Positions 1 to 64,000 of a DNA stretch of 64,000 nucleotides are shown piece by piece; the stretch's first letter is position 1, and the number at the start of each line of letters is the position of its first letter. This stretch comes from Chloroflexota bacterium. Lineage in GTDB: Bacteria > Chloroflexota > Dehalococcoidia > UBA2979. The notes below the pieces were generated by a model. The model was given only the letters and a program-made list of their open reading frames with translations. It made no database searches and was not told the origin of the DNA. The stretch spans positions 40,343 to 104,342 of the forward strand of contig CANKAU010000006.1 of assembly GCA_947479915.1 (NCBI GenBank), in the 5' to 3' direction. Position numbers and translations under genes: made by a program.

Positions 1-979
1 TGACCATGTAGCCGAGCTGCGAGATGGTGGAGTACGCGAGCACGCGCTTGATATCCGTGGCCACGATGCCCATCGACGCCGCGAAGATCGCGGTAAACGC
101 GCCGACGAACGCGATCGTCGTGCGGACGCCCTCGGGAGCAGCCTCGACCGCGCCGAAGAAGCGCAGCAGCAGGTAGACGCCGGCCGCGACCATCGTCGCG
201 GAGTGGACGATCGAGGAGACGGGCGTCGGCCCCTCCATCGCGTCCGGGAGCCAGAAGTGCAGCGGGAACTGCGCGGACTTGCCGGCGGCGCCGGCAAACA
301 GTCCGAGGACGAAGCCCGTCAGCACCGGCACCGCGATCTCACCCGCATGCGCGAGGTGGTTGATCTCCGCGATGTCGAACGTGCCCGTCTTCACCCAAAT
401 CAGCACGACCGCGAGCATGAACCCGAAGTCGCCGAAGCGCGTGACGATGAACGCCTTCTTCGCGGCGGCGGCGGCGCTGGGGCGGTGGAACCAGAAGCCA
501 ATCAGCAGGTACGAGGTCAGACCCACCAGCTCCCAGTGGATGAAGAGCTGGAGCAGGCTCGAGGCCATCACGAGGCCGAGCATCGACATCGTGAACAGCG
601 ACATGAACGCGAAGAACCGCGCGTAGCCGCCGTCCCCCGCCATGTAGCCGGTCGAGTAGATCTGCACGAGGAGCGAGATGCTGGTGACGACGGCGATCAT
701 CACGGCGCTCAGGCCGTCCAGCCGCAGGCCGAACTCGACGTCCAGCTTGAAGAGCGTCAGCCAGTGGTGCGGGTGGAAGGCAGCGGGTTCGCCGCCGAGG
801 CCAATCGAGGTGTCCAGCGCCCACATCGCCAGCAGCCACGCGACGCCGATCGCGCCAATCGTGAAGCGCCCCGCCAGCAACGGGCGCGTGCGCAGAGCGA
901 CCACGATCACGAGGAACGAGATCAGCGGTGCGGCGTAAATCGCCCAGACGGCGGCTTCGGGGATGTGGGGGAGCAGCAT
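1..979 (-). CDS. nuoL: NADH-quinone oxidoreductase subunit L (5' part; continues beyond left edge)
   Basis: Reverse-complement frame from ATG at 979 (MLLPHIPEAAVWAIYAAPLISFLVIVV...) is open to position 1 and includes the NuoL motif ...IVATDIKRVLAYSTISQLGYMV. Not in the ORF track, presumably because it has no stop inside the window. Confidence 0.93.
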   Translation of the reverse strand, partial: MLLPHIPEAAVWAIYAAPLISFLVIVVALRTRPLLAGRFTIGAIGVAWLLAMWALDTSIGLGGEPAAFHPHHWLTLFKLDVEFGLRLDGLSAVMIAVVTSISLLVQIYSTGYMAGDGGYARFFAFMSLFTMSMLGLVMASSLLQLFIHWELVGLTSYLLIGFWFHRPSAAAAAKKAFIVTRFGDFGFMLAVVLIWVKTGTFDIAEINHLAHAGEIAVPVLTGFVLGLFAGAAGKSAQFPLHFWLPDAMEGPTPVSSIVHSATMVAAGVYLLLRFFGAVEAAPEGVRTTIAFVGAFTAIFAASMGIVATDIKRVLAYSTISQLGYMV

Positions 980-1167
980 TAGATCTTGTTCAACACTTCA
1001 CGCGCCACGTGCGTCTTGCCGTCCGGCACCCAGATGGCGCGGGCGTCCTGCATGGAACCGACCTCCAGGGGCGGCACGATCCGCACGGACAGCGCCTCCT
1101 GGTTGAATACCTCGCGCCACGTCTCGGCTGAATAGCCGTCCGCAACGTCCATGAACTTCACCCACAT
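979..1167 (-). CDS. Small 62-aa protein inside the nuo cluster, possibly DUF2007-like
   Basis: MWVKFMDVADGYSAETWREVFNQEALSVRIVPPLEVGSMQDARAIWVPDGKTHVAREVLNKI. Stop TAA overlaps the nuoL ATG (TAATG); starts 13 bp after the nuoK stop. Confidence 0.7.
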   Translation of the reverse strand: MWVKFMDVADGYSAETWREVFNQEALSVRIVPPLEVGSMQDARAIWVPDGKTHVAREVLNKI

Positions 1168-1180
1168 CGTTCGCTTCCCC

Positions 1181-1516
1181 CTACCCGCGCAGCAGGTTGA
1201 TGCGATCGAGGTCGACGGTCTCACGCTGCCGGTACACCAGCACCGCCATTGCCAGCGCCACGGCAGCCTCGGCGGCGGCGACGGTCAGGACGAACACCAC
1301 GAACACGTGGCCGGACAGCGGCTGGCCGTTCTGCCCGAACGCCGAGGAGAACCGGGAGAACGCGATCAGCGTCAGGTTCACCGCGTTCAGCATCAACTCG
1401 ACGCCCATAAGCACCGCGACGGCGTTCCGCTTCGAAAGCGCGATCACCGTGCCGATGCCGAAGATCAGCGCCGAGACGACGAGGTAGTGCGCGAGCGTCA
1501 CGCTGAGTCCGAGCAT
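1181..1516 (-). CDS. nuoK: NADH-quinone oxidoreductase subunit K
   Basis: MLGLSVTLAHYLVVSALIFGIGTVIALSKRNAVAVLMGVELMLNAVNLTLIAFSR..., 111 aa, classic NuoK. Confidence 0.95.
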   Translation of the reverse strand: MLGLSVTLAHYLVVSALIFGIGTVIALSKRNAVAVLMGVELMLNAVNLTLIAFSRFSSAFGQNGQPLSGHVFVVFVLTVAAAEAAVALAMAVLVYRQRETVDLDRINLLRG

Positions 1517-2043
1517 TACGAACCCTCCCGGGGACCGCGGCGCTCGTGCACCAGCACGATCGCGCCCAGGAGCGCGAAGAACAGCAGGATCGAGGCGACC
1601 TCGAACGGCAGAACGTAGCGGCCCAGCAGCAGGTCGCCGATCGCGGAGACCGTGGTCACGGGATCGGACTGGCCGAGCGCGTCGCCCTTCAGCTCGGACC
1701 ACGGCGTGATGACGGCGACCACGCTGACCAGCCCCGCGATACCGAGGCCCGCTGCGAGTGCGGGCAGCAGGTACAGCGAGTTCGCGTTGTCTCGCGCGGC
1801 GAGCGGCGTGAGCATGATCGCGAAGACCATGAGCACCGCGATCGAACCCGCGTAGATCAGGATCTGCGCGACGGCGATGAAGTCCGCGCTCAGCGTCACG
1901 AACAGACCGGCCATGCCGAGGAACGCGAGCACGAGGAACACGAGCGCGTGCAGCAGGTTCCGCGCCACGAGCACCATGAGGCACCCGCCGACCGTCACGG
2001 CCGCAAGCACCCAGAACGCGATGATGATCCCGGGCGACTCCAT
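1516..2043 (-). CDS. nuoJ: NADH-quinone oxidoreductase subunit J
   Basis: MESPGIIIAFWVLAAVTVGGCLMVLVARNLLHALVFLVLAFLGMAGLFV...; NuoJ family, contiguous with nuoH and nuoK. Confidence 0.93.
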   Translation of the reverse strand: MESPGIIIAFWVLAAVTVGGCLMVLVARNLLHALVFLVLAFLGMAGLFVTLSADFIAVAQILIYAGSIAVLMVFAIMLTPLAARDNANSLYLLPALAAGLGIAGLVSVVAVITPWSELKGDALGQSDPVTTVSAIGDLLLGRYVLPFEVASILLFFALLGAIVLVHERRGPREGS

Positions 2044-3464
2044 TAGCGGCCCGCCCGGATCTGCTCGGCCGCACGGAGTCCGCCGACGCCGTTCGTCATG
2101 ATCGGTGGCGAGGCCATCTCGTTCGGCGCGTAGCCGATCGCGTTCGCCCACGCCCGTACGCCGAAGTACGTCAGCACGAGGTTCACGACCACCGAGCCGC
2201 CCACGGTCGCGAGGCCGGGGAGGTCGGACTGAGCAATGACCAGCGACTCCACGGACACGACCAGCAACTGGATGATCGAGAGCGGGATGAGGAACTTCCA
2301 CGCGAAGCTCATCAGCTGGTCGAGGCGGAAGCGCGGCAGGGTGCCTCGCAGCCACACGAAGACGAAGTACACGGCGCCGATCTTCGTCGCGAGGATGAGG
2401 TACCCCGGGATCCACGTCTCCAGGCCGAAGAAGGAGTACCCACCGAAGAAGACGGTGGACATCATCGCGCCGACGAGAATCGCGTTGCCCAGCTCAACCG
2501 CGAGGAACAGGCCGGCCTTCATGCCGGAGTACTCCGTGTGGAAGCCGGCGACGATCTCCGATTCGGCCTCGCCAATGTCGTTCGGCGTGCGGTTGATCTC
2601 GGCGGTGCTCGCGAAGAGGAACGCGAAGGCAGCGAAGGGGAGCAGGATCACCATCCAGATGTGGTAGGTCTGCTGCCACACCACGATCTGCGAGAGCTGC
2701 AGCGACCCGGTAAACAGTACGACGCCGAGGAGCGACAGGCTGATCGGGATCTCGTACGACACCATCATCGCGACAGTGCGCATCGCGCCCAGCAGTGCGT
2801 AGTGGTTGTTCGACGACCACCCGGCGAGGAACACCGCGAGCACGCCGAGCGAGGAGATCGCGATGGCGTAGACCACACCAACGTTCATATCGACGTACGA
2901 CATCTTCGCGGCCCACGGGATGGGCGCCCAGCCGAGCATGGCCGGAAGGAAGATCAGGATCGGGGGGAGGAAGAAGAGCAGCCGATCCGCCCCGACGGGG
3001 ATCAGCACTTCCTTCTGGATGAGCTTCAGCGCGTCCGCGATCGGCTGGAGCAGGCCGAAGAGGCCGTTCCGGTTCGGGCCCTGGCGGATCTGGAACTTCG
3101 CGATCAGGCGGCGCTCCACCCAGGAGCCGATCACGAGCCACCCGCCGACGAGGCTGAGGATGCCGATCCCGCCGAGGAGCGCCGTAGTCAGGTACGCGAC
3201 CGACGGCGGCAGCCCCTGCTGCTGCGCCCAGTACCGGAAATGCGACGTGCCGTTGCCCAGGTCGCGAATGTCGTACCAGCGTCCGTCGAGGTACCCGGCC
3301 ACGACGAGGAAGCCGATACCCACCGTCGCCGCGAGGCCGCCGAGCAGCACGAAGAGCAGCGGGAAGAACACCTCGCCCGGGAGCGCGTAGGCGCGCTGAA
3401 GCAACGAGCGGTGCTCGAGGATCTGGCGCGCCATGGGTGTAGCCGGACGCGGTGCGGTGCTCAT
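2043..3464 (-). CDS. nuoH: NADH-quinone oxidoreductase subunit H
   Basis: Internal ATG of ORF 2043..4328: MSTAPRPATPMARQILEHR...WVERRLIAKFQIRQGPNRNGLFGLLQPIADALKLIQKE (NuoH signature). Confidence 0.95.
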   Translation of the reverse strand: MSTAPRPATPMARQILEHRSLLQRAYALPGEVFFPLLFVLLGGLAATVGIGFLVVAGYLDGRWYDIRDLGNGTSHFRYWAQQQGLPPSVAYLTTALLGGIGILSLVGGWLVIGSWVERRLIAKFQIRQGPNRNGLFGLLQPIADALKLIQKEVLIPVGADRLLFFLPPILIFLPAMLGWAPIPWAAKMSYVDMNVGVVYAIAISSLGVLAVFLAGWSSNNHYALLGAMRTVAMMVSYEIPISLSLLGVVLFTGSLQLSQIVVWQQTYHIWMVILLPFAAFAFLFASTAEINRTPNDIGEAESEIVAGFHTEYSGMKAGLFLAVELGNAILVGAMMSTVFFGGYSFFGLETWIPGYLILATKIGAVYFVFVWLRGTLPRFRLDQLMSFAWKFLIPLSIIQLLVVSVESLVIAQSDLPGLATVGGSVVVNLVLTYFGVRAWANAIGYAPNEMASPPIMTNGVGGLRAAEQIRAGR

Positions 3465-4588
3465 CGGTCGATGTCCCCCACGACGATGTCGAGCGAGCCA
3501 AGTGCGACGACAGCATCGGGCAAGGACACGCCAACCGCCATCTCGCGGAGGAGCGAGAGGTTGATCAGCGAAGGGGCGCGGATGTGGAAGCGGTACGGAG
3601 CCGGGGTGCCGTCTGAGACGAGGTAGAAGCCAAGCTCTCCACGCGGTCCCTCCACACGCCCGTAGACCTCGCCCACGGGAGGGCGGAGTGCCAGCGGGAT
3701 GTCGGTCTTGTGCGGCCCATCCGGGATCTGGGCCATCGCCTGCTTGATGATCTCCACTGACTGGCGCGTCTCTTCGAGGCGCACCATGAAGCGGTCGTAC
3801 ACGTCGCCGTGACGCCCGACGGGCACCTCGAAGTTCATGCGGTCGTACACGCAGTAGGGCTCCGCCTTGCGCAGGTCCCACGGCACGCCCGAACCACGGA
3901 GCGCGGGGCCGACCAGCGATCCGTTGATCGCGTCCGCCGCGGAGATGACGCCGACGTTGCGCGTGCGGGCGAGGAAGATCTCGCTGTCCTGCACCAGCGA
4001 CGCGTACTCGTCGATGCGCGTGGGCATCTCGTCCATCAGCTCCTGCAGCGCGGGCCAGAACTCCGGCGGCGGGTCGAACGAGACGCCACCGATGCGCATG
4101 TAGTTCGTGGTGAGGCGCGCGCCGCAGGTCATCTCGAACAGGTCGAGGATCTTCTCGCGCTCGCGGAACATGTAGAGCAGCGGCGTCTGCCACGCGCCCG
4201 CGTCGGACACGAGTGTGCCGTTCGCCATCGCGTGGCTCGCGATGCGCTGGAGCTCCGCGAAGATGACGCGCAGGTAGGACGCCCGCTCCGGCACCTCGAC
4301 GCCCGCGAGGCGCTCGACGGCGAGGCACACGCCGAGGTTGTTCGACATCGCGGCCAGGTAGTCGGCGCGGTCGGTGAACGGGATGTTCTGGGTGTAGGTG
4401 CGTTCCTCGGCCAACTTCTCCATGGACCGGTGGAGGTAGCCCACGATCATGTCGAGGTCGCGGATGACCTCGCCGTCCATGACCACGCGAAGGCGGAACA
4501 CGCCGTGCGTGGACGGATGCTGCGGACCGATGTTCAGGACGTACGGCTCGGTCGCCGCGGCGTTGGTCGGGTTGTGGCTGGTGGTCAC
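3461..4588 (-). CDS. nuoD: NADH-quinone oxidoreductase subunit D
   Basis: VTTSHNP...YVLNIGPQHPSTHGVFRLRVVMDGE...; GTG start near 4588 overlaps the nuoC end. Confidence 0.95.
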   Translation of the reverse strand: MTTSHNPTNAAATEPYVLNIGPQHPSTHGVFRLRVVMDGEVIRDLDMIVGYLHRSMEKLAEERTYTQNIPFTDRADYLAAMSNNLGVCLAVERLAGVEVPERASYLRVIFAELQRIASHAMANGTLVSDAGAWQTPLLYMFREREKILDLFEMTCGARLTTNYMRIGGVSFDPPPEFWPALQELMDEMPTRIDEYASLVQDSEIFLARTRNVGVISAADAINGSLVGPALRGSGVPWDLRKAEPYCVYDRMNFEVPVGRHGDVYDRFMVRLEETRQSVEIIKQAMAQIPDGPHKTDIPLALRPPVGEVYGRVEGPRGELGFYLVSDGTPAPYRFHIRAPSLINLSLLREMAVGVSLPDAVVALGSLDIVVGDIDR

Positions 4589-4589
4589 G

Positions 4590-5192
4590 CTAGTGGCCTC
4601 CCGACGCCATCGCGGAGCCGTGCCCACCGGCCTCGGGTGGCATGTCCTGCGACGTAAGGTTGCCGGCGTTCATCATCCGGTCGCGGTTCGCCGGATCCTC
4701 GTTCGGGAAGCGGCCCAGGCCGCTGGTGCGCCCGCCGCCGATGCCGAGGAAATCCTTGCGCAGCGGGTGGCCCGGGTAGCCCTCCCAGAGGAAGAGGCGA
4801 CGCAGATCGGGGTGGTCGGCGAAGCGGATGCCCATCAGGTCGTAGACCTCGCGCTCCTGGAGCAGCGCGCCCTTGTAGACGGGGTACGCGCTCGGCAGCG
4901 AGGGTGCCTCGTGGTCGGCGACGATCGCCTTCACGACCACCTGGTGGTTCAGGTCGAGCGACTGCAGGTGGTAGACCACCTCGAACGAGGTGTGGCGATC
5001 GACGGCGGTGAGGTTCGAGAGCTGCGCGGCGTCGAACTCCTGCGAGTCGCGGAGCCAGCGCAGGGCCTCCTGCACGCGCTCCGGGGCGACCTCCACCCAC
5101 TCGTCGGTGGCGCGCGTCACGATGCCGCTCAGCGCCGCGCCGAGGCGCGCCGCCACGCGGTGACCGTCCAGCTGGTGGGGGCCGGCGGGCAA
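4590..5192 (-). CDS. nuoC: NADH-quinone oxidoreductase subunit C
   Basis: ...YKGALLQEREVYDLMGIRFADHPDLRRLFLWEGYPGHPLRKDFLG (NuoC/30-kDa signature). Confidence 0.94.
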   Translation of the reverse strand: MPAGPHQLDGHRVAARLGAALSGIVTRATDEWVEVAPERVQEALRWLRDSQEFDAAQLSNLTAVDRHTSFEVVYHLQSLDLNHQVVVKAIVADHEAPSLPSAYPVYKGALLQEREVYDLMGIRFADHPDLRRLFLWEGYPGHPLRKDFLGIGGGRTSGLGRFPNEDPANRDRMMNAGNLTSQDMPPEAGGHGSAMASGGH

Positions 5193-5193
5193 G

Positions 5194-5568
5194 TTAGCGC
5201 CACTCCAGCGCGCGCTTGCGCCACGCGTAGGCCAGCCCGAAGGCGAGGATGCCGATGAACAGGAACGCCTTGAACAGCACGCCCACGGCCATCTGCGCGT
5301 GGTTCACCGCCCACGGGTACAGGAAGATCACGTCCACATCGAAGATCACGAAGCCCAGCGCGAAGAGGTAGTAGCGCGCGTGGAACTGGCCCCAGGACGT
5401 GCCCTCGGACTCCACGCCGCACTCGTAGGTGGCTTCTTTGATGGGGGTGGGGTTGGACTGGCGCAGACCGAGCAGCCCGAACGCGTATGAGGCGACCAGC
5501 GGCAGGGCCGGGAATGCCAGGGCGAAGAGGAGCAGGATCCCGACGCGCCCGAATTGCTCCGGAATCAC
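5194..5568 (-). CDS. nuoA: NADH-quinone oxidoreductase subunit A
   Basis: ...YECGVESEGTSWGQFHARYYLFALGFVIFDVDVIFLYPWAV (NuoA signature). Confidence 0.95.
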   Translation of the reverse strand: MIPEQFGRVGILLLFALAFPALPLVASYAFGLLGLRQSNPTPIKEATYECGVESEGTSWGQFHARYYLFALGFVIFDVDVIFLYPWAVNHAQMAVGVLFKAFLFIGILAFGLAYAWRKRALEWR

Positions 5569-5628
5569 CAGCGCGTCCCTTCCGAGGAGCCTCGGCTTCG
5601 GCCCGAGTATGGTGCCAGCGGTGTTCGG

Positions 5629-5657
5629 AAACTAGCACCTGCCTATCTGTGGTGCAA
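5629..5657 (-). promoter_or_regulatory. Candidate sigma70-type promoter for the nuo cluster
   Basis: Reverse strand: TTGCAC (5657-5652), 17-bp spacer, TAGTTT (5634-5629) preceded by TG (extended -10), 61 bp upstream of nuoA. Confidence 0.45.
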
Positions 5658-5890
5658 CGAAACGCCTCCAGCGGCGTGCGGTGTATAACGGCCTTGGTTG
5701 ACCCGGCAAGTAGGCCCCATCTAGAGTCGCCCGCGGTCGCGATGGGCGTCGGATCGAGACAGTTCTGAGACCCCTCCCCGGGGGCTGACGGGCTCGCTCG
5801 CACGACACGCCGGCGTCACCAGCCACCCAACAGGCCCGCGACGGCCGCCCCTTCGGGGCACCCAACGGACCAGGACGATAGGAGCGGACG

Positions 5891-6307
5891 TTGGCGTACA
5901 ACAAGCCGATCCCCGACCCGGAGCAGTACATCAACAAGCCGTTCTGGGACGGCTGCAAAGAGGGGAAGCTCATGCTTCCTCGTTGCCTCACCTGCAACCG
6001 GGTCCACTTCTTCCCGCGCGTGATCTGCCCGCACTGCCAGTCCGACGCCCTTGAATGGGTCGAGGCGAGCGGCGAGGGCTACATCCACACGTTCGCGGTG
6101 CAGCACCGAGCCTTCGGCGGCTGGGCGGAGGAGACCCCCTTCGTCACGGCGTTCATCGACCTGAAGGAGGGCGACCGCATGTTGACCGTCCTCCGCGGCG
6201 TCGACCCGCTGAAGCCGGAGTCCATCAAGATCGGCGCGAAGGTGAAGATCGAGTTCGAGGCTGCCTCGGACGACGTCTCGATCCCCTTCTGGCGCGTGGT
6301 CGAATAA
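5891..6307 (+). CDS. DUF35 family (zinc ribbon plus OB-fold) acyl-CoA-associated protein
   Basis: CLTCNRVHFFPRVICPHCQSD zinc ribbon followed by OB-fold-like sequence; directly precedes a thiolase. Confidence 0.88.
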   Translation: MAYNKPIPDPEQYINKPFWDGCKEGKLMLPRCLTCNRVHFFPRVICPHCQSDALEWVEASGEGYIHTFAVQHRAFGGWAEETPFVTAFIDLKEGDRMLTVLRGVDPLKPESIKIGAKVKIEFEAASDDVSIPFWRVVE

Positions 6308-6331
6308 GCGACCGGGAAGAGGGAGAGCACT

Positions 6332-7543
6332 ATGCCCAACAACCCGTCCATGGCCGCCGCGATCGTCGGCGCCGCGGAGTCCAACAAGATCGGCTACATC
6401 GAGGAGGGGACGACCGCTACCAAGCTCCACCTCGAGGCGATCATCAACGTCTGCAAGCAGACCGGTATCCACCCCTCTGAGATCGAGGGCGTGTTCTCCA
6501 CCGGCTTCTCGCCGCAGATTGCCGAGCACCTCGGCATCCACCCGAAGTACATGGACACCACCGCCGTCGGCGGCTGCTCGTTCATCATGCACGTGCACCA
6601 CGCACTGGCAGCGATCAACGCGGGCATCATCGACATCGCAGTTGTGTCGCACGGCGAGGCCGGCTACTCGGCGCGCAAGAACAAGGGCAACGGCACCAAC
6701 CGCGGCCTGGGCGAGGACCGCTGGTCGGTCGGCAACCAGTTCGAGGTTCCGTACGGCATCGCCGGCGCGCCCTCGAACTACGCGCACGCGATGACGCGCC
6801 ACATGCACCAGTACGGCACCACGAAGGAAGACTTCGCGCAGATCGCCGTCGTGACGCGCGACTGGGCGACGCTCAACCCGCGCGCCGTGATGCACTCGAA
6901 GGACACGCACCCGGCCGGTGGCCCTATGACCGTCCAGGACGTGCTCAACAGCCGCCTCATCGCGTGGCCGCTGAACCTGCTGGACATCTGCCTGGTCACC
7001 GACCACGGTGGGGCGGTCATTGTCGCCTCCGCCGAGAAGGCCCGCTCGCTCCGCACCCGCCCGGTGTGGATCGCGGGTGCCGGCGAGAACACCAGCCACT
7101 CGTCCATGCTCGAGATGGGCGACTTCACCGCGACGTCCGCCGCGGCCTCGGCCAACTCCGCCTACAAGATGGCGGGGATGGGCCCGGGCGAGATGGAACT
7201 CGCGATGATCTACGACTCGTTCACGATCACCGCGGCGATCACCGCGGAAATGCTCGGCTTGGCGCCGCGCGGCCAGGGCCACACGCTCTGGGCCGACGGC
7301 AAGGCCGGCCCGGGCGGCTCCGGCATCCCGATCAACACCAACGGCGGCGGCCTGTCGTTCAGCCACTCCGGCATGTACGGCATGATGCTGCTGGTCGAGG
7401 CGTACCGGCAGCTGTCCGGCACCGCCGAGGATGGCGTGAACGGCATCGCGGGCAAGCAGACGTCTGCCAAGACCGCGATCGTCAACGGCACCGGTGGTTC
7501 GCTGTCGAACACCGGAACGCTGGTGCTCGTCGCTGACGACTAG
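6332..7543 (+). CDS. Thiolase / lipid-transfer-protein family (SCP-x/Ltp2-like)
   Basis: MPNNPSMAAAIVGAAESNKIGYIEEGTTATKLHLEAIINVCKQTGI...GGCSFIMHVHHALAAINAG...; thiolase-fold, paired with DUF35. Confidence 0.88.
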   Translation: MPNNPSMAAAIVGAAESNKIGYIEEGTTATKLHLEAIINVCKQTGIHPSEIEGVFSTGFSPQIAEHLGIHPKYMDTTAVGGCSFIMHVHHALAAINAGIIDIAVVSHGEAGYSARKNKGNGTNRGLGEDRWSVGNQFEVPYGIAGAPSNYAHAMTRHMHQYGTTKEDFAQIAVVTRDWATLNPRAVMHSKDTHPAGGPMTVQDVLNSRLIAWPLNLLDICLVTDHGGAVIVASAEKARSLRTRPVWIAGAGENTSHSSMLEMGDFTATSAAASANSAYKMAGMGPGEMELAMIYDSFTITAAITAEMLGLAPRGQGHTLWADGKAGPGGSGIPINTNGGGLSFSHSGMYGMMLLVEAYRQLSGTAEDGVNGIAGKQTSAKTAIVNGTGGSLSNTGTLVLVADD

Positions 7544-7662
7544 GCTCATCGGCTAGTCCCCTCCGGCTAGCCAGAGCGGTCAGTTCGCGACAACATCGAG
7601 GGCGGCCCTCCGCAAGGAGGCGCCGCCCTCGGCTCGTTCCGGGCACCCAGAAGGCGCACCGC

Positions 7663-8415
7663 TTGCTCATCGACCTGCACACGCACACCTACCCCCTCTC
7701 GTGGGACTCCCAGCTCAACGCGGACGAACTCGTCGCGCGGTCAATGGAGGCCGGACTAGACGGCATCGTCCTTTCCGAGCACGACTGGGCGTGGAACCCG
7801 GACGAGGTCGCCGCGCTCGCGAAGCGCCACAACTTCCTCGTGCTCCACGGCATCGAGGTGAATACCGATGATGGCCACATCCTGGTCATCGGACCGCGTC
7901 GCTACAGCTACGGCATGCACCACACCCGCGAACTCGCGCGTCTCGTCGAGGCTGCCGACGGCGTGATGTGGGCCGCGCACCCCAACCGGCGCCACCACCC
8001 GTGGGACTGGGAGAGCGAGAAGGAGTGGCAGGACGCCCTCGATCGCGCCGAGCGCAACGAGGCCTACGGGCTGGTCGCCGCGCTGGAGGTCGTGAACGGC
8101 CGCTACTCGCCGCGCGAGAACCTGATGTCGCAGCGCGTCGCCGAGCGCCTCGCGATGCCGGGCACCGCCGGCACCGACTCCCACCGCGTCGAGGACATCG
8201 GCAAGGCAGCGACCTACTTCGACCGGGACATCAAGACCGCCGCCGACCTGGTCGAGGAGCTGCGGGCCGGTCGCTGCTGGCCGGTGGACCTCACCACGGG
8301 CGGTGTGTCATCCGACGCCCGCTACCACCAGCCCCCAGCCGACCTCGAGGCGGAGCGCCGCGCGCTGGCCGACCGGCGGGCCGCGTACCTCGCCTCCAGG
8401 CAGCCGCTGCCCTGA
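7663..8415 (+). CDS. PHP domain-containing phosphoesterase-like protein
   Basis: MLIDLHTHTYPLSWDSQLNADELVARSMEAGLDGIVLSEHD...GTAGTDSHRVEDIGKA (PHP metal motifs). Confidence 0.85.
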   Translation: MLIDLHTHTYPLSWDSQLNADELVARSMEAGLDGIVLSEHDWAWNPDEVAALAKRHNFLVLHGIEVNTDDGHILVIGPRRYSYGMHHTRELARLVEAADGVMWAAHPNRRHHPWDWESEKEWQDALDRAERNEAYGLVAALEVVNGRYSPRENLMSQRVAERLAMPGTAGTDSHRVEDIGKAATYFDRDIKTAADLVEELRAGRCWPVDLTTGGVSSDARYHQPPADLEAERRALADRRAAYLASRQPLP

Positions 8416-8441
8416 CGCCACTCCTGCGTGCGGGGGCGTGA

Positions 8442-8471
8442 TTGACACCCTTGATCGCCCGTCGATATCGT
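8442..8471 (+). promoter_or_regulatory. Candidate sigma70-type promoter upstream of MaoC gene
   Basis: TTGACA (8442-8447), 18-bp spacer, TATCGT (8466-8471), 54 bp before the ATG at 8525. Confidence 0.5.
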
Positions 8472-8524
8472 CGCCCGACGGCGCACACCACGGGTGCGAC
8501 CGGTGCTCTGGAGACGAGGATCGG

Positions 8525-9004
8525 ATGCCCGACTCGATCGTCACTGCCGAAATGCAGGCGATGATCGGCCGCGAGGTCGACGAAGGCGTCGCCGAGGTCA
8601 CCACGACCAGCTGCCGACTCTTCGCCCGCGCGGTGGGACACACCGACCCGATCTTCTTCGACGTAGAGGCGGCGCTCGCGCGCGGCTATCGCGGGCTCGT
8701 CGCCCCGCCAGGCTACCTTGGCACCCCGGTCAACGACCGCCGCCAGGGGCCGCTGGTGACCATCCCACGCCCGGTGACGGACATGCGCATCCCGTACAAG
8801 CGCATCCTGGACGGCGGCACTTCGTACGAGTACTTCGAGCCGGTGGTGGCGGGTGACGTGGTGACGTCACGCAGCAAGATCACGCGCTTCGAGGAGCGCC
8901 TCGGCTCCATCGGCCCCATGCTCATCACGTACCACGAGACGGCGTACACGCGGCAGGACGGGACGCTCGTCGCCAAGATGTACGGCAACGTCATTCACTA
9001 CTAG
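8525..9004 (+). CDS. MaoC-like (FAS1-type N-terminal) dehydratase
   Basis: MPDSIVTAEMQAMIGREVDEGVAEVTTTSCRLFARAVGHTDPIFFDVEAALARGYRGLVAPPGYL... Confidence 0.87.
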   Translation: MPDSIVTAEMQAMIGREVDEGVAEVTTTSCRLFARAVGHTDPIFFDVEAALARGYRGLVAPPGYLGTPVNDRRQGPLVTIPRPVTDMRIPYKRILDGGTSYEYFEPVVAGDVVTSRSKITRFEERLGSIGPMLITYHETAYTRQDGTLVAKMYGNVIHY

Positions 9005-9013
9005 GCTCGCACC

Positions 9014-9451
9014 ATGCCCCTCAATTCCGAGCAGGTCTACTACGAGGATGTCCACGAGGGCGAGGAGATCCCGGCGCTCCGCAAGGCCTGCATCAGTCAG
9101 CAGCTGGTGATGTGGGCCGGTGCCTCCGGCGACTTCTATCAAATCCACTACGACCCGGACTTCGCCCGCGGCACCGGGCTGGATGGCATCATCGTCCAGG
9201 GTGGCCTGAAGAACGCATTCCTCGGTCAGCTGCTGCACGACTGGATCGCTCCGGCGGGCTTCCTTCGACGCTTCGGGTGCCAGTACCGTGGCATGGACTA
9301 CCCCAATCAGGAGATCCTGTGCCGGGGTGTCGTGACGAAGAAGTACGAGGAGGCCGGACAGGCGCTCATCGACCTTGAGATCTGGACACAGAACGCCGCG
9401 GGGAAGAAGACCACCCCGGGCACCGCGACCGTCATCCTCCCGCGCCGCTAG
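9014..9451 (+). CDS. MaoC-like dehydratase
   Basis: MPLNSEQVYYEDVHEGEEIPALRKACISQQLVMWAGASGDFYQIHYDPDFARGTGLDGIIVQGGLK (hot-dog hydratase motif). Confidence 0.88.
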   Translation: MPLNSEQVYYEDVHEGEEIPALRKACISQQLVMWAGASGDFYQIHYDPDFARGTGLDGIIVQGGLKNAFLGQLLHDWIAPAGFLRRFGCQYRGMDYPNQEILCRGVVTKKYEEAGQALIDLEIWTQNAAGKKTTPGTATVILPRR

Positions 9452-9508
9452 CGCAGGGCTGACGCACTCGGCGGCACGAGCCCCGCAGGGGGAGAACAGG
9501 GAACACAC

Positions 9509-10486
9509 ATGGGTGCGCTGGACGGCAAGGTGGCAGTTGTCACCGGCTCAGGACGCGGCATCGGCCGCGGCATCGCGATGCTCTTCGCCTCGGAGGGCGC
9601 GCGCGTCGTCGTGAACGACCCCGGCGTGAACGTGGACGGCTCCGGCGGCGACGCCGGCCCCGCGCAGACCGTGGTGAACGAGATCATCGCCGCCGGCGGC
9701 GAGGCCGTCGCCAGCCTGGACTCAGTCGCGGACACCCAGGCCGCCGAGCACCTGATCGGCATGGCCCTCGACAACTGGGGCCGCCTCGACATCCTCGTCA
9801 ACGTCGCGGGCATCCTGCGCGACCGCATGATCTTCAACATGGCGCACGAGGAGTGGGACGACGTGATCGCCGTCCACCTCAAGGGCCACTACAACACCAT
9901 TCGCCCCGCCTCCGTGATCATGCGTCAGCAGCGGTACGGCCGGATCATCAACTTCTCGTCCGTCTCCGGCATCGTGGGCAACACGGGCCAGTTCAACTAC
10001 GGCGCCGCGAAGTCCGGCATCGCCGGCATGACGCGGGTCATCGCGCGTGACCTCGGTCGCTACGGCGTCACCTGCAACGCGATCGCCCCGGGCGCCGCGA
10101 CGAGGATGACGCAGTCCGTGCCGGACTCCGCGCGCCAGCTGCAGGCCGCCGCCGGTGTCGCTGCCGTCGCCATCGACCGCACGAAGCAGGAGAGCGCGTT
10201 CACCCGCCTCGTCGAGGCGGAGTACATCGCGCCGATGGTTGGCTTCCTCGCCTCGGATGCTGCGTGGAACATCAACGGCAACATCTTCTACGTAAACGGC
10301 GGCGAGGTGTCGCGCGCCCACCACCCGTCGCCCATGCGCACCGTCTACAAGCGCGGCCTGTGGACGCTCGACGAACTGGACGACGCCGTGCAGAACGTGC
10401 TCCTGAAGGACATCCCCAACCCCGCCCCCCCGCGCGACGACGTCGAGGTCCCTGGCCGCGACATCGCGGCGCAGGCGCTGGCGTAA
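9509..10486 (+). CDS. SDR family oxidoreductase (17beta-HSD4/MFE-2-like)
   Basis: MGALDGKVAVVTGSGRGIGRGIAMLFASEGARVVVNDPGVNVDGSGGDAGPAQTVVNEI...YGAAKSGIAGMTRV. Confidence 0.92.
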   Translation: MGALDGKVAVVTGSGRGIGRGIAMLFASEGARVVVNDPGVNVDGSGGDAGPAQTVVNEIIAAGGEAVASLDSVADTQAAEHLIGMALDNWGRLDILVNVAGILRDRMIFNMAHEEWDDVIAVHLKGHYNTIRPASVIMRQQRYGRIINFSSVSGIVGNTGQFNYGAAKSGIAGMTRVIARDLGRYGVTCNAIAPGAATRMTQSVPDSARQLQAAAGVAAVAIDRTKQESAFTRLVEAEYIAPMVGFLASDAAWNINGNIFYVNGGEVSRAHHPSPMRTVYKRGLWTLDELDDAVQNVLLKDIPNPAPPRDDVEVPGRDIAAQALA

Positions 10487-10508
10487 GCGCAGGAAGAGGA
10501 GAACAGCT

Positions 10509-11465
10509 ATGGCCCAGCCTCTTGCCGGCCGCTCCATCGTCATCACCGGATCGGGTCGCGGCATCGGCGCCGAAGTTGCGAAGCTCGCGGGCTCGCTCGG
10601 CGCGAACGTGCTCGTCAACGACCCCGGCGTGAACCTCGACGGCTCCGGCGGCGACGCCGGCCCGGCGCAGAGCGTCGCGAACGAGATCATCGCTGCGGGC
10701 GGCACGGCCGCCTACAACACCGACAGCATCGCGACCGAGGAAGGCGGTGAGAACCTCATCCGCCAGTGCCTCGACACGTGGGGTCGCGTCGACGGCGTCG
10801 TCCACGTCGCGGGCATCCTGCGCGACCGCATGATCTTCAACATGTCGGAGCAGGAGTGGGACGAGGTCATCGCCGTCCACCTGACCGGCTACTTCAATGT
10901 CGCCAAGCCCGCGTCAATCATCATGCGGCAGCAGCGGTTCGGCCGCGTCGTCGCGTTCTCGTCGTCGTCCGGGCTCATGGGCAACGCCGGACAGGCGAAC
11001 TACGGCGCGGCGAAGGCCGGCATCGCCGGCGGCGTCCGCTGCCTCGCGCGCGACCTCGGTCGCTACGGCGTCACCTCGAACGGCATCGCTCCGACGGCGG
11101 GCACGAGGATGACGCAGAGCATCCCGGAGGCCGCTCAGAACCTGCGCGCCGCCGCGCCGACGGCCGTGCAGCGCGCCGAGGACGTTGAGCCGCAGTACCC
11201 CGCCGCGAGCTTCGTCGCACCGATGGTGAACTACCTTCTCTCCGACCAGGCGTGGAACATCAACGGCAAGATCTTCCACGTCGCGGGCGGCCAGGTGTCG
11301 CTCGCGTACGAGGAGGTCGCCGATAAGACGATCGCGAAGGCCGGCATGTGGACCGTGGATGAGCTGCGTGCGGTCGTCCCGACGCGGCTGATGGACGGCG
11401 TCATCAACCCGGCCCCGCCGCCCCCGACGCTCGACCTGCCCGGCCGGCCGGTCGCCGCGCCGTAA
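10509..11465 (+). CDS. SDR family oxidoreductase, tandem paralogue of the preceding gene
   Basis: MAQPLAGRSIVITGSGRGIGAEVAKLAGSLGANVLVNDPGVNLDGSGGDAGPAQSVANEIIAAGG...; strong similarity to 9509..10486. Confidence 0.92.
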   Translation: MAQPLAGRSIVITGSGRGIGAEVAKLAGSLGANVLVNDPGVNLDGSGGDAGPAQSVANEIIAAGGTAAYNTDSIATEEGGENLIRQCLDTWGRVDGVVHVAGILRDRMIFNMSEQEWDEVIAVHLTGYFNVAKPASIIMRQQRFGRVVAFSSSSGLMGNAGQANYGAAKAGIAGGVRCLARDLGRYGVTSNGIAPTAGTRMTQSIPEAAQNLRAAAPTAVQRAEDVEPQYPAASFVAPMVNYLLSDQAWNINGKIFHVAGGQVSLAYEEVADKTIAKAGMWTVDELRAVVPTRLMDGVINPAPPPPTLDLPGRPVAAP

Positions 11466-11485
11466 CCGGGCCGCGCAGCCAGAAC

Positions 11486-11514
11486 GAACGGGCCGCTCAC
11501 TGGGCGGCCCGTTC
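11486..11514. terminator. Intrinsic terminator-like hairpin
   Basis: GAACGGGCCGC-tcactgg-GCGGCCCGTTC, 11-bp perfect stem, between convergent genes. Confidence 0.8.
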
Positions 11515-11560
11515 TGCTTCTGTCGTCGCAAGATCTCGATACGTCGAGGCGGCCTCGACG

Positions 11561-12139
11561 CTACTCCGGCTCGTCGGAGGCGTCGGGGGCGTCCGGCACG
11601 TAGTCCTCGATGTCCTCGGGGAACGACTCCATGTACACGAAGTCGTAGCCGGCGCGGCGCGTCTCGCGGATGCGGTGGAAGCCAGCCGCGGTGAACGAGG
11701 CCTGCGCGCGGGCGTTCCACGTCAGCGTGTGCAGGTAAACGCGGCGCAGTCGCAACTCGTTGAACAGGTAGCGCAGCATGGTGCGCACGGTGTCGCGGCC
11801 GTAGCCGTGCGACCAGTAGTCGCGGTCGCCGATGGTGATGCCCAGCTCAGCCTCGCGCAGGAACGCGTCGTAGCCGTAGTACATGACGTTGCCGATGTGC
11901 TTGCCCGTCGCGCGATCCTCGATCGCAAACGTGCGACGGTGCTGCGTCGGGTACTGAAGCTCCTCGGACAGCGTCGCGAGGAACGAGGCGAATCGCATCG
12001 TCATCGGGCGGGCGGCGTCGTACGCGGCGAGCTCCGGATCGCACCGCCAGGCGTAGTCGTTCTCGGCGTCGTCTATGCGCTTCTCGCGAAGCCGGACGAG
12101 CTCGCCCTCGCCGACGATCTTGGGCTGCGTGGCTGTCAT
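11561..12139 (-). CDS. GNAT family N-acetyltransferase
   Basis: VRLREKRIDDAENDYAWRCDPELAAYDAARP...ELGITIGDRDYWSHGYGRDTVRTMLRYLFNELRLRRVYLHTLTWNARAQASFTAAGF. Confidence 0.9.
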   Translation of the reverse strand: MTATQPKIVGEGELVRLREKRIDDAENDYAWRCDPELAAYDAARPMTMRFASFLATLSEELQYPTQHRRTFAIEDRATGKHIGNVMYYGYDAFLREAELGITIGDRDYWSHGYGRDTVRTMLRYLFNELRLRRVYLHTLTWNARAQASFTAAGFHRIRETRRAGYDFVYMESFPEDIEDYVPDAPDASDEPE

Positions 12140-12564
12140 GCGGGGATCCTACCGATCTGCTCCCACGCGCGGTGGAGCATCGGCAACTGGTTCTTGTGCG
12201 TCAGCAGTCGCTCGGCCTCGGACAGGTGCCGCCACTCCACCTTGTCGAACTCGTGGTCGTGGTTGGCCGTGTCGCCGCCGGTCGGCTCCATCAGAAAGTA
12301 GTGGACGGTCTTCTGGACGCGCTCACCATCCGGTGCCGTGTACCAGTACTCCACCTGCCCCACCGTGTCCACAATCCGCACCTCGAGGCCGGTCTCCTCG
12401 CGCACCTCGCGCAGGGCCGTCTCCTCCACCGTCTCGCCAGCGTCGGGCGTGCCCTTGGGGAGCGCCCACAGGCGCTCCGCGGTCCGACCGACAAGGACGA
12501 TCTCGATGCCCTCCTCGGCGCGGCGGAAGACGATGCCTCCGGCGGACATGGCGGTACGACTCAC
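12136..12564 (-). CDS. NUDIX hydrolase
   Basis: Nudix box GTPDAGETVEETALREVREETGLE. Confidence 0.92.
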   Translation of the reverse strand: MSRTAMSAGGIVFRRAEEGIEIVLVGRTAERLWALPKGTPDAGETVEETALREVREETGLEVRIVDTVGQVEYWYTAPDGERVQKTVHYFLMEPTGGDTANHDHEFDKVEWRHLSEAERLLTHKNQLPMLHRAWEQIGRIPA

Positions 12565-13604
12565 AGGAGGTCGTCCTCGTCTTCGAACTGCGGTCCGCGC
12601 GAGCGGCCATCCATCATCTCGGCCGTGATCACCTGCACCTCCGCGAGCGCCTCGCGGATCGCGTCCTGGATGTGAGGGTCGCGGCGCTCCTTCAACCAGC
12701 GGTTGAGGATGCGCTCGACTTCCTCGTTACCGATCTCACCCAGCGCGCGGATCGCGGCGACCTGGACGTCGTCGTCCTTGTCCTCCGTCGCCAGCATGAC
12801 CAGCGGCTCGACTGCCTCGTCGAGCAGCAGCTGCCCCGCGGCCTCGGCGGCGGCGGCGCGCATGTCCGCGTCTTCGTCGTCGAAGTGATAGATGAGCAGG
12901 TCGAGCCAGCCCTCCGAAGCGTTCCGGCCCATGGCGCGGATCGCGGCCAGGCGGAGCTGCGGGCTGCCGACCTCGTACAGGTCGCTGATCATCTCGGCGG
13001 TCGACTCGTCCGACCACGCCCCGAGCGCCTCAAGCGCGGTACCGCGTACCTCGTCCGTCTCCTCGACGTCCTCGACGGCGTCGCGGAGCGCGGCGGTCAA
13101 CGTCTCGGCGTCGTCGTCCGCGAGCAACCCGAACTCGAGGCCGATGACATAGCTGCCAAGCGCCTTCGCGATCTCCACACGCACCATCGGCACGGGGTCA
13201 TCGCGCAGTTGGGAGGCGAGCAGCCGCATGTACTCGGCGCGATCCTGCTCGCGCAGCCCACGGACGGCGAGCATGCGGGTCGCCGGGTCCGGGTCGCGCA
13301 GCGCGGTGAGCGCGACGCGGTGGAAGTCCAGCGCGGCCTCGTCCTCCTCCAGCTGCTGCATCGCCGCGAGCACCTCGCGACGGCGCGCGGGCTCGATCGT
13401 CGGCCAGAGGCGCAGCAGCGACGTCAGCGTCTCGCGGTTCGGTTCCGTGAGTGCGCGCAGCTTCGCGAGATCGAGGGGCGCCCCGGCGACGATTTCCGCG
13501 ATCACCTGCTCCGGCGGCACGCCGGGCGTCCGCGGGGCATCGTCCTCGTCATCGAGGTCGTCAGAGGGGCGTGGTTCGTCGGTCATCTGGTGCTCCATGC
13601 CCAT
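12561..13604 (-). CDS. HEAT-repeat domain protein
   Basis: Repeated HEAT/PBS-like units (LRDPDPATRMLAVRGLREQ, AIRALGEIGNEEVERILNRWLKE). Confidence 0.85.
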   Translation of the reverse strand: MGMEHQMTDEPRPSDDLDDEDDAPRTPGVPPEQVIAEIVAGAPLDLAKLRALTEPNRETLTSLLRLWPTIEPARRREVLAAMQQLEEDEAALDFHRVALTALRDPDPATRMLAVRGLREQDRAEYMRLLASQLRDDPVPMVRVEIAKALGSYVIGLEFGLLADDDAETLTAALRDAVEDVEETDEVRGTALEALGAWSDESTAEMISDLYEVGSPQLRLAAIRAMGRNASEGWLDLLIYHFDDEDADMRAAAAEAAGQLLLDEAVEPLVMLATEDKDDDVQVAAIRALGEIGNEEVERILNRWLKERRDPHIQDAIREALAEVQVITAEMMDGRSRGPQFEDEDDLL

Positions 13605-13647
13605 CTTATCAGTGCGGTCGCGGTGGTCTCGGGCGGTACGCGACGGG

Positions 13648-14643
13648 TCAGTGCTCGGCGCGCGGCTCGCGCTCCATCAGCGCGCGCACTTCCTCCAGCG
13701 GATGCGCCCCCTGGTACAGCACCCGGTCGAGCGCTGAAGTGATCGGCATCTCGACACCGAGGCGGTCGGCCAGCCGGAGCGCCGCGGGTATAGTCGTTGC
13801 GCCCTCGGCAGTCTCGCCGAGCCGCGCGAGCGAGTCCTCCAGCGTGGCACCGCCGGCGATCATCTCGCCGAGCCGGCGGTTGCGCGACAGCGGGCTGTAC
13901 GAGGTCGCGATCAGGTCACCGACGCCAGCCAGCCCCTGGAACGTCATCGCCTCCGCGCCGGCCGCGATGCCGAGGCGCGTGATCTCGGCGAGCCCGCGCG
14001 TGATCAGGGCCGCCTTCGCGTTGTTGCCGAACTGGAAGCCGTCCACCATGCCGCCGGCGATCGCGATCACGTTCTTCAGCGCCCCGCCGAACTCCACGCC
14101 CGCAATGTCCTCGCTGGTGTAGACGCGCAGCGCGCGCGAATGGAACGCCCCGCGCAGCGCAGCGACCGAGGCGTCGTGCGTCGCGATGACCGTTGAACCA
14201 GGCAGCCCCTCGACCACCTCACGCGAGAGGTTGGGGCCGGACAGCACGGCGAGCGGGTGGCCCGGCAGCGCCTCGCCGAGAATCTCGGACATGCGTCGCC
14301 CGGTCTCGAGGTGGATGCCCTTGGTCGCGCTGAGGATGGTCGCGCCCTCGGCGAGCGCGGGGCACGCGGCGGCGGCATTCGCCGCGAGCGTGTGCGACGG
14401 GACGGCGAAGCAGACGAGGTCCGCTCCCGCCAGCGCGTCGGGAAGTGCCGCAACGTGCAGATTGTCCGGGAACACCACGCCGGGAAGCCGCGGACTGCGC
14501 CGGATGGTGCGCAGCGCCTCGGCCTCCGCCTCCGAGCGCGCGACGAGGACGACCGGGAGGCCTCGACGGGCCATGTGCACGGCGAGCGTGGTGCCCCACG
14601 CGGTCACGCCGATCACGGCAGCCTGCGCGAACGTCTCGGCCAC
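13648..14643 (-). CDS. gpsA: NAD(P)-dependent glycerol-3-phosphate dehydrogenase
   Basis: AAVIGVTAWGTTLAVHMARRG...GFQFGNNAKAALITRGLAEITRLGIAAGAEAMTFQGLAGVGDLIATSYSPLSRNRRLGEMI. Confidence 0.95.
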   Translation of the reverse strand: MAETFAQAAVIGVTAWGTTLAVHMARRGLPVVLVARSEAEAEALRTIRRSPRLPGVVFPDNLHVAALPDALAGADLVCFAVPSHTLAANAAAACPALAEGATILSATKGIHLETGRRMSEILGEALPGHPLAVLSGPNLSREVVEGLPGSTVIATHDASVAALRGAFHSRALRVYTSEDIAGVEFGGALKNVIAIAGGMVDGFQFGNNAKAALITRGLAEITRLGIAAGAEAMTFQGLAGVGDLIATSYSPLSRNRRLGEMIAGGATLEDSLARLGETAEGATTIPAALRLADRLGVEMPITSALDRVLYQGAHPLEEVRALMEREPRAEH

Positions 14644-14646
14644 GGT

Positions 14647-15285
14647 CTAGTGCGCGCCGGTCGGGCGCTGCCCGCCACCCTGCCCGAGCTTGGGCTCCGT
14701 GCCGGCGAGTAGCCGGCGGATGTTCCCGACGTGGCTGATCTCCACCGCCAGCATCGTGAGCAGCGCGAAGACGAGGTACGGCGCGGCGAGCCGTTCGAGG
14801 TACACAAGCCCGACGACCGCGAGGAAGCCGACGAACACGCCGATCACCGACATGAGCGAGGCGTACCGGAAGATCGCGAGGATCGCGATCGAGAAGGCGA
14901 CCACGACGAGCGCGGCCGGCGGCGACACAGCGAGAAACGCCCCGAACGCCGTCGCAACGCCGCGTCCGCCTCGGAAGCCGGCGAACACCGGGAAGATGTG
15001 GCCGATGACCGCCGCGACCCCGGCGAGCGCAGCCGCCCACGGGTCGTCGAGCACCATGCGGCCGATGAGCACCGCGGCGGCGCCCTTCGTGATGTCACCG
15101 ATGACGACGATCAGCGCCCACTTCCAGCCCATGGCCCGCAGCGAGTTCGTGAACCCCGTCTTACCGGAGCCACGCTGTCGCACGTCACCCACACCGGCGA
15201 GCCGCCCAACGATCAGCCCGAACGGGATGCCCCCGAAGAGGTACCCCGCGACAATGCCGACCGCGATGGCGGCCCATCCACTCAC
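14647..15285 (-). CDS. plsY: Glycerol-3-phosphate acyltransferase PlsY
   Basis: VSGWAAIAVGIVAGYLFGGIPFGLIVGRLAGVGDVRQRGSGKTGFTNSLRAMGWKWAL...HIFPVFAGFRGGRGVATAFG; GTG start overlaps the der stop. Confidence 0.9.
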   Translation of the reverse strand: MSGWAAIAVGIVAGYLFGGIPFGLIVGRLAGVGDVRQRGSGKTGFTNSLRAMGWKWALIVVIGDITKGAAAVLIGRMVLDDPWAAALAGVAAVIGHIFPVFAGFRGGRGVATAFGAFLAVSPPAALVVVAFSIAILAIFRYASLMSVIGVFVGFLAVVGLVYLERLAAPYLVFALLTMLAVEISHVGNIRRLLAGTEPKLGQGGGQRPTGAH

Positions 15286-16637
15286 GCGGGCACCTCGACG
15301 GGGCGCTCGGTGCGGCCCCGGAAGACCAGGCGCACCGTGGAGCCCTCGAAGCCGAAGGCGGCGCGGATGCGGTTTTCCAGGAAACGCTGGTAGGAGAAGT
15401 GGACGATCGCCGGGTTGTTCACGAAGAACACGAAGGTCGGCGGCGAGACCGCGGCCTGCGTGACGTAGAGCACCTTGAGCTTCTGGCTGCGCACCGTGGG
15501 CGGGCCATGCTCGGCCATCGCGCGGTGGATGATGCGGTTCAGCTCGGACGTCGACACCCGGTGCTCGCGCACCTCGGCGACGTGCACGACGAGCTCGAGC
15601 AGGTCGCGGATGCCCTCGCCGGTCAGGGCGGAGGTGAACTGGATCGGCGCCCAGCCCATGAACTGGTAGTGCGCATCGATCTGCGCGGCGAACTCCTGGC
15701 GACCGCTGCGGTCCTCGGCCAGGTCCCACTTGTTCACGACCAGGATGATGCCCTTGCCGTGCTCCAGCGCGTACCCGGCGATGTGCGTGTCCTGCGCGGT
15801 CAGCGGCTCGGTCTGGTCGATCACCAGCAGCACCACGTCCGCGCGATCCACGGCCTGCTCGGCGCGCTGCACGGAGTGACGCTCCACGCCACGTTCGATC
15901 TTGCCCTTGCGCCGGATGCCAGCCGTGTCGACCAGCAGCATCTCGTGGCCCTCGAAGTCGAACGGGGTGTCGATCGGGTCACGCGTGGTGCCCGGCACGT
16001 CCGACACAACGACGCGGTTCTCGCCGAGGATCGCGTTCGTGATCGAGGACTTGCCGACATTCGGACGCCCGACGATCGCGACGCGGATGCGCAGGTCGCC
16101 GCGCTCCGGGATCTCAGCGCCGGGAACCATGTCGAGGATCGCGTCCATCAGGTCGCCGATCCCCTTGCCGTGGATCGCCGAGACCGCGAACGGCTCGCCC
16201 AGGCCCACCGCGTAGAGATCCATGATGTTCTGCTGGCCGGCGCGCGTGTCGGTCTTGTTGGCGACGAGCAGCACGGGCTGGTTCGCGCGGCGGAGCATCT
16301 CCGCGATCTCGTAGTCTGCGGCGGTCAGGCCGACGGCAGCGTCGACGACGAAGAGCACCGCTTCCGCCTCGGCGAGTGCCTGCTGCACGCCCTGGCGGAT
16401 CAGCGGGCCGAACGGATCGTCCTCGTCATCACCCAGGCCGCCCGTGTCGACGACGCGGACGTGCTTCCCGTTCCAGTCGAACGAACCGTAGATACGGTCA
16501 CGGGTGGTGCCGGGGAGATCCTCGACGAGGGCGCGGTTTGCGGAGGTGAGTCGGTTGAAGAGCGCCGACTTGCCCACGTTCGGACGCCCGACAATGGCAA
16601 TGAGCGGTCCGGTGGAGAAGAGGTCAGGTGAGGTCAT
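15282..16637 (-). CDS. der: Ribosome biogenesis GTPase Der
   Basis: Two G domains: IVGRPNVGKSALFNRLTSANRALVEDLPGTTRDR and IVGRPNVGKSSITNAILGENRVVVSDVPGTTRDPID. Confidence 0.96.
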   Translation of the reverse strand: MTSPDLFSTGPLIAIVGRPNVGKSALFNRLTSANRALVEDLPGTTRDRIYGSFDWNGKHVRVVDTGGLGDDEDDPFGPLIRQGVQQALAEAEAVLFVVDAAVGLTAADYEIAEMLRRANQPVLLVANKTDTRAGQQNIMDLYAVGLGEPFAVSAIHGKGIGDLMDAILDMVPGAEIPERGDLRIRVAIVGRPNVGKSSITNAILGENRVVVSDVPGTTRDPIDTPFDFEGHEMLLVDTAGIRRKGKIERGVERHSVQRAEQAVDRADVVLLVIDQTEPLTAQDTHIAGYALEHGKGIILVVNKWDLAEDRSGRQEFAAQIDAHYQFMGWAPIQFTSALTGEGIRDLLELVVHVAEVREHRVSTSELNRIIHRAMAEHGPPTVRSQKLKVLYVTQAAVSPPTFVFFVNNPAIVHFSYQRFLENRIRAAFGFEGSTVRLVFRGRTERPVEVPA

Positions 16638-17902
16638 GGTGTCCCGATCGTAACCTCGACGGTCGTGGACTGCACAAAACCGACGGTAATCCCCTCTGGG
16701 GTCTGGACGCGGACCGGCAGCGTGTAGGTGCCGCGGGTTCGTCCGCCGACGTCCACGGTCACCTTCACGTCTTCGGGCAGGAGGGCGTTCAGAGCCGGGA
16801 TCGGGCCGTTGAGGACGACTTCGAGGGTGGGCGGCGCGAAGCGCGCGGTGAGCCCCTGCGGCACGTTCTGCGCCTGGATCCCGAAGGTCGTGCGCTGGGC
16901 GCCGCCCACCTGTGCGACGGTGACCGTGACGGTCGCCCTCGAGAGCCCGACGGCCGTCACCCCCGCCGGGAGCGGGATCGCCAGCGACCGCGCGATGTCC
17001 GCGCGCGCTCCGGCGACATCCACGGCGGGCAGTGCGATGCGGTCGAGCGCCTGCAGCGCCTGCACCGCCCCCTGGATCTGCACCGTCGAGGGCGACGTGG
17101 TGACCGAGGAGACGCGGTAGCCCGTATCCGGCACACCCGTCACGTCCACGGTCAGCGGCACCGTGCGGACGATGGTGCTCTGGATCACCTGTACGCCGAC
17201 CTTCACGGTCTTCGGGTCGATGCGCACGCCCCGGATCTCGCCGCCGCCCGCGCCGACGGGCTTCAGGTTCACGCCCGGCTCCACGCCGGCGGTGAGGCCC
17301 GTGACGTTGATCTCGGCGACTGCCTCGGAGACCAGCGCGACCAGCGACTCCGCGCCGCGCACCGTGACCGTGCTGGTCTGCGGGCTCATAGGGCCTAGCT
17401 CGTAGCCGATCGGCAGCTGGCCCACGGCGCGCGTGGTGACCGGCACCTTGTTCGTGAGCTGGTTCTCAAGGTTCACCGTGATCACGCGCGGGCTCGTGTC
17501 CACAACGCGCACGCCGCTGACGTCGACGACCTCGACCCGCAGCGGCACCTCCTGCGATCGCGCGCCGAAGCCGTTGAGGTCGACGAACGCGCGGAAGTTC
17601 GCGGAGCTCAGCCGCTCCCAGCGGTCCGAGGCTGCCGCGACGCGCACCGTGATCGTCGGTAGCTGGTTCGCGACTGCCAACGACTCGCCGACGTTCACCG
17701 CCTCGACGGTGATCGGCTGCGGGAAGGCGTCGACCAGCGTCGGGTTCTCGGTGTCCGCCACGAACACCCACAGCGAAACGCCGAGGACGAGCGAGACCGC
17801 GAGCAGGCCCGGCGTCCGCCGCACGGCTCCGCGCACGCGCCGGTAGACCTCGACCGCCAGCTCCATCGCCTCCGAGCGACCACCCGTGCCGCGCCCAGAC
17901 AT
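16634..17902 (-). CDS. YbbR-domain (CdaR-like) membrane-anchored protein
   Basis: MSGRGTGGRSEAMELAV..LLAVSLVLGVSLWVFVADTENP then repeated YbbR-type beta domains; adjacent to cdaA. Confidence 0.85.
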   Translation of the reverse strand: MSGRGTGGRSEAMELAVEVYRRVRGAVRRTPGLLAVSLVLGVSLWVFVADTENPTLVDAFPQPITVEAVNVGESLAVANQLPTITVRVAAASDRWERLSSANFRAFVDLNGFGARSQEVPLRVEVVDVSGVRVVDTSPRVITVNLENQLTNKVPVTTRAVGQLPIGYELGPMSPQTSTVTVRGAESLVALVSEAVAEINVTGLTAGVEPGVNLKPVGAGGGEIRGVRIDPKTVKVGVQVIQSTIVRTVPLTVDVTGVPDTGYRVSSVTTSPSTVQIQGAVQALQALDRIALPAVDVAGARADIARSLAIPLPAGVTAVGLSRATVTVTVAQVGGAQRTTFGIQAQNVPQGLTARFAPPTLEVVLNGPIPALNALLPEDVKVTVDVGGRTRGTYTLPVRVQTPEGITVGFVQSTTVEVTIGTP

Positions 17903-17904
17903 GC

Positions 17905-18726
17905 TCACGACGCGCGCCGGTCGCCGGTCGCGCCCGCCTCGCGCTCCACGAAGTCGATGTCGAACAGGCGGTGCAGCTGCCGCAGCAGACGCGTCTCGTC
18001 GAGGTCGGGCACCATGCGCCCGTTGGAGCACAGCGACACGTCCCCGCGCTCCTCGGAGCAGACGATAACCACGGCGTCCGTGCGCTCGGTCAGGCCGACC
18101 GCGGAGCGATGTCGCATGCCGTACTCGGCGGGGAGCGGTGCCTCGGACAGCGGGAGCGTGCACCCCGCGGCGACGACGCGGTCGACGCGCACGACGACGG
18201 CGCCGTCATGCATCGGCGAGCGCTCGATGAAGAGGCTGAGCAGCAGTTCGACGGACAGCCCCGCGTCGAGGCGAATGCCGGTCTCGATGACGTCCTGCAG
18301 GCCCGTCTCGCGCTCAAGCACGATGAGGGCGCCCGTGTTCTCGCGCGCCATCTGCATCGCCGCGCGCACCACGATGTTGATCGAGCCCTCGTGCTCTCGA
18401 CGGTGCAGCACGGACCGCAGGCCGGTGCGTCCCAGCCGCTCCAGCGCTCGGCGCAGTTCGGGCTGGAAGATGATCACCATCCCGACGAGGAGGCCCGTCA
18501 CGGAGTTGCGGAGGATCCAGTTGATCATCCGCAGGTCGAACACCTGGCTCAGCACCAGCGCGCCGACCAGCACGAGCCCCACGCCTCGGAGCACCGTCAT
18601 CGCCGCGGTGCCACGCACCAGCAGCAACAGCCAGTAGATCGAGCCGGAGACGATCAGGATGTCGACCGCCGCGGAGACACCGAACCGCACGAAGACGTCA
18701 CGCAGGACGGCCGGGATCTCGGGCAC
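17905..18726 (-). CDS. cdaA: Diadenylate cyclase CdaA
   Basis: Three N-terminal TM segments then DAC domain with MHDGAVVVR and GMRHRSAVGLTE. Confidence 0.94.
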   Translation of the reverse strand: MPEIPAVLRDVFVRFGVSAAVDILIVSGSIYWLLLLVRGTAAMTVLRGVGLVLVGALVLSQVFDLRMINWILRNSVTGLLVGMVIIFQPELRRALERLGRTGLRSVLHRREHEGSINIVVRAAMQMARENTGALIVLERETGLQDVIETGIRLDAGLSVELLLSLFIERSPMHDGAVVVRVDRVVAAGCTLPLSEAPLPAEYGMRHRSAVGLTERTDAVVIVCSEERGDVSLCSNGRMVPDLDETRLLRQLHRLFDIDFVEREAGATGDRRAS

Positions 18727-18804
18727 CGTGCGTCCTTACTCTCGCCAGTCGAGGTCCACGCGTTCGGGGGAGCAGCCGGCGGGCCGGCCGACTCGAACTA
18801 TAGG

Positions 18805-19749
18805 TCAGCGGCCGCCGAGGATACTCGCGAGCACGGCCTGCTGGGCGTGCATCCGGTTCTCCGCCTGCTCGAAGACCACGGAATTCGGCGACTCGATCGC
18901 CTCTTCGCTGATCTCCTCGCCGCGGTGGGCGGGCAGGTCGTGCATCACCAGCGCATCGGGCGGCGCGGCGGCGAGCAGCGCCATGTCGATCTGGTAGCCC
19001 GCGAAGTCCTCGGCGCGCTGCTCCGCCTCGTCCTCCTGGCCCATCGAGGCCCACACGTCGGCGTAGACGGCGGTCGCGCCGCGCACGGCCTCGTACGGGT
19101 CGCGCACCTGCACCACGCTGCCGCCGCCCTGCAGCGCGCGGGCCACCTCGATCGTCTCGTCGGGGAGCTCGTATCCGACCGGCGCGGCGACCACGAGGTC
19201 GATCCCCGTCATCACCGAGGCGTACGCGAGCGATCGCGCGACATTGTTGCCGTCTCCGATGTAGGCGATCCGCAGCCCTCGCAACGAGCCGTAGCGCTCG
19301 CGCAGCGTCAGCACGTCGGCCAGCGCCTGGCACGGGTGCTCGTCGTCCGACAGCGCGTTCACCACCGGCACCGAGGCGTACTGCGCCAGCTCCAGCACCG
19401 TGTCATGGCCGTAGGTGCGGGCGGCGATGCCCTGCACCATCCTCGACAGCACGCGGGCGACGTCCTTCACGGGCTCGCGCGCGCCCATCTGCACTTCCAT
19501 CGGCGACAGGTACAGCGCCCGCCCACCGAGGCGGTACATGGCCATCTCGAACGAGGTGCGCGTGCGCAGCGAGGGCTTCTCGAAGACGAGGGCGAGCGTC
19601 TGCCCGGCGAGCAGCGGGCTCGACCCGTCGCGCTTCATGCCGAGCGCCAGGTCAAGGAGACCCGACAGTTCGTCGGGGGAGAGATCGAGGACGGAGGTGA
19701 AGTCGCGGCCGAACACAGTGAGGCTCCGGGGCTGGGGTTCCGGTGGCAC
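18805..19749 (-). CDS. argF: Ornithine carbamoyltransferase
   Basis: FEKPSLRTRTSFEMAMYRLGG, HPCQALADVLTLRE, MHDLPAHRGEEI motifs; GTG start near 19749. Confidence 0.94.
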   Translation of the reverse strand: MPPEPQPRSLTVFGRDFTSVLDLSPDELSGLLDLALGMKRDGSSPLLAGQTLALVFEKPSLRTRTSFEMAMYRLGGRALYLSPMEVQMGAREPVKDVARVLSRMVQGIAARTYGHDTVLELAQYASVPVVNALSDDEHPCQALADVLTLRERYGSLRGLRIAYIGDGNNVARSLAYASVMTGIDLVVAAPVGYELPDETIEVARALQGGGSVVQVRDPYEAVRGATAVYADVWASMGQEDEAEQRAEDFAGYQIDMALLAAAPPDALVMHDLPAHRGEEISEEAIESPNSVVFEQAENRMHAQQAVLASILGGR

Positions 19750-19846
19750 GACCGCATGGCTTCCCACGTGACCGCGAACTCGCAGTATAGCCGCGCTGTT
19801 ATGTAGCGGTACACCGCCCCGCCCGCGCCGCGCCTCAGCCGCTAGG

Positions 19847-20425
19847 ATGCGCGCGATGCCACCGCGACCATCGATCGCCCCGCTGCGTGCCCTGCTCACG
19901 CCGCTGCGTCTGCTGCAGGCGGCCCTCGTCGTCGCCTCGCTCGTGGCGCTGGGCGTCCTCGCGGCGCGCGAGCCCGCGACGACCGGCGTCGAGGTCGAGC
20001 GTCGCGACCCGGCGCCCGGCATCGACGAGATCCGAGTGCAGGTCGCGGGCGCCGTGCACTCGCCCGGCGTGGTCATCGCGCGCCCCGGGGAGCGCGTCGC
20101 GGACGCGATCGCCCGCGCCGGCGGCGTGACGCCCGAGGCCGACACCGCCGCGATCAACCTCGCCCGGCGCGTGCTCGACCAGGACCAGGTCGTGGTGCCG
20201 AAGATCGGCGCGGGCGCGTCGAGGCTCCTCGACCTCAACCGCGCCACGCAGGCGCAGCTCGAGGCGCTCCCCGGCATCGGCGCGGCGCGGGCGACCGCAA
20301 TCCTCGCCGCGCGAGCGCAGGCGCCGTTCCGGAGCAGTGACGAACTCGTGGAGCGCGGGTTGATCAGCGCGGCGGTCTACGCTCAGGTCCGCGACCTCGT
20401 GGGCGTCGCGGTCGGCGATCGATGA
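19847..20425 (+). CDS. comEA: ComEA-like DNA-binding competence protein (SLBB plus helix-hairpin-helix)
   Basis: N-terminal TM, VQVAGAVHSPGVVIARPGERVADAIARAGG, then LLDLNRATQAQLEALPGIGAARATAIL. Confidence 0.9.
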   Translation: MRAMPPRPSIAPLRALLTPLRLLQAALVVASLVALGVLAAREPATTGVEVERRDPAPGIDEIRVQVAGAVHSPGVVIARPGERVADAIARAGGVTPEADTAAINLARRVLDQDQVVVPKIGAGASRLLDLNRATQAQLEALPGIGAARATAILAARAQAPFRSSDELVERGLISAAVYAQVRDLVGVAVGDR

Positions 20426-22773
20426 TCCCCGCGGCGATCCTCGTCGCCTCGGCGTACGCCTCCGGCACGGCGCTTGGTGCGCTCCTCGGCGGGCCGTGGT
20501 GGCAGACGGCGCTGCTCGCCGGACTGCTGGCCCTCGCGGCGGCACTGCGCGCCCCGAATCGTCGAGGCTGGGCCGTGCTGCTCGCCTGCGTCGCCATCGC
20601 CGCCGGCGGCCACGCGCGGTACCAGGCGGTGGCTGGCGTGCCGCCTCCAGCCCTCGCATCGATCGAGGGCATGCGCGTCGTCACGGGAGTCGCGCGCGAG
20701 GACGCCCGATTCCGTGGCAGCCTCCAGCAGATCGACCTCGACGTGGAGACGATCGACGACGCCCCGGCGCGCGGAGGGCTCCGGCTGCGCGTTCGCTCCG
20801 CGGACGCCCCGGTCCTGGCCGGCGAGCGCATCCGCTTCAACGGCCGCATCGAGCCGCTGCCCGACGAGCCCACGGACGCGAGCGCCTTCGACTACGCCGC
20901 CTACCTGCGCAGCCGCGAGGTGCACGCGATCGCGCAGTACCCCACGAGCTGGGAGCGCCTCGGACAGACCGGGGCGGGCTGGCAGAAGACGCTCCGCAGC
21001 CTCCACCGCCGCGCCGTCGAGGCGATCGGACGGACGCTACCGGAGCCTGAGGCCGCCCTCGCCGCGGGGGTCCTCGTCGGCGAGCGCGGCACGCTGCCCC
21101 CACGCGACGCCGAAGCGCTCCGCGTCACCGGGACGACGCACCTCGTGGTGGTCTCGGGCCAGAACATCGCGCAGATCCTCGGCGTGGCGATCGCGGCCCT
21201 CACCCTCGTCATGTCGAGGCGGCGCGCGGCGTTGCTGACGCTGTCGCTCCTGGGGCCGTACGTGCTGCTCGTCGGCGGCGACCCGCCCGTGGTGCGCGCG
21301 GCGATCATGTCGGTCGGCATCGCGCTGGCCTCGGTCACCGGTCGCCGCACGCCGGGCTGGGTCTACCTGCTCTACGCGGTGGCCACGATGCTCGCCGTCG
21401 ACCCGCGCCTCGCGCGCGACATCGCGTTCCAACTGAGCGCGACGGCCACGGCGGGCGTGATGGTGATCGCCCCGCCGCTCCGCGACGCAGTCTTCGCGCG
21501 CCTCCCCCGCACCGCCGAGGGCTGGCGCGCGGCGTTCGTCGAGGCGGCTGCGACCGCGACCGGCGCGGCACTGGCAGTGCTGCCCGTGCAGGCCGCGGCG
21601 TTCCACCGGCTGTCGCCGTGGTCGGTGCCCGCCAACGTCCTCGTCGCGCCGCTGTACGAGGCTTCCTTCGCGGTGGCGGCAGTCGCCGCGTGCGTCGGCT
21701 GGATCGCGCCCTTCGCGGGCGCGTTCGGCCTCGTGGCGCGGTTCGCGCCCATGGCGTTCCTTGCGCTCGTCCGCTTGCTCGCGCGGCTGCCCGGCGCGGA
21801 CGTGCCGATCGAGGCGCCCCTGCTCATCGGGGCGCTGTTCTACGCCGCTCTGGGCCTCGGCACGTGGTGGCTCGCGCGGCGTGCTGCAGAGGGCGCACCG
21901 GCGCTCGCCCCCGGACACAGCAGCGGCCTCGCGGGCACCGTGGCGCTCGCCGCGACGGCGGGCGGCCTGTGGTTCGCGGTCCTAACGCCGCGCCCGGCGC
22001 TCGCCAGCGTGACCGTGCTCGACGTCGGGCAAGGCCTCGCCGTCCTCGTCGAGGATGCCGGTCGCCGCGTCCTCGTCGACGCCGGGCCGCCGGACGGCGC
22101 GGTGCTCCGCGCGCTGCCGCGCGTCGGCGCGGGCGGTGCCCTGGACCTCGTCGTCGTCAGCCACGCCGACGCGGACCACGCGGGCGGCGTGAGCGAGATC
22201 GCGCGGCGCCTCGGCACGACCGAGGTGCGTGCGGCACGTGGCGTCGAGATCCCCGGCGGGGTGCCGCACCAGGACATCGATATCGGCGATCGCATCCGCG
22301 TCTCGTCCCGCGTGACGATCGAGGTCCTCGGACCGCCGGTGGCCACCCTCCCCGCCGCGATCGACACGCGGAACGACGCCGGCCTCGTGCTGGTGGTGCG
22401 CGTCGGAGACCGGCGCATCCTGCTCCCCGCGGACATCGAGCGCGCCGGGGAGCAATGGCTCGTCGCCAGCGGGCTGGACCTGCGCGCCGATGCGATCGTG
22501 GTGCCGCACCACGGATCGACCACGTCGTCGACGCGAGCGTTCCTCGATGCCGTGCAGCCGCGCGTGGCGGTGGTCTCGGTCGGCGCGCGCAACCCCTACG
22601 GGCACCCGTCCGCTGAGGTGCTCGCGCGCTACGGAGCGACCGGGATGTACCGCACCGACGAGTCGGGCGACGTGGCGCTGCGCTCGGACGGCGACCGGCT
22701 GTGGGTCGCGACTCAGCGCGCCCCCGTCGCGGTGCCGTCGCGCACACCGCGCACGACGGCTACGCCTCGCTAG
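20422..22773 (+). CDS. comEC: ComEC/Rec2 family DNA internalisation protein
   Basis: LVVVSGQNIAQILGVAIAALTLV competence domain plus C-terminal metallo-beta-lactamase fold (VVSHADADHAGGVSEI). Confidence 0.93.
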   Translation: MIPAAILVASAYASGTALGALLGGPWWQTALLAGLLALAAALRAPNRRGWAVLLACVAIAAGGHARYQAVAGVPPPALASIEGMRVVTGVAREDARFRGSLQQIDLDVETIDDAPARGGLRLRVRSADAPVLAGERIRFNGRIEPLPDEPTDASAFDYAAYLRSREVHAIAQYPTSWERLGQTGAGWQKTLRSLHRRAVEAIGRTLPEPEAALAAGVLVGERGTLPPRDAEALRVTGTTHLVVVSGQNIAQILGVAIAALTLVMSRRRAALLTLSLLGPYVLLVGGDPPVVRAAIMSVGIALASVTGRRTPGWVYLLYAVATMLAVDPRLARDIAFQLSATATAGVMVIAPPLRDAVFARLPRTAEGWRAAFVEAAATATGAALAVLPVQAAAFHRLSPWSVPANVLVAPLYEASFAVAAVAACVGWIAPFAGAFGLVARFAPMAFLALVRLLARLPGADVPIEAPLLIGALFYAALGLGTWWLARRAAEGAPALAPGHSSGLAGTVALAATAGGLWFAVLTPRPALASVTVLDVGQGLAVLVEDAGRRVLVDAGPPDGAVLRALPRVGAGGALDLVVVSHADADHAGGVSEIARRLGTTEVRAARGVEIPGGVPHQDIDIGDRIRVSSRVTIEVLGPPVATLPAAIDTRNDAGLVLVVRVGDRRILLPADIERAGEQWLVASGLDLRADAIVVPHHGSTTSSTRAFLDAVQPRVAVVSVGARNPYGHPSAEVLARYGATGMYRTDESGDVALRSDGDRLWVATQRAPVAVPSRTPRTTATPR

Positions 22774-23158
22774 GCTCGCCCGCCGCGCGCTTCGGCGGCA
22801 TCTGCACCAGCGCCAGCAGCGCCATCTCGTCGCCGCGGTTGCCGAGGCGCCAGCCGCCTCGACCGGTCGTCTCCACACGGATCGCGTCGCCCACACCGAG
22901 GCGCGCGTCCTGCCCCGTGGAGTCCGTCACCACGATCTCGCCCGCGACCACAACGCCGAACGACGGCACCGCGCGATGGAACCCCGGCCGCGCGCCGACC
23001 TCGAAGCGCATGAGCATGACGCGCGAGGCGTCGCCCAGCACCGCGCCGCCCACGCCCTTGAAGTCGCCCGGCCCGTTCTCGAACGGCCAGTCGAAGAGGT
23101 CGTACGGCTCAAGGTGGGTCTTCCCCTCCTCGTCGGCGGTCAGTCGGTATGCGGCCAT
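22760..23158 (-). CDS. Cupin domain-containing protein
   Basis: MAAYRLTADEEGKTHLEPYDLFDW...FEVGARPGFHRAVPSFGVVVAGEIVVTD. Confidence 0.7.
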   Translation of the reverse strand: MAAYRLTADEEGKTHLEPYDLFDWPFENGPGDFKGVGGAVLGDASRVMLMRFEVGARPGFHRAVPSFGVVVAGEIVVTDSTGQDARLGVGDAIRVETTGRGGWRLGNRGDEMALLALVQMPPKRAAGEPSEA

Positions 23159-23247
23159 GGTGTCTCCGGTGGTGCCGCTGCGGCGCTCAAGAGAGTGCGA
23201 GGGTAGCGTGTAGGATGCGTCCCGCGAAACGACGATAAGGAACCGAC

Positions 23248-23991
23248 ATGCCCGCACCCCAGCGCTCCTACGACCGCAGCACGCGCGAGGCGCGCCCGAT
23301 CACCATCGAGCCCGGCGTGATGAAGCACGCGGAGGGCTCCGCGCTCATCTCCTTCGGCGACACGAAGGTGCTGTGCAGCGCGTCCGTGGAGCCTCGTGTG
23401 CCCGGCTGGCTGCGTGGCTCCGGGCAGGGCTGGGTGACCGCCGAGTACGGCATGCTCCCCCGCGCCACGAACACCCGCAACGAGCGCGAGGCCGCCCGAG
23501 GCAAGCAGGGTGGCCGCACGATGGAGATCCAGCGGCTGATCGGCCGCTCGCTCCGCGCGTGCATCGACGTGAAGATGCTGGGCGAGCAGACGATCACCCT
23601 CGACTGCGACGTCATCCAGGCGGACGGCGGCACGCGCACGGCCTCGATCACGGGCGCGTGGGTCGCGCTGTCGATGGCGATCGAATGGATGCAGAAGAAC
23701 GGCAGCCTCCCGACGTCCCCCCTGAAGCACCACGTTGCCGCCGTCTCCGTCGGCATGATGGACCGCGTGCCGCTCCTCGACCTCGACTACGCCGAGGACT
23801 CCCACGCGGGCGTCGACTTCAACGTCGTGATGCTCTCCAGCGGCCAGCTCGTGGAGGTGCAGGGCACCGCCGAGGCCGAGCCCTTCGACCGCGAGGAGAT
23901 GCGGCACATGGTCGATCTCGCCTGCGAGGGCATCGAGCGGCTGTTCAAGGAACAGGACGCGGCGCTCGCCGCATGGCGGGCGGCCCGGTAG
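23248..23991 (+). CDS. rph: Ribonuclease PH
   Basis: [66 protein letters not shown]. Confidence 0.96.
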
Positions 23992-24249
23992 CGCCCTCGA
24001 GACCAGGGCCTTCGTTCCGGCCCCCTCCCGCTGCGAAGCGGCGCGGCTTGGGGTGAGGGTGTTCGCCCACGCCCTCTGCACCCTCACAGCGCCGTGCTGC
24101 GCTGGCCTTCGCACGGTGCTCAAGAAATATGATCGATCGAATGATCAGAACCCTTGACGCAGGGATCCCCGCACTCTAGGTTATGTCCCACGCCAGAGCC
24201 TGACGTTGGTCCGCTGTCTCCCCAGGCAGCCGACGACGGGAGTGCGCGA

Positions 24250-24552
24250 ATGCTGTACGGACTCTTCTGCCGCCTCGGGCGGCCGGTCGCTGACTACCCC
24301 ACGCTGTCGGGCGCGGTGCAGGCAGCGGGGGTGGCCTCATGGCCGCTCAACGACGGAACGTGGCTCCTCGAATCGGACCACAGCGCCGATGCCATCCGCG
24401 ACTCGCTCGCGCTGTGCATCGAGCCCGAGGATGTCGCGCTCGTGTTCCCGCTCAACGTGGGGCCTGCACGCTGGACCTCGCTCAAGGACGTGAAGTACGG
24501 GCAGCGCTTCCTGCAGAGCGCGCTCATGCGCGAGGCGAGCGCGCCCGCCTAG
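24250..24552 (+). CDS. Hypothetical protein, about 100 aa
   Basis: MLYGLFCRLGRPVADYPTLSGAVQAAGVASWPLNDGTWLLESDHSADAIRDSLALCIEPEDVALVFPLN...; preceded by TTGACG-17-TAGGTT and followed by a strong hairpin. Confidence 0.65.
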   Translation: MLYGLFCRLGRPVADYPTLSGAVQAAGVASWPLNDGTWLLESDHSADAIRDSLALCIEPEDVALVFPLNVGPARWTSLKDVKYGQRFLQSALMREASAPA

Positions 24553-24595
24553 GCGCCGACGCGCCGCCCTCGAGGCCACAACCCCCGGAACAACA

Positions 24596-24627
24596 GAACG
24601 GGCGGCGAGGAGACTCGCCGCCCGTTC
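24596..24627. terminator. Bidirectional intrinsic terminator-like hairpin
   Basis: GAACGGGCGGCGAG-gaga-CTCGCCGCCCGTTC, 14-bp perfect stem, between convergent genes. Confidence 0.9.
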
Positions 24628-24647
24628 GCGTGCTCGACCGTCCGAGG

Positions 24648-24842
24648 CTAGGCCTGGGCGCGAACCTCGCTCTGGAAGCCGTTGGACTTGTGGCTACCGT
24701 CGCAGAAGGGCTTGTTGTTGGAGCCACCGCAGCGGCAGAGCCACGCGGCGTCCTTCGTCTCGAGCTCGTTGCCCGCGCCGTCGAGGACCGTGAACTCGCC
24801 CTCGACCTTGATCGCCCCGTTGTCGTTGACCGTGATCTTCAT
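24648..24842 (-). CDS. CDGSH iron-sulfur domain protein
   Basis: WLCRCGGSNNKPFCDGSHKSNGF matches C-x-C-x2-S-x3-P-x-C-D-G-S-H. Confidence 0.93.
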   Translation of the reverse strand: MKITVNDNGAIKVEGEFTVLDGAGNELETKDAAWLCRCGGSNNKPFCDGSHKSNGFQSEVRAQA

Positions 24843-24948
24843 GTGATCTCCCTCTGGTGTCGTCCGTGGTGCTGGGACGGGACAGAGTCGCCCCGACGCC
24901 CGCGCTGATGAGTGATGCTCCACGGGCGGTGCGAACCGCCCTCGAAGC

Positions 24949-25272
24949 CTACGCGTACTCGCCGAGGAACACCCCGCCCAGGATGTGGACGTGGGCGTGG
25001 TCCTGCGACTGCATGCCGTCATAGCCGAAGTTGGAGATGAGCCGGAAGCCGCCGGGGCAGTGCTCCTCGGCGACCTTCACCGCCGCCGCGCCAACCGCCC
25101 CCATGTTCGCCCACAGCTCGGACTGGACCATGTGGCGCTTCGGGATGGCCAGGAGCATGGTGGGCACCCAGCGGAGCCGGTTGCGGATCACCATGACCTC
25201 GTCGGAATCGAAGAGAATGTCGGCGGGTTCGCGGCCCGCGACGATCTCGCAAAAGACGCAAAAGCGTTGCAT
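24949..25272 (-). CDS. HIT-family protein
   Basis: FCVFCEIVAGREPADILFDSDEVMVI...QDHAHVHILGG (histidine triad). Confidence 0.88.
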   Translation of the reverse strand: MQRFCVFCEIVAGREPADILFDSDEVMVIRNRLRWVPTMLLAIPKRHMVQSELWANMGAVGAAAVKVAEEHCPGGFRLISNFGYDGMQSQDHAHVHILGGVFLGEYA

Positions 25273-25462
25273 CTGTAGCCTTGTCTCGTGCGATGACGTC
25301 GCGGCGCTCTGCCGAGGTTTCGGCGGGGCGTGGCCGTCAGTCTAGGAACGCCCGCCGAGGGGCGTCAAAGTGCCCGTTCGGGCGCCTCGGGCGAACGTGC
25401 CGCACGCGACGGGCCGCCATCGGCGTCCCCGCGATCCGGGCGATTGGGAAAGGCCTCCACGA

Positions 25463-26770
25463 ATGACCGAAATCCGTCCCTTCCGTGCGCTCCGGTACGA
25501 CCCCAGCCGCGTCACCCCCGACGACGTGATCGCCCCGCCCTACGACGTGGTGGGTGCTGACGCCGTGGCCGCGCTGCACGCGCGCTCCCCGTACAACGCC
25601 GCCCACCTCGAGAACCCAGCCGGCAGCGGGGACTCGAGGTTCGCCGGGGCGAAGCGCACGCTGGACGGCTGGCTGAAGGACAAGGCGCTCGTCCGCGACG
25701 CCGCGCCTGCGCTCTACGTGTACGAGCAGCGCGCCAAGATCGAGGGCAAGTGGGTGAGCCGCCGCTGCGTCTTCGCGCGGACTCGCCTGCACCGCCCGGA
25801 GGAAGGCATCGTCCGCCCGCACGAGGCCACGCTCTCCGGCCCGCGCGAGGAGCGCCTGCGCCTCATCCGCGCGACGCGCACGAACATCTCGCCGATCTTC
25901 GCGACGTTCCTCGACCCGACGCACGCCGCAGGCGACCTGATTGCGAAGGTCGCCGGCACGGAGCCGGACTTCGAGGCGCACGACCGGCTGGGCGACCGGC
26001 ACCGCCTGTGGGTGGTCACCAACAAGCAGCAGGTCGGCACGCTGGTCGACGTCCTCGGCGCGACGAACATCACGATCGCCGACGGCCACCACCGCACGCA
26101 CACCGCGCTCGACTACCGCGACGAGTGCGCCGCGAAGGCCGGCAAGAAGTGGACCGGCAACGAGCCGGAGAACTTCGCGCTGATGGGCCTCATCCCCGAG
26201 GACGACCCCGGCCTGGTGATCCTCCCCATCCACCGGCTCGTGAAGGACGAAGTGATCCCGGAGCGCTTCCTGGAGCGCCTGAGCGCGCTCTACCGCGTGG
26301 AGACGCTGTCCACCGGCGGCGGCGCCGACGCGGTCGAGGCGGCCTGGGAGCGCGTGCAGGCGAACGGCTACGGGCCGACCGCCTTCGCGATCCTCGGCGT
26401 CGATGGGCCGCACTCGATCCACCTCGCCACCGCCCGCGCGCAGGAGGCGATCGACGCCGCGATGCCGCAGGAGCTGTCGACGGCCTCGAAGCGCCTCGAC
26501 GCGCGCATCCTGACCGAGACGGTGCTGACGCCGATCTTCGGCATCGACCGCGCGGCCCTCGCCGCCGGACGCGTCGAGTTCACCGAGAGCGTCGAGGAGG
26601 CCCGCGAGGCCGTGGAGAGCGGCGCGTGCCGCCTCGCCTTCCTCATCAACGCGACGCGGGTGGACCAGGTGACGGCGGTCGCCGACGCCGCCGAGGTGAT
26701 GCCGCAGAAGTCGACGTTCTTCTACCCGAAGCTCGCCACCGGCCTCGTCTTCAACAGCCTCGACGACTAG
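25463..26770 (+). CDS. DUF1015 family protein
   Basis: MTEIRPFRALRYDPSRVTPDDVIAPPYDVVGADAVAALHARSPYNAAHLENP...IADGHHRTHTALDYRDE. Confidence 0.92.
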   Translation: MTEIRPFRALRYDPSRVTPDDVIAPPYDVVGADAVAALHARSPYNAAHLENPAGSGDSRFAGAKRTLDGWLKDKALVRDAAPALYVYEQRAKIEGKWVSRRCVFARTRLHRPEEGIVRPHEATLSGPREERLRLIRATRTNISPIFATFLDPTHAAGDLIAKVAGTEPDFEAHDRLGDRHRLWVVTNKQQVGTLVDVLGATNITIADGHHRTHTALDYRDECAAKAGKKWTGNEPENFALMGLIPEDDPGLVILPIHRLVKDEVIPERFLERLSALYRVETLSTGGGADAVEAAWERVQANGYGPTAFAILGVDGPHSIHLATARAQEAIDAAMPQELSTASKRLDARILTETVLTPIFGIDRAALAAGRVEFTESVEEAREAVESGACRLAFLINATRVDQVTAVADAAEVMPQKSTFFYPKLATGLVFNSLDD

Positions 26771-26799
26771 GCGCGGCTCGCTCCGGCGCCAGACACAGC

Positions 26800-26826
26800 A
26801 ACGCCCCGGCCATCGGCCGGGGCGTT
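26800..26826. terminator. Intrinsic terminator-like hairpin
   Basis: AACGCCCCGGCC-atc-GGCCGGGGCGTT, 12-bp perfect stem, between convergent genes. Confidence 0.9.
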
Positions 26827-26850
26827 GTCGTTGGTGAACCAGCGTCGAGG

Positions 26851-28428
26851 CTAGAGCTGAACCTGGCGCAGCGCGTCGATGCCGTCGAGAGCCGCGACCT
26901 GCGCCGCCTCGGCGTCCGTCAGCTCGCGTTCCACGCCGATGAGCATCAGCGCCTGGCTCGCGGGGCCGGGCGACACGGACATCGAGTTGATGTTCACGCC
27001 CAGGCCGCCGAGGAGCGTACCGACGCGGCCGATGCTGCCCGGCTTGTCCACGTTCTCGATCGCGAGGAAGTGCTGCGAGCCGTTCTCGCGGACGTCCACG
27101 CCGTAGGAGTTAATCGCGACCACGCGCACGCCATCAGCGTGGGTGGCGGCGACGCGCTCCTCGCCCTTGTCGGTGCTCAGGGTGACGACCACGAGGTTCG
27201 CGTACGGCTCCTGTGCGGCGCCGCTCTCCTCCTCGATGCGGATGCCCTGCGCCTCGGCGCTGGCGAGCGCGTTCACGGCGGACACCTTCTCGGAGGTCAC
27301 ACCGTCCAGCAGGCCGACGATCACGGAGAGCGTGAGCGGCTTCGTGTTGTGGTTGCCGATCTCGCCCAGGTACTGGACGCGCACCTTCTGCAGGCTGCCC
27401 GTCGCAAGCTGTCGCGCGACACGGGCCGCAGCGGCCGCGGCGTCGATGTACGGCCCGATGACCGCCATCGCCTCAGCAGCGACGGTCGGGATGTTCACGG
27501 GGAAACGCGGCGCGCCCCCGGCAAGCACCTCGATCACCTGCTCGGCCACATCAACGCCGGCGCGGTCCTGCGCCTCGTTGGTGGAGGCGGCGAGGTGCGG
27601 GGTGACGACGATCTTGTCGCTCGTGGTCAGGATGTTGCCGACCGCCGGCTCCTCGGAGAAGACGTCGATCGCGGCGCCCGCGACCTGGCCGGACTCCACC
27701 GCGTCGAACAGCGCCTGCTCGTCGATGAGCGCGCCGCGGGCGGCGTTGATGATGCGAATGCCCTTCTTGGACTTCGCCAGCAGCTCCGCGTTCACCAGGC
27801 TGCGCGTCTCGGCCTGCAGGGCCGTGTGCAGCGTGACGAAGTCGGACTCCGCGAAGAGCTCCTCAAGGCTTCGGCGCTCGACACCCAGTGCGCTCATGCG
27901 CTCGTCCGAGACGTAGGGGTCGAACGCCAACACACGCATCTCGAAAGCGCGTGCGCGGCGGGCGAACTCGGTGCCGATGCGGCCGAGGCCGACGATGCCG
28001 AGCGTCTTTCCGTTGACCTCGAGACCGGTGTACTTCGAGCGATCCCAGCGGCCAGCCTGCAGCGAGGCGTGCCCCTGCGGGATGTTCCGCGCGAGGGCGA
28101 GCATCAGGCCGAACGCGTGCTCCGCGGTCGACATGGTGTTCGCGAACGGGGCGTTCACCACGATGACGCCGTGGCGGCTGGCCGCTTCGACGTCCACGTT
28201 GTCCACGCCCACGCCGGCGCGGGCGATGATCTGCAGCTTCGGCGCCGCGGCGATGACCTTCTCGGTCACCTGCGTCTGGCTGCGGACGACCAGCGCGTCC
28301 GCGTCCTTGATCGCCTCACACAGCGCGTCTTCCTTGAGGCCGCTCGAGACGACCACCTCGTGGTGCTTCTCGAGGAGGGTGATGCCCTCCTTCGCGATGC
28401 TGTCCGCTACGAGGATCTTCGCCATCAT
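26851..28428 (-). CDS. serA: D-3-phosphoglycerate dehydrogenase (with C-terminal ASB and ACT domains)
   Basis: MAKILVADSIAKEGITLLEKHHEVVVSSGL...GRIGTEFARRARAFEMRVLAFDPY; C-terminal ACT. Confidence 0.95.
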   Translation of the reverse strand: MMAKILVADSIAKEGITLLEKHHEVVVSSGLKEDALCEAIKDADALVVRSQTQVTEKVIAAAPKLQIIARAGVGVDNVDVEAASRHGVIVVNAPFANTMSTAEHAFGLMLALARNIPQGHASLQAGRWDRSKYTGLEVNGKTLGIVGLGRIGTEFARRARAFEMRVLAFDPYVSDERMSALGVERRSLEELFAESDFVTLHTALQAETRSLVNAELLAKSKKGIRIINAARGALIDEQALFDAVESGQVAGAAIDVFSEEPAVGNILTTSDKIVVTPHLAASTNEAQDRAGVDVAEQVIEVLAGGAPRFPVNIPTVAAEAMAVIGPYIDAAAAAARVARQLATGSLQKVRVQYLGEIGNHNTKPLTLSVIVGLLDGVTSEKVSAVNALASAEAQGIRIEEESGAAQEPYANLVVVTLSTDKGEERVAATHADGVRVVAINSYGVDVRENGSQHFLAIENVDKPGSIGRVGTLLGGLGVNINSMSVSPGPASQALMLIGVERELTDAEAAQVAALDGIDALRQVQL

Positions 28429-28472
28429 CCCGCCCCTGTCTGCCGCGCCGCGGCTCCGAACTGCCGCGTGGA

Positions 28473-29567
28473 TTAGCCCTTGTAGCCGAGCTCAGCCAGC
28501 GAGGCGCGCAGCGCCTCAAGGCCCGCGGCGATGTCCTCGTCGTGGACCCAGCCGAGGTGGCCGAAGCGGATGATCTTGCCGCGGAGCGAGCCCTGGCCGC
28601 CGGCGAAGACGGTGTTGAACTGGTCCTGCGCGACGTTCAGCAGCTTCTGCCCATCGATGCCATCCGGCAGGCGGATGGCGGTGACGGTGTCGGACTCAAT
28701 GCCCTCGGTCGCGAGGAGCTGGAGGCCCATGCTGCGGACGCCGGCGCGGCACATGCTCGCGAGGCGGTGGTGCCGCGCGTACACGTTGTCCATGCCCTCT
28801 TCGAACATCATCTTCAGCGAGTGGTCGAGCTGGAACCAGATCGACACCGCAGGAGTCCACGGCGTCTGGCCGGACTCAGCCGACTTCTGGTGGCGGCGCA
28901 GGTCGAAGTAGAAGCGCGGCTGCGACGTGTTCGCGTCGATCTTCGCCCAGGCGCGCTCGTTGCAGGAGACGAAGGCCAGACCCGGGGCCGTCATCCAGCC
29001 CTTCTGCGAGCCGGAGAGCACCACGTCCAGGTCCCACTCGTCGACCTTCACGGGCACCGAGGAGAGCGAGGAGATCGCGTCCACCATCAGCACCGCGCCG
29101 TCGCGCTTGTGCACGAGCTTCGCGAGCTCCGGGAGGATCGGCTGCGTCACACCGGTGGAGGTCTCGTTGTGGGTGACCAGCACGAGGCGGATGTTCGGGT
29201 TCGCGTTGAACGCGGCCTCGATCTGGTTGAGGTCGGAGGCGAGGCCCTGCTCGAACTTGAGCTCCGTGCCCTTGCCGCCATAGATCTTCACGAGGTTGAT
29301 GAGGCGGTCGCCGAACTCGCCGATCGAGATGACCAGCACCTCGTCGCCCGGGGCCATCAGGTTCACGACCGCGGACTCCATGGCACCGGTGCCGGAGGCC
29401 GTCAGGGTCATGACGTCGTTGGTGGTCTGGTAGACCTTCTTCACACCCTCGGTGGTGCGCGCGATCATGTCGAAGAACTCGCGACCGCGGTGGTTGATCA
29501 TCGGAGCAGCGCCGGCCTGCGCCACCTCGTCGGGGACAGTGGTGGGACCGGGAATACGCAGGTTCAC
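28473..29567 (-). CDS. Class-V aminotransferase (alanine-glyoxylate/serine family)
   Basis: VNLRIPGPTTVPDEVAQAGAAPMINHRGREFFDMI...LVTHNETSTGVTQPI...SGSQKGWMTAPGLAF; GTG start near 29567. Confidence 0.9.
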   Translation of the reverse strand: MNLRIPGPTTVPDEVAQAGAAPMINHRGREFFDMIARTTEGVKKVYQTTNDVMTLTASGTGAMESAVVNLMAPGDEVLVISIGEFGDRLINLVKIYGGKGTELKFEQGLASDLNQIEAAFNANPNIRLVLVTHNETSTGVTQPILPELAKLVHKRDGAVLMVDAISSLSSVPVKVDEWDLDVVLSGSQKGWMTAPGLAFVSCNERAWAKIDANTSQPRFYFDLRRHQKSAESGQTPWTPAVSIWFQLDHSLKMMFEEGMDNVYARHHRLASMCRAGVRSMGLQLLATEGIESDTVTAIRLPDGIDGQKLLNVAQDQFNTVFAGGQGSLRGKIIRFGHLGWVHDEDIAAGLEALRASLAELGYKG

Positions 29568-29754
29568 GAGAACTCCTCGAGTTGGGGGATCAGGAATGAC
29601 GCAGGTGGCGTGTTCCGATCGTACGAAGCACGGGGGTACGGTCAACGAACACGCGTGAGCATGATGCGCCCGTTATCGGCCCGGCGCGATCCCACCCGGC
29701 GCCCGCGCCTACAATCGAGGGGTCGGCCTCCTCACGAGGCCCCGAGGAGCCCTG

Positions 29755-31188
29755 ATGACCACGCACCAAGCCCCCGGTGATTCGCCCTACCGCGACCTCC
29801 CCTCGGTCGACCGGTTGCTGGCGGACGCCCGCGTGGCGGCGCTGGTGCCCGACCACGGCCATGACGCCGTCGCCGGCCTCGCCCGGACGATCCTCGGGGA
29901 GTACCGGCAGGCGATCGCCGAGGTCGGCGCAGCGCCCGCGGAGCCGGTCGTGGACGCCCTGCTGACCCGCGCCGCCACCGCGTTCCGCCCCAGCCTGGTG
30001 CGCGTCGTCAACGCGACCGGCGTGATCATCCACACGAATCTCGGGCGCGCGCCGCTGGCACGTTCTGCTCTGGACGCGATCCAGCGGGTCGCCAGCGGCT
30101 ATTCCAACCTCGAGTACGACGTCGCAGCCGGCGAGCGCGGCTCCCGCACGAGCCACCTCGATGCAACGTTATGTCGCATCATCGGCGCCGAGGCCGGCGT
30201 GGCGGTGAACAACAACGCCTCCGCCCTGCTGCTGGCGCTCTCCGCGCTCTGTCGCGACCGCGAGGTGATCATCTCGCGCGGCCAGCTCGTCGAGATCGGC
30301 GGAGGCTTCCGCATCCCCGACGTGATGCGCCAGTCCGGCGCGCACCTCGTGGAGGTCGGCACCACCAACCGCACCTACCTCCGCGACTACGCCGAGGCGA
30401 TCACCGACCGCACCGCCGCAATCCTGCGCGTGCACTCCTCGAACTTTCGCGTGGTCGGGTTCGTCGAGGAGACCCCACTGGCCTCGCTCGCCGAGCTGGC
30501 ACGCGAGCGGGGGCTCCTGCTGATCGACGACCTCGGCAGCGGCGCGCTGCTGGACACCCGTGACTTCGGCCTCGCGGCCGAGCCGATGGTGCAGGAATCG
30601 GTACGTGCCGGAGCCGACGTGGTCCTGGCATCTGGCGACAAGCTCCTCGGCGGCCCGCAGGCGGGGATCGCCGTCGGCAAGGCCGCGCCGATCGAGGCGA
30701 TGCGCCGCCACCCGCTCGCCCGCGCCGTCCGCGCGGACAAGACCACGATCGCCGCGCTCGCCGCGACCCTCGACCACTACTCGCGCGGCGACGCCGTCGA
30801 GGCGATCCCGGTCTGGCGCATGATCGCGGCGGATCCGGAGACGCTCGCGCGCCGCGCCCGTCGCTGGTCGCGCGCCTGCGGCCCCTACGGCGTGGCCGTC
30901 GAGGCGCAGTCGACGATCGGCGGGGGCTCGCTCCCCGGCGAGGAACTGCCGACGACCGTCTGCGCGATGACCCCGCCCCACAGTCCCGTGATCGGCGGCA
31001 GCGCGGACGCCCTCGCCGCCGCGCTGCGTGCCGCCACACCGCCGATCGTCGCCCGCATCGTGGACGACCGGGTGCTTCTCGACCCGCGCACGGTCGACCC
31101 GTCCGAGGACTGGCACGTCGAGGCGACCCTCAGCGCGATCTGCGGCACCGCGCCGCTCGAGCCCGAGGGAGCCGGCGCTGGACGATAG
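29755..31188 (+). CDS. selA: L-seryl-tRNA(Sec) selenium transferase
   Basis: RVVNATGVIIHTNLGRAPLARSAL...EVGTTNRTYLRDYAEAIT...SGDKLLGGPQAGIAVGKA. Confidence 0.95.
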   Translation: MTTHQAPGDSPYRDLPSVDRLLADARVAALVPDHGHDAVAGLARTILGEYRQAIAEVGAAPAEPVVDALLTRAATAFRPSLVRVVNATGVIIHTNLGRAPLARSALDAIQRVASGYSNLEYDVAAGERGSRTSHLDATLCRIIGAEAGVAVNNNASALLLALSALCRDREVIISRGQLVEIGGGFRIPDVMRQSGAHLVEVGTTNRTYLRDYAEAITDRTAAILRVHSSNFRVVGFVEETPLASLAELARERGLLLIDDLGSGALLDTRDFGLAAEPMVQESVRAGADVVLASGDKLLGGPQAGIAVGKAAPIEAMRRHPLARAVRADKTTIAALAATLDHYSRGDAVEAIPVWRMIAADPETLARRARRWSRACGPYGVAVEAQSTIGGGSLPGEELPTTVCAMTPPHSPVIGGSADALAAALRAATPPIVARIVDDRVLLDPRTVDPSEDWHVEATLSAICGTAPLEPEGAGAGR

Positions 31189-33568
31189 AACCCTCGAAGC
31201 GCTGGAGTTCCCGATCGTCCTCGAACGGCTCGCCGCGCTCACCGCGTGGTCAGCGGGTCGAGAGGCGGCACTGGCTCTGCGCCCGGTCTCCGACCTCGAC
31301 ACCGTGGTCCGCCGCCAGCGCGAGACAGCCGAGGCGATCACGCTCGACCGCCTCGGCGTCGCGATCCCGATGCACGGCGCGCGCGACGTGCGCGAGCGCG
31401 TGCGGGCTGCGGCGCGCGGCAGCGTGCTCACGCCGTTCGAGCTGATGGATGTCGCGGGCCTCTGTCGCGCGGCTCAGCAGGCTCGCCGTGCGCTGGTTCG
31501 GGTCGTGGACGAGGCGCCCCTCCTCGCCAACGTCGCAAACGGCATCCCCGACGTCGGCCCGCTGCGGATGCTCATCGACGAGGCGATCGACGAGCAGGGC
31601 GCGGTGCGCGACAGCGCCAGCCCTGAGCTCGCCGCGATCCGCCGCAACCTGATCTCGGCACACGAGCGGCTGCAGCAGCGGATGCAGGCGCTTCTCTCGT
31701 CGACCACGATGCGCAACGCGCTGCAGGACACGATCATCGTCATGCGCGACGGCCGCTACGTGCTGCCAGTGAAGGCCGACTTCCGCGGCGCGGTGCGCGG
31801 CGTCGTCCACGACACGTCGTCCTCCGGCGCGACGCTCTACATCGAGCCGCTCGCCGTCGTGGAGCTCGGCAACGCGTGGCGCGAGTTGCAGGTGCGCGAG
31901 CGGCACGAGGTCGAACGCGTCCTGCGCGAGCTGTCCACCGCGGCCGGTGAGGCCGAGTACGACATCGCTGAGGCCAGCACGCGACTCGCGCACCTCGACG
32001 TCGCTCAGGCGAAGGCGCGGCTCGCGGCGGCGCTCGATGCCCGCGACCTCGCCTCGACCGGGCATCGCCAGAACTGGCTCGTTGAGGCGCCCGGGGAGCT
32101 GCGGCTGGATGACGCGCGGCACCCGCTGCTCTCCGGCCACGTCGTGCCGACGACGATCCGCGTCGGCGGTGACTTCGACGCGCTGCTGATCACCGGGCCG
32201 AACACCGGCGGCAAGACCGTCGCGTTGAAGACGGCAGGACTGCTCTGTCTCATGGCACTCGCCGGGCTGCCCGTCCCCGCGCGCGCCGGGTCACAGGTGC
32301 CGGTCTACCAGCAGATCTTCGCGGACATCGGCGACGAGCAGTCCATCGAGCAGTCCCTGTCCACGTTCTCGGGGCACATGACCGCCGTCATCGACATCAT
32401 CGAACGCGCGCACGAGGGATCGCTGGTGCTCCTCGACGAGGTCGGCGCCGGTACCGATCCGACCGAGGGCGCTGCGCTGGGCATCGCGATCGTCGACCGG
32501 CTGATCCACCAGGGCGCCTCGCTGATCGCGACCACGCACCACAGCGAGTTGAAGGTGTACGCACATCGCACGCCGCGCGTGACCAACGCCTCCGTCGAGT
32601 TCGACCTGAACACGCTGCGGCCTACCTATCGCCTGTCGATCGGTCTCCCCGGCCAGTCGAACGCCCTCGCGATCGCCAGCGGGCTCGGCATGCCGAGCGA
32701 CGTGATCGAGGCGGCGCGCGGCACGCTGTCCTCCGAAGAGCGCGACTTCGAGTCGCTGCTGGGCGACCTGCGCGCGCAACTGACCGAGGCCGAGGAGCGC
32801 TCCGAGCGGGCCGGCCGCGCGGCCACCGAGGCAGAAACACTGCGTGCCGACCTCCAGCGCCGCAGCGCCGACCTCGTCGCGGAGACGACGCACATCCGCG
32901 AGGAGGCCCGCGCACGCGTCCGCCGCGAGCTGAAGGATGTCGAGCGCTTCCTCGACCGGACGAAGCGCGACGTCGAAGCCGCCCGCCTGGAGCAAGCCCG
33001 CGTCGACTACGAGCGTGCCTCCCGTGCCGCCGAGCGCATCAAGGAGCCGCCGCCCCCGTCGCCCGTCCTGGACGACCTCCCGCCGATCCTCGCCCGTCCC
33101 CCGCGGACGCACGAGGTGCGCCCGGGCGGCCTCGTGTGGCTGCGCGGCATGACCACGGCGGGCGAAGTGCTGGGTGAGCCGGACGAGCACGGCATGTTCT
33201 CGGTGCAGTTCGGCTCGATCCGCACCAATGCCCGCCTCGAACAGGTCGAGCGCCCCGGCGACCAGCCGCCGGTGGCACGCATGCGCGACACCACGATCCT
33301 CGTCTCCACCCCGCCCGACGTCGGCATGTCGATCGAGGTGCGCGGACAGCGGCTGGACGAGGCGCTCCCGAAGGTCGAGGAGTTCCTGGACCACGCGGCG
33401 CGCAACGGACGGGCGCGCGTCCTCCTCATCCACGGCAAGGGCACCGGGGTCATGCGTCGCGCTGTTCGCGAGATGCTGGACCGGCACCCCCTCGTGAAGA
33501 GCTACGAGACGGCCGAGCGCGCCGAGGGCGGCGAAGGGGTGACCGTCGCGTACCTCGAGACGGTCTAG
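31178..33568 (+). CDS. mutS2: Endonuclease MutS2 (start codon uncertain)
   Basis: LDDRTLEALEFPIVLERLAALTAW..., ITGPNTGGKTVALKTAGLLCLMALAGLPVPA (Walker A), LLDEVGAGTDPTEGAALG, and C-terminal Smr domain (RGQRLDEALPKVEEFLDHA...LLIHGKGTGVMR). Confidence 0.93.
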   Translation: MDDRTLEALEFPIVLERLAALTAWSAGREAALALRPVSDLDTVVRRQRETAEAITLDRLGVAIPMHGARDVRERVRAAARGSVLTPFELMDVAGLCRAAQQARRALVRVVDEAPLLANVANGIPDVGPLRMLIDEAIDEQGAVRDSASPELAAIRRNLISAHERLQQRMQALLSSTTMRNALQDTIIVMRDGRYVLPVKADFRGAVRGVVHDTSSSGATLYIEPLAVVELGNAWRELQVRERHEVERVLRELSTAAGEAEYDIAEASTRLAHLDVAQAKARLAAALDARDLASTGHRQNWLVEAPGELRLDDARHPLLSGHVVPTTIRVGGDFDALLITGPNTGGKTVALKTAGLLCLMALAGLPVPARAGSQVPVYQQIFADIGDEQSIEQSLSTFSGHMTAVIDIIERAHEGSLVLLDEVGAGTDPTEGAALGIAIVDRLIHQGASLIATTHHSELKVYAHRTPRVTNASVEFDLNTLRPTYRLSIGLPGQSNALAIASGLGMPSDVIEAARGTLSSEERDFESLLGDLRAQLTEAEERSERAGRAATEAETLRADLQRRSADLVAETTHIREEARARVRRELKDVERFLDRTKRDVEAARLEQARVDYERASRAAERIKEPPPPSPVLDDLPPILARPPRTHEVRPGGLVWLRGMTTAGEVLGEPDEHGMFSVQFGSIRTNARLEQVERPGDQPPVARMRDTTILVSTPPDVGMSIEVRGQRLDEALPKVEEFLDHAARNGRARVLLIHGKGTGVMRRAVREMLDRHPLVKSYETAERAEGGEGVTVAYLETV

Positions 33569-33635
33569 GCACGGGCGCGTTTAACCCGATCTCAACGCTC
33601 GGACTACCCACCGCACGACCGTGTGCGCGCACTCT

Positions 33636-34580
33636 ATGGGCATGGCTCCTCGCATCGTCATCGTCTGCGCGCAGTGCGGCTCCGTCGTCGACACCGAACC
33701 TGTCGGGCTCGGCGACGAGTTGTTCTGCTGCCTCGGATGCGTCGGCGGCGGGCCCTGCATCTGCGAGCAGCAGGGTCACGACACGCTGGCCCTGCGGGTC
33801 GGGCCGTTCACCAGCCAGGCGGAGCTCCTCCGATTCGCCGCGCGGCTCGAGCAGTCGCCCGGCCTGCTGCAGGTGGAGATGACCGACCCCGATCTGCAGG
33901 AGGCGCGCTTCACGGCCGTCGCCCCCTCGCCGGATGTGCTCGCACTGGCCGTCGAGGCGAACCCCGACTTCACGATCACCGTCGAGACCAGCGGCAGCAC
34001 CGTCTACGGGCGCGTCGCGCGCCCTCGACGCTCCCGCGCGTCGAGCACCGCGGACGGACTGCTCCCGACACGCACCCGCTTCCGTGTGTTTCGGGCCGCC
34101 TCGGAAAGCACCGTCGACGATGCATCGAGCAGCGCCCGCGAACCCGTGCGAAGCGACGGCGATCCGACCGAGGAGCAGGTCGCGGAGTTGCTCGCCAACG
34201 CCCGCGCTACCGCCTCGATGCGCGCGTTCGCTCCCCAGCCGATCGTCGGCGTCCGCACCCCGGCCGATGCACCGGAGGCACAGCCCCCCTCGCTCGGCGC
34301 CGCGCCGATGACCGTGGCGATCGTGGGGTCGGGCTTCCCGTCGTTCCTCGCGCTCAACGAGTTCCAGGGCGTCGTCCGGGCGCTGCCGGGCGTGCGCGAC
34401 ACGCGCGTCCGTCGCTTCTACGCCGGGACGCTGAACCTCGCCGTGGACTACGAAGACGGTGTGCCGTTCGTGGAGCGGCTGCGCCTCGCCGCGGGCAGCG
34501 CCTGGACCGTGACCGCCTCGACCCCCGAGCGCGTCGAGGTTCGCGTGGCCTCCGTCTCGGCGCTCGTCTCGAACGGCTAG
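33636..34580 (+). CDS. Cys-rich metal-ribbon protein with two diverged ferredoxin-like/HMA-like repeats (uncharacterised)
   Basis: MAPRIVIVCAQCGSVVDTEPVGLGDELFCCLGCVGGGPCIC...GPFTSQAELLRFAARLEQSPGLLQVEMTD...VGSGFPSFLALNEFQGVVRALPGVRDTRVRRF. Confidence 0.65.
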   Translation: MGMAPRIVIVCAQCGSVVDTEPVGLGDELFCCLGCVGGGPCICEQQGHDTLALRVGPFTSQAELLRFAARLEQSPGLLQVEMTDPDLQEARFTAVAPSPDVLALAVEANPDFTITVETSGSTVYGRVARPRRSRASSTADGLLPTRTRFRVFRAASESTVDDASSSAREPVRSDGDPTEEQVAELLANARATASMRAFAPQPIVGVRTPADAPEAQPPSLGAAPMTVAIVGSGFPSFLALNEFQGVVRALPGVRDTRVRRFYAGTLNLAVDYEDGVPFVERLRLAAGSAWTVTASTPERVEVRVASVSALVSNG

Positions 34581-35182
34581 CCCTCGGTCAGCGCCTCCAG
34601 GTGGCAGCGGTCGTTCAGCGCCACCAGCACCGGCCCGCGCTCCGACCACTCCACCACGTTCAACGCCGCGTGCTGCAGCGGCACGCGCACGCCCTGCTCC
34701 AGCGGGAGGCCGAGCACGTGCTGGATGGCGTGGGTGATCGTGCCCGCGTGACTCACACAAAGCGCCACGTCGTCCCGGTGCCGTTCGAGCAGCAGCTCGA
34801 TCCCGGTCGCGACACGCGCTCGCACATCGTCGCCGCGCTCCGCGCCGGGGATCGCGTCCGCCCAGCGTGCGCCCTCGCCCAGCGTCCAGCGCCGCCGCAC
34901 CTCCGGCCACGCGAGTCCCTCCGCCTCACCGAGGCCCGCCTCGCGCAGCGTCTCGAGCACCTCGACCTCCAGGCCGAAGCGGGCCGCCGTCGGCCGCGCC
35001 GTGTCCTGCGCGCGTTGCAAGGTGCTGGCATAGACGGCGGTGATCGGGCGTGCCGAGAGCCGCTCGGCGAGCGCCTCGGCCTGACGGCGACCGAGGTCCG
35101 TGAGCGCGACGTCCATGCTGCCGGTGAACAGGCCCGCGGCATTCGCCTCCGACTGCGCGTGCCGCACGATGATCAACGTCAC
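34577..35182 (-). CDS. Histidine phosphatase family protein
   Basis: VTLIIVRHAQSEANAAGLFTGSMDVALTDLGRRQAEALAERL. Confidence 0.92.
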   Translation of the reverse strand: MTLIIVRHAQSEANAAGLFTGSMDVALTDLGRRQAEALAERLSARPITAVYASTLQRAQDTARPTAARFGLEVEVLETLREAGLGEAEGLAWPEVRRRWTLGEGARWADAIPGAERGDDVRARVATGIELLLERHRDDVALCVSHAGTITHAIQHVLGLPLEQGVRVPLQHAALNVVEWSERGPVLVALNDRCHLEALTEG

Positions 35183-35763
35183 GCGCGCACCTCGGTTCTG
35201 TCGGGCGCGTCGATGAGTGCAAGGAAGCGTTCGAGCATCCGCGCGGTCGCGCCCCAGATGACGTACTCGCCGTAGATGAAGGCCGGGGTCGCCTCGGTGA
35301 CGCCGCCCCGGTCGACCGGGTACCACCCGCGCGCCTCGGACGAGCGCAGGAAGTCGAGGGGGATCGACAGCAGCTCGTGCACCTCGGACGCATCCAGCGC
35401 GAACTCGCGCGGCCCCAGCGACAGCGCCCCGGCGTAGGGGCGGATCCGGTAGCTCGAAGAGAACGTGAGCGCGTCGTCCAGCTGACCGAAGACCTCCACA
35501 TGGTCGCGCGGCACGCCGATCTCCTCCTCGACCTCGCGGAGCGCGGTGTCCAGCAGCGTGCCGTCCTGGGCGTGCCTCGTGCCGCCCGGGAAGCCGATCT
35601 CGCCGCTGTGCAGCGCGAGGGAGCGCGATCGCACCTGGAAGATCACGTGTTCGGCGCCATCCCGCTCGTGCAGCAGCACCATCACCGCAGAGTCGCGGAG
35701 TCCCTCAAGCGGGATCTCGGTGGGCGCATAGCCGGAGATCACCTGACGGATGCGGTCGCGCAC
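35179..35763 (-). CDS. NUDIX hydrolase (CoA pyrophosphatase-like)
   Basis: GEIGFPGGTRHAQDGTLLDTALREVEEEIGVP. Confidence 0.92.
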   Translation of the reverse strand: MRDRIRQVISGYAPTEIPLEGLRDSAVMVLLHERDGAEHVIFQVRSRSLALHSGEIGFPGGTRHAQDGTLLDTALREVEEEIGVPRDHVEVFGQLDDALTFSSSYRIRPYAGALSLGPREFALDASEVHELLSIPLDFLRSSEARGWYPVDRGGVTEATPAFIYGEYVIWGATARMLERFLALIDAPDRTEVRA

Positions 35764-35791
35764 AGCGCCTCCAACCGGGAGCGAGGGTGGG

Positions 35792-35868
35792 TGGTAGGCC
35801 CGCCTGGATTCGAACCAGGGACCGATCGGTTATGAGCCGACTGCTCTAGGCCGCTGAGCTACAGGCCC
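35792..35868 (-). tRNA. tRNA with CAT anticodon (Met or Ile2)
   Basis: Reverse strand GGGCCTGTAGCTCAGCGGCCTAGAGCAGTCGGCTCATAACCGATCGGTCCCTGGTTCGAATCCAGGCGGGCCTACCA; loop CTCATAA, CCA encoded. Confidence 0.93.
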
Positions 35869-35922
35869 GCACGCGCCTCATGGTACCAGTGACCACCGGA
35901 GAGGCACCCCGGCACCCTCGGG

Positions 35923-36348
35923 CTACGCGGCGCGCGTGCCACTCGGTACGGGCGGGGTGAGCGGCGCACCGGCCACCTCGACGAGCGTCGAGAGCAGATC
36001 GCGCCAGCCCGCGAGGCTCGCGGGCTTCTCCAGCGCATCCCGCGCCCCGCACGCGAGCGCGTAAGCGCGGTCGATGGAGGACAGCGCCGCCGAGAGCATG
36101 ACGATCGTCGCGTCCGGCCGCGCGGCGTGCATCCGCACCACGGTGTCGAACGACTCGACACCCGCGATGAGCCGGTCGACGAGGATCAGCGCGCCACGCG
36201 GTTGCCCCTCGAGCGCGCCCATTGCCCCGCCCGCCTCGTGACAGATCTCCACCGCGACATCGGGGGCAAGCGTGCGGAGCACGAGGCTCGCGATGCGCGC
36301 GTGGTCGAGGTCGTCATCGATGATCAGGACGGCCGGGATGATTCTCAT
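35923..36348 (-). CDS. Stand-alone response regulator receiver protein
   Basis: AVLIIDDDLDHARIASLVLR...LILVDRLIAGVESFDTVVRM...IVMLSAALS...EKPASLAGW; no output domain. Confidence 0.85.
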   Translation of the reverse strand: MRIIPAVLIIDDDLDHARIASLVLRTLAPDVAVEICHEAGGAMGALEGQPRGALILVDRLIAGVESFDTVVRMHAARPDATIVMLSAALSSIDRAYALACGARDALEKPASLAGWRDLLSTLVEVAGAPLTPPVPSGTRAA

Positions 36349-37082
36349 GCGTTCTGTCCATCCGGGTGCGCGCGTGTCGGGGGCATCGTCAGGGGGAGCC
36401 AGAGGTGCACCCCGTCGTCCTCGACGGCGATGCGGCCGCCCATGCGCTCCAGCACGGTCTGTCCGGCGGCGAGCGCCTCTACCACGGTGCCCGCGTGCAT
36501 CTGGAGCGAGCCCGCGAGAGCAGCGAGCGGCGCCCCACGGACCTCGGCGAGCGCGTCGTCGAGGGGCAGGCGCAGCACGGCATAATCGTCGGTCAGTCGC
36601 ACCGCGATCTCGGCGGGGTCATCGCCGCACAAGCCGTCGATGATCTCGCGGACAGCGATCGGATCGGTGCTGACCACCTGGCTGCGGAGATCGACGTCGT
36701 CCGAGATGACGAGGTGGCCGCCGAGCAGCAGCCGCAGCGGCGCGCGGCTCGGCTCGAGCGGTCGGCGGCGCGCGCGAGAGACGGAGGTCAGCGCCTGCAG
36801 CATCCGCTCCAGGTCCTTCGCACCGTGCTGGAGAGCATCGAGAGCGATCAGGCCGCTGCTGGAGGATTCCTCGCGCAGGCGGTCGCCGAGCGACTCCTCG
36901 ATCAGCTCGCCGGCGAGCGAGAGGGTGAGGAGCGGCGACCGCAGGTCGTGGGACACGGAGTACAGGAGAGCCTCAACCAGGCTGCCGGCTCGATCGGCGA
37001 CGGGGGAGGAGTGTTCACGCTGACCTGGATCATCAACCCTCGGTCTGTTCTGGCGGCGCCCTACTGTACGCCTCGGGATCAC
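36345..37082 (-). CDS. Histidine-kinase-like protein with H-box but degenerate ATPase region (start uncertain)
   Basis: LLYSVSHDLRSPLLTLSLAGELIEESLGDRL matches HisKA; overlaps the RR start by 4 bp. Confidence 0.75.
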   Translation of the reverse strand: MIPRRTVGRRQNRPRVDDPGQREHSSPVADRAGSLVEALLYSVSHDLRSPLLTLSLAGELIEESLGDRLREESSSSGLIALDALQHGAKDLERMLQALTSVSRARRRPLEPSRAPLRLLLGGHLVISDDVDLRSQVVSTDPIAVREIIDGLCGDDPAEIAVRLTDDYAVLRLPLDDALAEVRGAPLAALAGSLQMHAGTVVEALAAGQTVLERMGGRIAVEDDGVHLWLPLTMPPTRAHPDGQNA

Positions 37083-37148
37083 CCTAGGGGACGCCCGTTC
37101 AGCGTCCTATCAGGGAATCCCCGGCGTTCGCCACGCGCCCCCTGACCC

Positions 37149-37502
37149 TCAGGCAAGCCCGAGCATCGGTCGGCCGCCGAGGATGTGCAAATGCAGGTGC
37201 GGCACGGTCTGTCCGGCATCCCGCCCCCAGTTCATCACCAGCCGATATCCGTCCGCGTCCAGCCCCTGCTCGCGGGCGACCTGCGTGGCTACCACGACCA
37301 TCCGCCCCACCCACGGCGCATCGGCCTGCTCGAGGTCGGCGGGCCCCGTCACGCCCTCGTGGCGCGGCAGCACCAGGATGTGCGTCGGCGCGGCCGGAGC
37401 GACGTCCCGGATCGCGACGAACTCGTCGTCCTCGTAGACACGGGTGCTGGGGATCTCATCGCGGAGGATCCGGGCGAATATGTTCTCGGGGTCGTAAGCC
37501 AT
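37149..37502 (-). CDS. HIT-family protein (HINT-like)
   Basis: MAYDPENIFARILRDEIPSTRVYEDDEFVAIRDVAPAAPTHILVLPR...HLHLHILGGRPM. Confidence 0.93.
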   Translation of the reverse strand: MAYDPENIFARILRDEIPSTRVYEDDEFVAIRDVAPAAPTHILVLPRHEGVTGPADLEQADAPWVGRMVVVATQVAREQGLDADGYRLVMNWGRDAGQTVPHLHLHILGGRPMLGLA

Positions 37503-37552
37503 CGCACGTCCTTTCCCGGGGGATTCTAGGCGGACGCGCTATTCTCGGCCGC

Positions 37553-38821
37553 ATGACCTCCCACGGCCCTGAGGGCGAGGCGGCAGCGGACACATCCCCG
37601 GACGCCCCGGGCCGCTTCGGCGCGCTCCGGTCGCCGGCATTCCGGCTGCTCATGGCCGCTGGCATGGCGATGCAGCTCGGCCAATGGATCCAGCGCGTCG
37701 CGCTGCTCTACGTCGTGTACGAGATCACCGGATCGGCGGTCGCCCTCGGCGCGCTCGGGTTCCTCACCAGCATCTTCGTCATCGTGCTGTCGCCGGTGGC
37801 GGGGATCGTGGCGGATCGCTTCGGCGCGCGGCGCGTGCTGATGTTCGCCGCGGTCGGTCAGGCCTCCGCCGCCAGCGTCCTCGCGCTCGCGGAGTTCTCC
37901 GACCACGCATCGATGCCCCTCCTGTACGCCGTGGGCGCGACGTTCGGCATCGGCCAGGCGCTGAACCAGCCGACGAGGAACCTGCTGGTCTACGACAGCG
38001 TGGGCCGTGACCGCCTCCGCAATGGCCTTGCCCTCAACGCGATGACCGGCGGCACGATGCGCATCATCGGCCCGACGATCGGCGGCCTCGTGATCGCGGT
38101 CGCCGGCGCGGGCGCCGCCTTCGGCTTGCAGGCGTTCCTGCTGATCGCCGCGGTGCTGCTGGTCTACGTGCTCCCGGTGGAGTCGAGGCGTGTCACGGGT
38201 GGGCCGGGCGCCTGGAGCGCCCTCGTCGGTGGGGCACGGCACCTTCGAGGCAACGCTTCGGTGCGACAGAACGTGCTGGTCGCGGGGCTGACCTCGGCGC
38301 TGGTCTATCCCTACCTGAACTTCATCCCGGTCTTCGCCGCGGAGAACCTCGGCGGGGGCGCGTCCGCGCAGGGCATCCTGCTCTCGGCGGGCGGCATCGG
38401 TTCGATGGTGGGGCTGTGGTACGTCATGGCGGGTCGAGGCGGCATGCGTTCGATGCTCTGGGCGAGCACGATCTACATGGCGTTCGTCACGGTGTTCACG
38501 CAGTCGACCAACCTGTGGCTCGGCTTCGGGCTGCTGATCGCGGCCGGCGTGGTGCACTCCGTGTACATGACGCTGAACCAGGCGCTGGTGCAGTTGAACG
38601 CGCCCGAGGAGTACCGGGCCCGCGTCATGGGCATCTACTCAATGATGAGCGGCTTCGAGCCCTTCAGCACGCTGGCCCTCGGCCCGTTGATCCAGGCCGT
38701 CGGCGTGTCGACGGCCACCGGCAGCGCGACCGGCGTCGCGATGCTCATCGCGCTATCGATGGCGGTCGGCGCGACGCTCAGCGAGCGACGGCGAGCGGCA
38801 GCCGCACCGGCCCGCGGATAA
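37553..38821 (+). CDS. MFS transporter
   Basis: FRLLMAAGMAMQLGQWIQRVALLYVVYEITGSAVALGALGFLTSIFVIVLSPVAGIVADRFGARRVL; about 12 TM segments. Confidence 0.9.
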   Translation: MTSHGPEGEAAADTSPDAPGRFGALRSPAFRLLMAAGMAMQLGQWIQRVALLYVVYEITGSAVALGALGFLTSIFVIVLSPVAGIVADRFGARRVLMFAAVGQASAASVLALAEFSDHASMPLLYAVGATFGIGQALNQPTRNLLVYDSVGRDRLRNGLALNAMTGGTMRIIGPTIGGLVIAVAGAGAAFGLQAFLLIAAVLLVYVLPVESRRVTGGPGAWSALVGGARHLRGNASVRQNVLVAGLTSALVYPYLNFIPVFAAENLGGGASAQGILLSAGGIGSMVGLWYVMAGRGGMRSMLWASTIYMAFVTVFTQSTNLWLGFGLLIAAGVVHSVYMTLNQALVQLNAPEEYRARVMGIYSMMSGFEPFSTLALGPLIQAVGVSTATGSATGVAMLIALSMAVGATLSERRRAAAAPARG

Positions 38822-39992
38822 GGAACGTCCCGCCCATCTCCGCGTCCCCCGCCGCCTCGACGGATGGCCAGCGCGCGAGGATCTCGCGGAACGCGATCGC
38901 CGCTTCCACGCGCGCGAGCGGTGCGCCCACGCAGTAGTGGATCCCCTGCCCGAACGCGAGGTGCCGCGAGTCGTTCCGATCGAGGTCGAATGTGGCGGGC
39001 TCGGGGAACTGGTCGGGGTCGCGGTTGGCCGCCCCCGTCATCCCCATGACCACATCGCCCTTCGCCACCGTGCGGTCGCCGATCTGGGTGTCGCGTGTCG
39101 CGAAGCGCACGATGCCCTGCACCGGGCTGTCGTAGCGCAGCATCTCCTCGATCGCTGCGGGGATGCACTCGGGCGCCGCGCGCAACGCCACCATCGCCTC
39201 GGGGTTCGCGAGCAGCGTGCGCATCCCGGAGCCGATGAGGTTGGTCGTCGTCTCGTTGCCCGCGACCAGCAGGAGGATCGCGAACGCGAGCACCTCCGCG
39301 CCGGTCAGGCGGCGGCCCTCGCTCTCCGCGCTCACCAGCGCCGAGATCAGATCCTCGCGCGCGTGCTGCCGACGGTCGGTGATGTGCCCCTCGAAGTACT
39401 CAATGAGCTCCGCGGTCGCCGTGCGGATCGACTCGATCGTCTCGGGGCTCTGCATGATGTCAGTGGTCAGCGCGATGCGATCCGACCACGCCTTGAACTG
39501 CACGCGATCCTCCGGCGGAATGCCGAGGAGTTCCGCGATGACGATGACCGGCAGCGGCTGAGCGAGCCCTGCCATCAGGTCCCACTCACCGGTGTCGGGG
39601 GCCTCTGCGAGCAGCGTCGCCGTGATCTCCTCCATGCGCGGCCGGAGCGCCTCGACCGATCGAGGCGTGAACGCGCGGTTCACGATGCCGCGCAGGAACG
39701 CGTGCTCCGGTGGATCCGAGGCCAGCACGCTCCGCGTGTCGCCGAGCGGCGAGTTCGTGCGCTGCTCCGCGATCGCGGCGGCGATCTGGCCGCCCGCGTT
39801 GCGCGCGTCGCTGGAGAACGTCTCGTGGTCGCGCAGGACGCGCAGCACGTCGTCGTACTTCGTCAGGATCCACGCCTGGAGCGCATCGCTTCGATGAACC
39901 GGCTCGGCCGCGCGCAGGCGGTCCAGCTGCAGGTACGGGTTGCGCCGGTAAGACGGGACGAAGGGGTTGAAGATGACGGGAGTGTTCACCAT
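38778..39992 (-). CDS. Cytochrome P450
   Basis: LLLVAGNETTTNLIGSG (I-helix), EEMLRYDSPVQGIVR, LAFGQGIHYCVGAPLARVEA (heme loop). Confidence 0.96.
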   Translation of the reverse strand: MVNTPVIFNPFVPSYRRNPYLQLDRLRAAEPVHRSDALQAWILTKYDDVLRVLRDHETFSSDARNAGGQIAAAIAEQRTNSPLGDTRSVLASDPPEHAFLRGIVNRAFTPRSVEALRPRMEEITATLLAEAPDTGEWDLMAGLAQPLPVIVIAELLGIPPEDRVQFKAWSDRIALTTDIMQSPETIESIRTATAELIEYFEGHITDRRQHAREDLISALVSAESEGRRLTGAEVLAFAILLLVAGNETTTNLIGSGMRTLLANPEAMVALRAAPECIPAAIEEMLRYDSPVQGIVRFATRDTQIGDRTVAKGDVVMGMTGAANRDPDQFPEPATFDLDRNDSRHLAFGQGIHYCVGAPLARVEAAIAFREILARWPSVEAAGDAEMGGTFLIRGPVRLPLAVAR

Positions 39993-40175
39993 GCCAGCGT
40001 ATCCCCCGGCCTGCCGCCTCGCAGCACCTATGCCTCATCGAGGTCGGCGCCCAGCGCGTCCATGACGCCCGTACAAATGCGGGATTGCACCGTGGTGAGG
40101 CGGTAGCTCGATGGTATCGTGGAACGTGACAGATCGCACAATCCATCAGGGGCTGTGCGCTGCCAAGGAGGCCAC

Positions 40176-41528
40176 GTGACTGCTGCCGCGACCCTTCCTG
40201 AGCTGACCCGCCGCCCCCCGACCGGCCGCATCGGCCGCACCGTCCCGATCGCCGCGACAATCATCCGGCTGTGGCTGCTCTGGCGCTGGCTGCGCCTGAA
40301 GCGATCCATCTGGGGTGCCGAGGCGATGACCGAGGCGACGCACCAGTTCCACCGCGCCGCCGCGCTCGCGGTGGTGCGCCGCGCCATCCGCCAGCAGGGT
40401 CTGATCATTAAGACCTGCCAGTTCCTCGGCAGCCGCGCCGACATCCTGATGGACGAGTACGTCCGCACGCTCTCGCTGGTGCACGACCAGGTGCCGCCGC
40501 GCCCGTGGCATGAGATGCGTCCAATCATCGAGCGGGAGCTCGGGATGACGCTCGCCGAGGCTTACGCGGAGTTCGACCCCCGGCCGATCGCCGCAGCCTC
40601 CCTCGCGCAGGTGTACCGCGCCCGCCTCCACGACGGCACGCCGGTGGCGGTGAAGGTGCAGTACCCGGGCATCGAGGACACCGTTCGCTGGGACCTCGAC
40701 GTCATCGAGCTTCTCGCAAACATCTGGGCGCGGCTTGAGACGGTGATCGACTTCCGCCCGATCGCGCAGGAGATGCGCCGCAACGCCCCGGAGGAAGTCG
40801 ACTTCTTCCACGAGGGCCACGCCGCCGAGGAAGTCGCGCGCCTGCTCGCCAGCCGCAACGACGTCGTCGTGCCGAAGATCTACTGGGAGCGCTCCTCGCG
40901 ACGCGTGCTCACCATGGACTTCATCGAGGGCATCAAGATCAGTGATGTCGAGACGCTGAAGGCGGCGGGCGTGGACACGGCGCAGGTCGCTGCGACGCTC
41001 ATCGACCTCTTCAACACGATGATCCTCAAGTTTGGGGTGTTCCACGCGGATCCCCACCCGGGCAACCTGTTCGTCATCCCGGGCGCGCCCGGCCAGCCCG
41101 CGAAGATCGCGCTGGTGGACTTCGGCCTGACGAAGATCATCCCGGAGGAGTTCCGCGCTCAGCTCATCGTCCTGACGAGCGCGATCGTCCAGCAGCAGCC
41201 GGAACTGATCACCGACACCATGACCGGCATGGGCTTCCGCACCCGCACCGAGGATTCCGAGACCTACAACGCGCTGGGCGAGGCCTTCCTGGGAGACGTT
41301 CTCCGCTCCGGCAAGCCCTACGCCGACCAGGAGATGGTCGCCGAGGTCAACGAGCGGCTGGGGCGCGTCCTGCGCAACAACCCGCTGGTGGACGTCCCCG
41401 GCGACGTCATCCTGATCGCGCGCGTCATGGGGCTACTGTCCGGCCTCGGCAAGACGCTGGATTCGCGGACGGATCTGCTCGCCGCGCTCATCCCGTACCT
41501 CGATCCCGACGCAGAGGTCGCCTCCTAG
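40176..41528 (+). CDS. AarF/ABC1/UbiB-family kinase-like protein
   Basis: VPPRPWHEMRPIIERELG...FDPRPIAAASLAQVYRARLHDGTPVAVKVQYPGIEDTVRWDLDVI...FHADPHPGNLFVIPG; GTG start after AAGGAGG. Confidence 0.93.
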   Translation: MTAAATLPELTRRPPTGRIGRTVPIAATIIRLWLLWRWLRLKRSIWGAEAMTEATHQFHRAAALAVVRRAIRQQGLIIKTCQFLGSRADILMDEYVRTLSLVHDQVPPRPWHEMRPIIERELGMTLAEAYAEFDPRPIAAASLAQVYRARLHDGTPVAVKVQYPGIEDTVRWDLDVIELLANIWARLETVIDFRPIAQEMRRNAPEEVDFFHEGHAAEEVARLLASRNDVVVPKIYWERSSRRVLTMDFIEGIKISDVETLKAAGVDTAQVAATLIDLFNTMILKFGVFHADPHPGNLFVIPGAPGQPAKIALVDFGLTKIIPEEFRAQLIVLTSAIVQQQPELITDTMTGMGFRTRTEDSETYNALGEAFLGDVLRSGKPYADQEMVAEVNERLGRVLRNNPLVDVPGDVILIARVMGLLSGLGKTLDSRTDLLAALIPYLDPDAEVAS

Positions 41529-41602
41529 CGTCTGCGCCACTTGTTCCTGCGGCCCCTCGCGCTGACGCTGGATCGCGCGAGGGGTGCGAAAGGGCGGCAG
41601 GC

Positions 41603-43828
41603 GTGCATCGATTCGGCTTCACTGGCCGCCTCGCCGTCTGGAGCGCCTACCACCGGTCGAACGTGGTGCTGGCCTGGATCGCCGCGCTCGCGGTGACGCT
41701 CGTCCTCGCCGCGCTGTTCGGCGGCGACTTCCGGACCGACTACGAGTTCACCAGCCCCCAGGAGTCACAGCGCGCGCGGGACGTCCTGCGCGCTCTTCAT
41801 GGTGGCGATCAGCTCAACGAAATCATCCTCGTCCAGTCCCCATCGAGGCGCGCAACCGACCCTGACTTCCAGAAGCGCGTCACGGAGATCGTGCAGGACC
41901 TGCGCGCCCACCCCGAGTCCATCGACGCGAAGAAGACCGTCTCCTACATCGACCTGCCCGGCGGCGGTGGCCTGATGTCGGCCGACGGCCACGCCGCGCT
42001 GATCTCCACCCAACTCACGGGCGACCTCAACGGCTCCGCTGCGCGTCTTGCGGCGCTGCACGAAGTGCTCGCGAAGTACGACGCGCACGATGACTACCGG
42101 GTGCGCTCGGGCGGCGTGGCCTCCGTGAACGACGCGCTCAGCAACGCCGCCAGGCACGACCTGGCCGCCGAAGCCAACGTCCTGCCGATCGCCCTGCTCG
42201 TCCTGATCATCGTGTTCGGCGCCGTCGTGACGGCGCTGGTGCCCCTCGGCGTCGCATTCATCGCGATCGGCGTCACGTTCGGCCTCGTGACCGTGCTCTC
42301 GAACGTCTGGGAACTCTCGATCTTCGCGACGAACGTGATCTCCGGCATCGGGCTGGCCGTCGGCATCGACTACGTGCTGTTCATCGTCGCCCGCTACCGC
42401 GAGCAGCGACGCCTCGGCCAGTCGCAGGAGGAGGCGCTGGGCTACGCGGGCGACACCGCGAGCCGCGCGGTGCTCTTCTCCGGCGCGACGGTGGTGATCG
42501 CGCTTCTGGGCATGCTGATCGTGCCGAGTACCATCTTCCGGTCGTTCGCCATCGGTGCGACGGCGGTGGTGGTGGTCGCGGTGCTCGCCGCGCTCACGCT
42601 CCTCCCCGCCGTCCTCGGCATGCTCGGCCCGCACCTGAACGCGCTCGCCCTCCCGTGGTCGAGGGGTGCCGACTTGCCGGGCGGGAACCGGGGCTTCTGG
42701 GCGAGCATCGCTCGCTTCGTGATGTGGCGCGCACCGAAGATGGCGCTCTACTCCTCGCTCTTTCTCCTCCTGCTCACCGCGCCATGGCTCACGCTGCGCC
42801 TCGGCGCGTCCGGCGCCGGCGCCATCCCGGCGCGCTTTGAGACGCGACAGGTGTTCGATGTCCTCAATCGCGAGTTCTCGGGCGGCCTGCTCGCCCCCAC
42901 CTCGATCGTCGTGACCGCGCCCAACATCGGCGTGCCGGACGTGGCACAGTCGATCGGCAAACTCCAGATCGCGCTGGAGACCGACAAGTCCATCCGGCTG
43001 ATCGCGCCGATGGAGACCAGCCCCCGCGCGGACATCGCGGTGCTGACGGTCGCGCTGCCCGGCGACGGAACAAGTGACCAGGCACTATCGGCCCTCGATC
43101 GCCTGCGCGGGCAGATCATCCCGGCGGCGTTCAAAGACAGCAGCGCACAGGTCTCAGTGGGCGGCTTCACGGCGATGAACGCGGACTTCTTCGCAATCAT
43201 CCGCGCCTACACGCCGACGGTGTTCGCGTTCGTCCTCGGGCTGAGCTTTCTGCTGCTCCTGCTGATCTTCCGGTCGGTGGTCGTACCGCTGAAGTCGATC
43301 GTGATGAACCTGCTGTCCGTCGGCGCGGCGTACGGGGTGATCACCGCGATCTTCCAGCACGGCTGGGACGGCGGTCTGCTCGGCTTTCAGCGCACGCCCC
43401 GCATCGAGGCATGGGTGCCGCTGTTCATGTTCACGATCCTGTTCGGCCTGTCGATGGACTACCACATCTTCCTGCTGAGCCGGATCCGCGAACGCTTCGA
43501 TGACACCGGCGACAACGAGGATTCCGTGGCCTTCGGTCTGCGCTCCACGGCGAACATCATCACGGGCGCGGCGGTGATCATGGTCGTCGTGTTCGGCGGC
43601 TTCGCCCTTGGCGACCTGGCGATGATGCAGCAGATGGGCGTCGGCCTCGCCGTCGCGGTGTTCCTCGACGCGACGATCGTGCGCACCGTGCTGGTCCCCG
43701 CGACGATGAAGCTCCTCGGCGACCTCAACTGGTACATGCCGTGGTGGCTGGAATGGCTGCCGGATCTGCGCGTCGAGCGCCAGCCCGATCGCATGAACCC
43801 CGCGCGCCGCGTCCTGCGCGACGAGTAG
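41603..43828 (+). CDS. MMPL-family (RND) transporter
   Basis: About 12 TM; VISGIGLAVGIDYVLFIVARYREQRR and FGLSMDYHIFLLSRIRERF; GTG start. Confidence 0.93.
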   Translation: MHRFGFTGRLAVWSAYHRSNVVLAWIAALAVTLVLAALFGGDFRTDYEFTSPQESQRARDVLRALHGGDQLNEIILVQSPSRRATDPDFQKRVTEIVQDLRAHPESIDAKKTVSYIDLPGGGGLMSADGHAALISTQLTGDLNGSAARLAALHEVLAKYDAHDDYRVRSGGVASVNDALSNAARHDLAAEANVLPIALLVLIIVFGAVVTALVPLGVAFIAIGVTFGLVTVLSNVWELSIFATNVISGIGLAVGIDYVLFIVARYREQRRLGQSQEEALGYAGDTASRAVLFSGATVVIALLGMLIVPSTIFRSFAIGATAVVVVAVLAALTLLPAVLGMLGPHLNALALPWSRGADLPGGNRGFWASIARFVMWRAPKMALYSSLFLLLLTAPWLTLRLGASGAGAIPARFETRQVFDVLNREFSGGLLAPTSIVVTAPNIGVPDVAQSIGKLQIALETDKSIRLIAPMETSPRADIAVLTVALPGDGTSDQALSALDRLRGQIIPAAFKDSSAQVSVGGFTAMNADFFAIIRAYTPTVFAFVLGLSFLLLLLIFRSVVVPLKSIVMNLLSVGAAYGVITAIFQHGWDGGLLGFQRTPRIEAWVPLFMFTILFGLSMDYHIFLLSRIRERFDDTGDNEDSVAFGLRSTANIITGAAVIMVVVFGGFALGDLAMMQQMGVGLAVAVFLDATIVRTVLVPATMKLLGDLNWYMPWWLEWLPDLRVERQPDRMNPARRVLRDE

Positions 43829-43887
43829 CGCCCCGCACGGATGGAGACCTCCCGACCGCGACGAGGCACCGTGCTACGCTGCCCCCG

Positions 43888-46800
43888 ATGTTGCGCATGA
43901 CGGACTCGCCAGGCCCGCTCACGCTCCCGGTTCGCCGCGTGATCCGCGGGAAGACCGCGTCCGCGCACCCCACCGTCCAGCACGCGCTCGATCTCCTCGA
44001 CGGCCCCACCGGGACGCTCGAACGCCTCGCGCGCGACCTCGCCGAGGGGCTGTCCGGCGGCGTCGACGATGTGCGCAGCGATCGCGGCTCCCGCCTGCTC
44101 TACGCGACCGACGCCTCGATCTACGAGATGGAGCCGCTGGCGGTCGTGTTCCCTCGCACAGTCGAGGATGTGCAGCATGTCGTGGGCGTCGCCGCGGCTC
44201 AGCGCATCCCGGTCCTCACGCGTGGCGCGGGCACGAGCCTCGCCGGGCAAGCCGTGAACCACGCGATCATCCTCGACTGCTCGCGGTACATGAATCGCGT
44301 CGTCGAGCTGAACGCAGACGAACGCTGGGCACGCGTCGAGCCCGGCGTCGTCCTCGATCAGTTGTCCCGCGCGGGCCGCGCGCACGGGCTGATGTACGGC
44401 ATCGACCCGGCGACGAAGAACCGCGCCACCATCGGCGGCGGCATCGGCAACAACTCCTGCGGCGCGCACTCGCTGCTCTACGGCAAGACGATCGACCAGG
44501 TCATGAGCCTGGACGTCGTCCTTGCCGACGGCAGCCTCGCGACGTTCGAGGCTATGGACGGCGCCGCGCTCACCGCGAAGCTCGAGGCGCCCGGCCTCGA
44601 AGGCGATGTGTACCGCGGCGTCCGGCGCATCGCGCACCGCGAGCGCGAGGAGATCGCCGCGCGCTACCCGGATATCCAGCGTCGCGTCTCCGGCTATAAC
44701 CTCGACGAGTTCACCGGCGACGGCGCGATGGACCTGTCGAGGATGCTCGTCGGCTCCGAGGGCACACTCGGGATCGTCGTCGGCGCGCAGGTGCGCCTCG
44801 TGCCCACGCCGTCGCTGAAGGGCGTTGCCGCGCTGCACTACCGCAGCGTCGTCGAGGCTTGCCGGGCGACGCCCGAGGCGCTGACCCTGGACGGCGCATC
44901 GATCGAGATCATCGACGACACGATCATCGCGCGCTGCCGCGAGAGCATCGGCTACGCCGACCTCGCCGACTTCGTGCGCGGCGATGCCGGCGCGCTGCTC
45001 ATGATCGAGATCTACGCCGAGGACGCCGCCGAGCTGCGCGCGCACCTCGCTCACATCGAGGCGCAGATGGTGCGCCCGGGCAGTGCCTACGACTGCGTCT
45101 CGACCACCGACGTGCGGGAGCAAGCGCGCATGTGGCGTGTGCGTGAGGCGGGCCTCGGCCTGCTGATGAGCATGCGCGGCGACGCGAAGCCGATCGCCTA
45201 CGTCGAAGACACCGCCGTCCCCCCCGAGCGCCTGGCCGACTTCATCGAACGGTTCGATGCGATCGTGCGGGCGCACGGCACTGAGGCGGCGCACTACGGG
45301 CACGCCTCCGTCGGCTGCATGCACATCCGGCCGGTCGTGAACATCAAGACTGTCGAGGGCGCGAACACCATGCACGCGATCGCGTCCGAGGTCGCCGACC
45401 TCGTCGTGGAGTTCGGCGGCAGCCTCTCCGGCGAGCACGGCGACGGTATCCTTCGCGGCGTCTTCACCGAGCGGATGTTCGGCGCGCGCCTGACCGAGGC
45501 GTTCCGCGAGGTGAAACGCACCTTCGACCCTGCCGGCATCCTCAACCCGGGCAAGATCGTGGACACCCCGCCCTTCCTCGACAACCTGCGGCTCGGGCCG
45601 GACACCGTGAACGCGCAGCCGCGCACCGTCCTCGACTGGGCGCACGAGGGCGGCCTCGCGCGCGCCGCGGAGCAGTGCAACGGCCAGGGCATCTGCCTGA
45701 AGGACGAGGGCACCATGTGCCCGTCGTTCATGGTGACGCGTGACGAGGAGCACTCCACGCGCGGCCGCGCGAACCTCATCCGCCAGGCGTTGAACAGCGC
45801 CCTCCCCGTCGAGGACCTCGCAGGCGACCGCATCCACGAAGCCCTCGACCTGTGCGTCGAGTGCAAGGCGTGCAAGGCGGAATGCGCCTCCGGCGTCGAC
45901 GTCGCCAAGCTCAAGTACGAGGTGCTCACCGCTTACCACGACGCCCACGGGACGCCGCTGCGCGCTCGGCTCTTCGGCCACATCGCGACGTGGAGCCGCC
46001 TCGCCAGCATGACGGGGCCGCTGGTGCCGCTGTTGAACTTCGGCGCGTCGCTGCCTCCCGTCCGCGCGCTGCTTCACGCAACGCTCGGCATCCATCGCGA
46101 CCGCCCGCTGCCGCGCTTCGCCCGTGAGCCGTTCCGCCTCTGGTGGAAGCGCCGGGGAGCGCCATCGACGCCCGCGCCCCGCGGCGAAGTCGTGCTCTAC
46201 GACGACACCTTCGTGCGCTACTACCACCCCGAGGTGGGACGGGCCGCCGTGCGCGTCCTCGAAGCACTCGGCTACGCAGTCACGATCGTCGACCGGCTCG
46301 GCTGCTGCGGACGGCCGCTCATCTCGAAGGGCCAACTGCACGAGGCGAAGGCGTGGGCCCTCCGAAACGTCGAGGTCCTCGCCCCCTACGCGGAGCGCGG
46401 CGTGCCGATCGTCGGTACGGAGCCGTCGTGCCTGCTGTCGCTGCGGGACGAGTACCCCGAACTGGTGGGCACCGCCGCCTCACGTGCCGTGGCCCGGCAG
46501 GCGCTGATGCTCGAAGAGCTGGTCATGCGCGCCGCCGCCGAGGATCCCGCGATCCGCGAGCGCTTCGCCCACCTCGACCGCTCGGTGCTGCTGCACGGGC
46601 ACTGCCACCAGAAGGCGCTGACCGGCATGGACGCCACGCTCGGCGCGCTCGGGCTGGTCGAGGGCGTGAGGACCAGCCTCGTGGACTCCGCGTGCTGCGG
46701 CATGGCGGGCTCCTTCGGCTTCGAGACCGAGCACTACGAGGTCTCCCGCGCCATGGGCGAGCGGACCCTCTTCCCCGCCCTCGCTGGTGCCCCGGATGCC

Positions 46801-46917
46801 GATGTGGTCATCACCGGCGTCTCCTGTCGCCAGCAGATCGGCCACTTCACCGGCCGGGAGCCTCGACACCTCGCGGAGGTGCTCGCCGAGGCACTGGCGG
46901 GGGACGCCTCCCGCTGA
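43888..46917 (+). CDS. Fused FAD-linked oxidase / Fe-S oxidoreductase (D-lactate/glycolate dehydrogenase-like)
   Basis: PVLTRGAGTSLAGQAVNHAIILD, GEHGDGILRG, CVECKACKAECASGVDVAKLKYE, and two CCG motifs (CCGRPLISKG, CCGMAGSFGFE). Confidence 0.93.
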   Translation: MLRMTDSPGPLTLPVRRVIRGKTASAHPTVQHALDLLDGPTGTLERLARDLAEGLSGGVDDVRSDRGSRLLYATDASIYEMEPLAVVFPRTVEDVQHVVGVAAAQRIPVLTRGAGTSLAGQAVNHAIILDCSRYMNRVVELNADERWARVEPGVVLDQLSRAGRAHGLMYGIDPATKNRATIGGGIGNNSCGAHSLLYGKTIDQVMSLDVVLADGSLATFEAMDGAALTAKLEAPGLEGDVYRGVRRIAHREREEIAARYPDIQRRVSGYNLDEFTGDGAMDLSRMLVGSEGTLGIVVGAQVRLVPTPSLKGVAALHYRSVVEACRATPEALTLDGASIEIIDDTIIARCRESIGYADLADFVRGDAGALLMIEIYAEDAAELRAHLAHIEAQMVRPGSAYDCVSTTDVREQARMWRVREAGLGLLMSMRGDAKPIAYVEDTAVPPERLADFIERFDAIVRAHGTEAAHYGHASVGCMHIRPVVNIKTVEGANTMHAIASEVADLVVEFGGSLSGEHGDGILRGVFTERMFGARLTEAFREVKRTFDPAGILNPGKIVDTPPFLDNLRLGPDTVNAQPRTVLDWAHEGGLARAAEQCNGQGICLKDEGTMCPSFMVTRDEEHSTRGRANLIRQALNSALPVEDLAGDRIHEALDLCVECKACKAECASGVDVAKLKYEVLTAYHDAHGTPLRARLFGHIATWSRLASMTGPLVPLLNFGASLPPVRALLHATLGIHRDRPLPRFAREPFRLWWKRRGAPSTPAPRGEVVLYDDTFVRYYHPEVGRAAVRVLEALGYAVTIVDRLGCCGRPLISKGQLHEAKAWALRNVEVLAPYAERGVPIVGTEPSCLLSLRDEYPELVGTAASRAVARQALMLEELVMRAAAEDPAIRERFAHLDRSVLLHGHCHQKALTGMDATLGALGLVEGVRTSLVDSACCGMAGSFGFETEHYEVSRAMGERTLFPALAGAPDADVVITGVSCRQQIGHFTGREPRHLAEVLAEALAGDASR

Positions 46918-47051
46918 CGTCCGCCTGACAGCCCGGTGCCGCGCAGCCCGCGCAGCAGCCTCGACCGACCTGGGGACGGCGCTGCGTCTGTGGCGACGCA
47001 CCGATCGTGCCGATGCTGTAACTGGCGGACCTCAGGAGGAAGCAGGACGAC

Positions 47052-47849
47052 ATGAGCGCGGCCATCGATATTCCCACGCTGCCCGTCGCGCAAATTCGGG
47101 CGATGTCCCTGATCGCCAACCCCTCGCCGTCGTTCGAAGAGCTGGGGTCGGTCGTGGACGCCGACCCGGCGCTGACCGCCGCCCTGCTGCGCGCTGCCAA
47201 CTCGGCAGCCTCGTCTCCGGTGGACCGCGTCCGCACCGCGCGCATCGCGATGGTGCGCATCGGCGCGTCCGAGACACGACGGCTGGTGATGAGCATCGCG
47301 CTGTCGCAGTCGTTCGGCAGCATCGCCGAGTCCGGCATCGACGAGGCGGAGATGTGGCGGCACCTGATCGCCACGGGTGTCCTTGCGGATGCCACGGCGT
47401 GGGGCGACGTGCGCCACAGCGAGGCGTTCACGGCCGGGCTGCTGCACGACCTCGGCCGCCTCGCCATGGCGGCGCAGGATCCGCAGCGCTACGGAAAGGT
47501 CGTGACGCTGGTGCATCGCGGCGTCCCGGCGATCGATGCGGAGCGCACGGTGTTCGGCATGAACCACTGCCAGTGGGGCGAGTCCATCGGCCGCGCGTGG
47601 GGATTCCCCTCGGAAATCGTGGACGCGATCGGCGAGCACCACGTCGGCTCCCAGCACGGGCTCTCGTGGATCGTGACACGCGCCCGCGAGCTGGCCGCCT
47701 CCCTCGGCATCGGCGATGGGCTGACGCCGCCCGAGCCTCCCGAGCCCGGCTCGGAGGCCGCCCTGCTCCCGGTCGTCGAGCATCTCGGCGGCGAGGAAGC
47801 GGTGATGCAGCGCGTGGAGTGGTACAGCGGCGCGTTCCGCGCGGCCTAG
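47052..47849 (+). CDS. HDOD domain-containing protein
   Basis: VVDADPALTAALLRAANSAASSPVDRVRTARIAMVRIGASETRRLVMSIAL...GLLHDLGRLAM. Confidence 0.9.
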   Translation: MSAAIDIPTLPVAQIRAMSLIANPSPSFEELGSVVDADPALTAALLRAANSAASSPVDRVRTARIAMVRIGASETRRLVMSIALSQSFGSIAESGIDEAEMWRHLIATGVLADATAWGDVRHSEAFTAGLLHDLGRLAMAAQDPQRYGKVVTLVHRGVPAIDAERTVFGMNHCQWGESIGRAWGFPSEIVDAIGEHHVGSQHGLSWIVTRARELAASLGIGDGLTPPEPPEPGSEAALLPVVEHLGGEEAVMQRVEWYSGAFRAA

Positions 47850-48087
47850 CCCGTCAGACCCACCGCCCCCGGCCATATGCGCCGCGATGCTGCCGCATCG
47901 CGCGTGTGATGTGGTTTGCGCGCGCCACTCCTGTCGATTCTGACCCTGTTCTGACTCCCCGCATCTTTACCTGAAACCACTATTCAGACTTCTCCGACTC
48001 TGACGAATCCTGAATGGAGAGGGAACGCAGCGCGCGCCCTTCCAGCAATCGTCAGCCCGCGACGCCGCGAAAAGTCAGGACGACACC

Positions 48088-49659
48088 TTGGCCGCAACGA
48101 CCAGCCTTGCCGAGCACCTCAACATCGACCGCCGCGACCTCGACGTGCGCCTCCGCTGGGTGCAGTTCGGCGAACGTGACTCCGAGCTCATCCGCGCCGC
48201 CGCCGTGCACCTGCGCCCCGCCTCCGCGGACATCGCCCGCGAGTTCTACGACCATTCGTTCAAGTTCCCGGAGTTCGCGAAGAAGGTCGAGGACTCCAAC
48301 TCCACCCGCGCGCGCCTGGAGAAGGCGCAGGAGGGCTACTTCCTCAGCCTGATCGAAGGCGTCGTCGACGAGCGCTACCTCGAGGGGCGCCTGCACATCG
48401 GCAAGGTCCACGCCGTGCTCGGCATCGAGCCGCGCTGGAACATCGGCAACTACGGCACGTATGCCCAGTTGATCTTCCCGCGCCTCGCGCCGCACTTCGA
48501 CTCCGCGACGCTCTCCGAGACGATGGTCGCGTTCCAGAAGCTGTTCATGTTCGACGTCACGCTCGCCATCGAGGCGTACATCGCGTTCGGCATGATGGCG
48601 CGCATGCAGGAGGTCACCGGCGCGCTGCTCGCCAGCACGGACCTGCTCTCGCTGTCCTCGGGCGAGGTCGAGACGGCCTCCCGCGAGATCGCCCAGGCGA
48701 TCGAGCAGATCGCCCGCGGCGCCGTGGAGCAGACCGAGAACGCGGGCCTGATCCGCGACGAGGTTGGCCAGGTGCAGGACTCCGCCGGCCGCGTAGCCGA
48801 GCAGGCCCAGCAGCAGGCCGAGGCCCTCGGCGGCGCCATCGCGCGCTCCCGCGAGACCGCCGGTGTGTCGCGCGGCGCGACCGAGGCTGCGACCAGCGGC
48901 ATGGAAAGCGTGGAGCAGACCATCGCCGCGATGGACTCGATCACCGCCACTGTGTCGCAGACCTCTTCGCAGCTCGAGAGCCTGAGCGCGCGCGGATCCG
49001 AGATCGGGACGATCACGAAGACGATCTCCGAGATCGCCGACCAGACCAACCTCCTGGCGCTCAACGCGGCCATCGAGGCCGCGCGGGCCGGTGACGCCGG
49101 TCGCGGCTTCGCGGTCGTCGCTGCCGAGGTCCGGAGCCTGGCCGAGCGTGCCTCGAACGCCGCGAAGGACATCGCCAAGCTGATCGAGGACGTGCGTCGC
49201 GGCATGGACGCGAGCGCGGGCTCGATGCGCTCCGCCGTGGAACGCGTGAACGAGGGCACCCTCCGCGCCCGCGAAACGGGCGAGGTCCTGGGCCGGCTGG
49301 TCGAGGTGAACCGCCGCGTGAGTGCCGAGATGGGTGGCACCGAGAACGGTGACGGCGGCCTGACCGGTGTGCTGGAGCAGGTCGGCGTGCTCGCGGAGCA
49401 GACGCAGGAGCTGGCGACGGGCATGCGCGAGCTGACCGCCTCGGCGGCCGTCCGCGCCGCCTCCGCCGGCGCCGCCGCCGAGGAGAGCGCCGCCTCCGCC
49501 GAGGAGGTCTCCGCTTCCTCCGAGGAGGTCAGCGCGCAGACGGGCGAGGTGGCCAGCCAGGCAGACCAGCTCCGCTCGCTCGCGGTGCAGCTCCGCTCCT
49601 TCATCGAATCGCTCGGCTTCACCGTCGAGGAGTCGAAGGAGACCCGCCGGGCAGCCTAG
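48088..49659 (+). CDS. Globin-coupled methyl-accepting chemotaxis protein (HemAT-like, soluble)
   Basis: N-terminal protoglobin ([31 protein letters not shown]), C-terminal MCP hairpin ([41 protein letters not shown]); no TM segment. Confidence 0.93.
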
Positions 49660-49688
49660 CCAGCGCCCCGTGCGGAGCAATGAATCAG

Positions 49689-49714
49689 GAGAGGCGGCCT
49701 CGCGGCCGCCTCTC
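49689..49714. terminator. Intrinsic terminator-like hairpin
   Basis: GAGAGGCGGCC-tcgc-GGCCGCCTCTC, 11-bp perfect stem. Confidence 0.85.
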
Positions 49715-49741
49715 TGTGCATCTGACAGCGAATCGAACGGG

Positions 49742-50311
49742 CTACGAGCGCCCTCGACGTCGCAGGCCGAGCCACGCGAGCACGGCGGCCGCGACGCTTC
49801 CGGCGACGGCGATCTGCACAAGGCGTGCCGCCCCGCCCTCGGGCTCCTCGCGCGGCGGCAGGCCGAGGCGCGCGCGCAGGCCCTGCTCGCCCCAGCGCAT
49901 GATGACGTCGTGGTTCCACGCGAACACCGCGCCCGCGATCGGCCCGGCGAGGTTCATCCACCACTCGGTCGTCGAGACATCCCACTCGTAGCGGATTGAT
50001 GTGCCCTCGGCGGTGGGAACGAGGAACCAACGCCCTCGGCCGACGAGTTGGCCGGACGCGTCGCCGAACAGTCGCCCCGGCCGATCCACGAGCGTCGATC
50101 GCACATCGAACGTGAGCGTGTACGGGAGCAGGCTGCGGAACGTGAAGCGACGAACCTCGCCCACGCCCTGCTCGTCCCCCGCCGTCACCGCCTCAACGTG
50201 CGTGACGCCGCGCCACCACTCCGGCCACGCGAGCGAGTCGAGGATCACCTCGAAGACGCCCTCGATCGGTGCCTCGATGTTCCAGTTCGTGACGAAGTGG
50301 TACTGCTTCAT
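49742..50311 (-). CDS. SRPBCC family protein
   Basis: YHFVTNWNIEAPIEGVFEVILDSLAWPEWWRGVTHVEAV (START-like fold); C-terminal TM and RRRGRS. Confidence 0.88.
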   Translation of the reverse strand: MKQYHFVTNWNIEAPIEGVFEVILDSLAWPEWWRGVTHVEAVTAGDEQGVGEVRRFTFRSLLPYTLTFDVRSTLVDRPGRLFGDASGQLVGRGRWFLVPTAEGTSIRYEWDVSTTEWWMNLAGPIAGAVFAWNHDVIMRWGEQGLRARLGLPPREEPEGGAARLVQIAVAGSVAAAVLAWLGLRRRGRS

Positions 50312-50367
50312 CCGCGTGCCTCCGTGATCACCGCCCCCACCACGGTAGCGCGCGCGTCACGAACGCA

Positions 50368-50395
50368 GCGGGGCGGACATCGCTGCCCGCCCCGC
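50368..50395. terminator. Terminator-like hairpin downstream of PCuAC gene
   Basis: GCGGGGCGG-N10-CCGCCCCGC, 9-bp stem. Confidence 0.55.
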
Positions 50396-50418
50396 CGTCC
50401 ACTCGCGAGCGACCGAGG

Positions 50419-51069
50419 CTAGCGCATCGCGCCGCTGCCTCCGGTGGCGCCCATAGCGCCCGATCCGCCCGTGGCGCCCGTCGCGGCGGAGCCGCCCATC
50501 GCCCCCCCGGGTGCGTTCTTCACCTCGACCTTGCTCTCGATCGTCGATCCGCTCTGGAGCTTCAGGGTGACCGTGAAGGTGTCGCCGACCTTGAGCTGCT
50601 TCGCGATGCCCAGCAGCATGATGTGGTTCCCGCCCGGCTCGAGCTTCACGGTCCCGGATGCCGGGAGGTCGTAGCCCTCGACCTGCACCATCTTCATGAC
50701 GCCTGCCTCCTGCACGGTGGTGTGCAGCTCGACACGCTTGGCGATCGCCGCGGGAACCGAGGCGCTGACGACACGTTCGGCCTTCGCGCCCTTGTTCTGC
50801 AGCACGGCGTACACCGCGCTGTTCTCATCGGGCAGTCCAGGCGTGGCGCGTGCCCATACGTCACTCATGGTGACCGACGGGCCGACAGGCGTCGGGGTCG
50901 CGGTCGGCGAGGCGCTCGCCGCCGGGTTGTGGTTCGTCTGCGGCGTGCCCGTCGGCGTCGCAGTGGGTGCCGCCGCGCTGCCGCATGCGGTCGCTGCGAG
51001 GCCCACCGCGATCACGGTCATCCCCACGGCGAATCGGCGCGAGATGCGCACCGGGATCATCTGGTTCAT
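50419..51069 (-). CDS. Copper chaperone PCu(A)C family lipoprotein with Gly/Ala/Met-rich tail
   Basis: Lipobox ..LAATACGS; VWARATPGLPDENSAVYAVLQNKG...RVELHTTVQEAGVMKMVQVEGYDLPASGTVKLEPGGNHIMLLGI (H-x-M motif). Confidence 0.93.
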   Translation of the reverse strand: MNQMIPVRISRRFAVGMTVIAVGLAATACGSAAAPTATPTGTPQTNHNPAASASPTATPTPVGPSVTMSDVWARATPGLPDENSAVYAVLQNKGAKAERVVSASVPAAIAKRVELHTTVQEAGVMKMVQVEGYDLPASGTVKLEPGGNHIMLLGIAKQLKVGDTFTVTLKLQSGSTIESKVEVKNAPGGAMGGSAATGATGGSGAMGATGGSGAMR

Positions 51070-51686
51070 CAACGCTTCCTTTCGTTCGCGACGCTCTTCA
51101 GGTCGCGGGCGATCTGCTCTGGTTCCAGGGCGTGCGGCATCTGCAGCCGCAGCAGCCCGTCTCGGTTCAGGACGTACGAGGTAGCCGGGTGCGTGACGGT
51201 GTATCCGCCATCCGCGTTCGGCGTGCTGCACTCAGGACTGATGCCCCACTCCCGCAGCGCGGCCAGCACCTGCTCCGTGCTCCCGGACACGCCGATAAAC
51301 GACGGGTCGAAGTAGTGGACGTACTGGGACATCAGCTCCGGCGTGTCACGCGCCGGATCGGCGGTGATCATCACAACCTTCACATCGTCCTTCAGGACGT
51401 CCGGCAGTTGCTGATGCGCTGCCGCGAGATGCCCCATGGTCAGCGGGCAGATGTCCGGGCAGTGGGTGTAGCCCACATAGACCACGACCACGTGCCCTTT
51501 CAGATCGCTGAGCTGGAACGGTCGATTCCCCTCGGCGACCAGTTGAAACGCGGGCAGCGGCGCCGGCGGGTTCACCCGCTTGGACGCGACGCGTTCCGGG
51601 GCGGCACAGCCGATTGCCAACGCCATCGAGATCGCGACCGCCATGAGCAGCGCGCCCCGGCGCAGGCCGAGTGCTCCTCGAATCAT
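51069..51686 (-). CDS. SCO1/SenC family copper/redox protein
   Basis: VVVVYVGYTHCPDICPLTMGHLAAAHQQL. Confidence 0.94.
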   Translation of the reverse strand: MIRGALGLRRGALLMAVAISMALAIGCAAPERVASKRVNPPAPLPAFQLVAEGNRPFQLSDLKGHVVVVYVGYTHCPDICPLTMGHLAAAHQQLPDVLKDDVKVVMITADPARDTPELMSQYVHYFDPSFIGVSGSTEQVLAALREWGISPECSTPNADGGYTVTHPATSYVLNRDGLLRLQMPHALEPEQIARDLKSVANERKR

Positions 51687-51726
51687 CTCAAGTCTCCTCT
51701 CGTCTCCCGTGTGCGGGTGGCGAGAG

Positions 51727-52119
51727 TCAGCGAGGCGGCGGCGGCTCGGGGACGAGTGGCGAGGCGTCTACGCCCACCGTGCGAGGGATCCCGACGAGCG
51801 CGGGGAGCAACGGCGGAATGACGATCAAGACGGCGCGGTGAACGGGCAGCGCCGGCGCGCCCAGCAGATCCCCCGCCGTGAACCCAACGTCAGCGAGCGG
51901 TGCGTGGCCGGGCGCGCTCGCAGCCCTCGAGGTGTCGAGATCCCACGGATGCGTGTGGGCCCCCACGACGCCGTGCGCAGAAGCGTGCCCGTGATCGGGC
52001 AGCCATCCCCAGAGGTTGGCGCCGACCATTGGCGCGAGGCTCGGCGCCAGCAACGCCGCCATCACGGCCAGCGTCGCCAGACGATGCGCACGCGAGGGGG
52101 CTCGATGTAGTGCGTTCAC
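51727..52119 (-). CDS. Hypothetical His-rich secreted/membrane protein linked to copper genes
   Basis: Signal-like N-terminus (LATLAVMAALLAPSLAPMVGA) and DHGHASAHGVVGAHTHPWD. Confidence 0.55.
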   Translation of the reverse strand: MNALHRAPSRAHRLATLAVMAALLAPSLAPMVGANLWGWLPDHGHASAHGVVGAHTHPWDLDTSRAASAPGHAPLADVGFTAGDLLGAPALPVHRAVLIVIPPLLPALVGIPRTVGVDASPLVPEPPPPR

Positions 52120-52259
52120 ACCTCAATCGTGGCGCGCGGCGTGACACGGCACACGCGCCGAACGTCCCACGACCACCGGGACTCGTCGAACTACGCGCTC
52201 ATTTCCGAGGCGCTAGGATCGCCTCGCGCCCCGACGGGCGCCGCGCGAGAGGAGTGACG

Positions 52260-52655
52260 GTGGACCTCGAGGAACGACGCAGCCAGGGCGAGGCGGCTCG
52301 GCGCCGCGTCTTGGGCGATGAGTATGTCGATCGGTCTGCAGCGAACCGCACGAACCTGAACGGCGAATGGATCGACCAGGTCACTGGCAGCGTCTGGCAC
52401 GACGTGTGGACGCGCCCGCACTTCGACGACCGCACGCGTCGCATCCTGGTCATCGGCACGATGATCGCGCTCGCGAAGTGGGAGGAGTTCTCGCTGCACG
52501 TGCGCGCCGCGCTGACGGGCGGCGGCTTCACGCAGGACGACGTGAAGGAGATCATCCTGCAGCAGAGCGCCTACTGCGGCGTGCCCGCCGGCAACCAGGC
52601 GCTGCGCTGTGCCGCAGAGGTCATCGCCGACCTCGGACGCATCCAGGGGCGATAG
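52260..52655 (+). CDS. Carboxymuconolactone decarboxylase-family protein
   Basis: RRRVLGDEYVDRSAAN...FDDRTRRILVIGTMIALAKWEEFSLHVRAALTGGGFTQDDVKEIILQQSAYCGVPAGNQAL. Confidence 0.9.
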   Translation: MDLEERRSQGEAARRRVLGDEYVDRSAANRTNLNGEWIDQVTGSVWHDVWTRPHFDDRTRRILVIGTMIALAKWEEFSLHVRAALTGGGFTQDDVKEIILQQSAYCGVPAGNQALRCAAEVIADLGRIQGR

Positions 52656-52669
52656 CCGCGGGACGAGAG

Positions 52670-52719
52670 TGGAGCGGGGAACGGGATTCGAACCCGCGGC
52701 ATCCTGTTTGGAAGGCAGG
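52670..52719 (-). repeat. tRNA-Gly 3'-end fragment (att-like duplication)
   Basis: 50 bp matching the intact tRNA-Gly 3' half (53519..53568) with one mismatch (cctgTttgg vs cctgCttgg); lacks the 5' half. Confidence 0.9.
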
Positions 52720-52798
52720 AACCGCCCAGTCACGCCTCGCCTGTGTACGCCCCTCGCAGATTCATAAGCGAAGGACTTCGAGGGGCGCTCACCACGCG

Positions 52799-52837
52799 CC
52801 GCCAATTTCCCGCCATAGTTTGGCGGGAAATTGGCGG
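52799..52837. repeat. Perfect inverted repeat / hairpin
   Basis: CCGCCAATTTCCCGCCA-tagtt-TGGCGGGAAATTGGCGG, 17-bp arms. Confidence 0.95.
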
Positions 52838-52952
52838 GAGAATCACGCCTCCCGCGCGCGTCGTCCGCCCTGGAGGACGGTCCCGCCACAACTTGTCCAC
52901 AGGCTCGGCTTGCCCCAGAAGCACGTCACTCGCCGGTGCTAGAGTCCGGCGC

Positions 52953-53411
52953 ATGAAGCGCCTCATCGCCCTCATGCTCATCGCCTTGCTTGCCTCCGCG
53001 TGCGACGCAACTACAGGTGCGCCACTCAGTACCGTCACGCGGGAGGATGTGCCGAAGGCATCTCCTACCTCGAACGCGACGACTACCCCGCCGCCGCCGC
53101 CGCGTCTGTGCGACAACTCGGTCGATGCCACCCCTTACCCGATAACGCTAACGCCGGGGGCACCGCGCCCGGGGCAGACCGTCGCGCTAGTAGGCTCGGG
53201 GCTAGAGCCCGGCACCTACGAAATCTGGGCCGGTTACCCACAGTCCGATGTGGGTACGGTTCAGGCTGCCGTGAAGGTGGGCGACGATGGCCTGGTGGCG
53301 ACGACATTCAAGTTCGATGGCCCACGACCCGGTGAGTGCATCGTCGTGCTGGTTTGGGATCAATCCGCCTTTTGGCCCCGCTACCGCGCGAAACCATTTC
53401 GGGCTCCCTAG
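52953..53411 (+). CDS. Hypothetical lipoprotein
   Basis: MKRLIALMLIALLASACDATTG... lipobox, T/P-rich linker, then beta-rich YPITLTPGAPRPGQTVALVGSGLEPGTYEIWAG. Confidence 0.7.
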   Translation: MKRLIALMLIALLASACDATTGAPLSTVTREDVPKASPTSNATTTPPPPPRLCDNSVDATPYPITLTPGAPRPGQTVALVGSGLEPGTYEIWAGYPQSDVGTVQAAVKVGDDGLVATTFKFDGPRPGECIVVLVWDQSAFWPRYRAKPFRAP

Positions 53412-53518
53412 CAGCCTGGAGTCACTCGCGGCGCGCAGTTTGGCGGGAGACGCGCTCTGCGGGCTCGACCACCGGGAGGGTCAGATCCCGGATCGCCAGT
53501 AATGGAGCGGGATTCTGA

Positions 53519-53593
53519 TGGAGCGGGGAACGGGATTCGAACCCGCGGCATCCTGCTTGGAAGGCAGGCGCTCTACCACTGAGCTATCCCCGC
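53519..53593 (-). tRNA. tRNA-Gly (TCC)
   Basis: Reverse strand GCGGGGATAGCTCAGTGGTAGAGCGCCTGCCTTCCAAGCAGGATGCCGCGGGTTCGAATCCCGTTCCCCGCTCCA; loop CTTCCAA. Confidence 0.96.
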
Positions 53594-53736
53594 GCCGCGT
53601 CTCGGACAGGGTAGCCGGGGGTGATCTGGAACTCAACGTGCAGTGGTTCGTGCCTACCTGCGCCCAGAACGGCCGGCCGCCACGCCCCAGCCGCTCCCGG
53701 CACGAAGATCACCTGCGCCTGCTTCGCCTGTCACGG

Positions 53737-55014
53737 CTAGACGACCGGGAACGCCTGTCCAATCCGTGTCCCCATCTTGTAGTGCACGCCGATCTGCGCG
53801 GTGATGCTGACGTTGCTTTTCGCCTCGAACAGCACGATCACGTCGGATCCTCCGAACTGGAAGTACGAGAGCTCCTCGCCCTTGCGCACCGTGACGCCGA
53901 CCTCCGCCGTCATGACCACCGACGACACCTGCGACATCCCAATCGGCAGCACAGCGACGAGTCCGATCGGGCTATCGAGGACGATGAGGCCACGCGCCTG
54001 CGCGAACTGGTACCCAGCCTGGTCCGGCGCGATGAACTCGCGACGCGACTGCAGGTGCGTCCTCGCAGGATCGCCCACCATCGGCTCCGCCAGTACTTGC
54101 AGGTACACCTGCCCCGGGATCACACGCGCTTCCAGCACCGTGCCCGCCACTGGCGCGTGCTGCCGGTGATAGTCATCGGGCCCCAGGTATGCGTGCATGA
54201 ACAGCCCATTCACAAAGCGATCGCGATAAGGGCTCTCCTCCAGCAGTTCGCCTATCTGCCAGTGCAGGTTCTTCACGGTCACGTGCGCGTCGCCGCGGAT
54301 CTCCCACTGCCCATCGAACGTGGAATCCGCCGGGCTCACGATGACCGAGGAGTCAGACACGGCCGCGATCGGGCGATATCCGGGCTTGAATGAACGCGCG
54401 AAAAGTTCGTTGAACGTTCTCCAGCCACCGCGAGGCTCGATGTAGTCACCCATGTTGTAACCGGGCGATGCGCGGAAGCTGGCGAGCGACTCCGGCGTGA
54501 TCGACTCGGGCGTATCAAGGAAGGCCCCCATCGCCATCACGTAGCGGACCATCCACGCGGAGAGCGGCGTAAGCGACGGGGCAGCGCTGGCCGGTTGCAC
54601 AGCGTTCTGCAGCTGCCGCAGCGGCTCCTGATCCAGCACGAAGTAGAACTTGCAGAGGTGGTTGTAGACGTCCTTACCCTGGACGCTCTCGGACGGCACC
54701 CACCGAAGCAACCCGTTCATGAAGTCCAGGTAGTCGGCAGTGGTCGCGATATCGCGCATCTCCACCACACCGCTCGCGTGCGCCTGCTCAACAGCCTCAC
54801 GCAGCGCGGACGACCAACCATTCGCGGCGACCAGCCCGACCAACTCTTCAACGATCGGTTCGTACGACGTGGGGAACCTCTGTTCTGGCGCCACCGTCGG
54901 CGCGCCATGGGAGCGGGCGGCCGTCCCAGACGGTCGAGTGGAGCAGCAACGCTCGCCTTGACGCGGCTCACGCAGTTGCGTCTGGGATGACGTCGCCTGC
55001 TCGTGAGCGGTCAT
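53737..55014 (-). CDS. Phosphatidylserine decarboxylase-like protein (N-terminal PSDC-type extension; start may be up to 55236)
   Basis: ...FNELFARSFKPGYRPIA...VSPADSTFDGQW...GLFMHAYLGPDDYHRQHAPVAGTVLEARVIPGQVYLQV...GEELSYFQFGGSDVIVLFE. Confidence 0.88.
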   Translation of the reverse strand: MTAHEQATSSQTQLREPRQGERCCSTRPSGTAARSHGAPTVAPEQRFPTSYEPIVEELVGLVAANGWSSALREAVEQAHASGVVEMRDIATTADYLDFMNGLLRWVPSESVQGKDVYNHLCKFYFVLDQEPLRQLQNAVQPASAAPSLTPLSAWMVRYVMAMGAFLDTPESITPESLASFRASPGYNMGDYIEPRGGWRTFNELFARSFKPGYRPIAAVSDSSVIVSPADSTFDGQWEIRGDAHVTVKNLHWQIGELLEESPYRDRFVNGLFMHAYLGPDDYHRQHAPVAGTVLEARVIPGQVYLQVLAEPMVGDPARTHLQSRREFIAPDQAGYQFAQARGLIVLDSPIGLVAVLPIGMSQVSSVVMTAEVGVTVRKGEELSYFQFGGSDVIVLFEAKSNVSITAQIGVHYKMGTRIGQAFPVV

Positions 55015-55334
55015 CAGATACCGCCTGCATCGAGCTGGCTCCCGTGACGCTACGGGCCCGCTGTCACCGCGCCGTTGCGACGATGTCGCGGTGCGAGGCA
55101 GCGTGAGCAGATGGCCGGCGACGCCCATGGCCCGTGCCCGGACACCCTCCCGCAGTTTCATTCGCGGCTCCCGTTGAGACCGCGGAACAGGAGACAAATC
55201 GCCGCACGCCCGTAACGGATCGATCAGAGTTGGCACATCTTCACGCGCCTTCTCTCGCTAGCGTTGATGCCTGACCGCCTGATCAGGGACGCCGAACCAG
55301 GCAGTTCCCCAACGCGCCGCATGACAAGGACTCA

Positions 55335-57518
55335 ATGGGCATCCTCCGCTCGCTCACCATCTTCGCCGTCGCAATTGGCACCGTGGCCGTTCTTGGCCTG
55401 CACCCGGTTGACGCATCCACTGTCGCCAGCGACTTCGAAGCCTTCGCGCTGGGGGATGTCAACGGCCAGGCCGGATGGACAAGTGGGCACGGATCGTCGA
55501 CATGCCCGGTCTATGACGTCGCTGTGGTTTCGAACGCTTCCGGGTACGCCCGCTTTGGCACGAAGAGCCTCCGCATCTCGAACGCCATCACGTGCGGGAG
55601 CTACAACGACCAGACGTTTTCGCCTTCTCTCGTAAACGAAGCCGGCGAGGCATCCGCTGACACCAGTCCGTTGTCTGGCGGTACACGCCAGACGTACTTC
55701 GAAGCGCAGTGGGATTTCGCCTCGACCGTCCCCGGAAGCGAACAGCCCGGCCTCGCCGTCGTCGCCAGCGCCGACCGGGGCGACCCCGGGCGGATGACTT
55801 GGCTCCAGATGCAGGACACCCCGACGGGCCTGCAACTGAACTTCGAGGACTACCAGCGCTCCGTCGCGGACTTCGTCAGCACACCAATTGCCATCGGTCT
55901 CGATCGAGCCAGCCCCCACACCGTCAGGATCACGATCCACTTCATCGACGGCCCGGCGAACGACGTCGTGCAGGTCTACCTCGACGGCGTCCTGATTCAT
56001 ACGGGAACGACCTGGGAGGACTACTACCGCGACTTCGAAGTTGGCGTGCCGCACGGGGTCGATTCGATGATGTTCCGAGTGGCTGGCACCGCCGCCCCCG
56101 CCACCCTCGATCACGGCTTCCTCATCGACAACTTCACTGCTTCATCGTCTGGTGCCGCTCAGACGACAGCGGTGGTCGTGACCGGCCCCACGGACGTCAC
56201 CTACGCGACGCCCGGAGCGGCGACCGCGACGGGTGGCGACGGCGTGGGGGCATATGCGTTTAGCGCGGGAACCTCGACCGGCTGCTCGGTCATCGGAACA
56301 ACGGTCACCGCCACGGCAGCCAGCGGCGCATGCGAGCTGACAGCGACACGGGCCGCCGACGCGAACTACAGCATCTCGCCGGCGAGTGCGCCGTTCACGG
56401 TGACGCTCCACAAAGCCGACCAGTCGGTGGTGACCATCGTCGGCCCCACGGGCGTGACGTCCGGAACCACCGGGACGGCAACCGCGACGGGCGGTGACGG
56501 CACAGGCACGTACACCCTGAGCGCGGGTACCTCGACCGGTTGCTCCGTGGTCGGAAACACCGTCTCCGCGACGACCGCCACCGGCACCTGCGTACTGACA
56601 GCGATCCGAGCGTCCGATGCGAATCACAACGCGTCCGCGGTGAGCGCACCGTTTACCGTGACTCTCACCGCTCCGACACCGCCCGCCGATGATCCACCGC
56701 CCGACCTGGCACAGCCTCCCGTGATTCCGGCGTCGCTGCTAATTCCGGTTTCCTCCACTCAGGCGGTCGCGGGCCTCGCCCCCGAGATTGCGGCGATCTC
56801 GCCAACCTCATCGGTTCTGGTGGCGACATTCACAACGCTCGTGCCTGACGGGGCCGAGTCGAGGTTCGGCGTCGCAACCGTCTCGATCCCTGCTGGTGCC
56901 ATTCCCGGGGCGACATCGCTGGTGCTGCAGTCCGTCGCCAGTCTCGCGGCTCTCGCTGAGTTGGCACCGCTGCCGGTCGAGCAGGGTCAGCTCCTGACAG
57001 CAGTCTCCGCGTCCGTGTTCGATGCGGCGGGCGAGCTGAGGAGCATCGACTTCTTCGCGCCGGCCTCTTTGACGATCGTCGTTCCGTCCACGGTGGCACC
57101 GACAAATGCATCGCTTGGCGACTTCAGACTGATCTACTGGTCAGGCGTGGACTGGGTGGGAGTGCCCGCAACAGTAACGCTGACCACCGACGGACGCGTG
57201 CAAGTCAGCGCGGACGTCATGCACTCCGCGATCTACGCGGTCAAATACGTCGCAGGAGGCTCATCTCACCCGTTCGTCCCAAGAACGCCGGAGTTCGGCG
57301 CGATTGGTCTCGCGCTCGCCGTCTTCGAACGCGGCAGCACGGACGACCTTGAGATCGCGGCGCGAGACACGGGCGCGGCGGGCGTCTGGGTGCAGGACAT
57401 CGGTGGGGTGTTCAGGTTGCTGATCGTCGATGGTCCGTCCTTCGTGAAGGATGGCTTCCTGAACGCGTTCCCGACTGGGTTCGCGGGCGCAACCGCCGTC
57501 ACGCTCGTGGAGAGATAG
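55335..57518 (+). CDS. Large secreted protein: lectin/LamG-like N-terminus, two Ig-like repeats, beta-rich domain, shared C-terminal domain
   Basis: Signal peptide MGILRSLTIFAVAIGTVAVLGLHPVDA; duplicated GPT-V-TATGGDG-G-Y-SAGTSTGCSV units; C-terminus similar to 59248..60363. Confidence 0.8.
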   Translation: MGILRSLTIFAVAIGTVAVLGLHPVDASTVASDFEAFALGDVNGQAGWTSGHGSSTCPVYDVAVVSNASGYARFGTKSLRISNAITCGSYNDQTFSPSLVNEAGEASADTSPLSGGTRQTYFEAQWDFASTVPGSEQPGLAVVASADRGDPGRMTWLQMQDTPTGLQLNFEDYQRSVADFVSTPIAIGLDRASPHTVRITIHFIDGPANDVVQVYLDGVLIHTGTTWEDYYRDFEVGVPHGVDSMMFRVAGTAAPATLDHGFLIDNFTASSSGAAQTTAVVVTGPTDVTYATPGAATATGGDGVGAYAFSAGTSTGCSVIGTTVTATAASGACELTATRAADANYSISPASAPFTVTLHKADQSVVTIVGPTGVTSGTTGTATATGGDGTGTYTLSAGTSTGCSVVGNTVSATTATGTCVLTAIRASDANHNASAVSAPFTVTLTAPTPPADDPPPDLAQPPVIPASLLIPVSSTQAVAGLAPEIAAISPTSSVLVATFTTLVPDGAESRFGVATVSIPAGAIPGATSLVLQSVASLAALAELAPLPVEQGQLLTAVSASVFDAAGELRSIDFFAPASLTIVVPSTVAPTNASLGDFRLIYWSGVDWVGVPATVTLTTDGRVQVSADVMHSAIYAVKYVAGGSSHPFVPRTPEFGAIGLALAVFERGSTDDLEIAARDTGAAGVWVQDIGGVFRLLIVDGPSFVKDGFLNAFPTGFAGATAVTLVER
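56157..56672 (+). repeat. Two tandem Ig-like coding repeats, 258-bp period
   Basis: GGCCCCACG at 56184 and 56442; CCGTT(C/T)AC at 56391 and 56649: both 258 bp (86 codons) apart. Confidence 0.9.
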
Positions 57519-57728
57519 CTCTTCGAGGTGTCGTGCGGATCATCGGCGTGCGATGCGCTGCTCCGAGACAACAACCGGAGCAGGAAGCAGGGGTGACCTC
57601 ACCATCTAGGGTCCGTCGCGAACACCAAGATCACCTTCCAACGCCGTAACGATGGCGTGACGCTCCCCCATCGACAATCGCCACCTGGCGACCCGCGCAC
57701 CGCAGTTGCCATGCAGGAGGCCCCGTAG

Positions 57729-58907
57729 ATGCTTCATCCATTCCACCATTCCCACGCCGTTCCCCGACGCAACTGGGGATTCGGCCTCGCGGCGGTTCTC
57801 GTGATTGCGCTCCTCACCGGAGGACTTCTGGCGATGCCCCAGCCGGCGGCGGCCGCGCCCGTCGCTGTGGCCGGTGCCACGTTGACCGTCTGCAATGGCG
57901 AGCAGAACGCGCCGGGCCAGGGTGTCCGCTGCACCGTCAGCATCACGAACTACGTCACCTCAACCGGGATCCTCGCACCGGCACCGGCATCCTCGTGGAC
58001 GGTCACCCGATGCACCGGCGCGGCGGGAGTGCTGTCGCCCGCGCTGCTCCCTGCTGCCACCTGCACCACCACCACGACGCCGATTCTGGGGGCGCCGATC
58101 ACGACCGTGCAGCAATGCAATGGCTCGGGTAGCGGTGGCGGCGGCGGGGTCTGGTGTAGCGTTACCCTGACCAACCACTTCACTCCCGCGCCCGGCGCGG
58201 CCTTCACCGCGGCCCTGGTCTACGAGTGCGTGAGCGTGCCGCTGACTCCGGGTCTGCTCTGCGACCCAACGTCCCTCGCGAACACGGCTGGCTCCGTGCC
58301 GACCTCGACCGTCGGTCAGTGCAACGGATCCGGGAACGGCGGCGGACTTGTGCCCGCGGTTCCGGGCGGCTCCGCTAACTGCTCGGTCGGCGTAGGATCC
58401 ACGACCACCGCGACCATGGCGTCGCATGTCGACCAATGCAACGCCTCCGCCAATGGCGGTGGAGCATTCCTCAAGTGCTTCGCGCTGGTCAGCAATGACG
58501 TGGTCGCAGCACCCGAGAACACCGACACGTCTGACTCCGGGATCTACCCGCCCATCGTGGTCGCCGTGCCCGCCACGGTCGCCACGCCTAGCCCGACGGC
58601 GACGCCTCCGGCGGTGGTCGTACCCGTGGTCGCAGCACCGCTCCCGTCGCCCGTGAGCGTGCCCGTCGTGGCCCCGCCGGTCGTCGTCCCGCCCGTCGTG
58701 GCCCCGCCCGTCGTCGCCCCACCGGTCGTGGCCCCGCCCGTCGTGGCCCCGCCGGTCGTCGTCCTGCCGCCGCGACCGGGGCGGACCGGAAACGCCGGCA
58801 CGCCGGATGCCGCGCGCACCTCAACCGCCACCGTCCTGATGCTCGCGGCACTGGCCGTCGTGCTGACCTTCGCCGGACGCGCGCTCACGCCACGACGGCG
58901 GCGCTAG
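57729..58907 (+). CDS. Surface protein with repeated QCNGS-N-GGG...C motifs, Pro/Val stalk and C-terminal TM-Arg tail
   Basis: Signal peptide; VCNGEQNAPGQGVRC, QQCNGSGSGGGGGVWC, GQCNGSGNGGG...C, DQCNASANGGGAFLKC; APPVVAPPVVAPP; TATVLMLAALAVVLTFAGRALTPRRRR. Confidence 0.8.
   Translation: MLHPFHHSHAVPRRNWGFGLAAVLVIALLTGGLLAMPQPAAAAPVAVAGATLTVCNGEQNAPGQGVRCTVSITNYVTSTGILAPAPASSWTVTRCTGAAGVLSPALLPAATCTTTTTPILGAPITTVQQCNGSGSGGGGGVWCSVTLTNHFTPAPGAAFTAALVYECVSVPLTPGLLCDPTSLANTAGSVPTSTVGQCNGSGNGGGLVPAVPGGSANCSVGVGSTTTATMASHVDQCNASANGGGAFLKCFALVSNDVVAAPENTDTSDSGIYPPIVVAVPATVATPSPTATPPAVVVPVVAAPLPSPVSVPVVAPPVVVPPVVAPPVVAPPVVAPPVVAPPVVVLPPRPGRTGNAGTPDAARTSTATVLMLAALAVVLTFAGRALTPRRRR
58662..58768 (+). 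repeat. About 15-bp-period tandem repeat encoding (V)VAPP/VVPP stalk
   Basis: Iterated gtcgtggccccgccc. Confidence 0.9.
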
Positions 58908-58939
58908 TGCACCCGCGCTGACGAGAAAATAGTGGCGAT

Positions 58940-58985
58940 GATCCAGTTCGCGCGTTCCCGGCTGCGGGCACGCGCGAACTGGATC
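58940..58985. terminator. Very long hairpin between surface-protein gene and metalloprotease gene
   Basis: GATCCAGTTCGCGCG-ttcccggctgcgggca-CGCGCGAACTGGATC; stem continues through CCCG/CGGG with one mismatch and a GCTG loop. Confidence 0.8.
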
Positions 58986-59247
58986 GGTCTTCGTTCAGCG
59001 CGCAGCGTACGGCGAGGTGCGGACGCTCAGTCCTCGGAGGGCGCAGTCGCACCGCCGTGTGAAGTGCCACCGACACAATGATGCGCATCGCTCCCTCGAC
59101 ACCGCCGTGAATACGCACGCGGCTTGAACGTGCGATTCGAGAGCTCGCGCGACATCTCAACCGAAAGGCCGATTGTCCCGTCGGTGCGCGCGTGTGACGC
59201 TGACTTCACGGTGCAGCGCCCGCGCATCGCATCGGAAGGACGATCAG

Positions 59248-60363
59248 ATGTCTGACGACCGGCCCCGTGCGAATCGCAGCATTGATCCGACGATCGCAAC
59301 CGTCGGCGACGCACCTGGATTCGTTGGGGTTCCGTTCGCGCGGGGCATCACACGCTTCTCGCTTGCTGTGGGCCTCACCATCGCGCTTCTGCTTCTGTGC
59401 GACAGGGCTCCGGCGACCGCGTTCGCGGCTGGGCCCGGATACTTGAGCGACTGCGCCGCAGGGCAATCGGCGCCCTCATGCGGCAATCGTGCCGCTCGTT
59501 GGGATCTGCCGTACGGGGCGATTCCGTTCTGCACGCTCCAAACGGGTCGGCCTGCAACGGTGAGCTCCGACCTCTTTCAGCAAGTCGTACAGAACGCGGT
59601 CGACCGTTGGAACGCGGCGGGAGCAATGGTCAGAGCGAGCTACTCGGGAGACTGCGGAATTGGCAGGACACCGACCGCAAGCAACGGGCGGAATGAGATC
59701 GGGTTCGATACGCGAGACGACGCGGTGCCAGGGCTCGAAGCCGCCGTAGCATTGGTCGAAATACGCGGCGATTCATCCCCATCTGCGCCCGTACGAAACA
59801 TCGCGGAGTCGGACATCATCGTGAGCAAGATTGCGGGGACGATGGCGCCCGCCTGCTTTGCCAGCCTGATCGTCCACGAGATCGGACACGCGCTCGGGCT
59901 CGGCCATAGCGCGGAACCGGCCGATGTGATGTACCCCACCATCGACCCCTCGAGCCCCGGCACGTGCAAGACGACACCATCGGCGCAGGAATATGCCGCG
60001 CTCCGCTCGCTGTATGGCGCCAGGTCCACGTCAGCCGGTTCTGCTCTGATGGTCTCGTCCAGCGCGCCACCAGTCGCAGCACCGACATTCGCCGTGCGTC
60101 CGGCAGCGAGCACATACAGCAGCCTCACGGACACCCCCGCGTTCAGCCCAGACGGATTCGCACTCGTCGTGTTCGCCGGTGGCTCGGTCGAGGAACTCGA
60201 GCTTTCCGCGCGTGCGGGCAACGCAACCGGCGTGTGGATCCAGGATGCTCAAGGGCAGTTCCGCGCGCTGGTCGTCAATGGTCCGGCCTTCGTGAATCAG
60301 GACTTCCGGAATGCCTTTCCCAGAGGTCTGGGCGTCGCAACCTCGATCATCCTCTCCCGCTAG
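59248..60363 (+). CDS. Matrixin-like zinc metalloprotease with C-terminal domain shared with 55335..57518
   Basis: ASLIVHEIGHALGLGHSAEPADVMYP (HExxHxxGxxH plus Met-turn); signal anchor; C-terminus GVWIQDAQGQFRALVVNGPAFVNQDFRNAFPRG. Confidence 0.9.
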   Translation: MSDDRPRANRSIDPTIATVGDAPGFVGVPFARGITRFSLAVGLTIALLLLCDRAPATAFAAGPGYLSDCAAGQSAPSCGNRAARWDLPYGAIPFCTLQTGRPATVSSDLFQQVVQNAVDRWNAAGAMVRASYSGDCGIGRTPTASNGRNEIGFDTRDDAVPGLEAAVALVEIRGDSSPSAPVRNIAESDIIVSKIAGTMAPACFASLIVHEIGHALGLGHSAEPADVMYPTIDPSSPGTCKTTPSAQEYAALRSLYGARSTSAGSALMVSSSAPPVAAPTFAVRPAASTYSSLTDTPAFSPDGFALVVFAGGSVEELELSARAGNATGVWIQDAQGQFRALVVNGPAFVNQDFRNAFPRGLGVATSIILSR

Positions 60364-60601
60364 CACGCCGTAGCGCTGGTGAGGGCCAACGACAGGTGCG
60401 TGCGGGAACGACTCGATACCGCACGCAGTCCTCACCTACCGCGACGCGTGGACAGGGTGCGCGGCACGCCCGGGCACGTACTCATACTGGACCGGCGCGT
60501 CACCGATCCCCGGCTTCGACGCGTTCGCTGGTCGCGTGGCGCAACCTTCGTTAGCATCCGCACCAGCGTTCGCCAGCCCCTCGTGATCGAAGGAGACCCC
60601 A

Positions 60602-61534
60602 ATGCGACTTGTGACGTACACCTCCCGCGGAACAACGCGCGCCGGCGCGATGGTGGGCTCCGAGCACGTGGTGGATCTCGCTCGGGGCTATGCCGCGAGG
60701 GGCGAGGTTCTCGGCACCCTCCGTGAGCTGCCCGCCGAGATGCTCGACCTGCTCGACCTGGGTGACGAGGGCCTGGACGCGGCGCGCGCCGTGGTCGCAT
60801 GGGCGGAGTCGCGCCGCGACGACACTGACCTGCGGGACGCCGGCGTGATCTGGCGCACGGACGAGGTCGGCTTCCGCCTGGCGGCGCCGATCCCGGAGCC
60901 GCGCACGGTATATGCCATCGGACTGAACTACCGCGCGCACGCCGCCGAGATCGGCGCGGCGGTGCCCACGCGGCCGATCGTCTTCGCGAAGGTGCGCTCG
61001 TGCATCGTCGGCGACGGCGACGCCATCGAGATCCCGAAGGCAAGCGAGCAGGTCGACTGGGAGGCGGAGCTCTGCTTCGTCATTGGCACGGGTGGTCGCC
61101 ACATCGCCGCGAAGGACGCGCTGAACCACGTCGCCGGGTACATGAACGGCAATGACGTATCGGTGCGCGACTGGCAGATGCACTTCCCCACCTGGATGAT
61201 GGGCAAGGGCTTCGACACCCACGGCCCGATCGGGCCGTTCCTTGTCACCCGCGACGAAGTGCCCGACCCGCATGCACTCAAGGTGCAGCTCTGGGTGAAC
61301 GATGTGCTCAAGCAGGAGTCCTCCACGGACGACCTGATCTTCAACATCCCTCAGATCATCGAGTACGTGTCCGAGGCGGTGACGCTGCAGCCGGGCGACA
61401 TCTTCTTCACGGGCACGCCGGCCGGTGTGGGCATGGGGCGCACGCCGCAGGAGTGGATGAAGGCCGGCGACGTGGTGCGCATTGAGATCGGCAACCTGGG
61501 TGTGTTGAACAACCCGGTCGTCGCGGAGGCCTAG
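60602..61534 (+). CDS. Fumarylacetoacetate hydrolase family protein
   Basis: VYAIGLNYRAHAAEIGAAVPTRPIVFAKVRSCIVGDGDAIEIPKASEQVDWEAELCFVIG...FFTGTPAGVGMG. Confidence 0.95.
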   Translation: MRLVTYTSRGTTRAGAMVGSEHVVDLARGYAARGEVLGTLRELPAEMLDLLDLGDEGLDAARAVVAWAESRRDDTDLRDAGVIWRTDEVGFRLAAPIPEPRTVYAIGLNYRAHAAEIGAAVPTRPIVFAKVRSCIVGDGDAIEIPKASEQVDWEAELCFVIGTGGRHIAAKDALNHVAGYMNGNDVSVRDWQMHFPTWMMGKGFDTHGPIGPFLVTRDEVPDPHALKVQLWVNDVLKQESSTDDLIFNIPQIIEYVSEAVTLQPGDIFFTGTPAGVGMGRTPQEWMKAGDVVRIEIGNLGVLNNPVVAEA

Positions 61535-61567
61535 CGCGGCCGCGCCTCGTCGGCGCGGGGACGCCTG

Positions 61568-61780
61568 CTAGCCGCGGGCGCGGACGGCGGACTCCCATGC
61601 GAGGCGGGCGTCCTCCGCGAGCGCCGCGAGGCGCGCGATCTCGGCGGTGGCCTCGTCCGTCAGCGGGAGCGCCGAAGGCGCGCCCGACGACGTGAGCGGG
61701 TAGTACAGCTCGTAGCAGGCGCGATGCATCGTCTTCGCAACCTCGTAGGCCACGCGCTTCTCGCGGCGTTCACTCACCAT
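61568..61780 (-). CDS. Small hypothetical protein (70 aa)
   Basis: MVSERREKRVAYEVAKTMHRACYELYYPLTSSGAPSALPLTDEATAEIARLAALAEDARLAWESAVRARG. Confidence 0.55.
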   Translation of the reverse strand: MVSERREKRVAYEVAKTMHRACYELYYPLTSSGAPSALPLTDEATAEIARLAALAEDARLAWESAVRARG

Positions 61781-61784
61781 CGCG

Positions 61785-61979
61785 TTACCGTCGCACGTTC
61801 TGGGCGACCCACTCGGCGATCGAGAAGTCAGCGGGCAGCGGCTTCGGCAACAGGCCGGGGCGGCCTCGATCCTTCGCGTGCGCGGGACAGGCGACCGCGC
61901 AGCGCGTGGCGAGGACCGCGTAGTCCATCTCCCACTCGCAGCCGCAGGGCAGCGCCTCGGTCGTCTTCTCACCTGCCAT
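61785..61979 (-). CDS. Small Cys-containing protein, possible zinc knuckle (64 aa)
   Basis: MAGEKTTEALPCGCEWEMDYAVLATRCAVACPAHAKDRGR...; C-x-C ... C-x3-C-x2-H. Confidence 0.6.
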   Translation of the reverse strand: MAGEKTTEALPCGCEWEMDYAVLATRCAVACPAHAKDRGRPGLLPKPLPADFSIAEWVAQNVRR

Positions 61980-61989
61980 GCCGTGGTCC

Positions 61990-62172
61990 TTACTGTTGGT
62001 CGCTCGCCGGCGCGGCCGCCGCGCGGAGCGTGGTGTAGAGGGCGTTTGCGCCCTTCAGCGTCTTGAAGCTGCGCTTCACCACGCCGCCCGCCAGGACGTA
62101 GTAGCGGCCATCAGCGGGAACGGCGTCCGTCCCCTCTTCGATCGAAAGATCACCCAGCCGTTGTCGGTACAT
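61990..62172 (-). CDS. Small hypothetical protein (60 aa)
   Basis: MYRQRLGDLSIEEGTDAVPADGRYYVLAGGVVKRSFKTLKGANALYTTLRAAAAPASDQQ. Confidence 0.55.
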   Translation of the reverse strand: MYRQRLGDLSIEEGTDAVPADGRYYVLAGGVVKRSFKTLKGANALYTTLRAAAAPASDQQ

Positions 62173-62204
62173 CGTGCCTCCACGGTTGTCGGGCGTATTG
62201 CGGA

Positions 62205-62594
62205 CTAGTCGCGGATGTTGCGGCGCGCTTCCGGCATCCCACGCGGCGTCACGATCCGTCGCGGGCGCTCCGGAGCCGCGGCGCGCGCGGGCGCCGTCCA
62301 CGTGCTGCGCACGCTGGCGACACTCACGGACACGACCTCCCGCCCGAGCTTCGTGCCGTCCAGCGCCTCGATCGCCCGTGCAGCGGCATCGCGCGCCATC
62401 TCCACGAATGCGAGCGGGCCTGCGCGGTAGGTGTAGTCATTCACCGGGCGCTCGAAGGCCTCGACGGTGCCGAACGGCAAGAACATGGCGCGGATCTGAG
62501 CCTCGGTCGCCGCCATGGGGACGTTGCCGATCTGGATGCGCAGACGGTCGTGCGCCGGCGTGGGGGAATCGAGGGGCGTGGAGTCAGGGGACAA
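62205..62594 (-). CDS. RRM-domain RNA-binding protein
   Basis: LRIQIGNVPMAATEAQIRAMFLPFGTVEAFERPVNDYTYRAGPLAFVEMARDAAARAIEALDGTKLGREVVSVSVA. Confidence 0.85.
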   Translation of the reverse strand: MSPDSTPLDSPTPAHDRLRIQIGNVPMAATEAQIRAMFLPFGTVEAFERPVNDYTYRAGPLAFVEMARDAAARAIEALDGTKLGREVVSVSVASVRSTWTAPARAAAPERPRRIVTPRGMPEARRNIRD

Positions 62595-62912
62595 GGAATG
62601 CTGCTTCCCGCGGGCGAACCCGACATGCCCGCCGATCCAGTGGGATCGAGCGGTACCAAGGTCTCAGTCACGGCGGGGGGCGCATGAGGAAGCGCTCGGG
62701 GGGCTGAGGGGGGACGCGGTTCGAATGCGCCGAACTCAACGTATCACAGAATCACCGGCGCCATTCCGCCGCGGCCGCGCCGCCGCCCCAGGAAGGTCGA
62801 ACGATCCTGCGAATCCTCGAATGACCGAGGCACAGAGAAGCCCCCTTTCGGGGGCCTCTCCGCGGTCGCACATCCCGCCATTCACCTGCCGGGGGCGAAC
62901 CTCGATCAACCG

Positions 62913-63284
62913 CTAGTAGCGGCCGCCGCCACCACCGCCGCGCGAGCCGCCGCCGCCGTAGCCGCCGCCCCCACCGCCGTAGCCGCCACCACCACCGCCG
63001 CCGCCGTAACCACCACCACCACCGCCGCCGCCGCGCTGCTCGCGGGGCTGCGCCTCGTTCACACGGAGGGAACGACCACCGAGGTCCTTGCCGTCCAGGG
63101 CCTGGATGGCCTTCTTCGCGTCGTCATCCGCCATCTCGACGAAGCCGAAGCCGCGCATGCGGCCCGTCTCGCGGTCAGTCGGGAGCGCGCACGAGACAAC
63201 GGTGCCGTACTGCGAGAACAGCTCCGACACATCGCGCTCGGTCGAATCGAATGAGAGATTTCCAACGTAAATTCGCTGAGTCAA
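62913..63284 (-). CDS. RRM RNA-binding protein with Gly-rich tail (Rbp/GRP-like); TTG start proposed
   Basis: (L)TQRIYVGNLSFDSTERDVSELFSQYGTVVSCALPTDRETGRMRGFGFVEMADDDAKKAIQALDGKDLGGRSLRVNEAQPRE + GGGGYGGGG tail. Confidence 0.92.
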   Translation of the reverse strand: MTQRIYVGNLSFDSTERDVSELFSQYGTVVSCALPTDRETGRMRGFGFVEMADDDAKKAIQALDGKDLGGRSLRVNEAQPREQRGGGGGGGGYGGGGGGGGYGGGGGGYGGGGSRGGGGGGRY

Positions 63285-63597
63285 CGTCCAACACTTCCAG
63301 CCGGAGAAAGAGATACCGGCGTTCCACTGCCGCCCCATTGGGCCGGCATGCTTCGTACGCTCAGGTACCGCGGGAGGAACGTGCAGGTGAGGGACGTCAC
63401 GCGAGAGGAAGAACTGAGTACAAAGAGACTGTATCACGCGTGGGCCCCGCCCGCGCACGACCGACCACTGTTAGCAACTCGCGAGCATTCTGCCGCAGCG
63501 CACATCACACCCCACCACGACACTGTGGGGAGTCGCGGTTCGCCAGTCGGACCAGTTGAACACCGTCACCGAGCATCGAGCCTCACCGGAGTCCCCA

Positions 63598-64000
63598 TGA
63601 CCTATCGTCCCGCGTTCCTCCTCACCGGCATCGCCGCCGCTGCCCTCGCGGCAGCCGCGTGCACGGGCACCACCGCCACGCCGACCGCGACCGTGCCGGC
63701 CGCCACGTTGCCGACGACCGCCGCGCCGAGCACGACGACTCCTGCCGCGACGACGGCCGCGGGCACGCCGGCCTCAACCGGGGCGAGCGGTGCAAGCTCT
63801 GCCACGGGCGCGACGGGCGCGACGGGGACCGCCGCCGCACGGGTGAAGATCTCGGCGATGCGCTGCACCTCGGTCACGGCATCGACAATCACGCCGATGT
63901 CGTTGCCGGCGATGTCCACGACCAGCACGCGGCTTTCCGGGGTCGGCTCCGTCACCGGGAGCCCGAAGCGCTTGCGCAGGTCGACCACGGGGATCACGCG
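63598..64000 (+). CDS. N-terminus of a lipoprotein; frame open to right edge
   Basis: MTYRPAFLLTGIAAAALAAAACTGTTATPTATVPAATLPTTAAPSTTTPAATTAAG: lipobox AAAC and T/A/P linker. Confidence 0.45.
63602..64000 (-). CDS. CheW-like domain (partial at window edge) with aberrant C-terminal continuation
   Basis: VIPVVDLRKRFGLPVTEPTPESRVLVVDIAGNDIGVIVDAVTEVQRIAE matches CheW; afterwards the frame runs antisense to the lipoprotein linker. Confidence 0.55.
   Translation of the reverse strand, partial: RVIPVVDLRKRFGLPVTEPTPESRVLVVDIAGNDIGVIVDAVTEVQRIAEIFTRAAAVPVAPVAPVAELAPLAPVEAGVPAAVVAAGVVVLGAAVVGNVAAGTVAVGVAVVPVHAAAARAAAAMPVRRNAGR

Follow-up and report, generated by a model that had tools for sequence, protein, structure and literature searches.

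An 849-bp integrase-less insert between att-like repeats at a tRNA-Gly gene, with candidate arm-type sites at both ends

In the window analysed here (the whole stretch of 64,000 nt from a contig of a Dehalococcoidia genome, hereafter G000), the 3' part of a tRNA-Gly(TCC) gene occurs twice, and the two copies enclose a short insert with only one convincing gene. We interpret this insert as a non-autonomous att-flanked integrated element, similar to a CIME (cis-mobilizable element), which would be excisable only in trans, and we give this reading a probability of about 0.72. It is a very small addition to a known kind of att-flanked islands devoid of an integrase; what is new here is the presence of TTGGCGGGA repeats at both insert ends. 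The source assembly is a draft of 67 contigs and 2.32 Mb.

The tRNA-Gly repeat and the DNA between its copies

The features of the locus are the following:
52260-52655, plus strand: CMD-family gene, convergent with the tRNA gene (PF02627, E = 1.4e-12); 14 bp lie between its stop codon and the displaced copy
52670-52719, minus strand: displaced tRNA 3' part, putative second att core copy (49/50 identity, spacing 849)
52720-53518, no strand: insert between the core copies (799 bp, or 849 bp if one of them is included)
52940-52945, plus strand: TAGAGT, possible -10 element of a putative leaderless promoter before the lipoprotein ATG
52953-53411, plus strand: gene of a 152-aa lipoprotein, the only convincing gene in the insert
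53519-53568, minus strand: 3' part of tRNA-Gly, putative att core copy
53519-53593, minus strand: intact tRNA-Gly(TCC) with encoded CCA (ARAGORN; Rfam tRNA, 77 bits)

A repeat of 50 bp made of the tRNA-Gly 3' half, with its copies 849 bp apart and one mismatch, had been described in the original prediction; the direct repeat is real (52670-52719 and 53519-53568, 49 of 50 positions identical), but the strand had to be corrected: the tRNA gene occupies the right end of the interval and is read from the minus strand, which makes the copy at 52670 the displaced one, located 3' of the tRNA. ARAGORN finds a single intact tRNA-Gly(TCC) at the locus, not two, in agreement with Rfam, and the only other RNA families observed there were weak matches below the cut-off. 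The repeat starts at the exact 5' edge of the anticodon stem (CCTGC-CTTCCAA-G/ACAGG) and ends with the encoded CCA; the sole mismatch between the core copies falls in the anticodon stem, adjoining the loop. The next best ungapped match of the 50-mer in the window, on both strands, reaches just 28/50, which excludes a chance origin of the repeat. The locus shows two traits of islands inserted into tRNA genes by tyrosine integrases, namely an intact tRNA with a displaced 3' fragment in direct orientation and an att core bounded by the anticodon arm; this geometry of insertion at tRNA 3' ends is established (PMC4383910, PMC8371274). The compact junction between the stop codon of the CMD gene and the displaced copy suggests that the latter is the original chromosomal 3' end of the tRNA. 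A third, partial copy of the tRNA 3' end, the 13-nt TGGAGCGGGATTC (53503-53515), which consists of GAATCCC and GCTCCA with 7 nt missing, sits 3 bp past the CCA of tRNA-Gly.

Between the core copies, the integrase profile gave no match in the six frames to an integrase or to a remnant of it, and no trace of a phage gene was seen; thus, the statement that the interval holds no integrase, but only a lipoprotein (52953-53411) and hairpins, was confirmed. An integrase of its own, as expected inside a tRNA island, an IME or an autonomous mini-island, is not present, and the lipoprotein ORF stands alone, with neither integration nor transfer genes, as in a CIME; judged from sequence only, the insert is also flanked by attL and attR. 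It is a single copy in its own genome, where no other copy of 52720-53518 was found, and no homologues were detected in phage DNA, in plasmid DNA or in 44 genomes of the family. Its GC content of 65.6% is on the low side, yet within the spread of the window.

The lipoprotein has relatives with 30-39% identity in 8 of 60 genomes, some of them of the same genus, and two paralogues in its own genome are counted among these; none of the relatives fetched had a tRNA nearby. No match was obtained against Pfam, NCBIfam and PHROGs, nor in the search of genome_contigs, and the AlphaFold2 model built without an alignment was unusable (pLDDT 39); that the product is a predicted exported lipoprotein is the only safe statement on it. 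The stretch 52931-52964, with the TAGAGT before the ATG, is 93-94% identical over 29-32 nt in three other genomes of the family. The third-position GC of the gene is 0.725 versus 0.79-0.94 in the neighbouring genes tested. Since the lipoprotein has relatives in the lineage and the GC lies within the spread of the window, the cargo gene probably comes from the same lineage.

Arm-like repeats at the insert ends and in other genomes

Two hairpins and two candidate arm-type sites were recognised in the insert:
52743-52792, no strand: second hairpin, imperfect, with 17-nt arms
52799-52837, no strand: perfect inverted repeat of 17 bp containing arm-like repeats (longest in 100 shuffles, 10 bp)
52820-52839, plus strand: distal pair of exact TTGGCGGGA copies (11-nt period), candidate arm-type sites of an integrase
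53437-53448, plus strand: single AGTTTGGCGGGA, candidate arm-type site on the tRNA side, a 12-mer in common with 52817-52828

The three exact copies of TTGGCGGGA in the insert (the third at 53440-53448) are the sole three in the 64-kb window, and the 12-mer common to both 130-nt insert ends was equalled in 2 of 500 shuffles. The hairpins of the original prediction are present, but their content was understated, because the main hairpin is made of arm-like repeats. When the insert ends are joined, the core falls between the single site, about 70 bp off, and the pair, about 100 bp off, a layout that would be that of a lambda-type attP. The TTGGCGGGA repeats at both ends fit candidate arm-type sites of an integrase, and at least these candidate cis-acting sites have survived in the insert.

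The arm motif, searched exactly and with one mismatch in 60 relatives and 44 genomes of the family, occurred in the own genome only. On a wider scale, 393 genomes of the class were scanned with the 20-mer of the window, allowing at most 2 mismatches and using the reversed motif as control: nine genomes, including the own one, were found against one for the control. In G311 and G072, at most 150 bp separate the motif from the 3' end of an intact tRNA, and in the former it comes directly after the end of an integrase gene; in G118 and G017 it is near a tRNA fragment or half. A scan with a degenerate motif reached ten genomes against three control matches and added G162, in which the motif is located between an integrase domain and the 3' end of tRNA-Lys, and G102, in which it is 21 bp upstream of tRNA-SeC. 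In four of these ten genomes the motif lies within 150 bp of an intact tRNA, with a chance of about 1e-6 if 48 tRNA genes per 2.2 Mb are assumed, a figure that is optimistic because the degenerate pattern was picked after the first scan. The integrases of G311 and G162 are 404-439 aa long and combine PF00589 and PF14659.

Two further contigs of the class deserve mention. In L188 of G017 (contig C43), the first 46 nt of a tRNA-Met, identical to the tRNA-Met of the window, are joined at about 6090-6140 to non-tRNA sequence, and a TCCCGCCAA pair near this broken gene marks a possible att site; in L186 of G072 (contig C44, 3098-3240), a contig without integrase, a tRNA-Phe is followed 46 bp on by TTGCCGCCAATTTGCCGCCAA.

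Among viral contigs, the gapped motif mostly matched coding repeats (KAPAK-type), but it was adjacent to integrases in L053, L090 and L101 versus none of 41 for the reversed control. In the phage contig L053 it flanks, directly before the integrase gene, a stretch resembling, in our reading, the 3' end of tRNA-Leu. A pattern scan of all bacteria gave 30 matches, about the chance level, three of them at tRNAs or tRNA halves (L210, L212 and L218), where no integrase was detected. As the exact matches in all bacteria are mostly coding or due to chance, little weight can be given to the motif by itself where no tRNA is near.

The tRNA-Gly locus in congeners and the search for a helper integrase

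The following gene served as marker of the neighbourhood:
47052-47849, plus strand: HDOD-like gene, with counterparts of 65-78% identity 3' of tRNA-Gly in G001-G004

In four congeners (G001-G004) the neighbourhood is kept, with the HDOD gene, which we take to be such by recognition, facing tRNA-Gly; beside it, on the 3' side of tRNA-Gly(TCC), the four congeners carry what is presumably, again by recognition, a FAD-linked oxidase. The G000 insert is absent from this syntenic locus in all four, and none of its repeats was found within 1 kb of their tRNA-Gly. Of these congeners, G002 comes closest to an empty site, with 649 bp between HDOD and tRNA-Gly; the corresponding distances are 1.57 kb (G004) and 3.2 kb (G003). 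The order in G001 is a partial HDOD match, then after about 390 bp a displaced tRNA copy, a 2.0-kb insert and the tRNA; this insert differs from that of G000 and contains a transporter-like ORF. In G000 itself, 4.8 kb separate HDOD from the displaced copy, after which the 849-bp unit follows. The 4.8-kb interval (47850-52669) includes chemotaxis-receptor-like, Sco-like and CMD genes, among others; since the congeners do not have it here, it may represent an earlier insertion at this position; its far edge yielded no tRNA fragment.

Genus-wide, the region 3' of this tRNA-Gly gene is a plastic spot. A 1.8-kb insert at tRNA-Gly(TCC) of G018 contains the N-terminal piece of an integrase and a toxin-antitoxin-like pair, and tRNA-Gly(CCC) of G004 is followed by two tandem islands of 5.0 and 1.8 kb, each with an intact PF00589 integrase; the names of the G018 integrase piece and of the toxin-antitoxin genes in both genomes are those that we presume by recognition. 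The 1.8-kb unit of G004 (L013, contig C93, 8600-10501) lies between two copies of the tRNA-Gly(CCC) 3' end, encodes only a tyrosine integrase and a HicA/HicB-like pair, and looks like a minimal autonomous island. Taken together, the anticodon-loop anatomy of the att site, the absence of the insert in four congeners and the other inserts, with displaced copies, at this or a sibling tRNA-Gly gene in G001, G018 and G004 bear out the attL/attR arrangement that had been proposed, and conservation of the interval in relatives, which would have spoken against it, was not observed.

Integrases targeting tRNA-Gly, envisaged in the original prediction, do exist in intact form at tRNA-Gly(CCC) of G004, but none has TTGGCGGGA repeats, and neither the own genome nor the relatives yielded a helper integrase whose repeats match. 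Two integrases of the own genome were considered and rejected: one near tRNA-Arg, which lies 5' of its tRNA and is devoid of the motif, and one near a tmRNA-like 3' end, which has related yet different repeats (TTGGCGGTCA/TAGGCGGTCA, 12-nt period). The latter is found at the end of contig C19 (L058, 5500-6194), where the tmRNA-like 3' end is followed by a partial integrase gene with these repeats; this probably represents a further island, located at ssrA and truncated where the contig ends. As the insert lacks an integrase and none with matching repeats occurs in the own genome or in relatives, its movement today would need an outside helper. A TTGGCGGGAAATTGGCGGGA pair beside a tRNA-Gly 3' end and an integrase gene, if met elsewhere, would name this helper.

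Origin of the insert and relation to known systems

A tyrosine integrase, absent from what remains, would have put the insert, or a larger ancestor of it, into the 3' end of tRNA-Gly(TCC), with the crossover in the anticodon loop; the incoming copy would have restored the 3' part of the tRNA, and the original 3' end would now lie 849 bp away. Since candidate arm sites remain on both sides of the core, a helper integrase specific for TTGGCGGGA could in principle excise the insert, leaving a single tRNA-Gly followed by CTCTCGTCCCGCGG. The reading as a CIME-like element is supported by the repeat running from the anticodon stem to the CCA, by the empty-like site in G002 and the different inserts in G001 and others, by the confinement of TTGGCGGGA to the insert ends, and by motifs of this type near integrase genes or tRNA 3' ends in G311, G162 and L053. 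Against it stand the lack of a helper with matching repeats, the partly post hoc choice of the degenerate motif, the draft state of the assembly and the mostly chance nature of exact motif matches outside the class Dehalococcoidia.

How the insert reached its present size may be explained in two ways, and our confidences in these overlap with that in the CIME-like reading because both are possible origins of it. A larger autonomous island or prophage at tRNA-Gly might have been reduced by internal deletion, with loss of its integrase and cargo, to a dead one-gene scar; this explanation, not fully exclusive of the preferred one, is a serious candidate to which we give slightly less than even odds. 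In fact, CIMEs have been described as products of such decay (PMC5704250), the G018 insert with only the N-terminal piece of an integrase represents an intermediate, and the failure to find a helper points in the same direction; on the other hand, no trace of an integrase or phage gene is left, and random deletion need not have spared the arm-like repeats and the core, which are nearly intact. Alternatively, the insert could have been mobilised at its 849-bp size, as an att-flanked one-gene cassette, by the integrase of another element. We consider this rather unlikely, and collapse from a larger island at least as likely: the compact layout, in which one intact gene is combined with the core and with arm-like repeats at either end, and the occurrence of the motif at tRNAs without a visible integrase in G072, G118 and G017 would agree with it, but the insert is a single copy with no second instance in 44 family genomes and no helper, and G072 and G118 are represented by short contigs from which integrases may simply be missing. 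Even more doubtful is the generalisation that the insert belongs to a class of sub-kilobase one-gene tRNA cassettes of Dehalococcoidia, never with their own integrase, which would be moved in trans by PF00589 + PF14659 integrases at paired TTGGCGG arm sites as a site-specific counterpart of MITEs.

An assembly chimera joined across the 50-bp repeat, conceivable in a 67-contig draft in which the repeat is close to the k-mer length, seems highly improbable, as the insert GC is within the window range, the lipoprotein and its upstream region have relatives in the same lineage, and the arm-like repeats are located where an att site predicts them. Finally, the partial copy in the same orientation might recall an ancient tandem duplication of the tRNA whose second copy has decayed. 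This explanation can be rejected, because the 25 nt preceding the displaced copy agree with the 5' half of the tRNA at 7/25, a chance value, versus 98% identity for the 3' part, the boundaries are those of an att site and the insert is absent in congeners.

The CIME-like insert illustrates the small size at which an att-flanked insertion can still have the cis sites expected for site-specific recombination, and inserts of this kind escape island finders that depend on an integrase gene. Located near tRNA 3' ends in several Dehalococcoidia, the paired TTGNCGG(G/C)A repeat with an 11-nt period offers a sequence handle by which islands devoid of an integrase may be recognised and the integrase able to move them predicted.

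CIMEs are defined as cis-mobilizable elements that originate by decay of integrated elements to att-flanked remnants (PMC5704250), and the ssrA islands of Dehalococcoides without integration module are att-flanked, use serine recombinases, are larger and often occur in tandem (PMC3146451). The insert resembles both in being integrated, with att copies derived from the 3' end of an RNA gene and without integration or transfer genes, in the same class; it differs from the ssrA islands in its location at tRNA-Gly, in its tyrosine-integrase site at the anticodon loop, in its length of 849 bp and in its single gene. With the tRNA islands of the Islander database it shares the regenerated tRNA and the displaced 3' fragment at the ends and an anticodon-centred site; Islander requires an integrase gene, which the insert does not have, and its lengths peak at 13.6 and 39.9 kb (PMC4383910). 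The tRNA-Gly(CCC) islands of G004 (L013) are similar in the small size of the 1.8-kb unit and in having displaced copies of the tRNA-Gly 3' end that begin close to the anticodon loop, but they have intact integrases and no TTGGCGGGA repeats. Like MITEs, the insert is short and without a recombinase, and the enzyme would come in trans; unlike them, it is site-specific at a tRNA gene, is bordered by target-derived direct repeats, with no terminal inverted repeats noted, occurs as a single copy and carries a gene.
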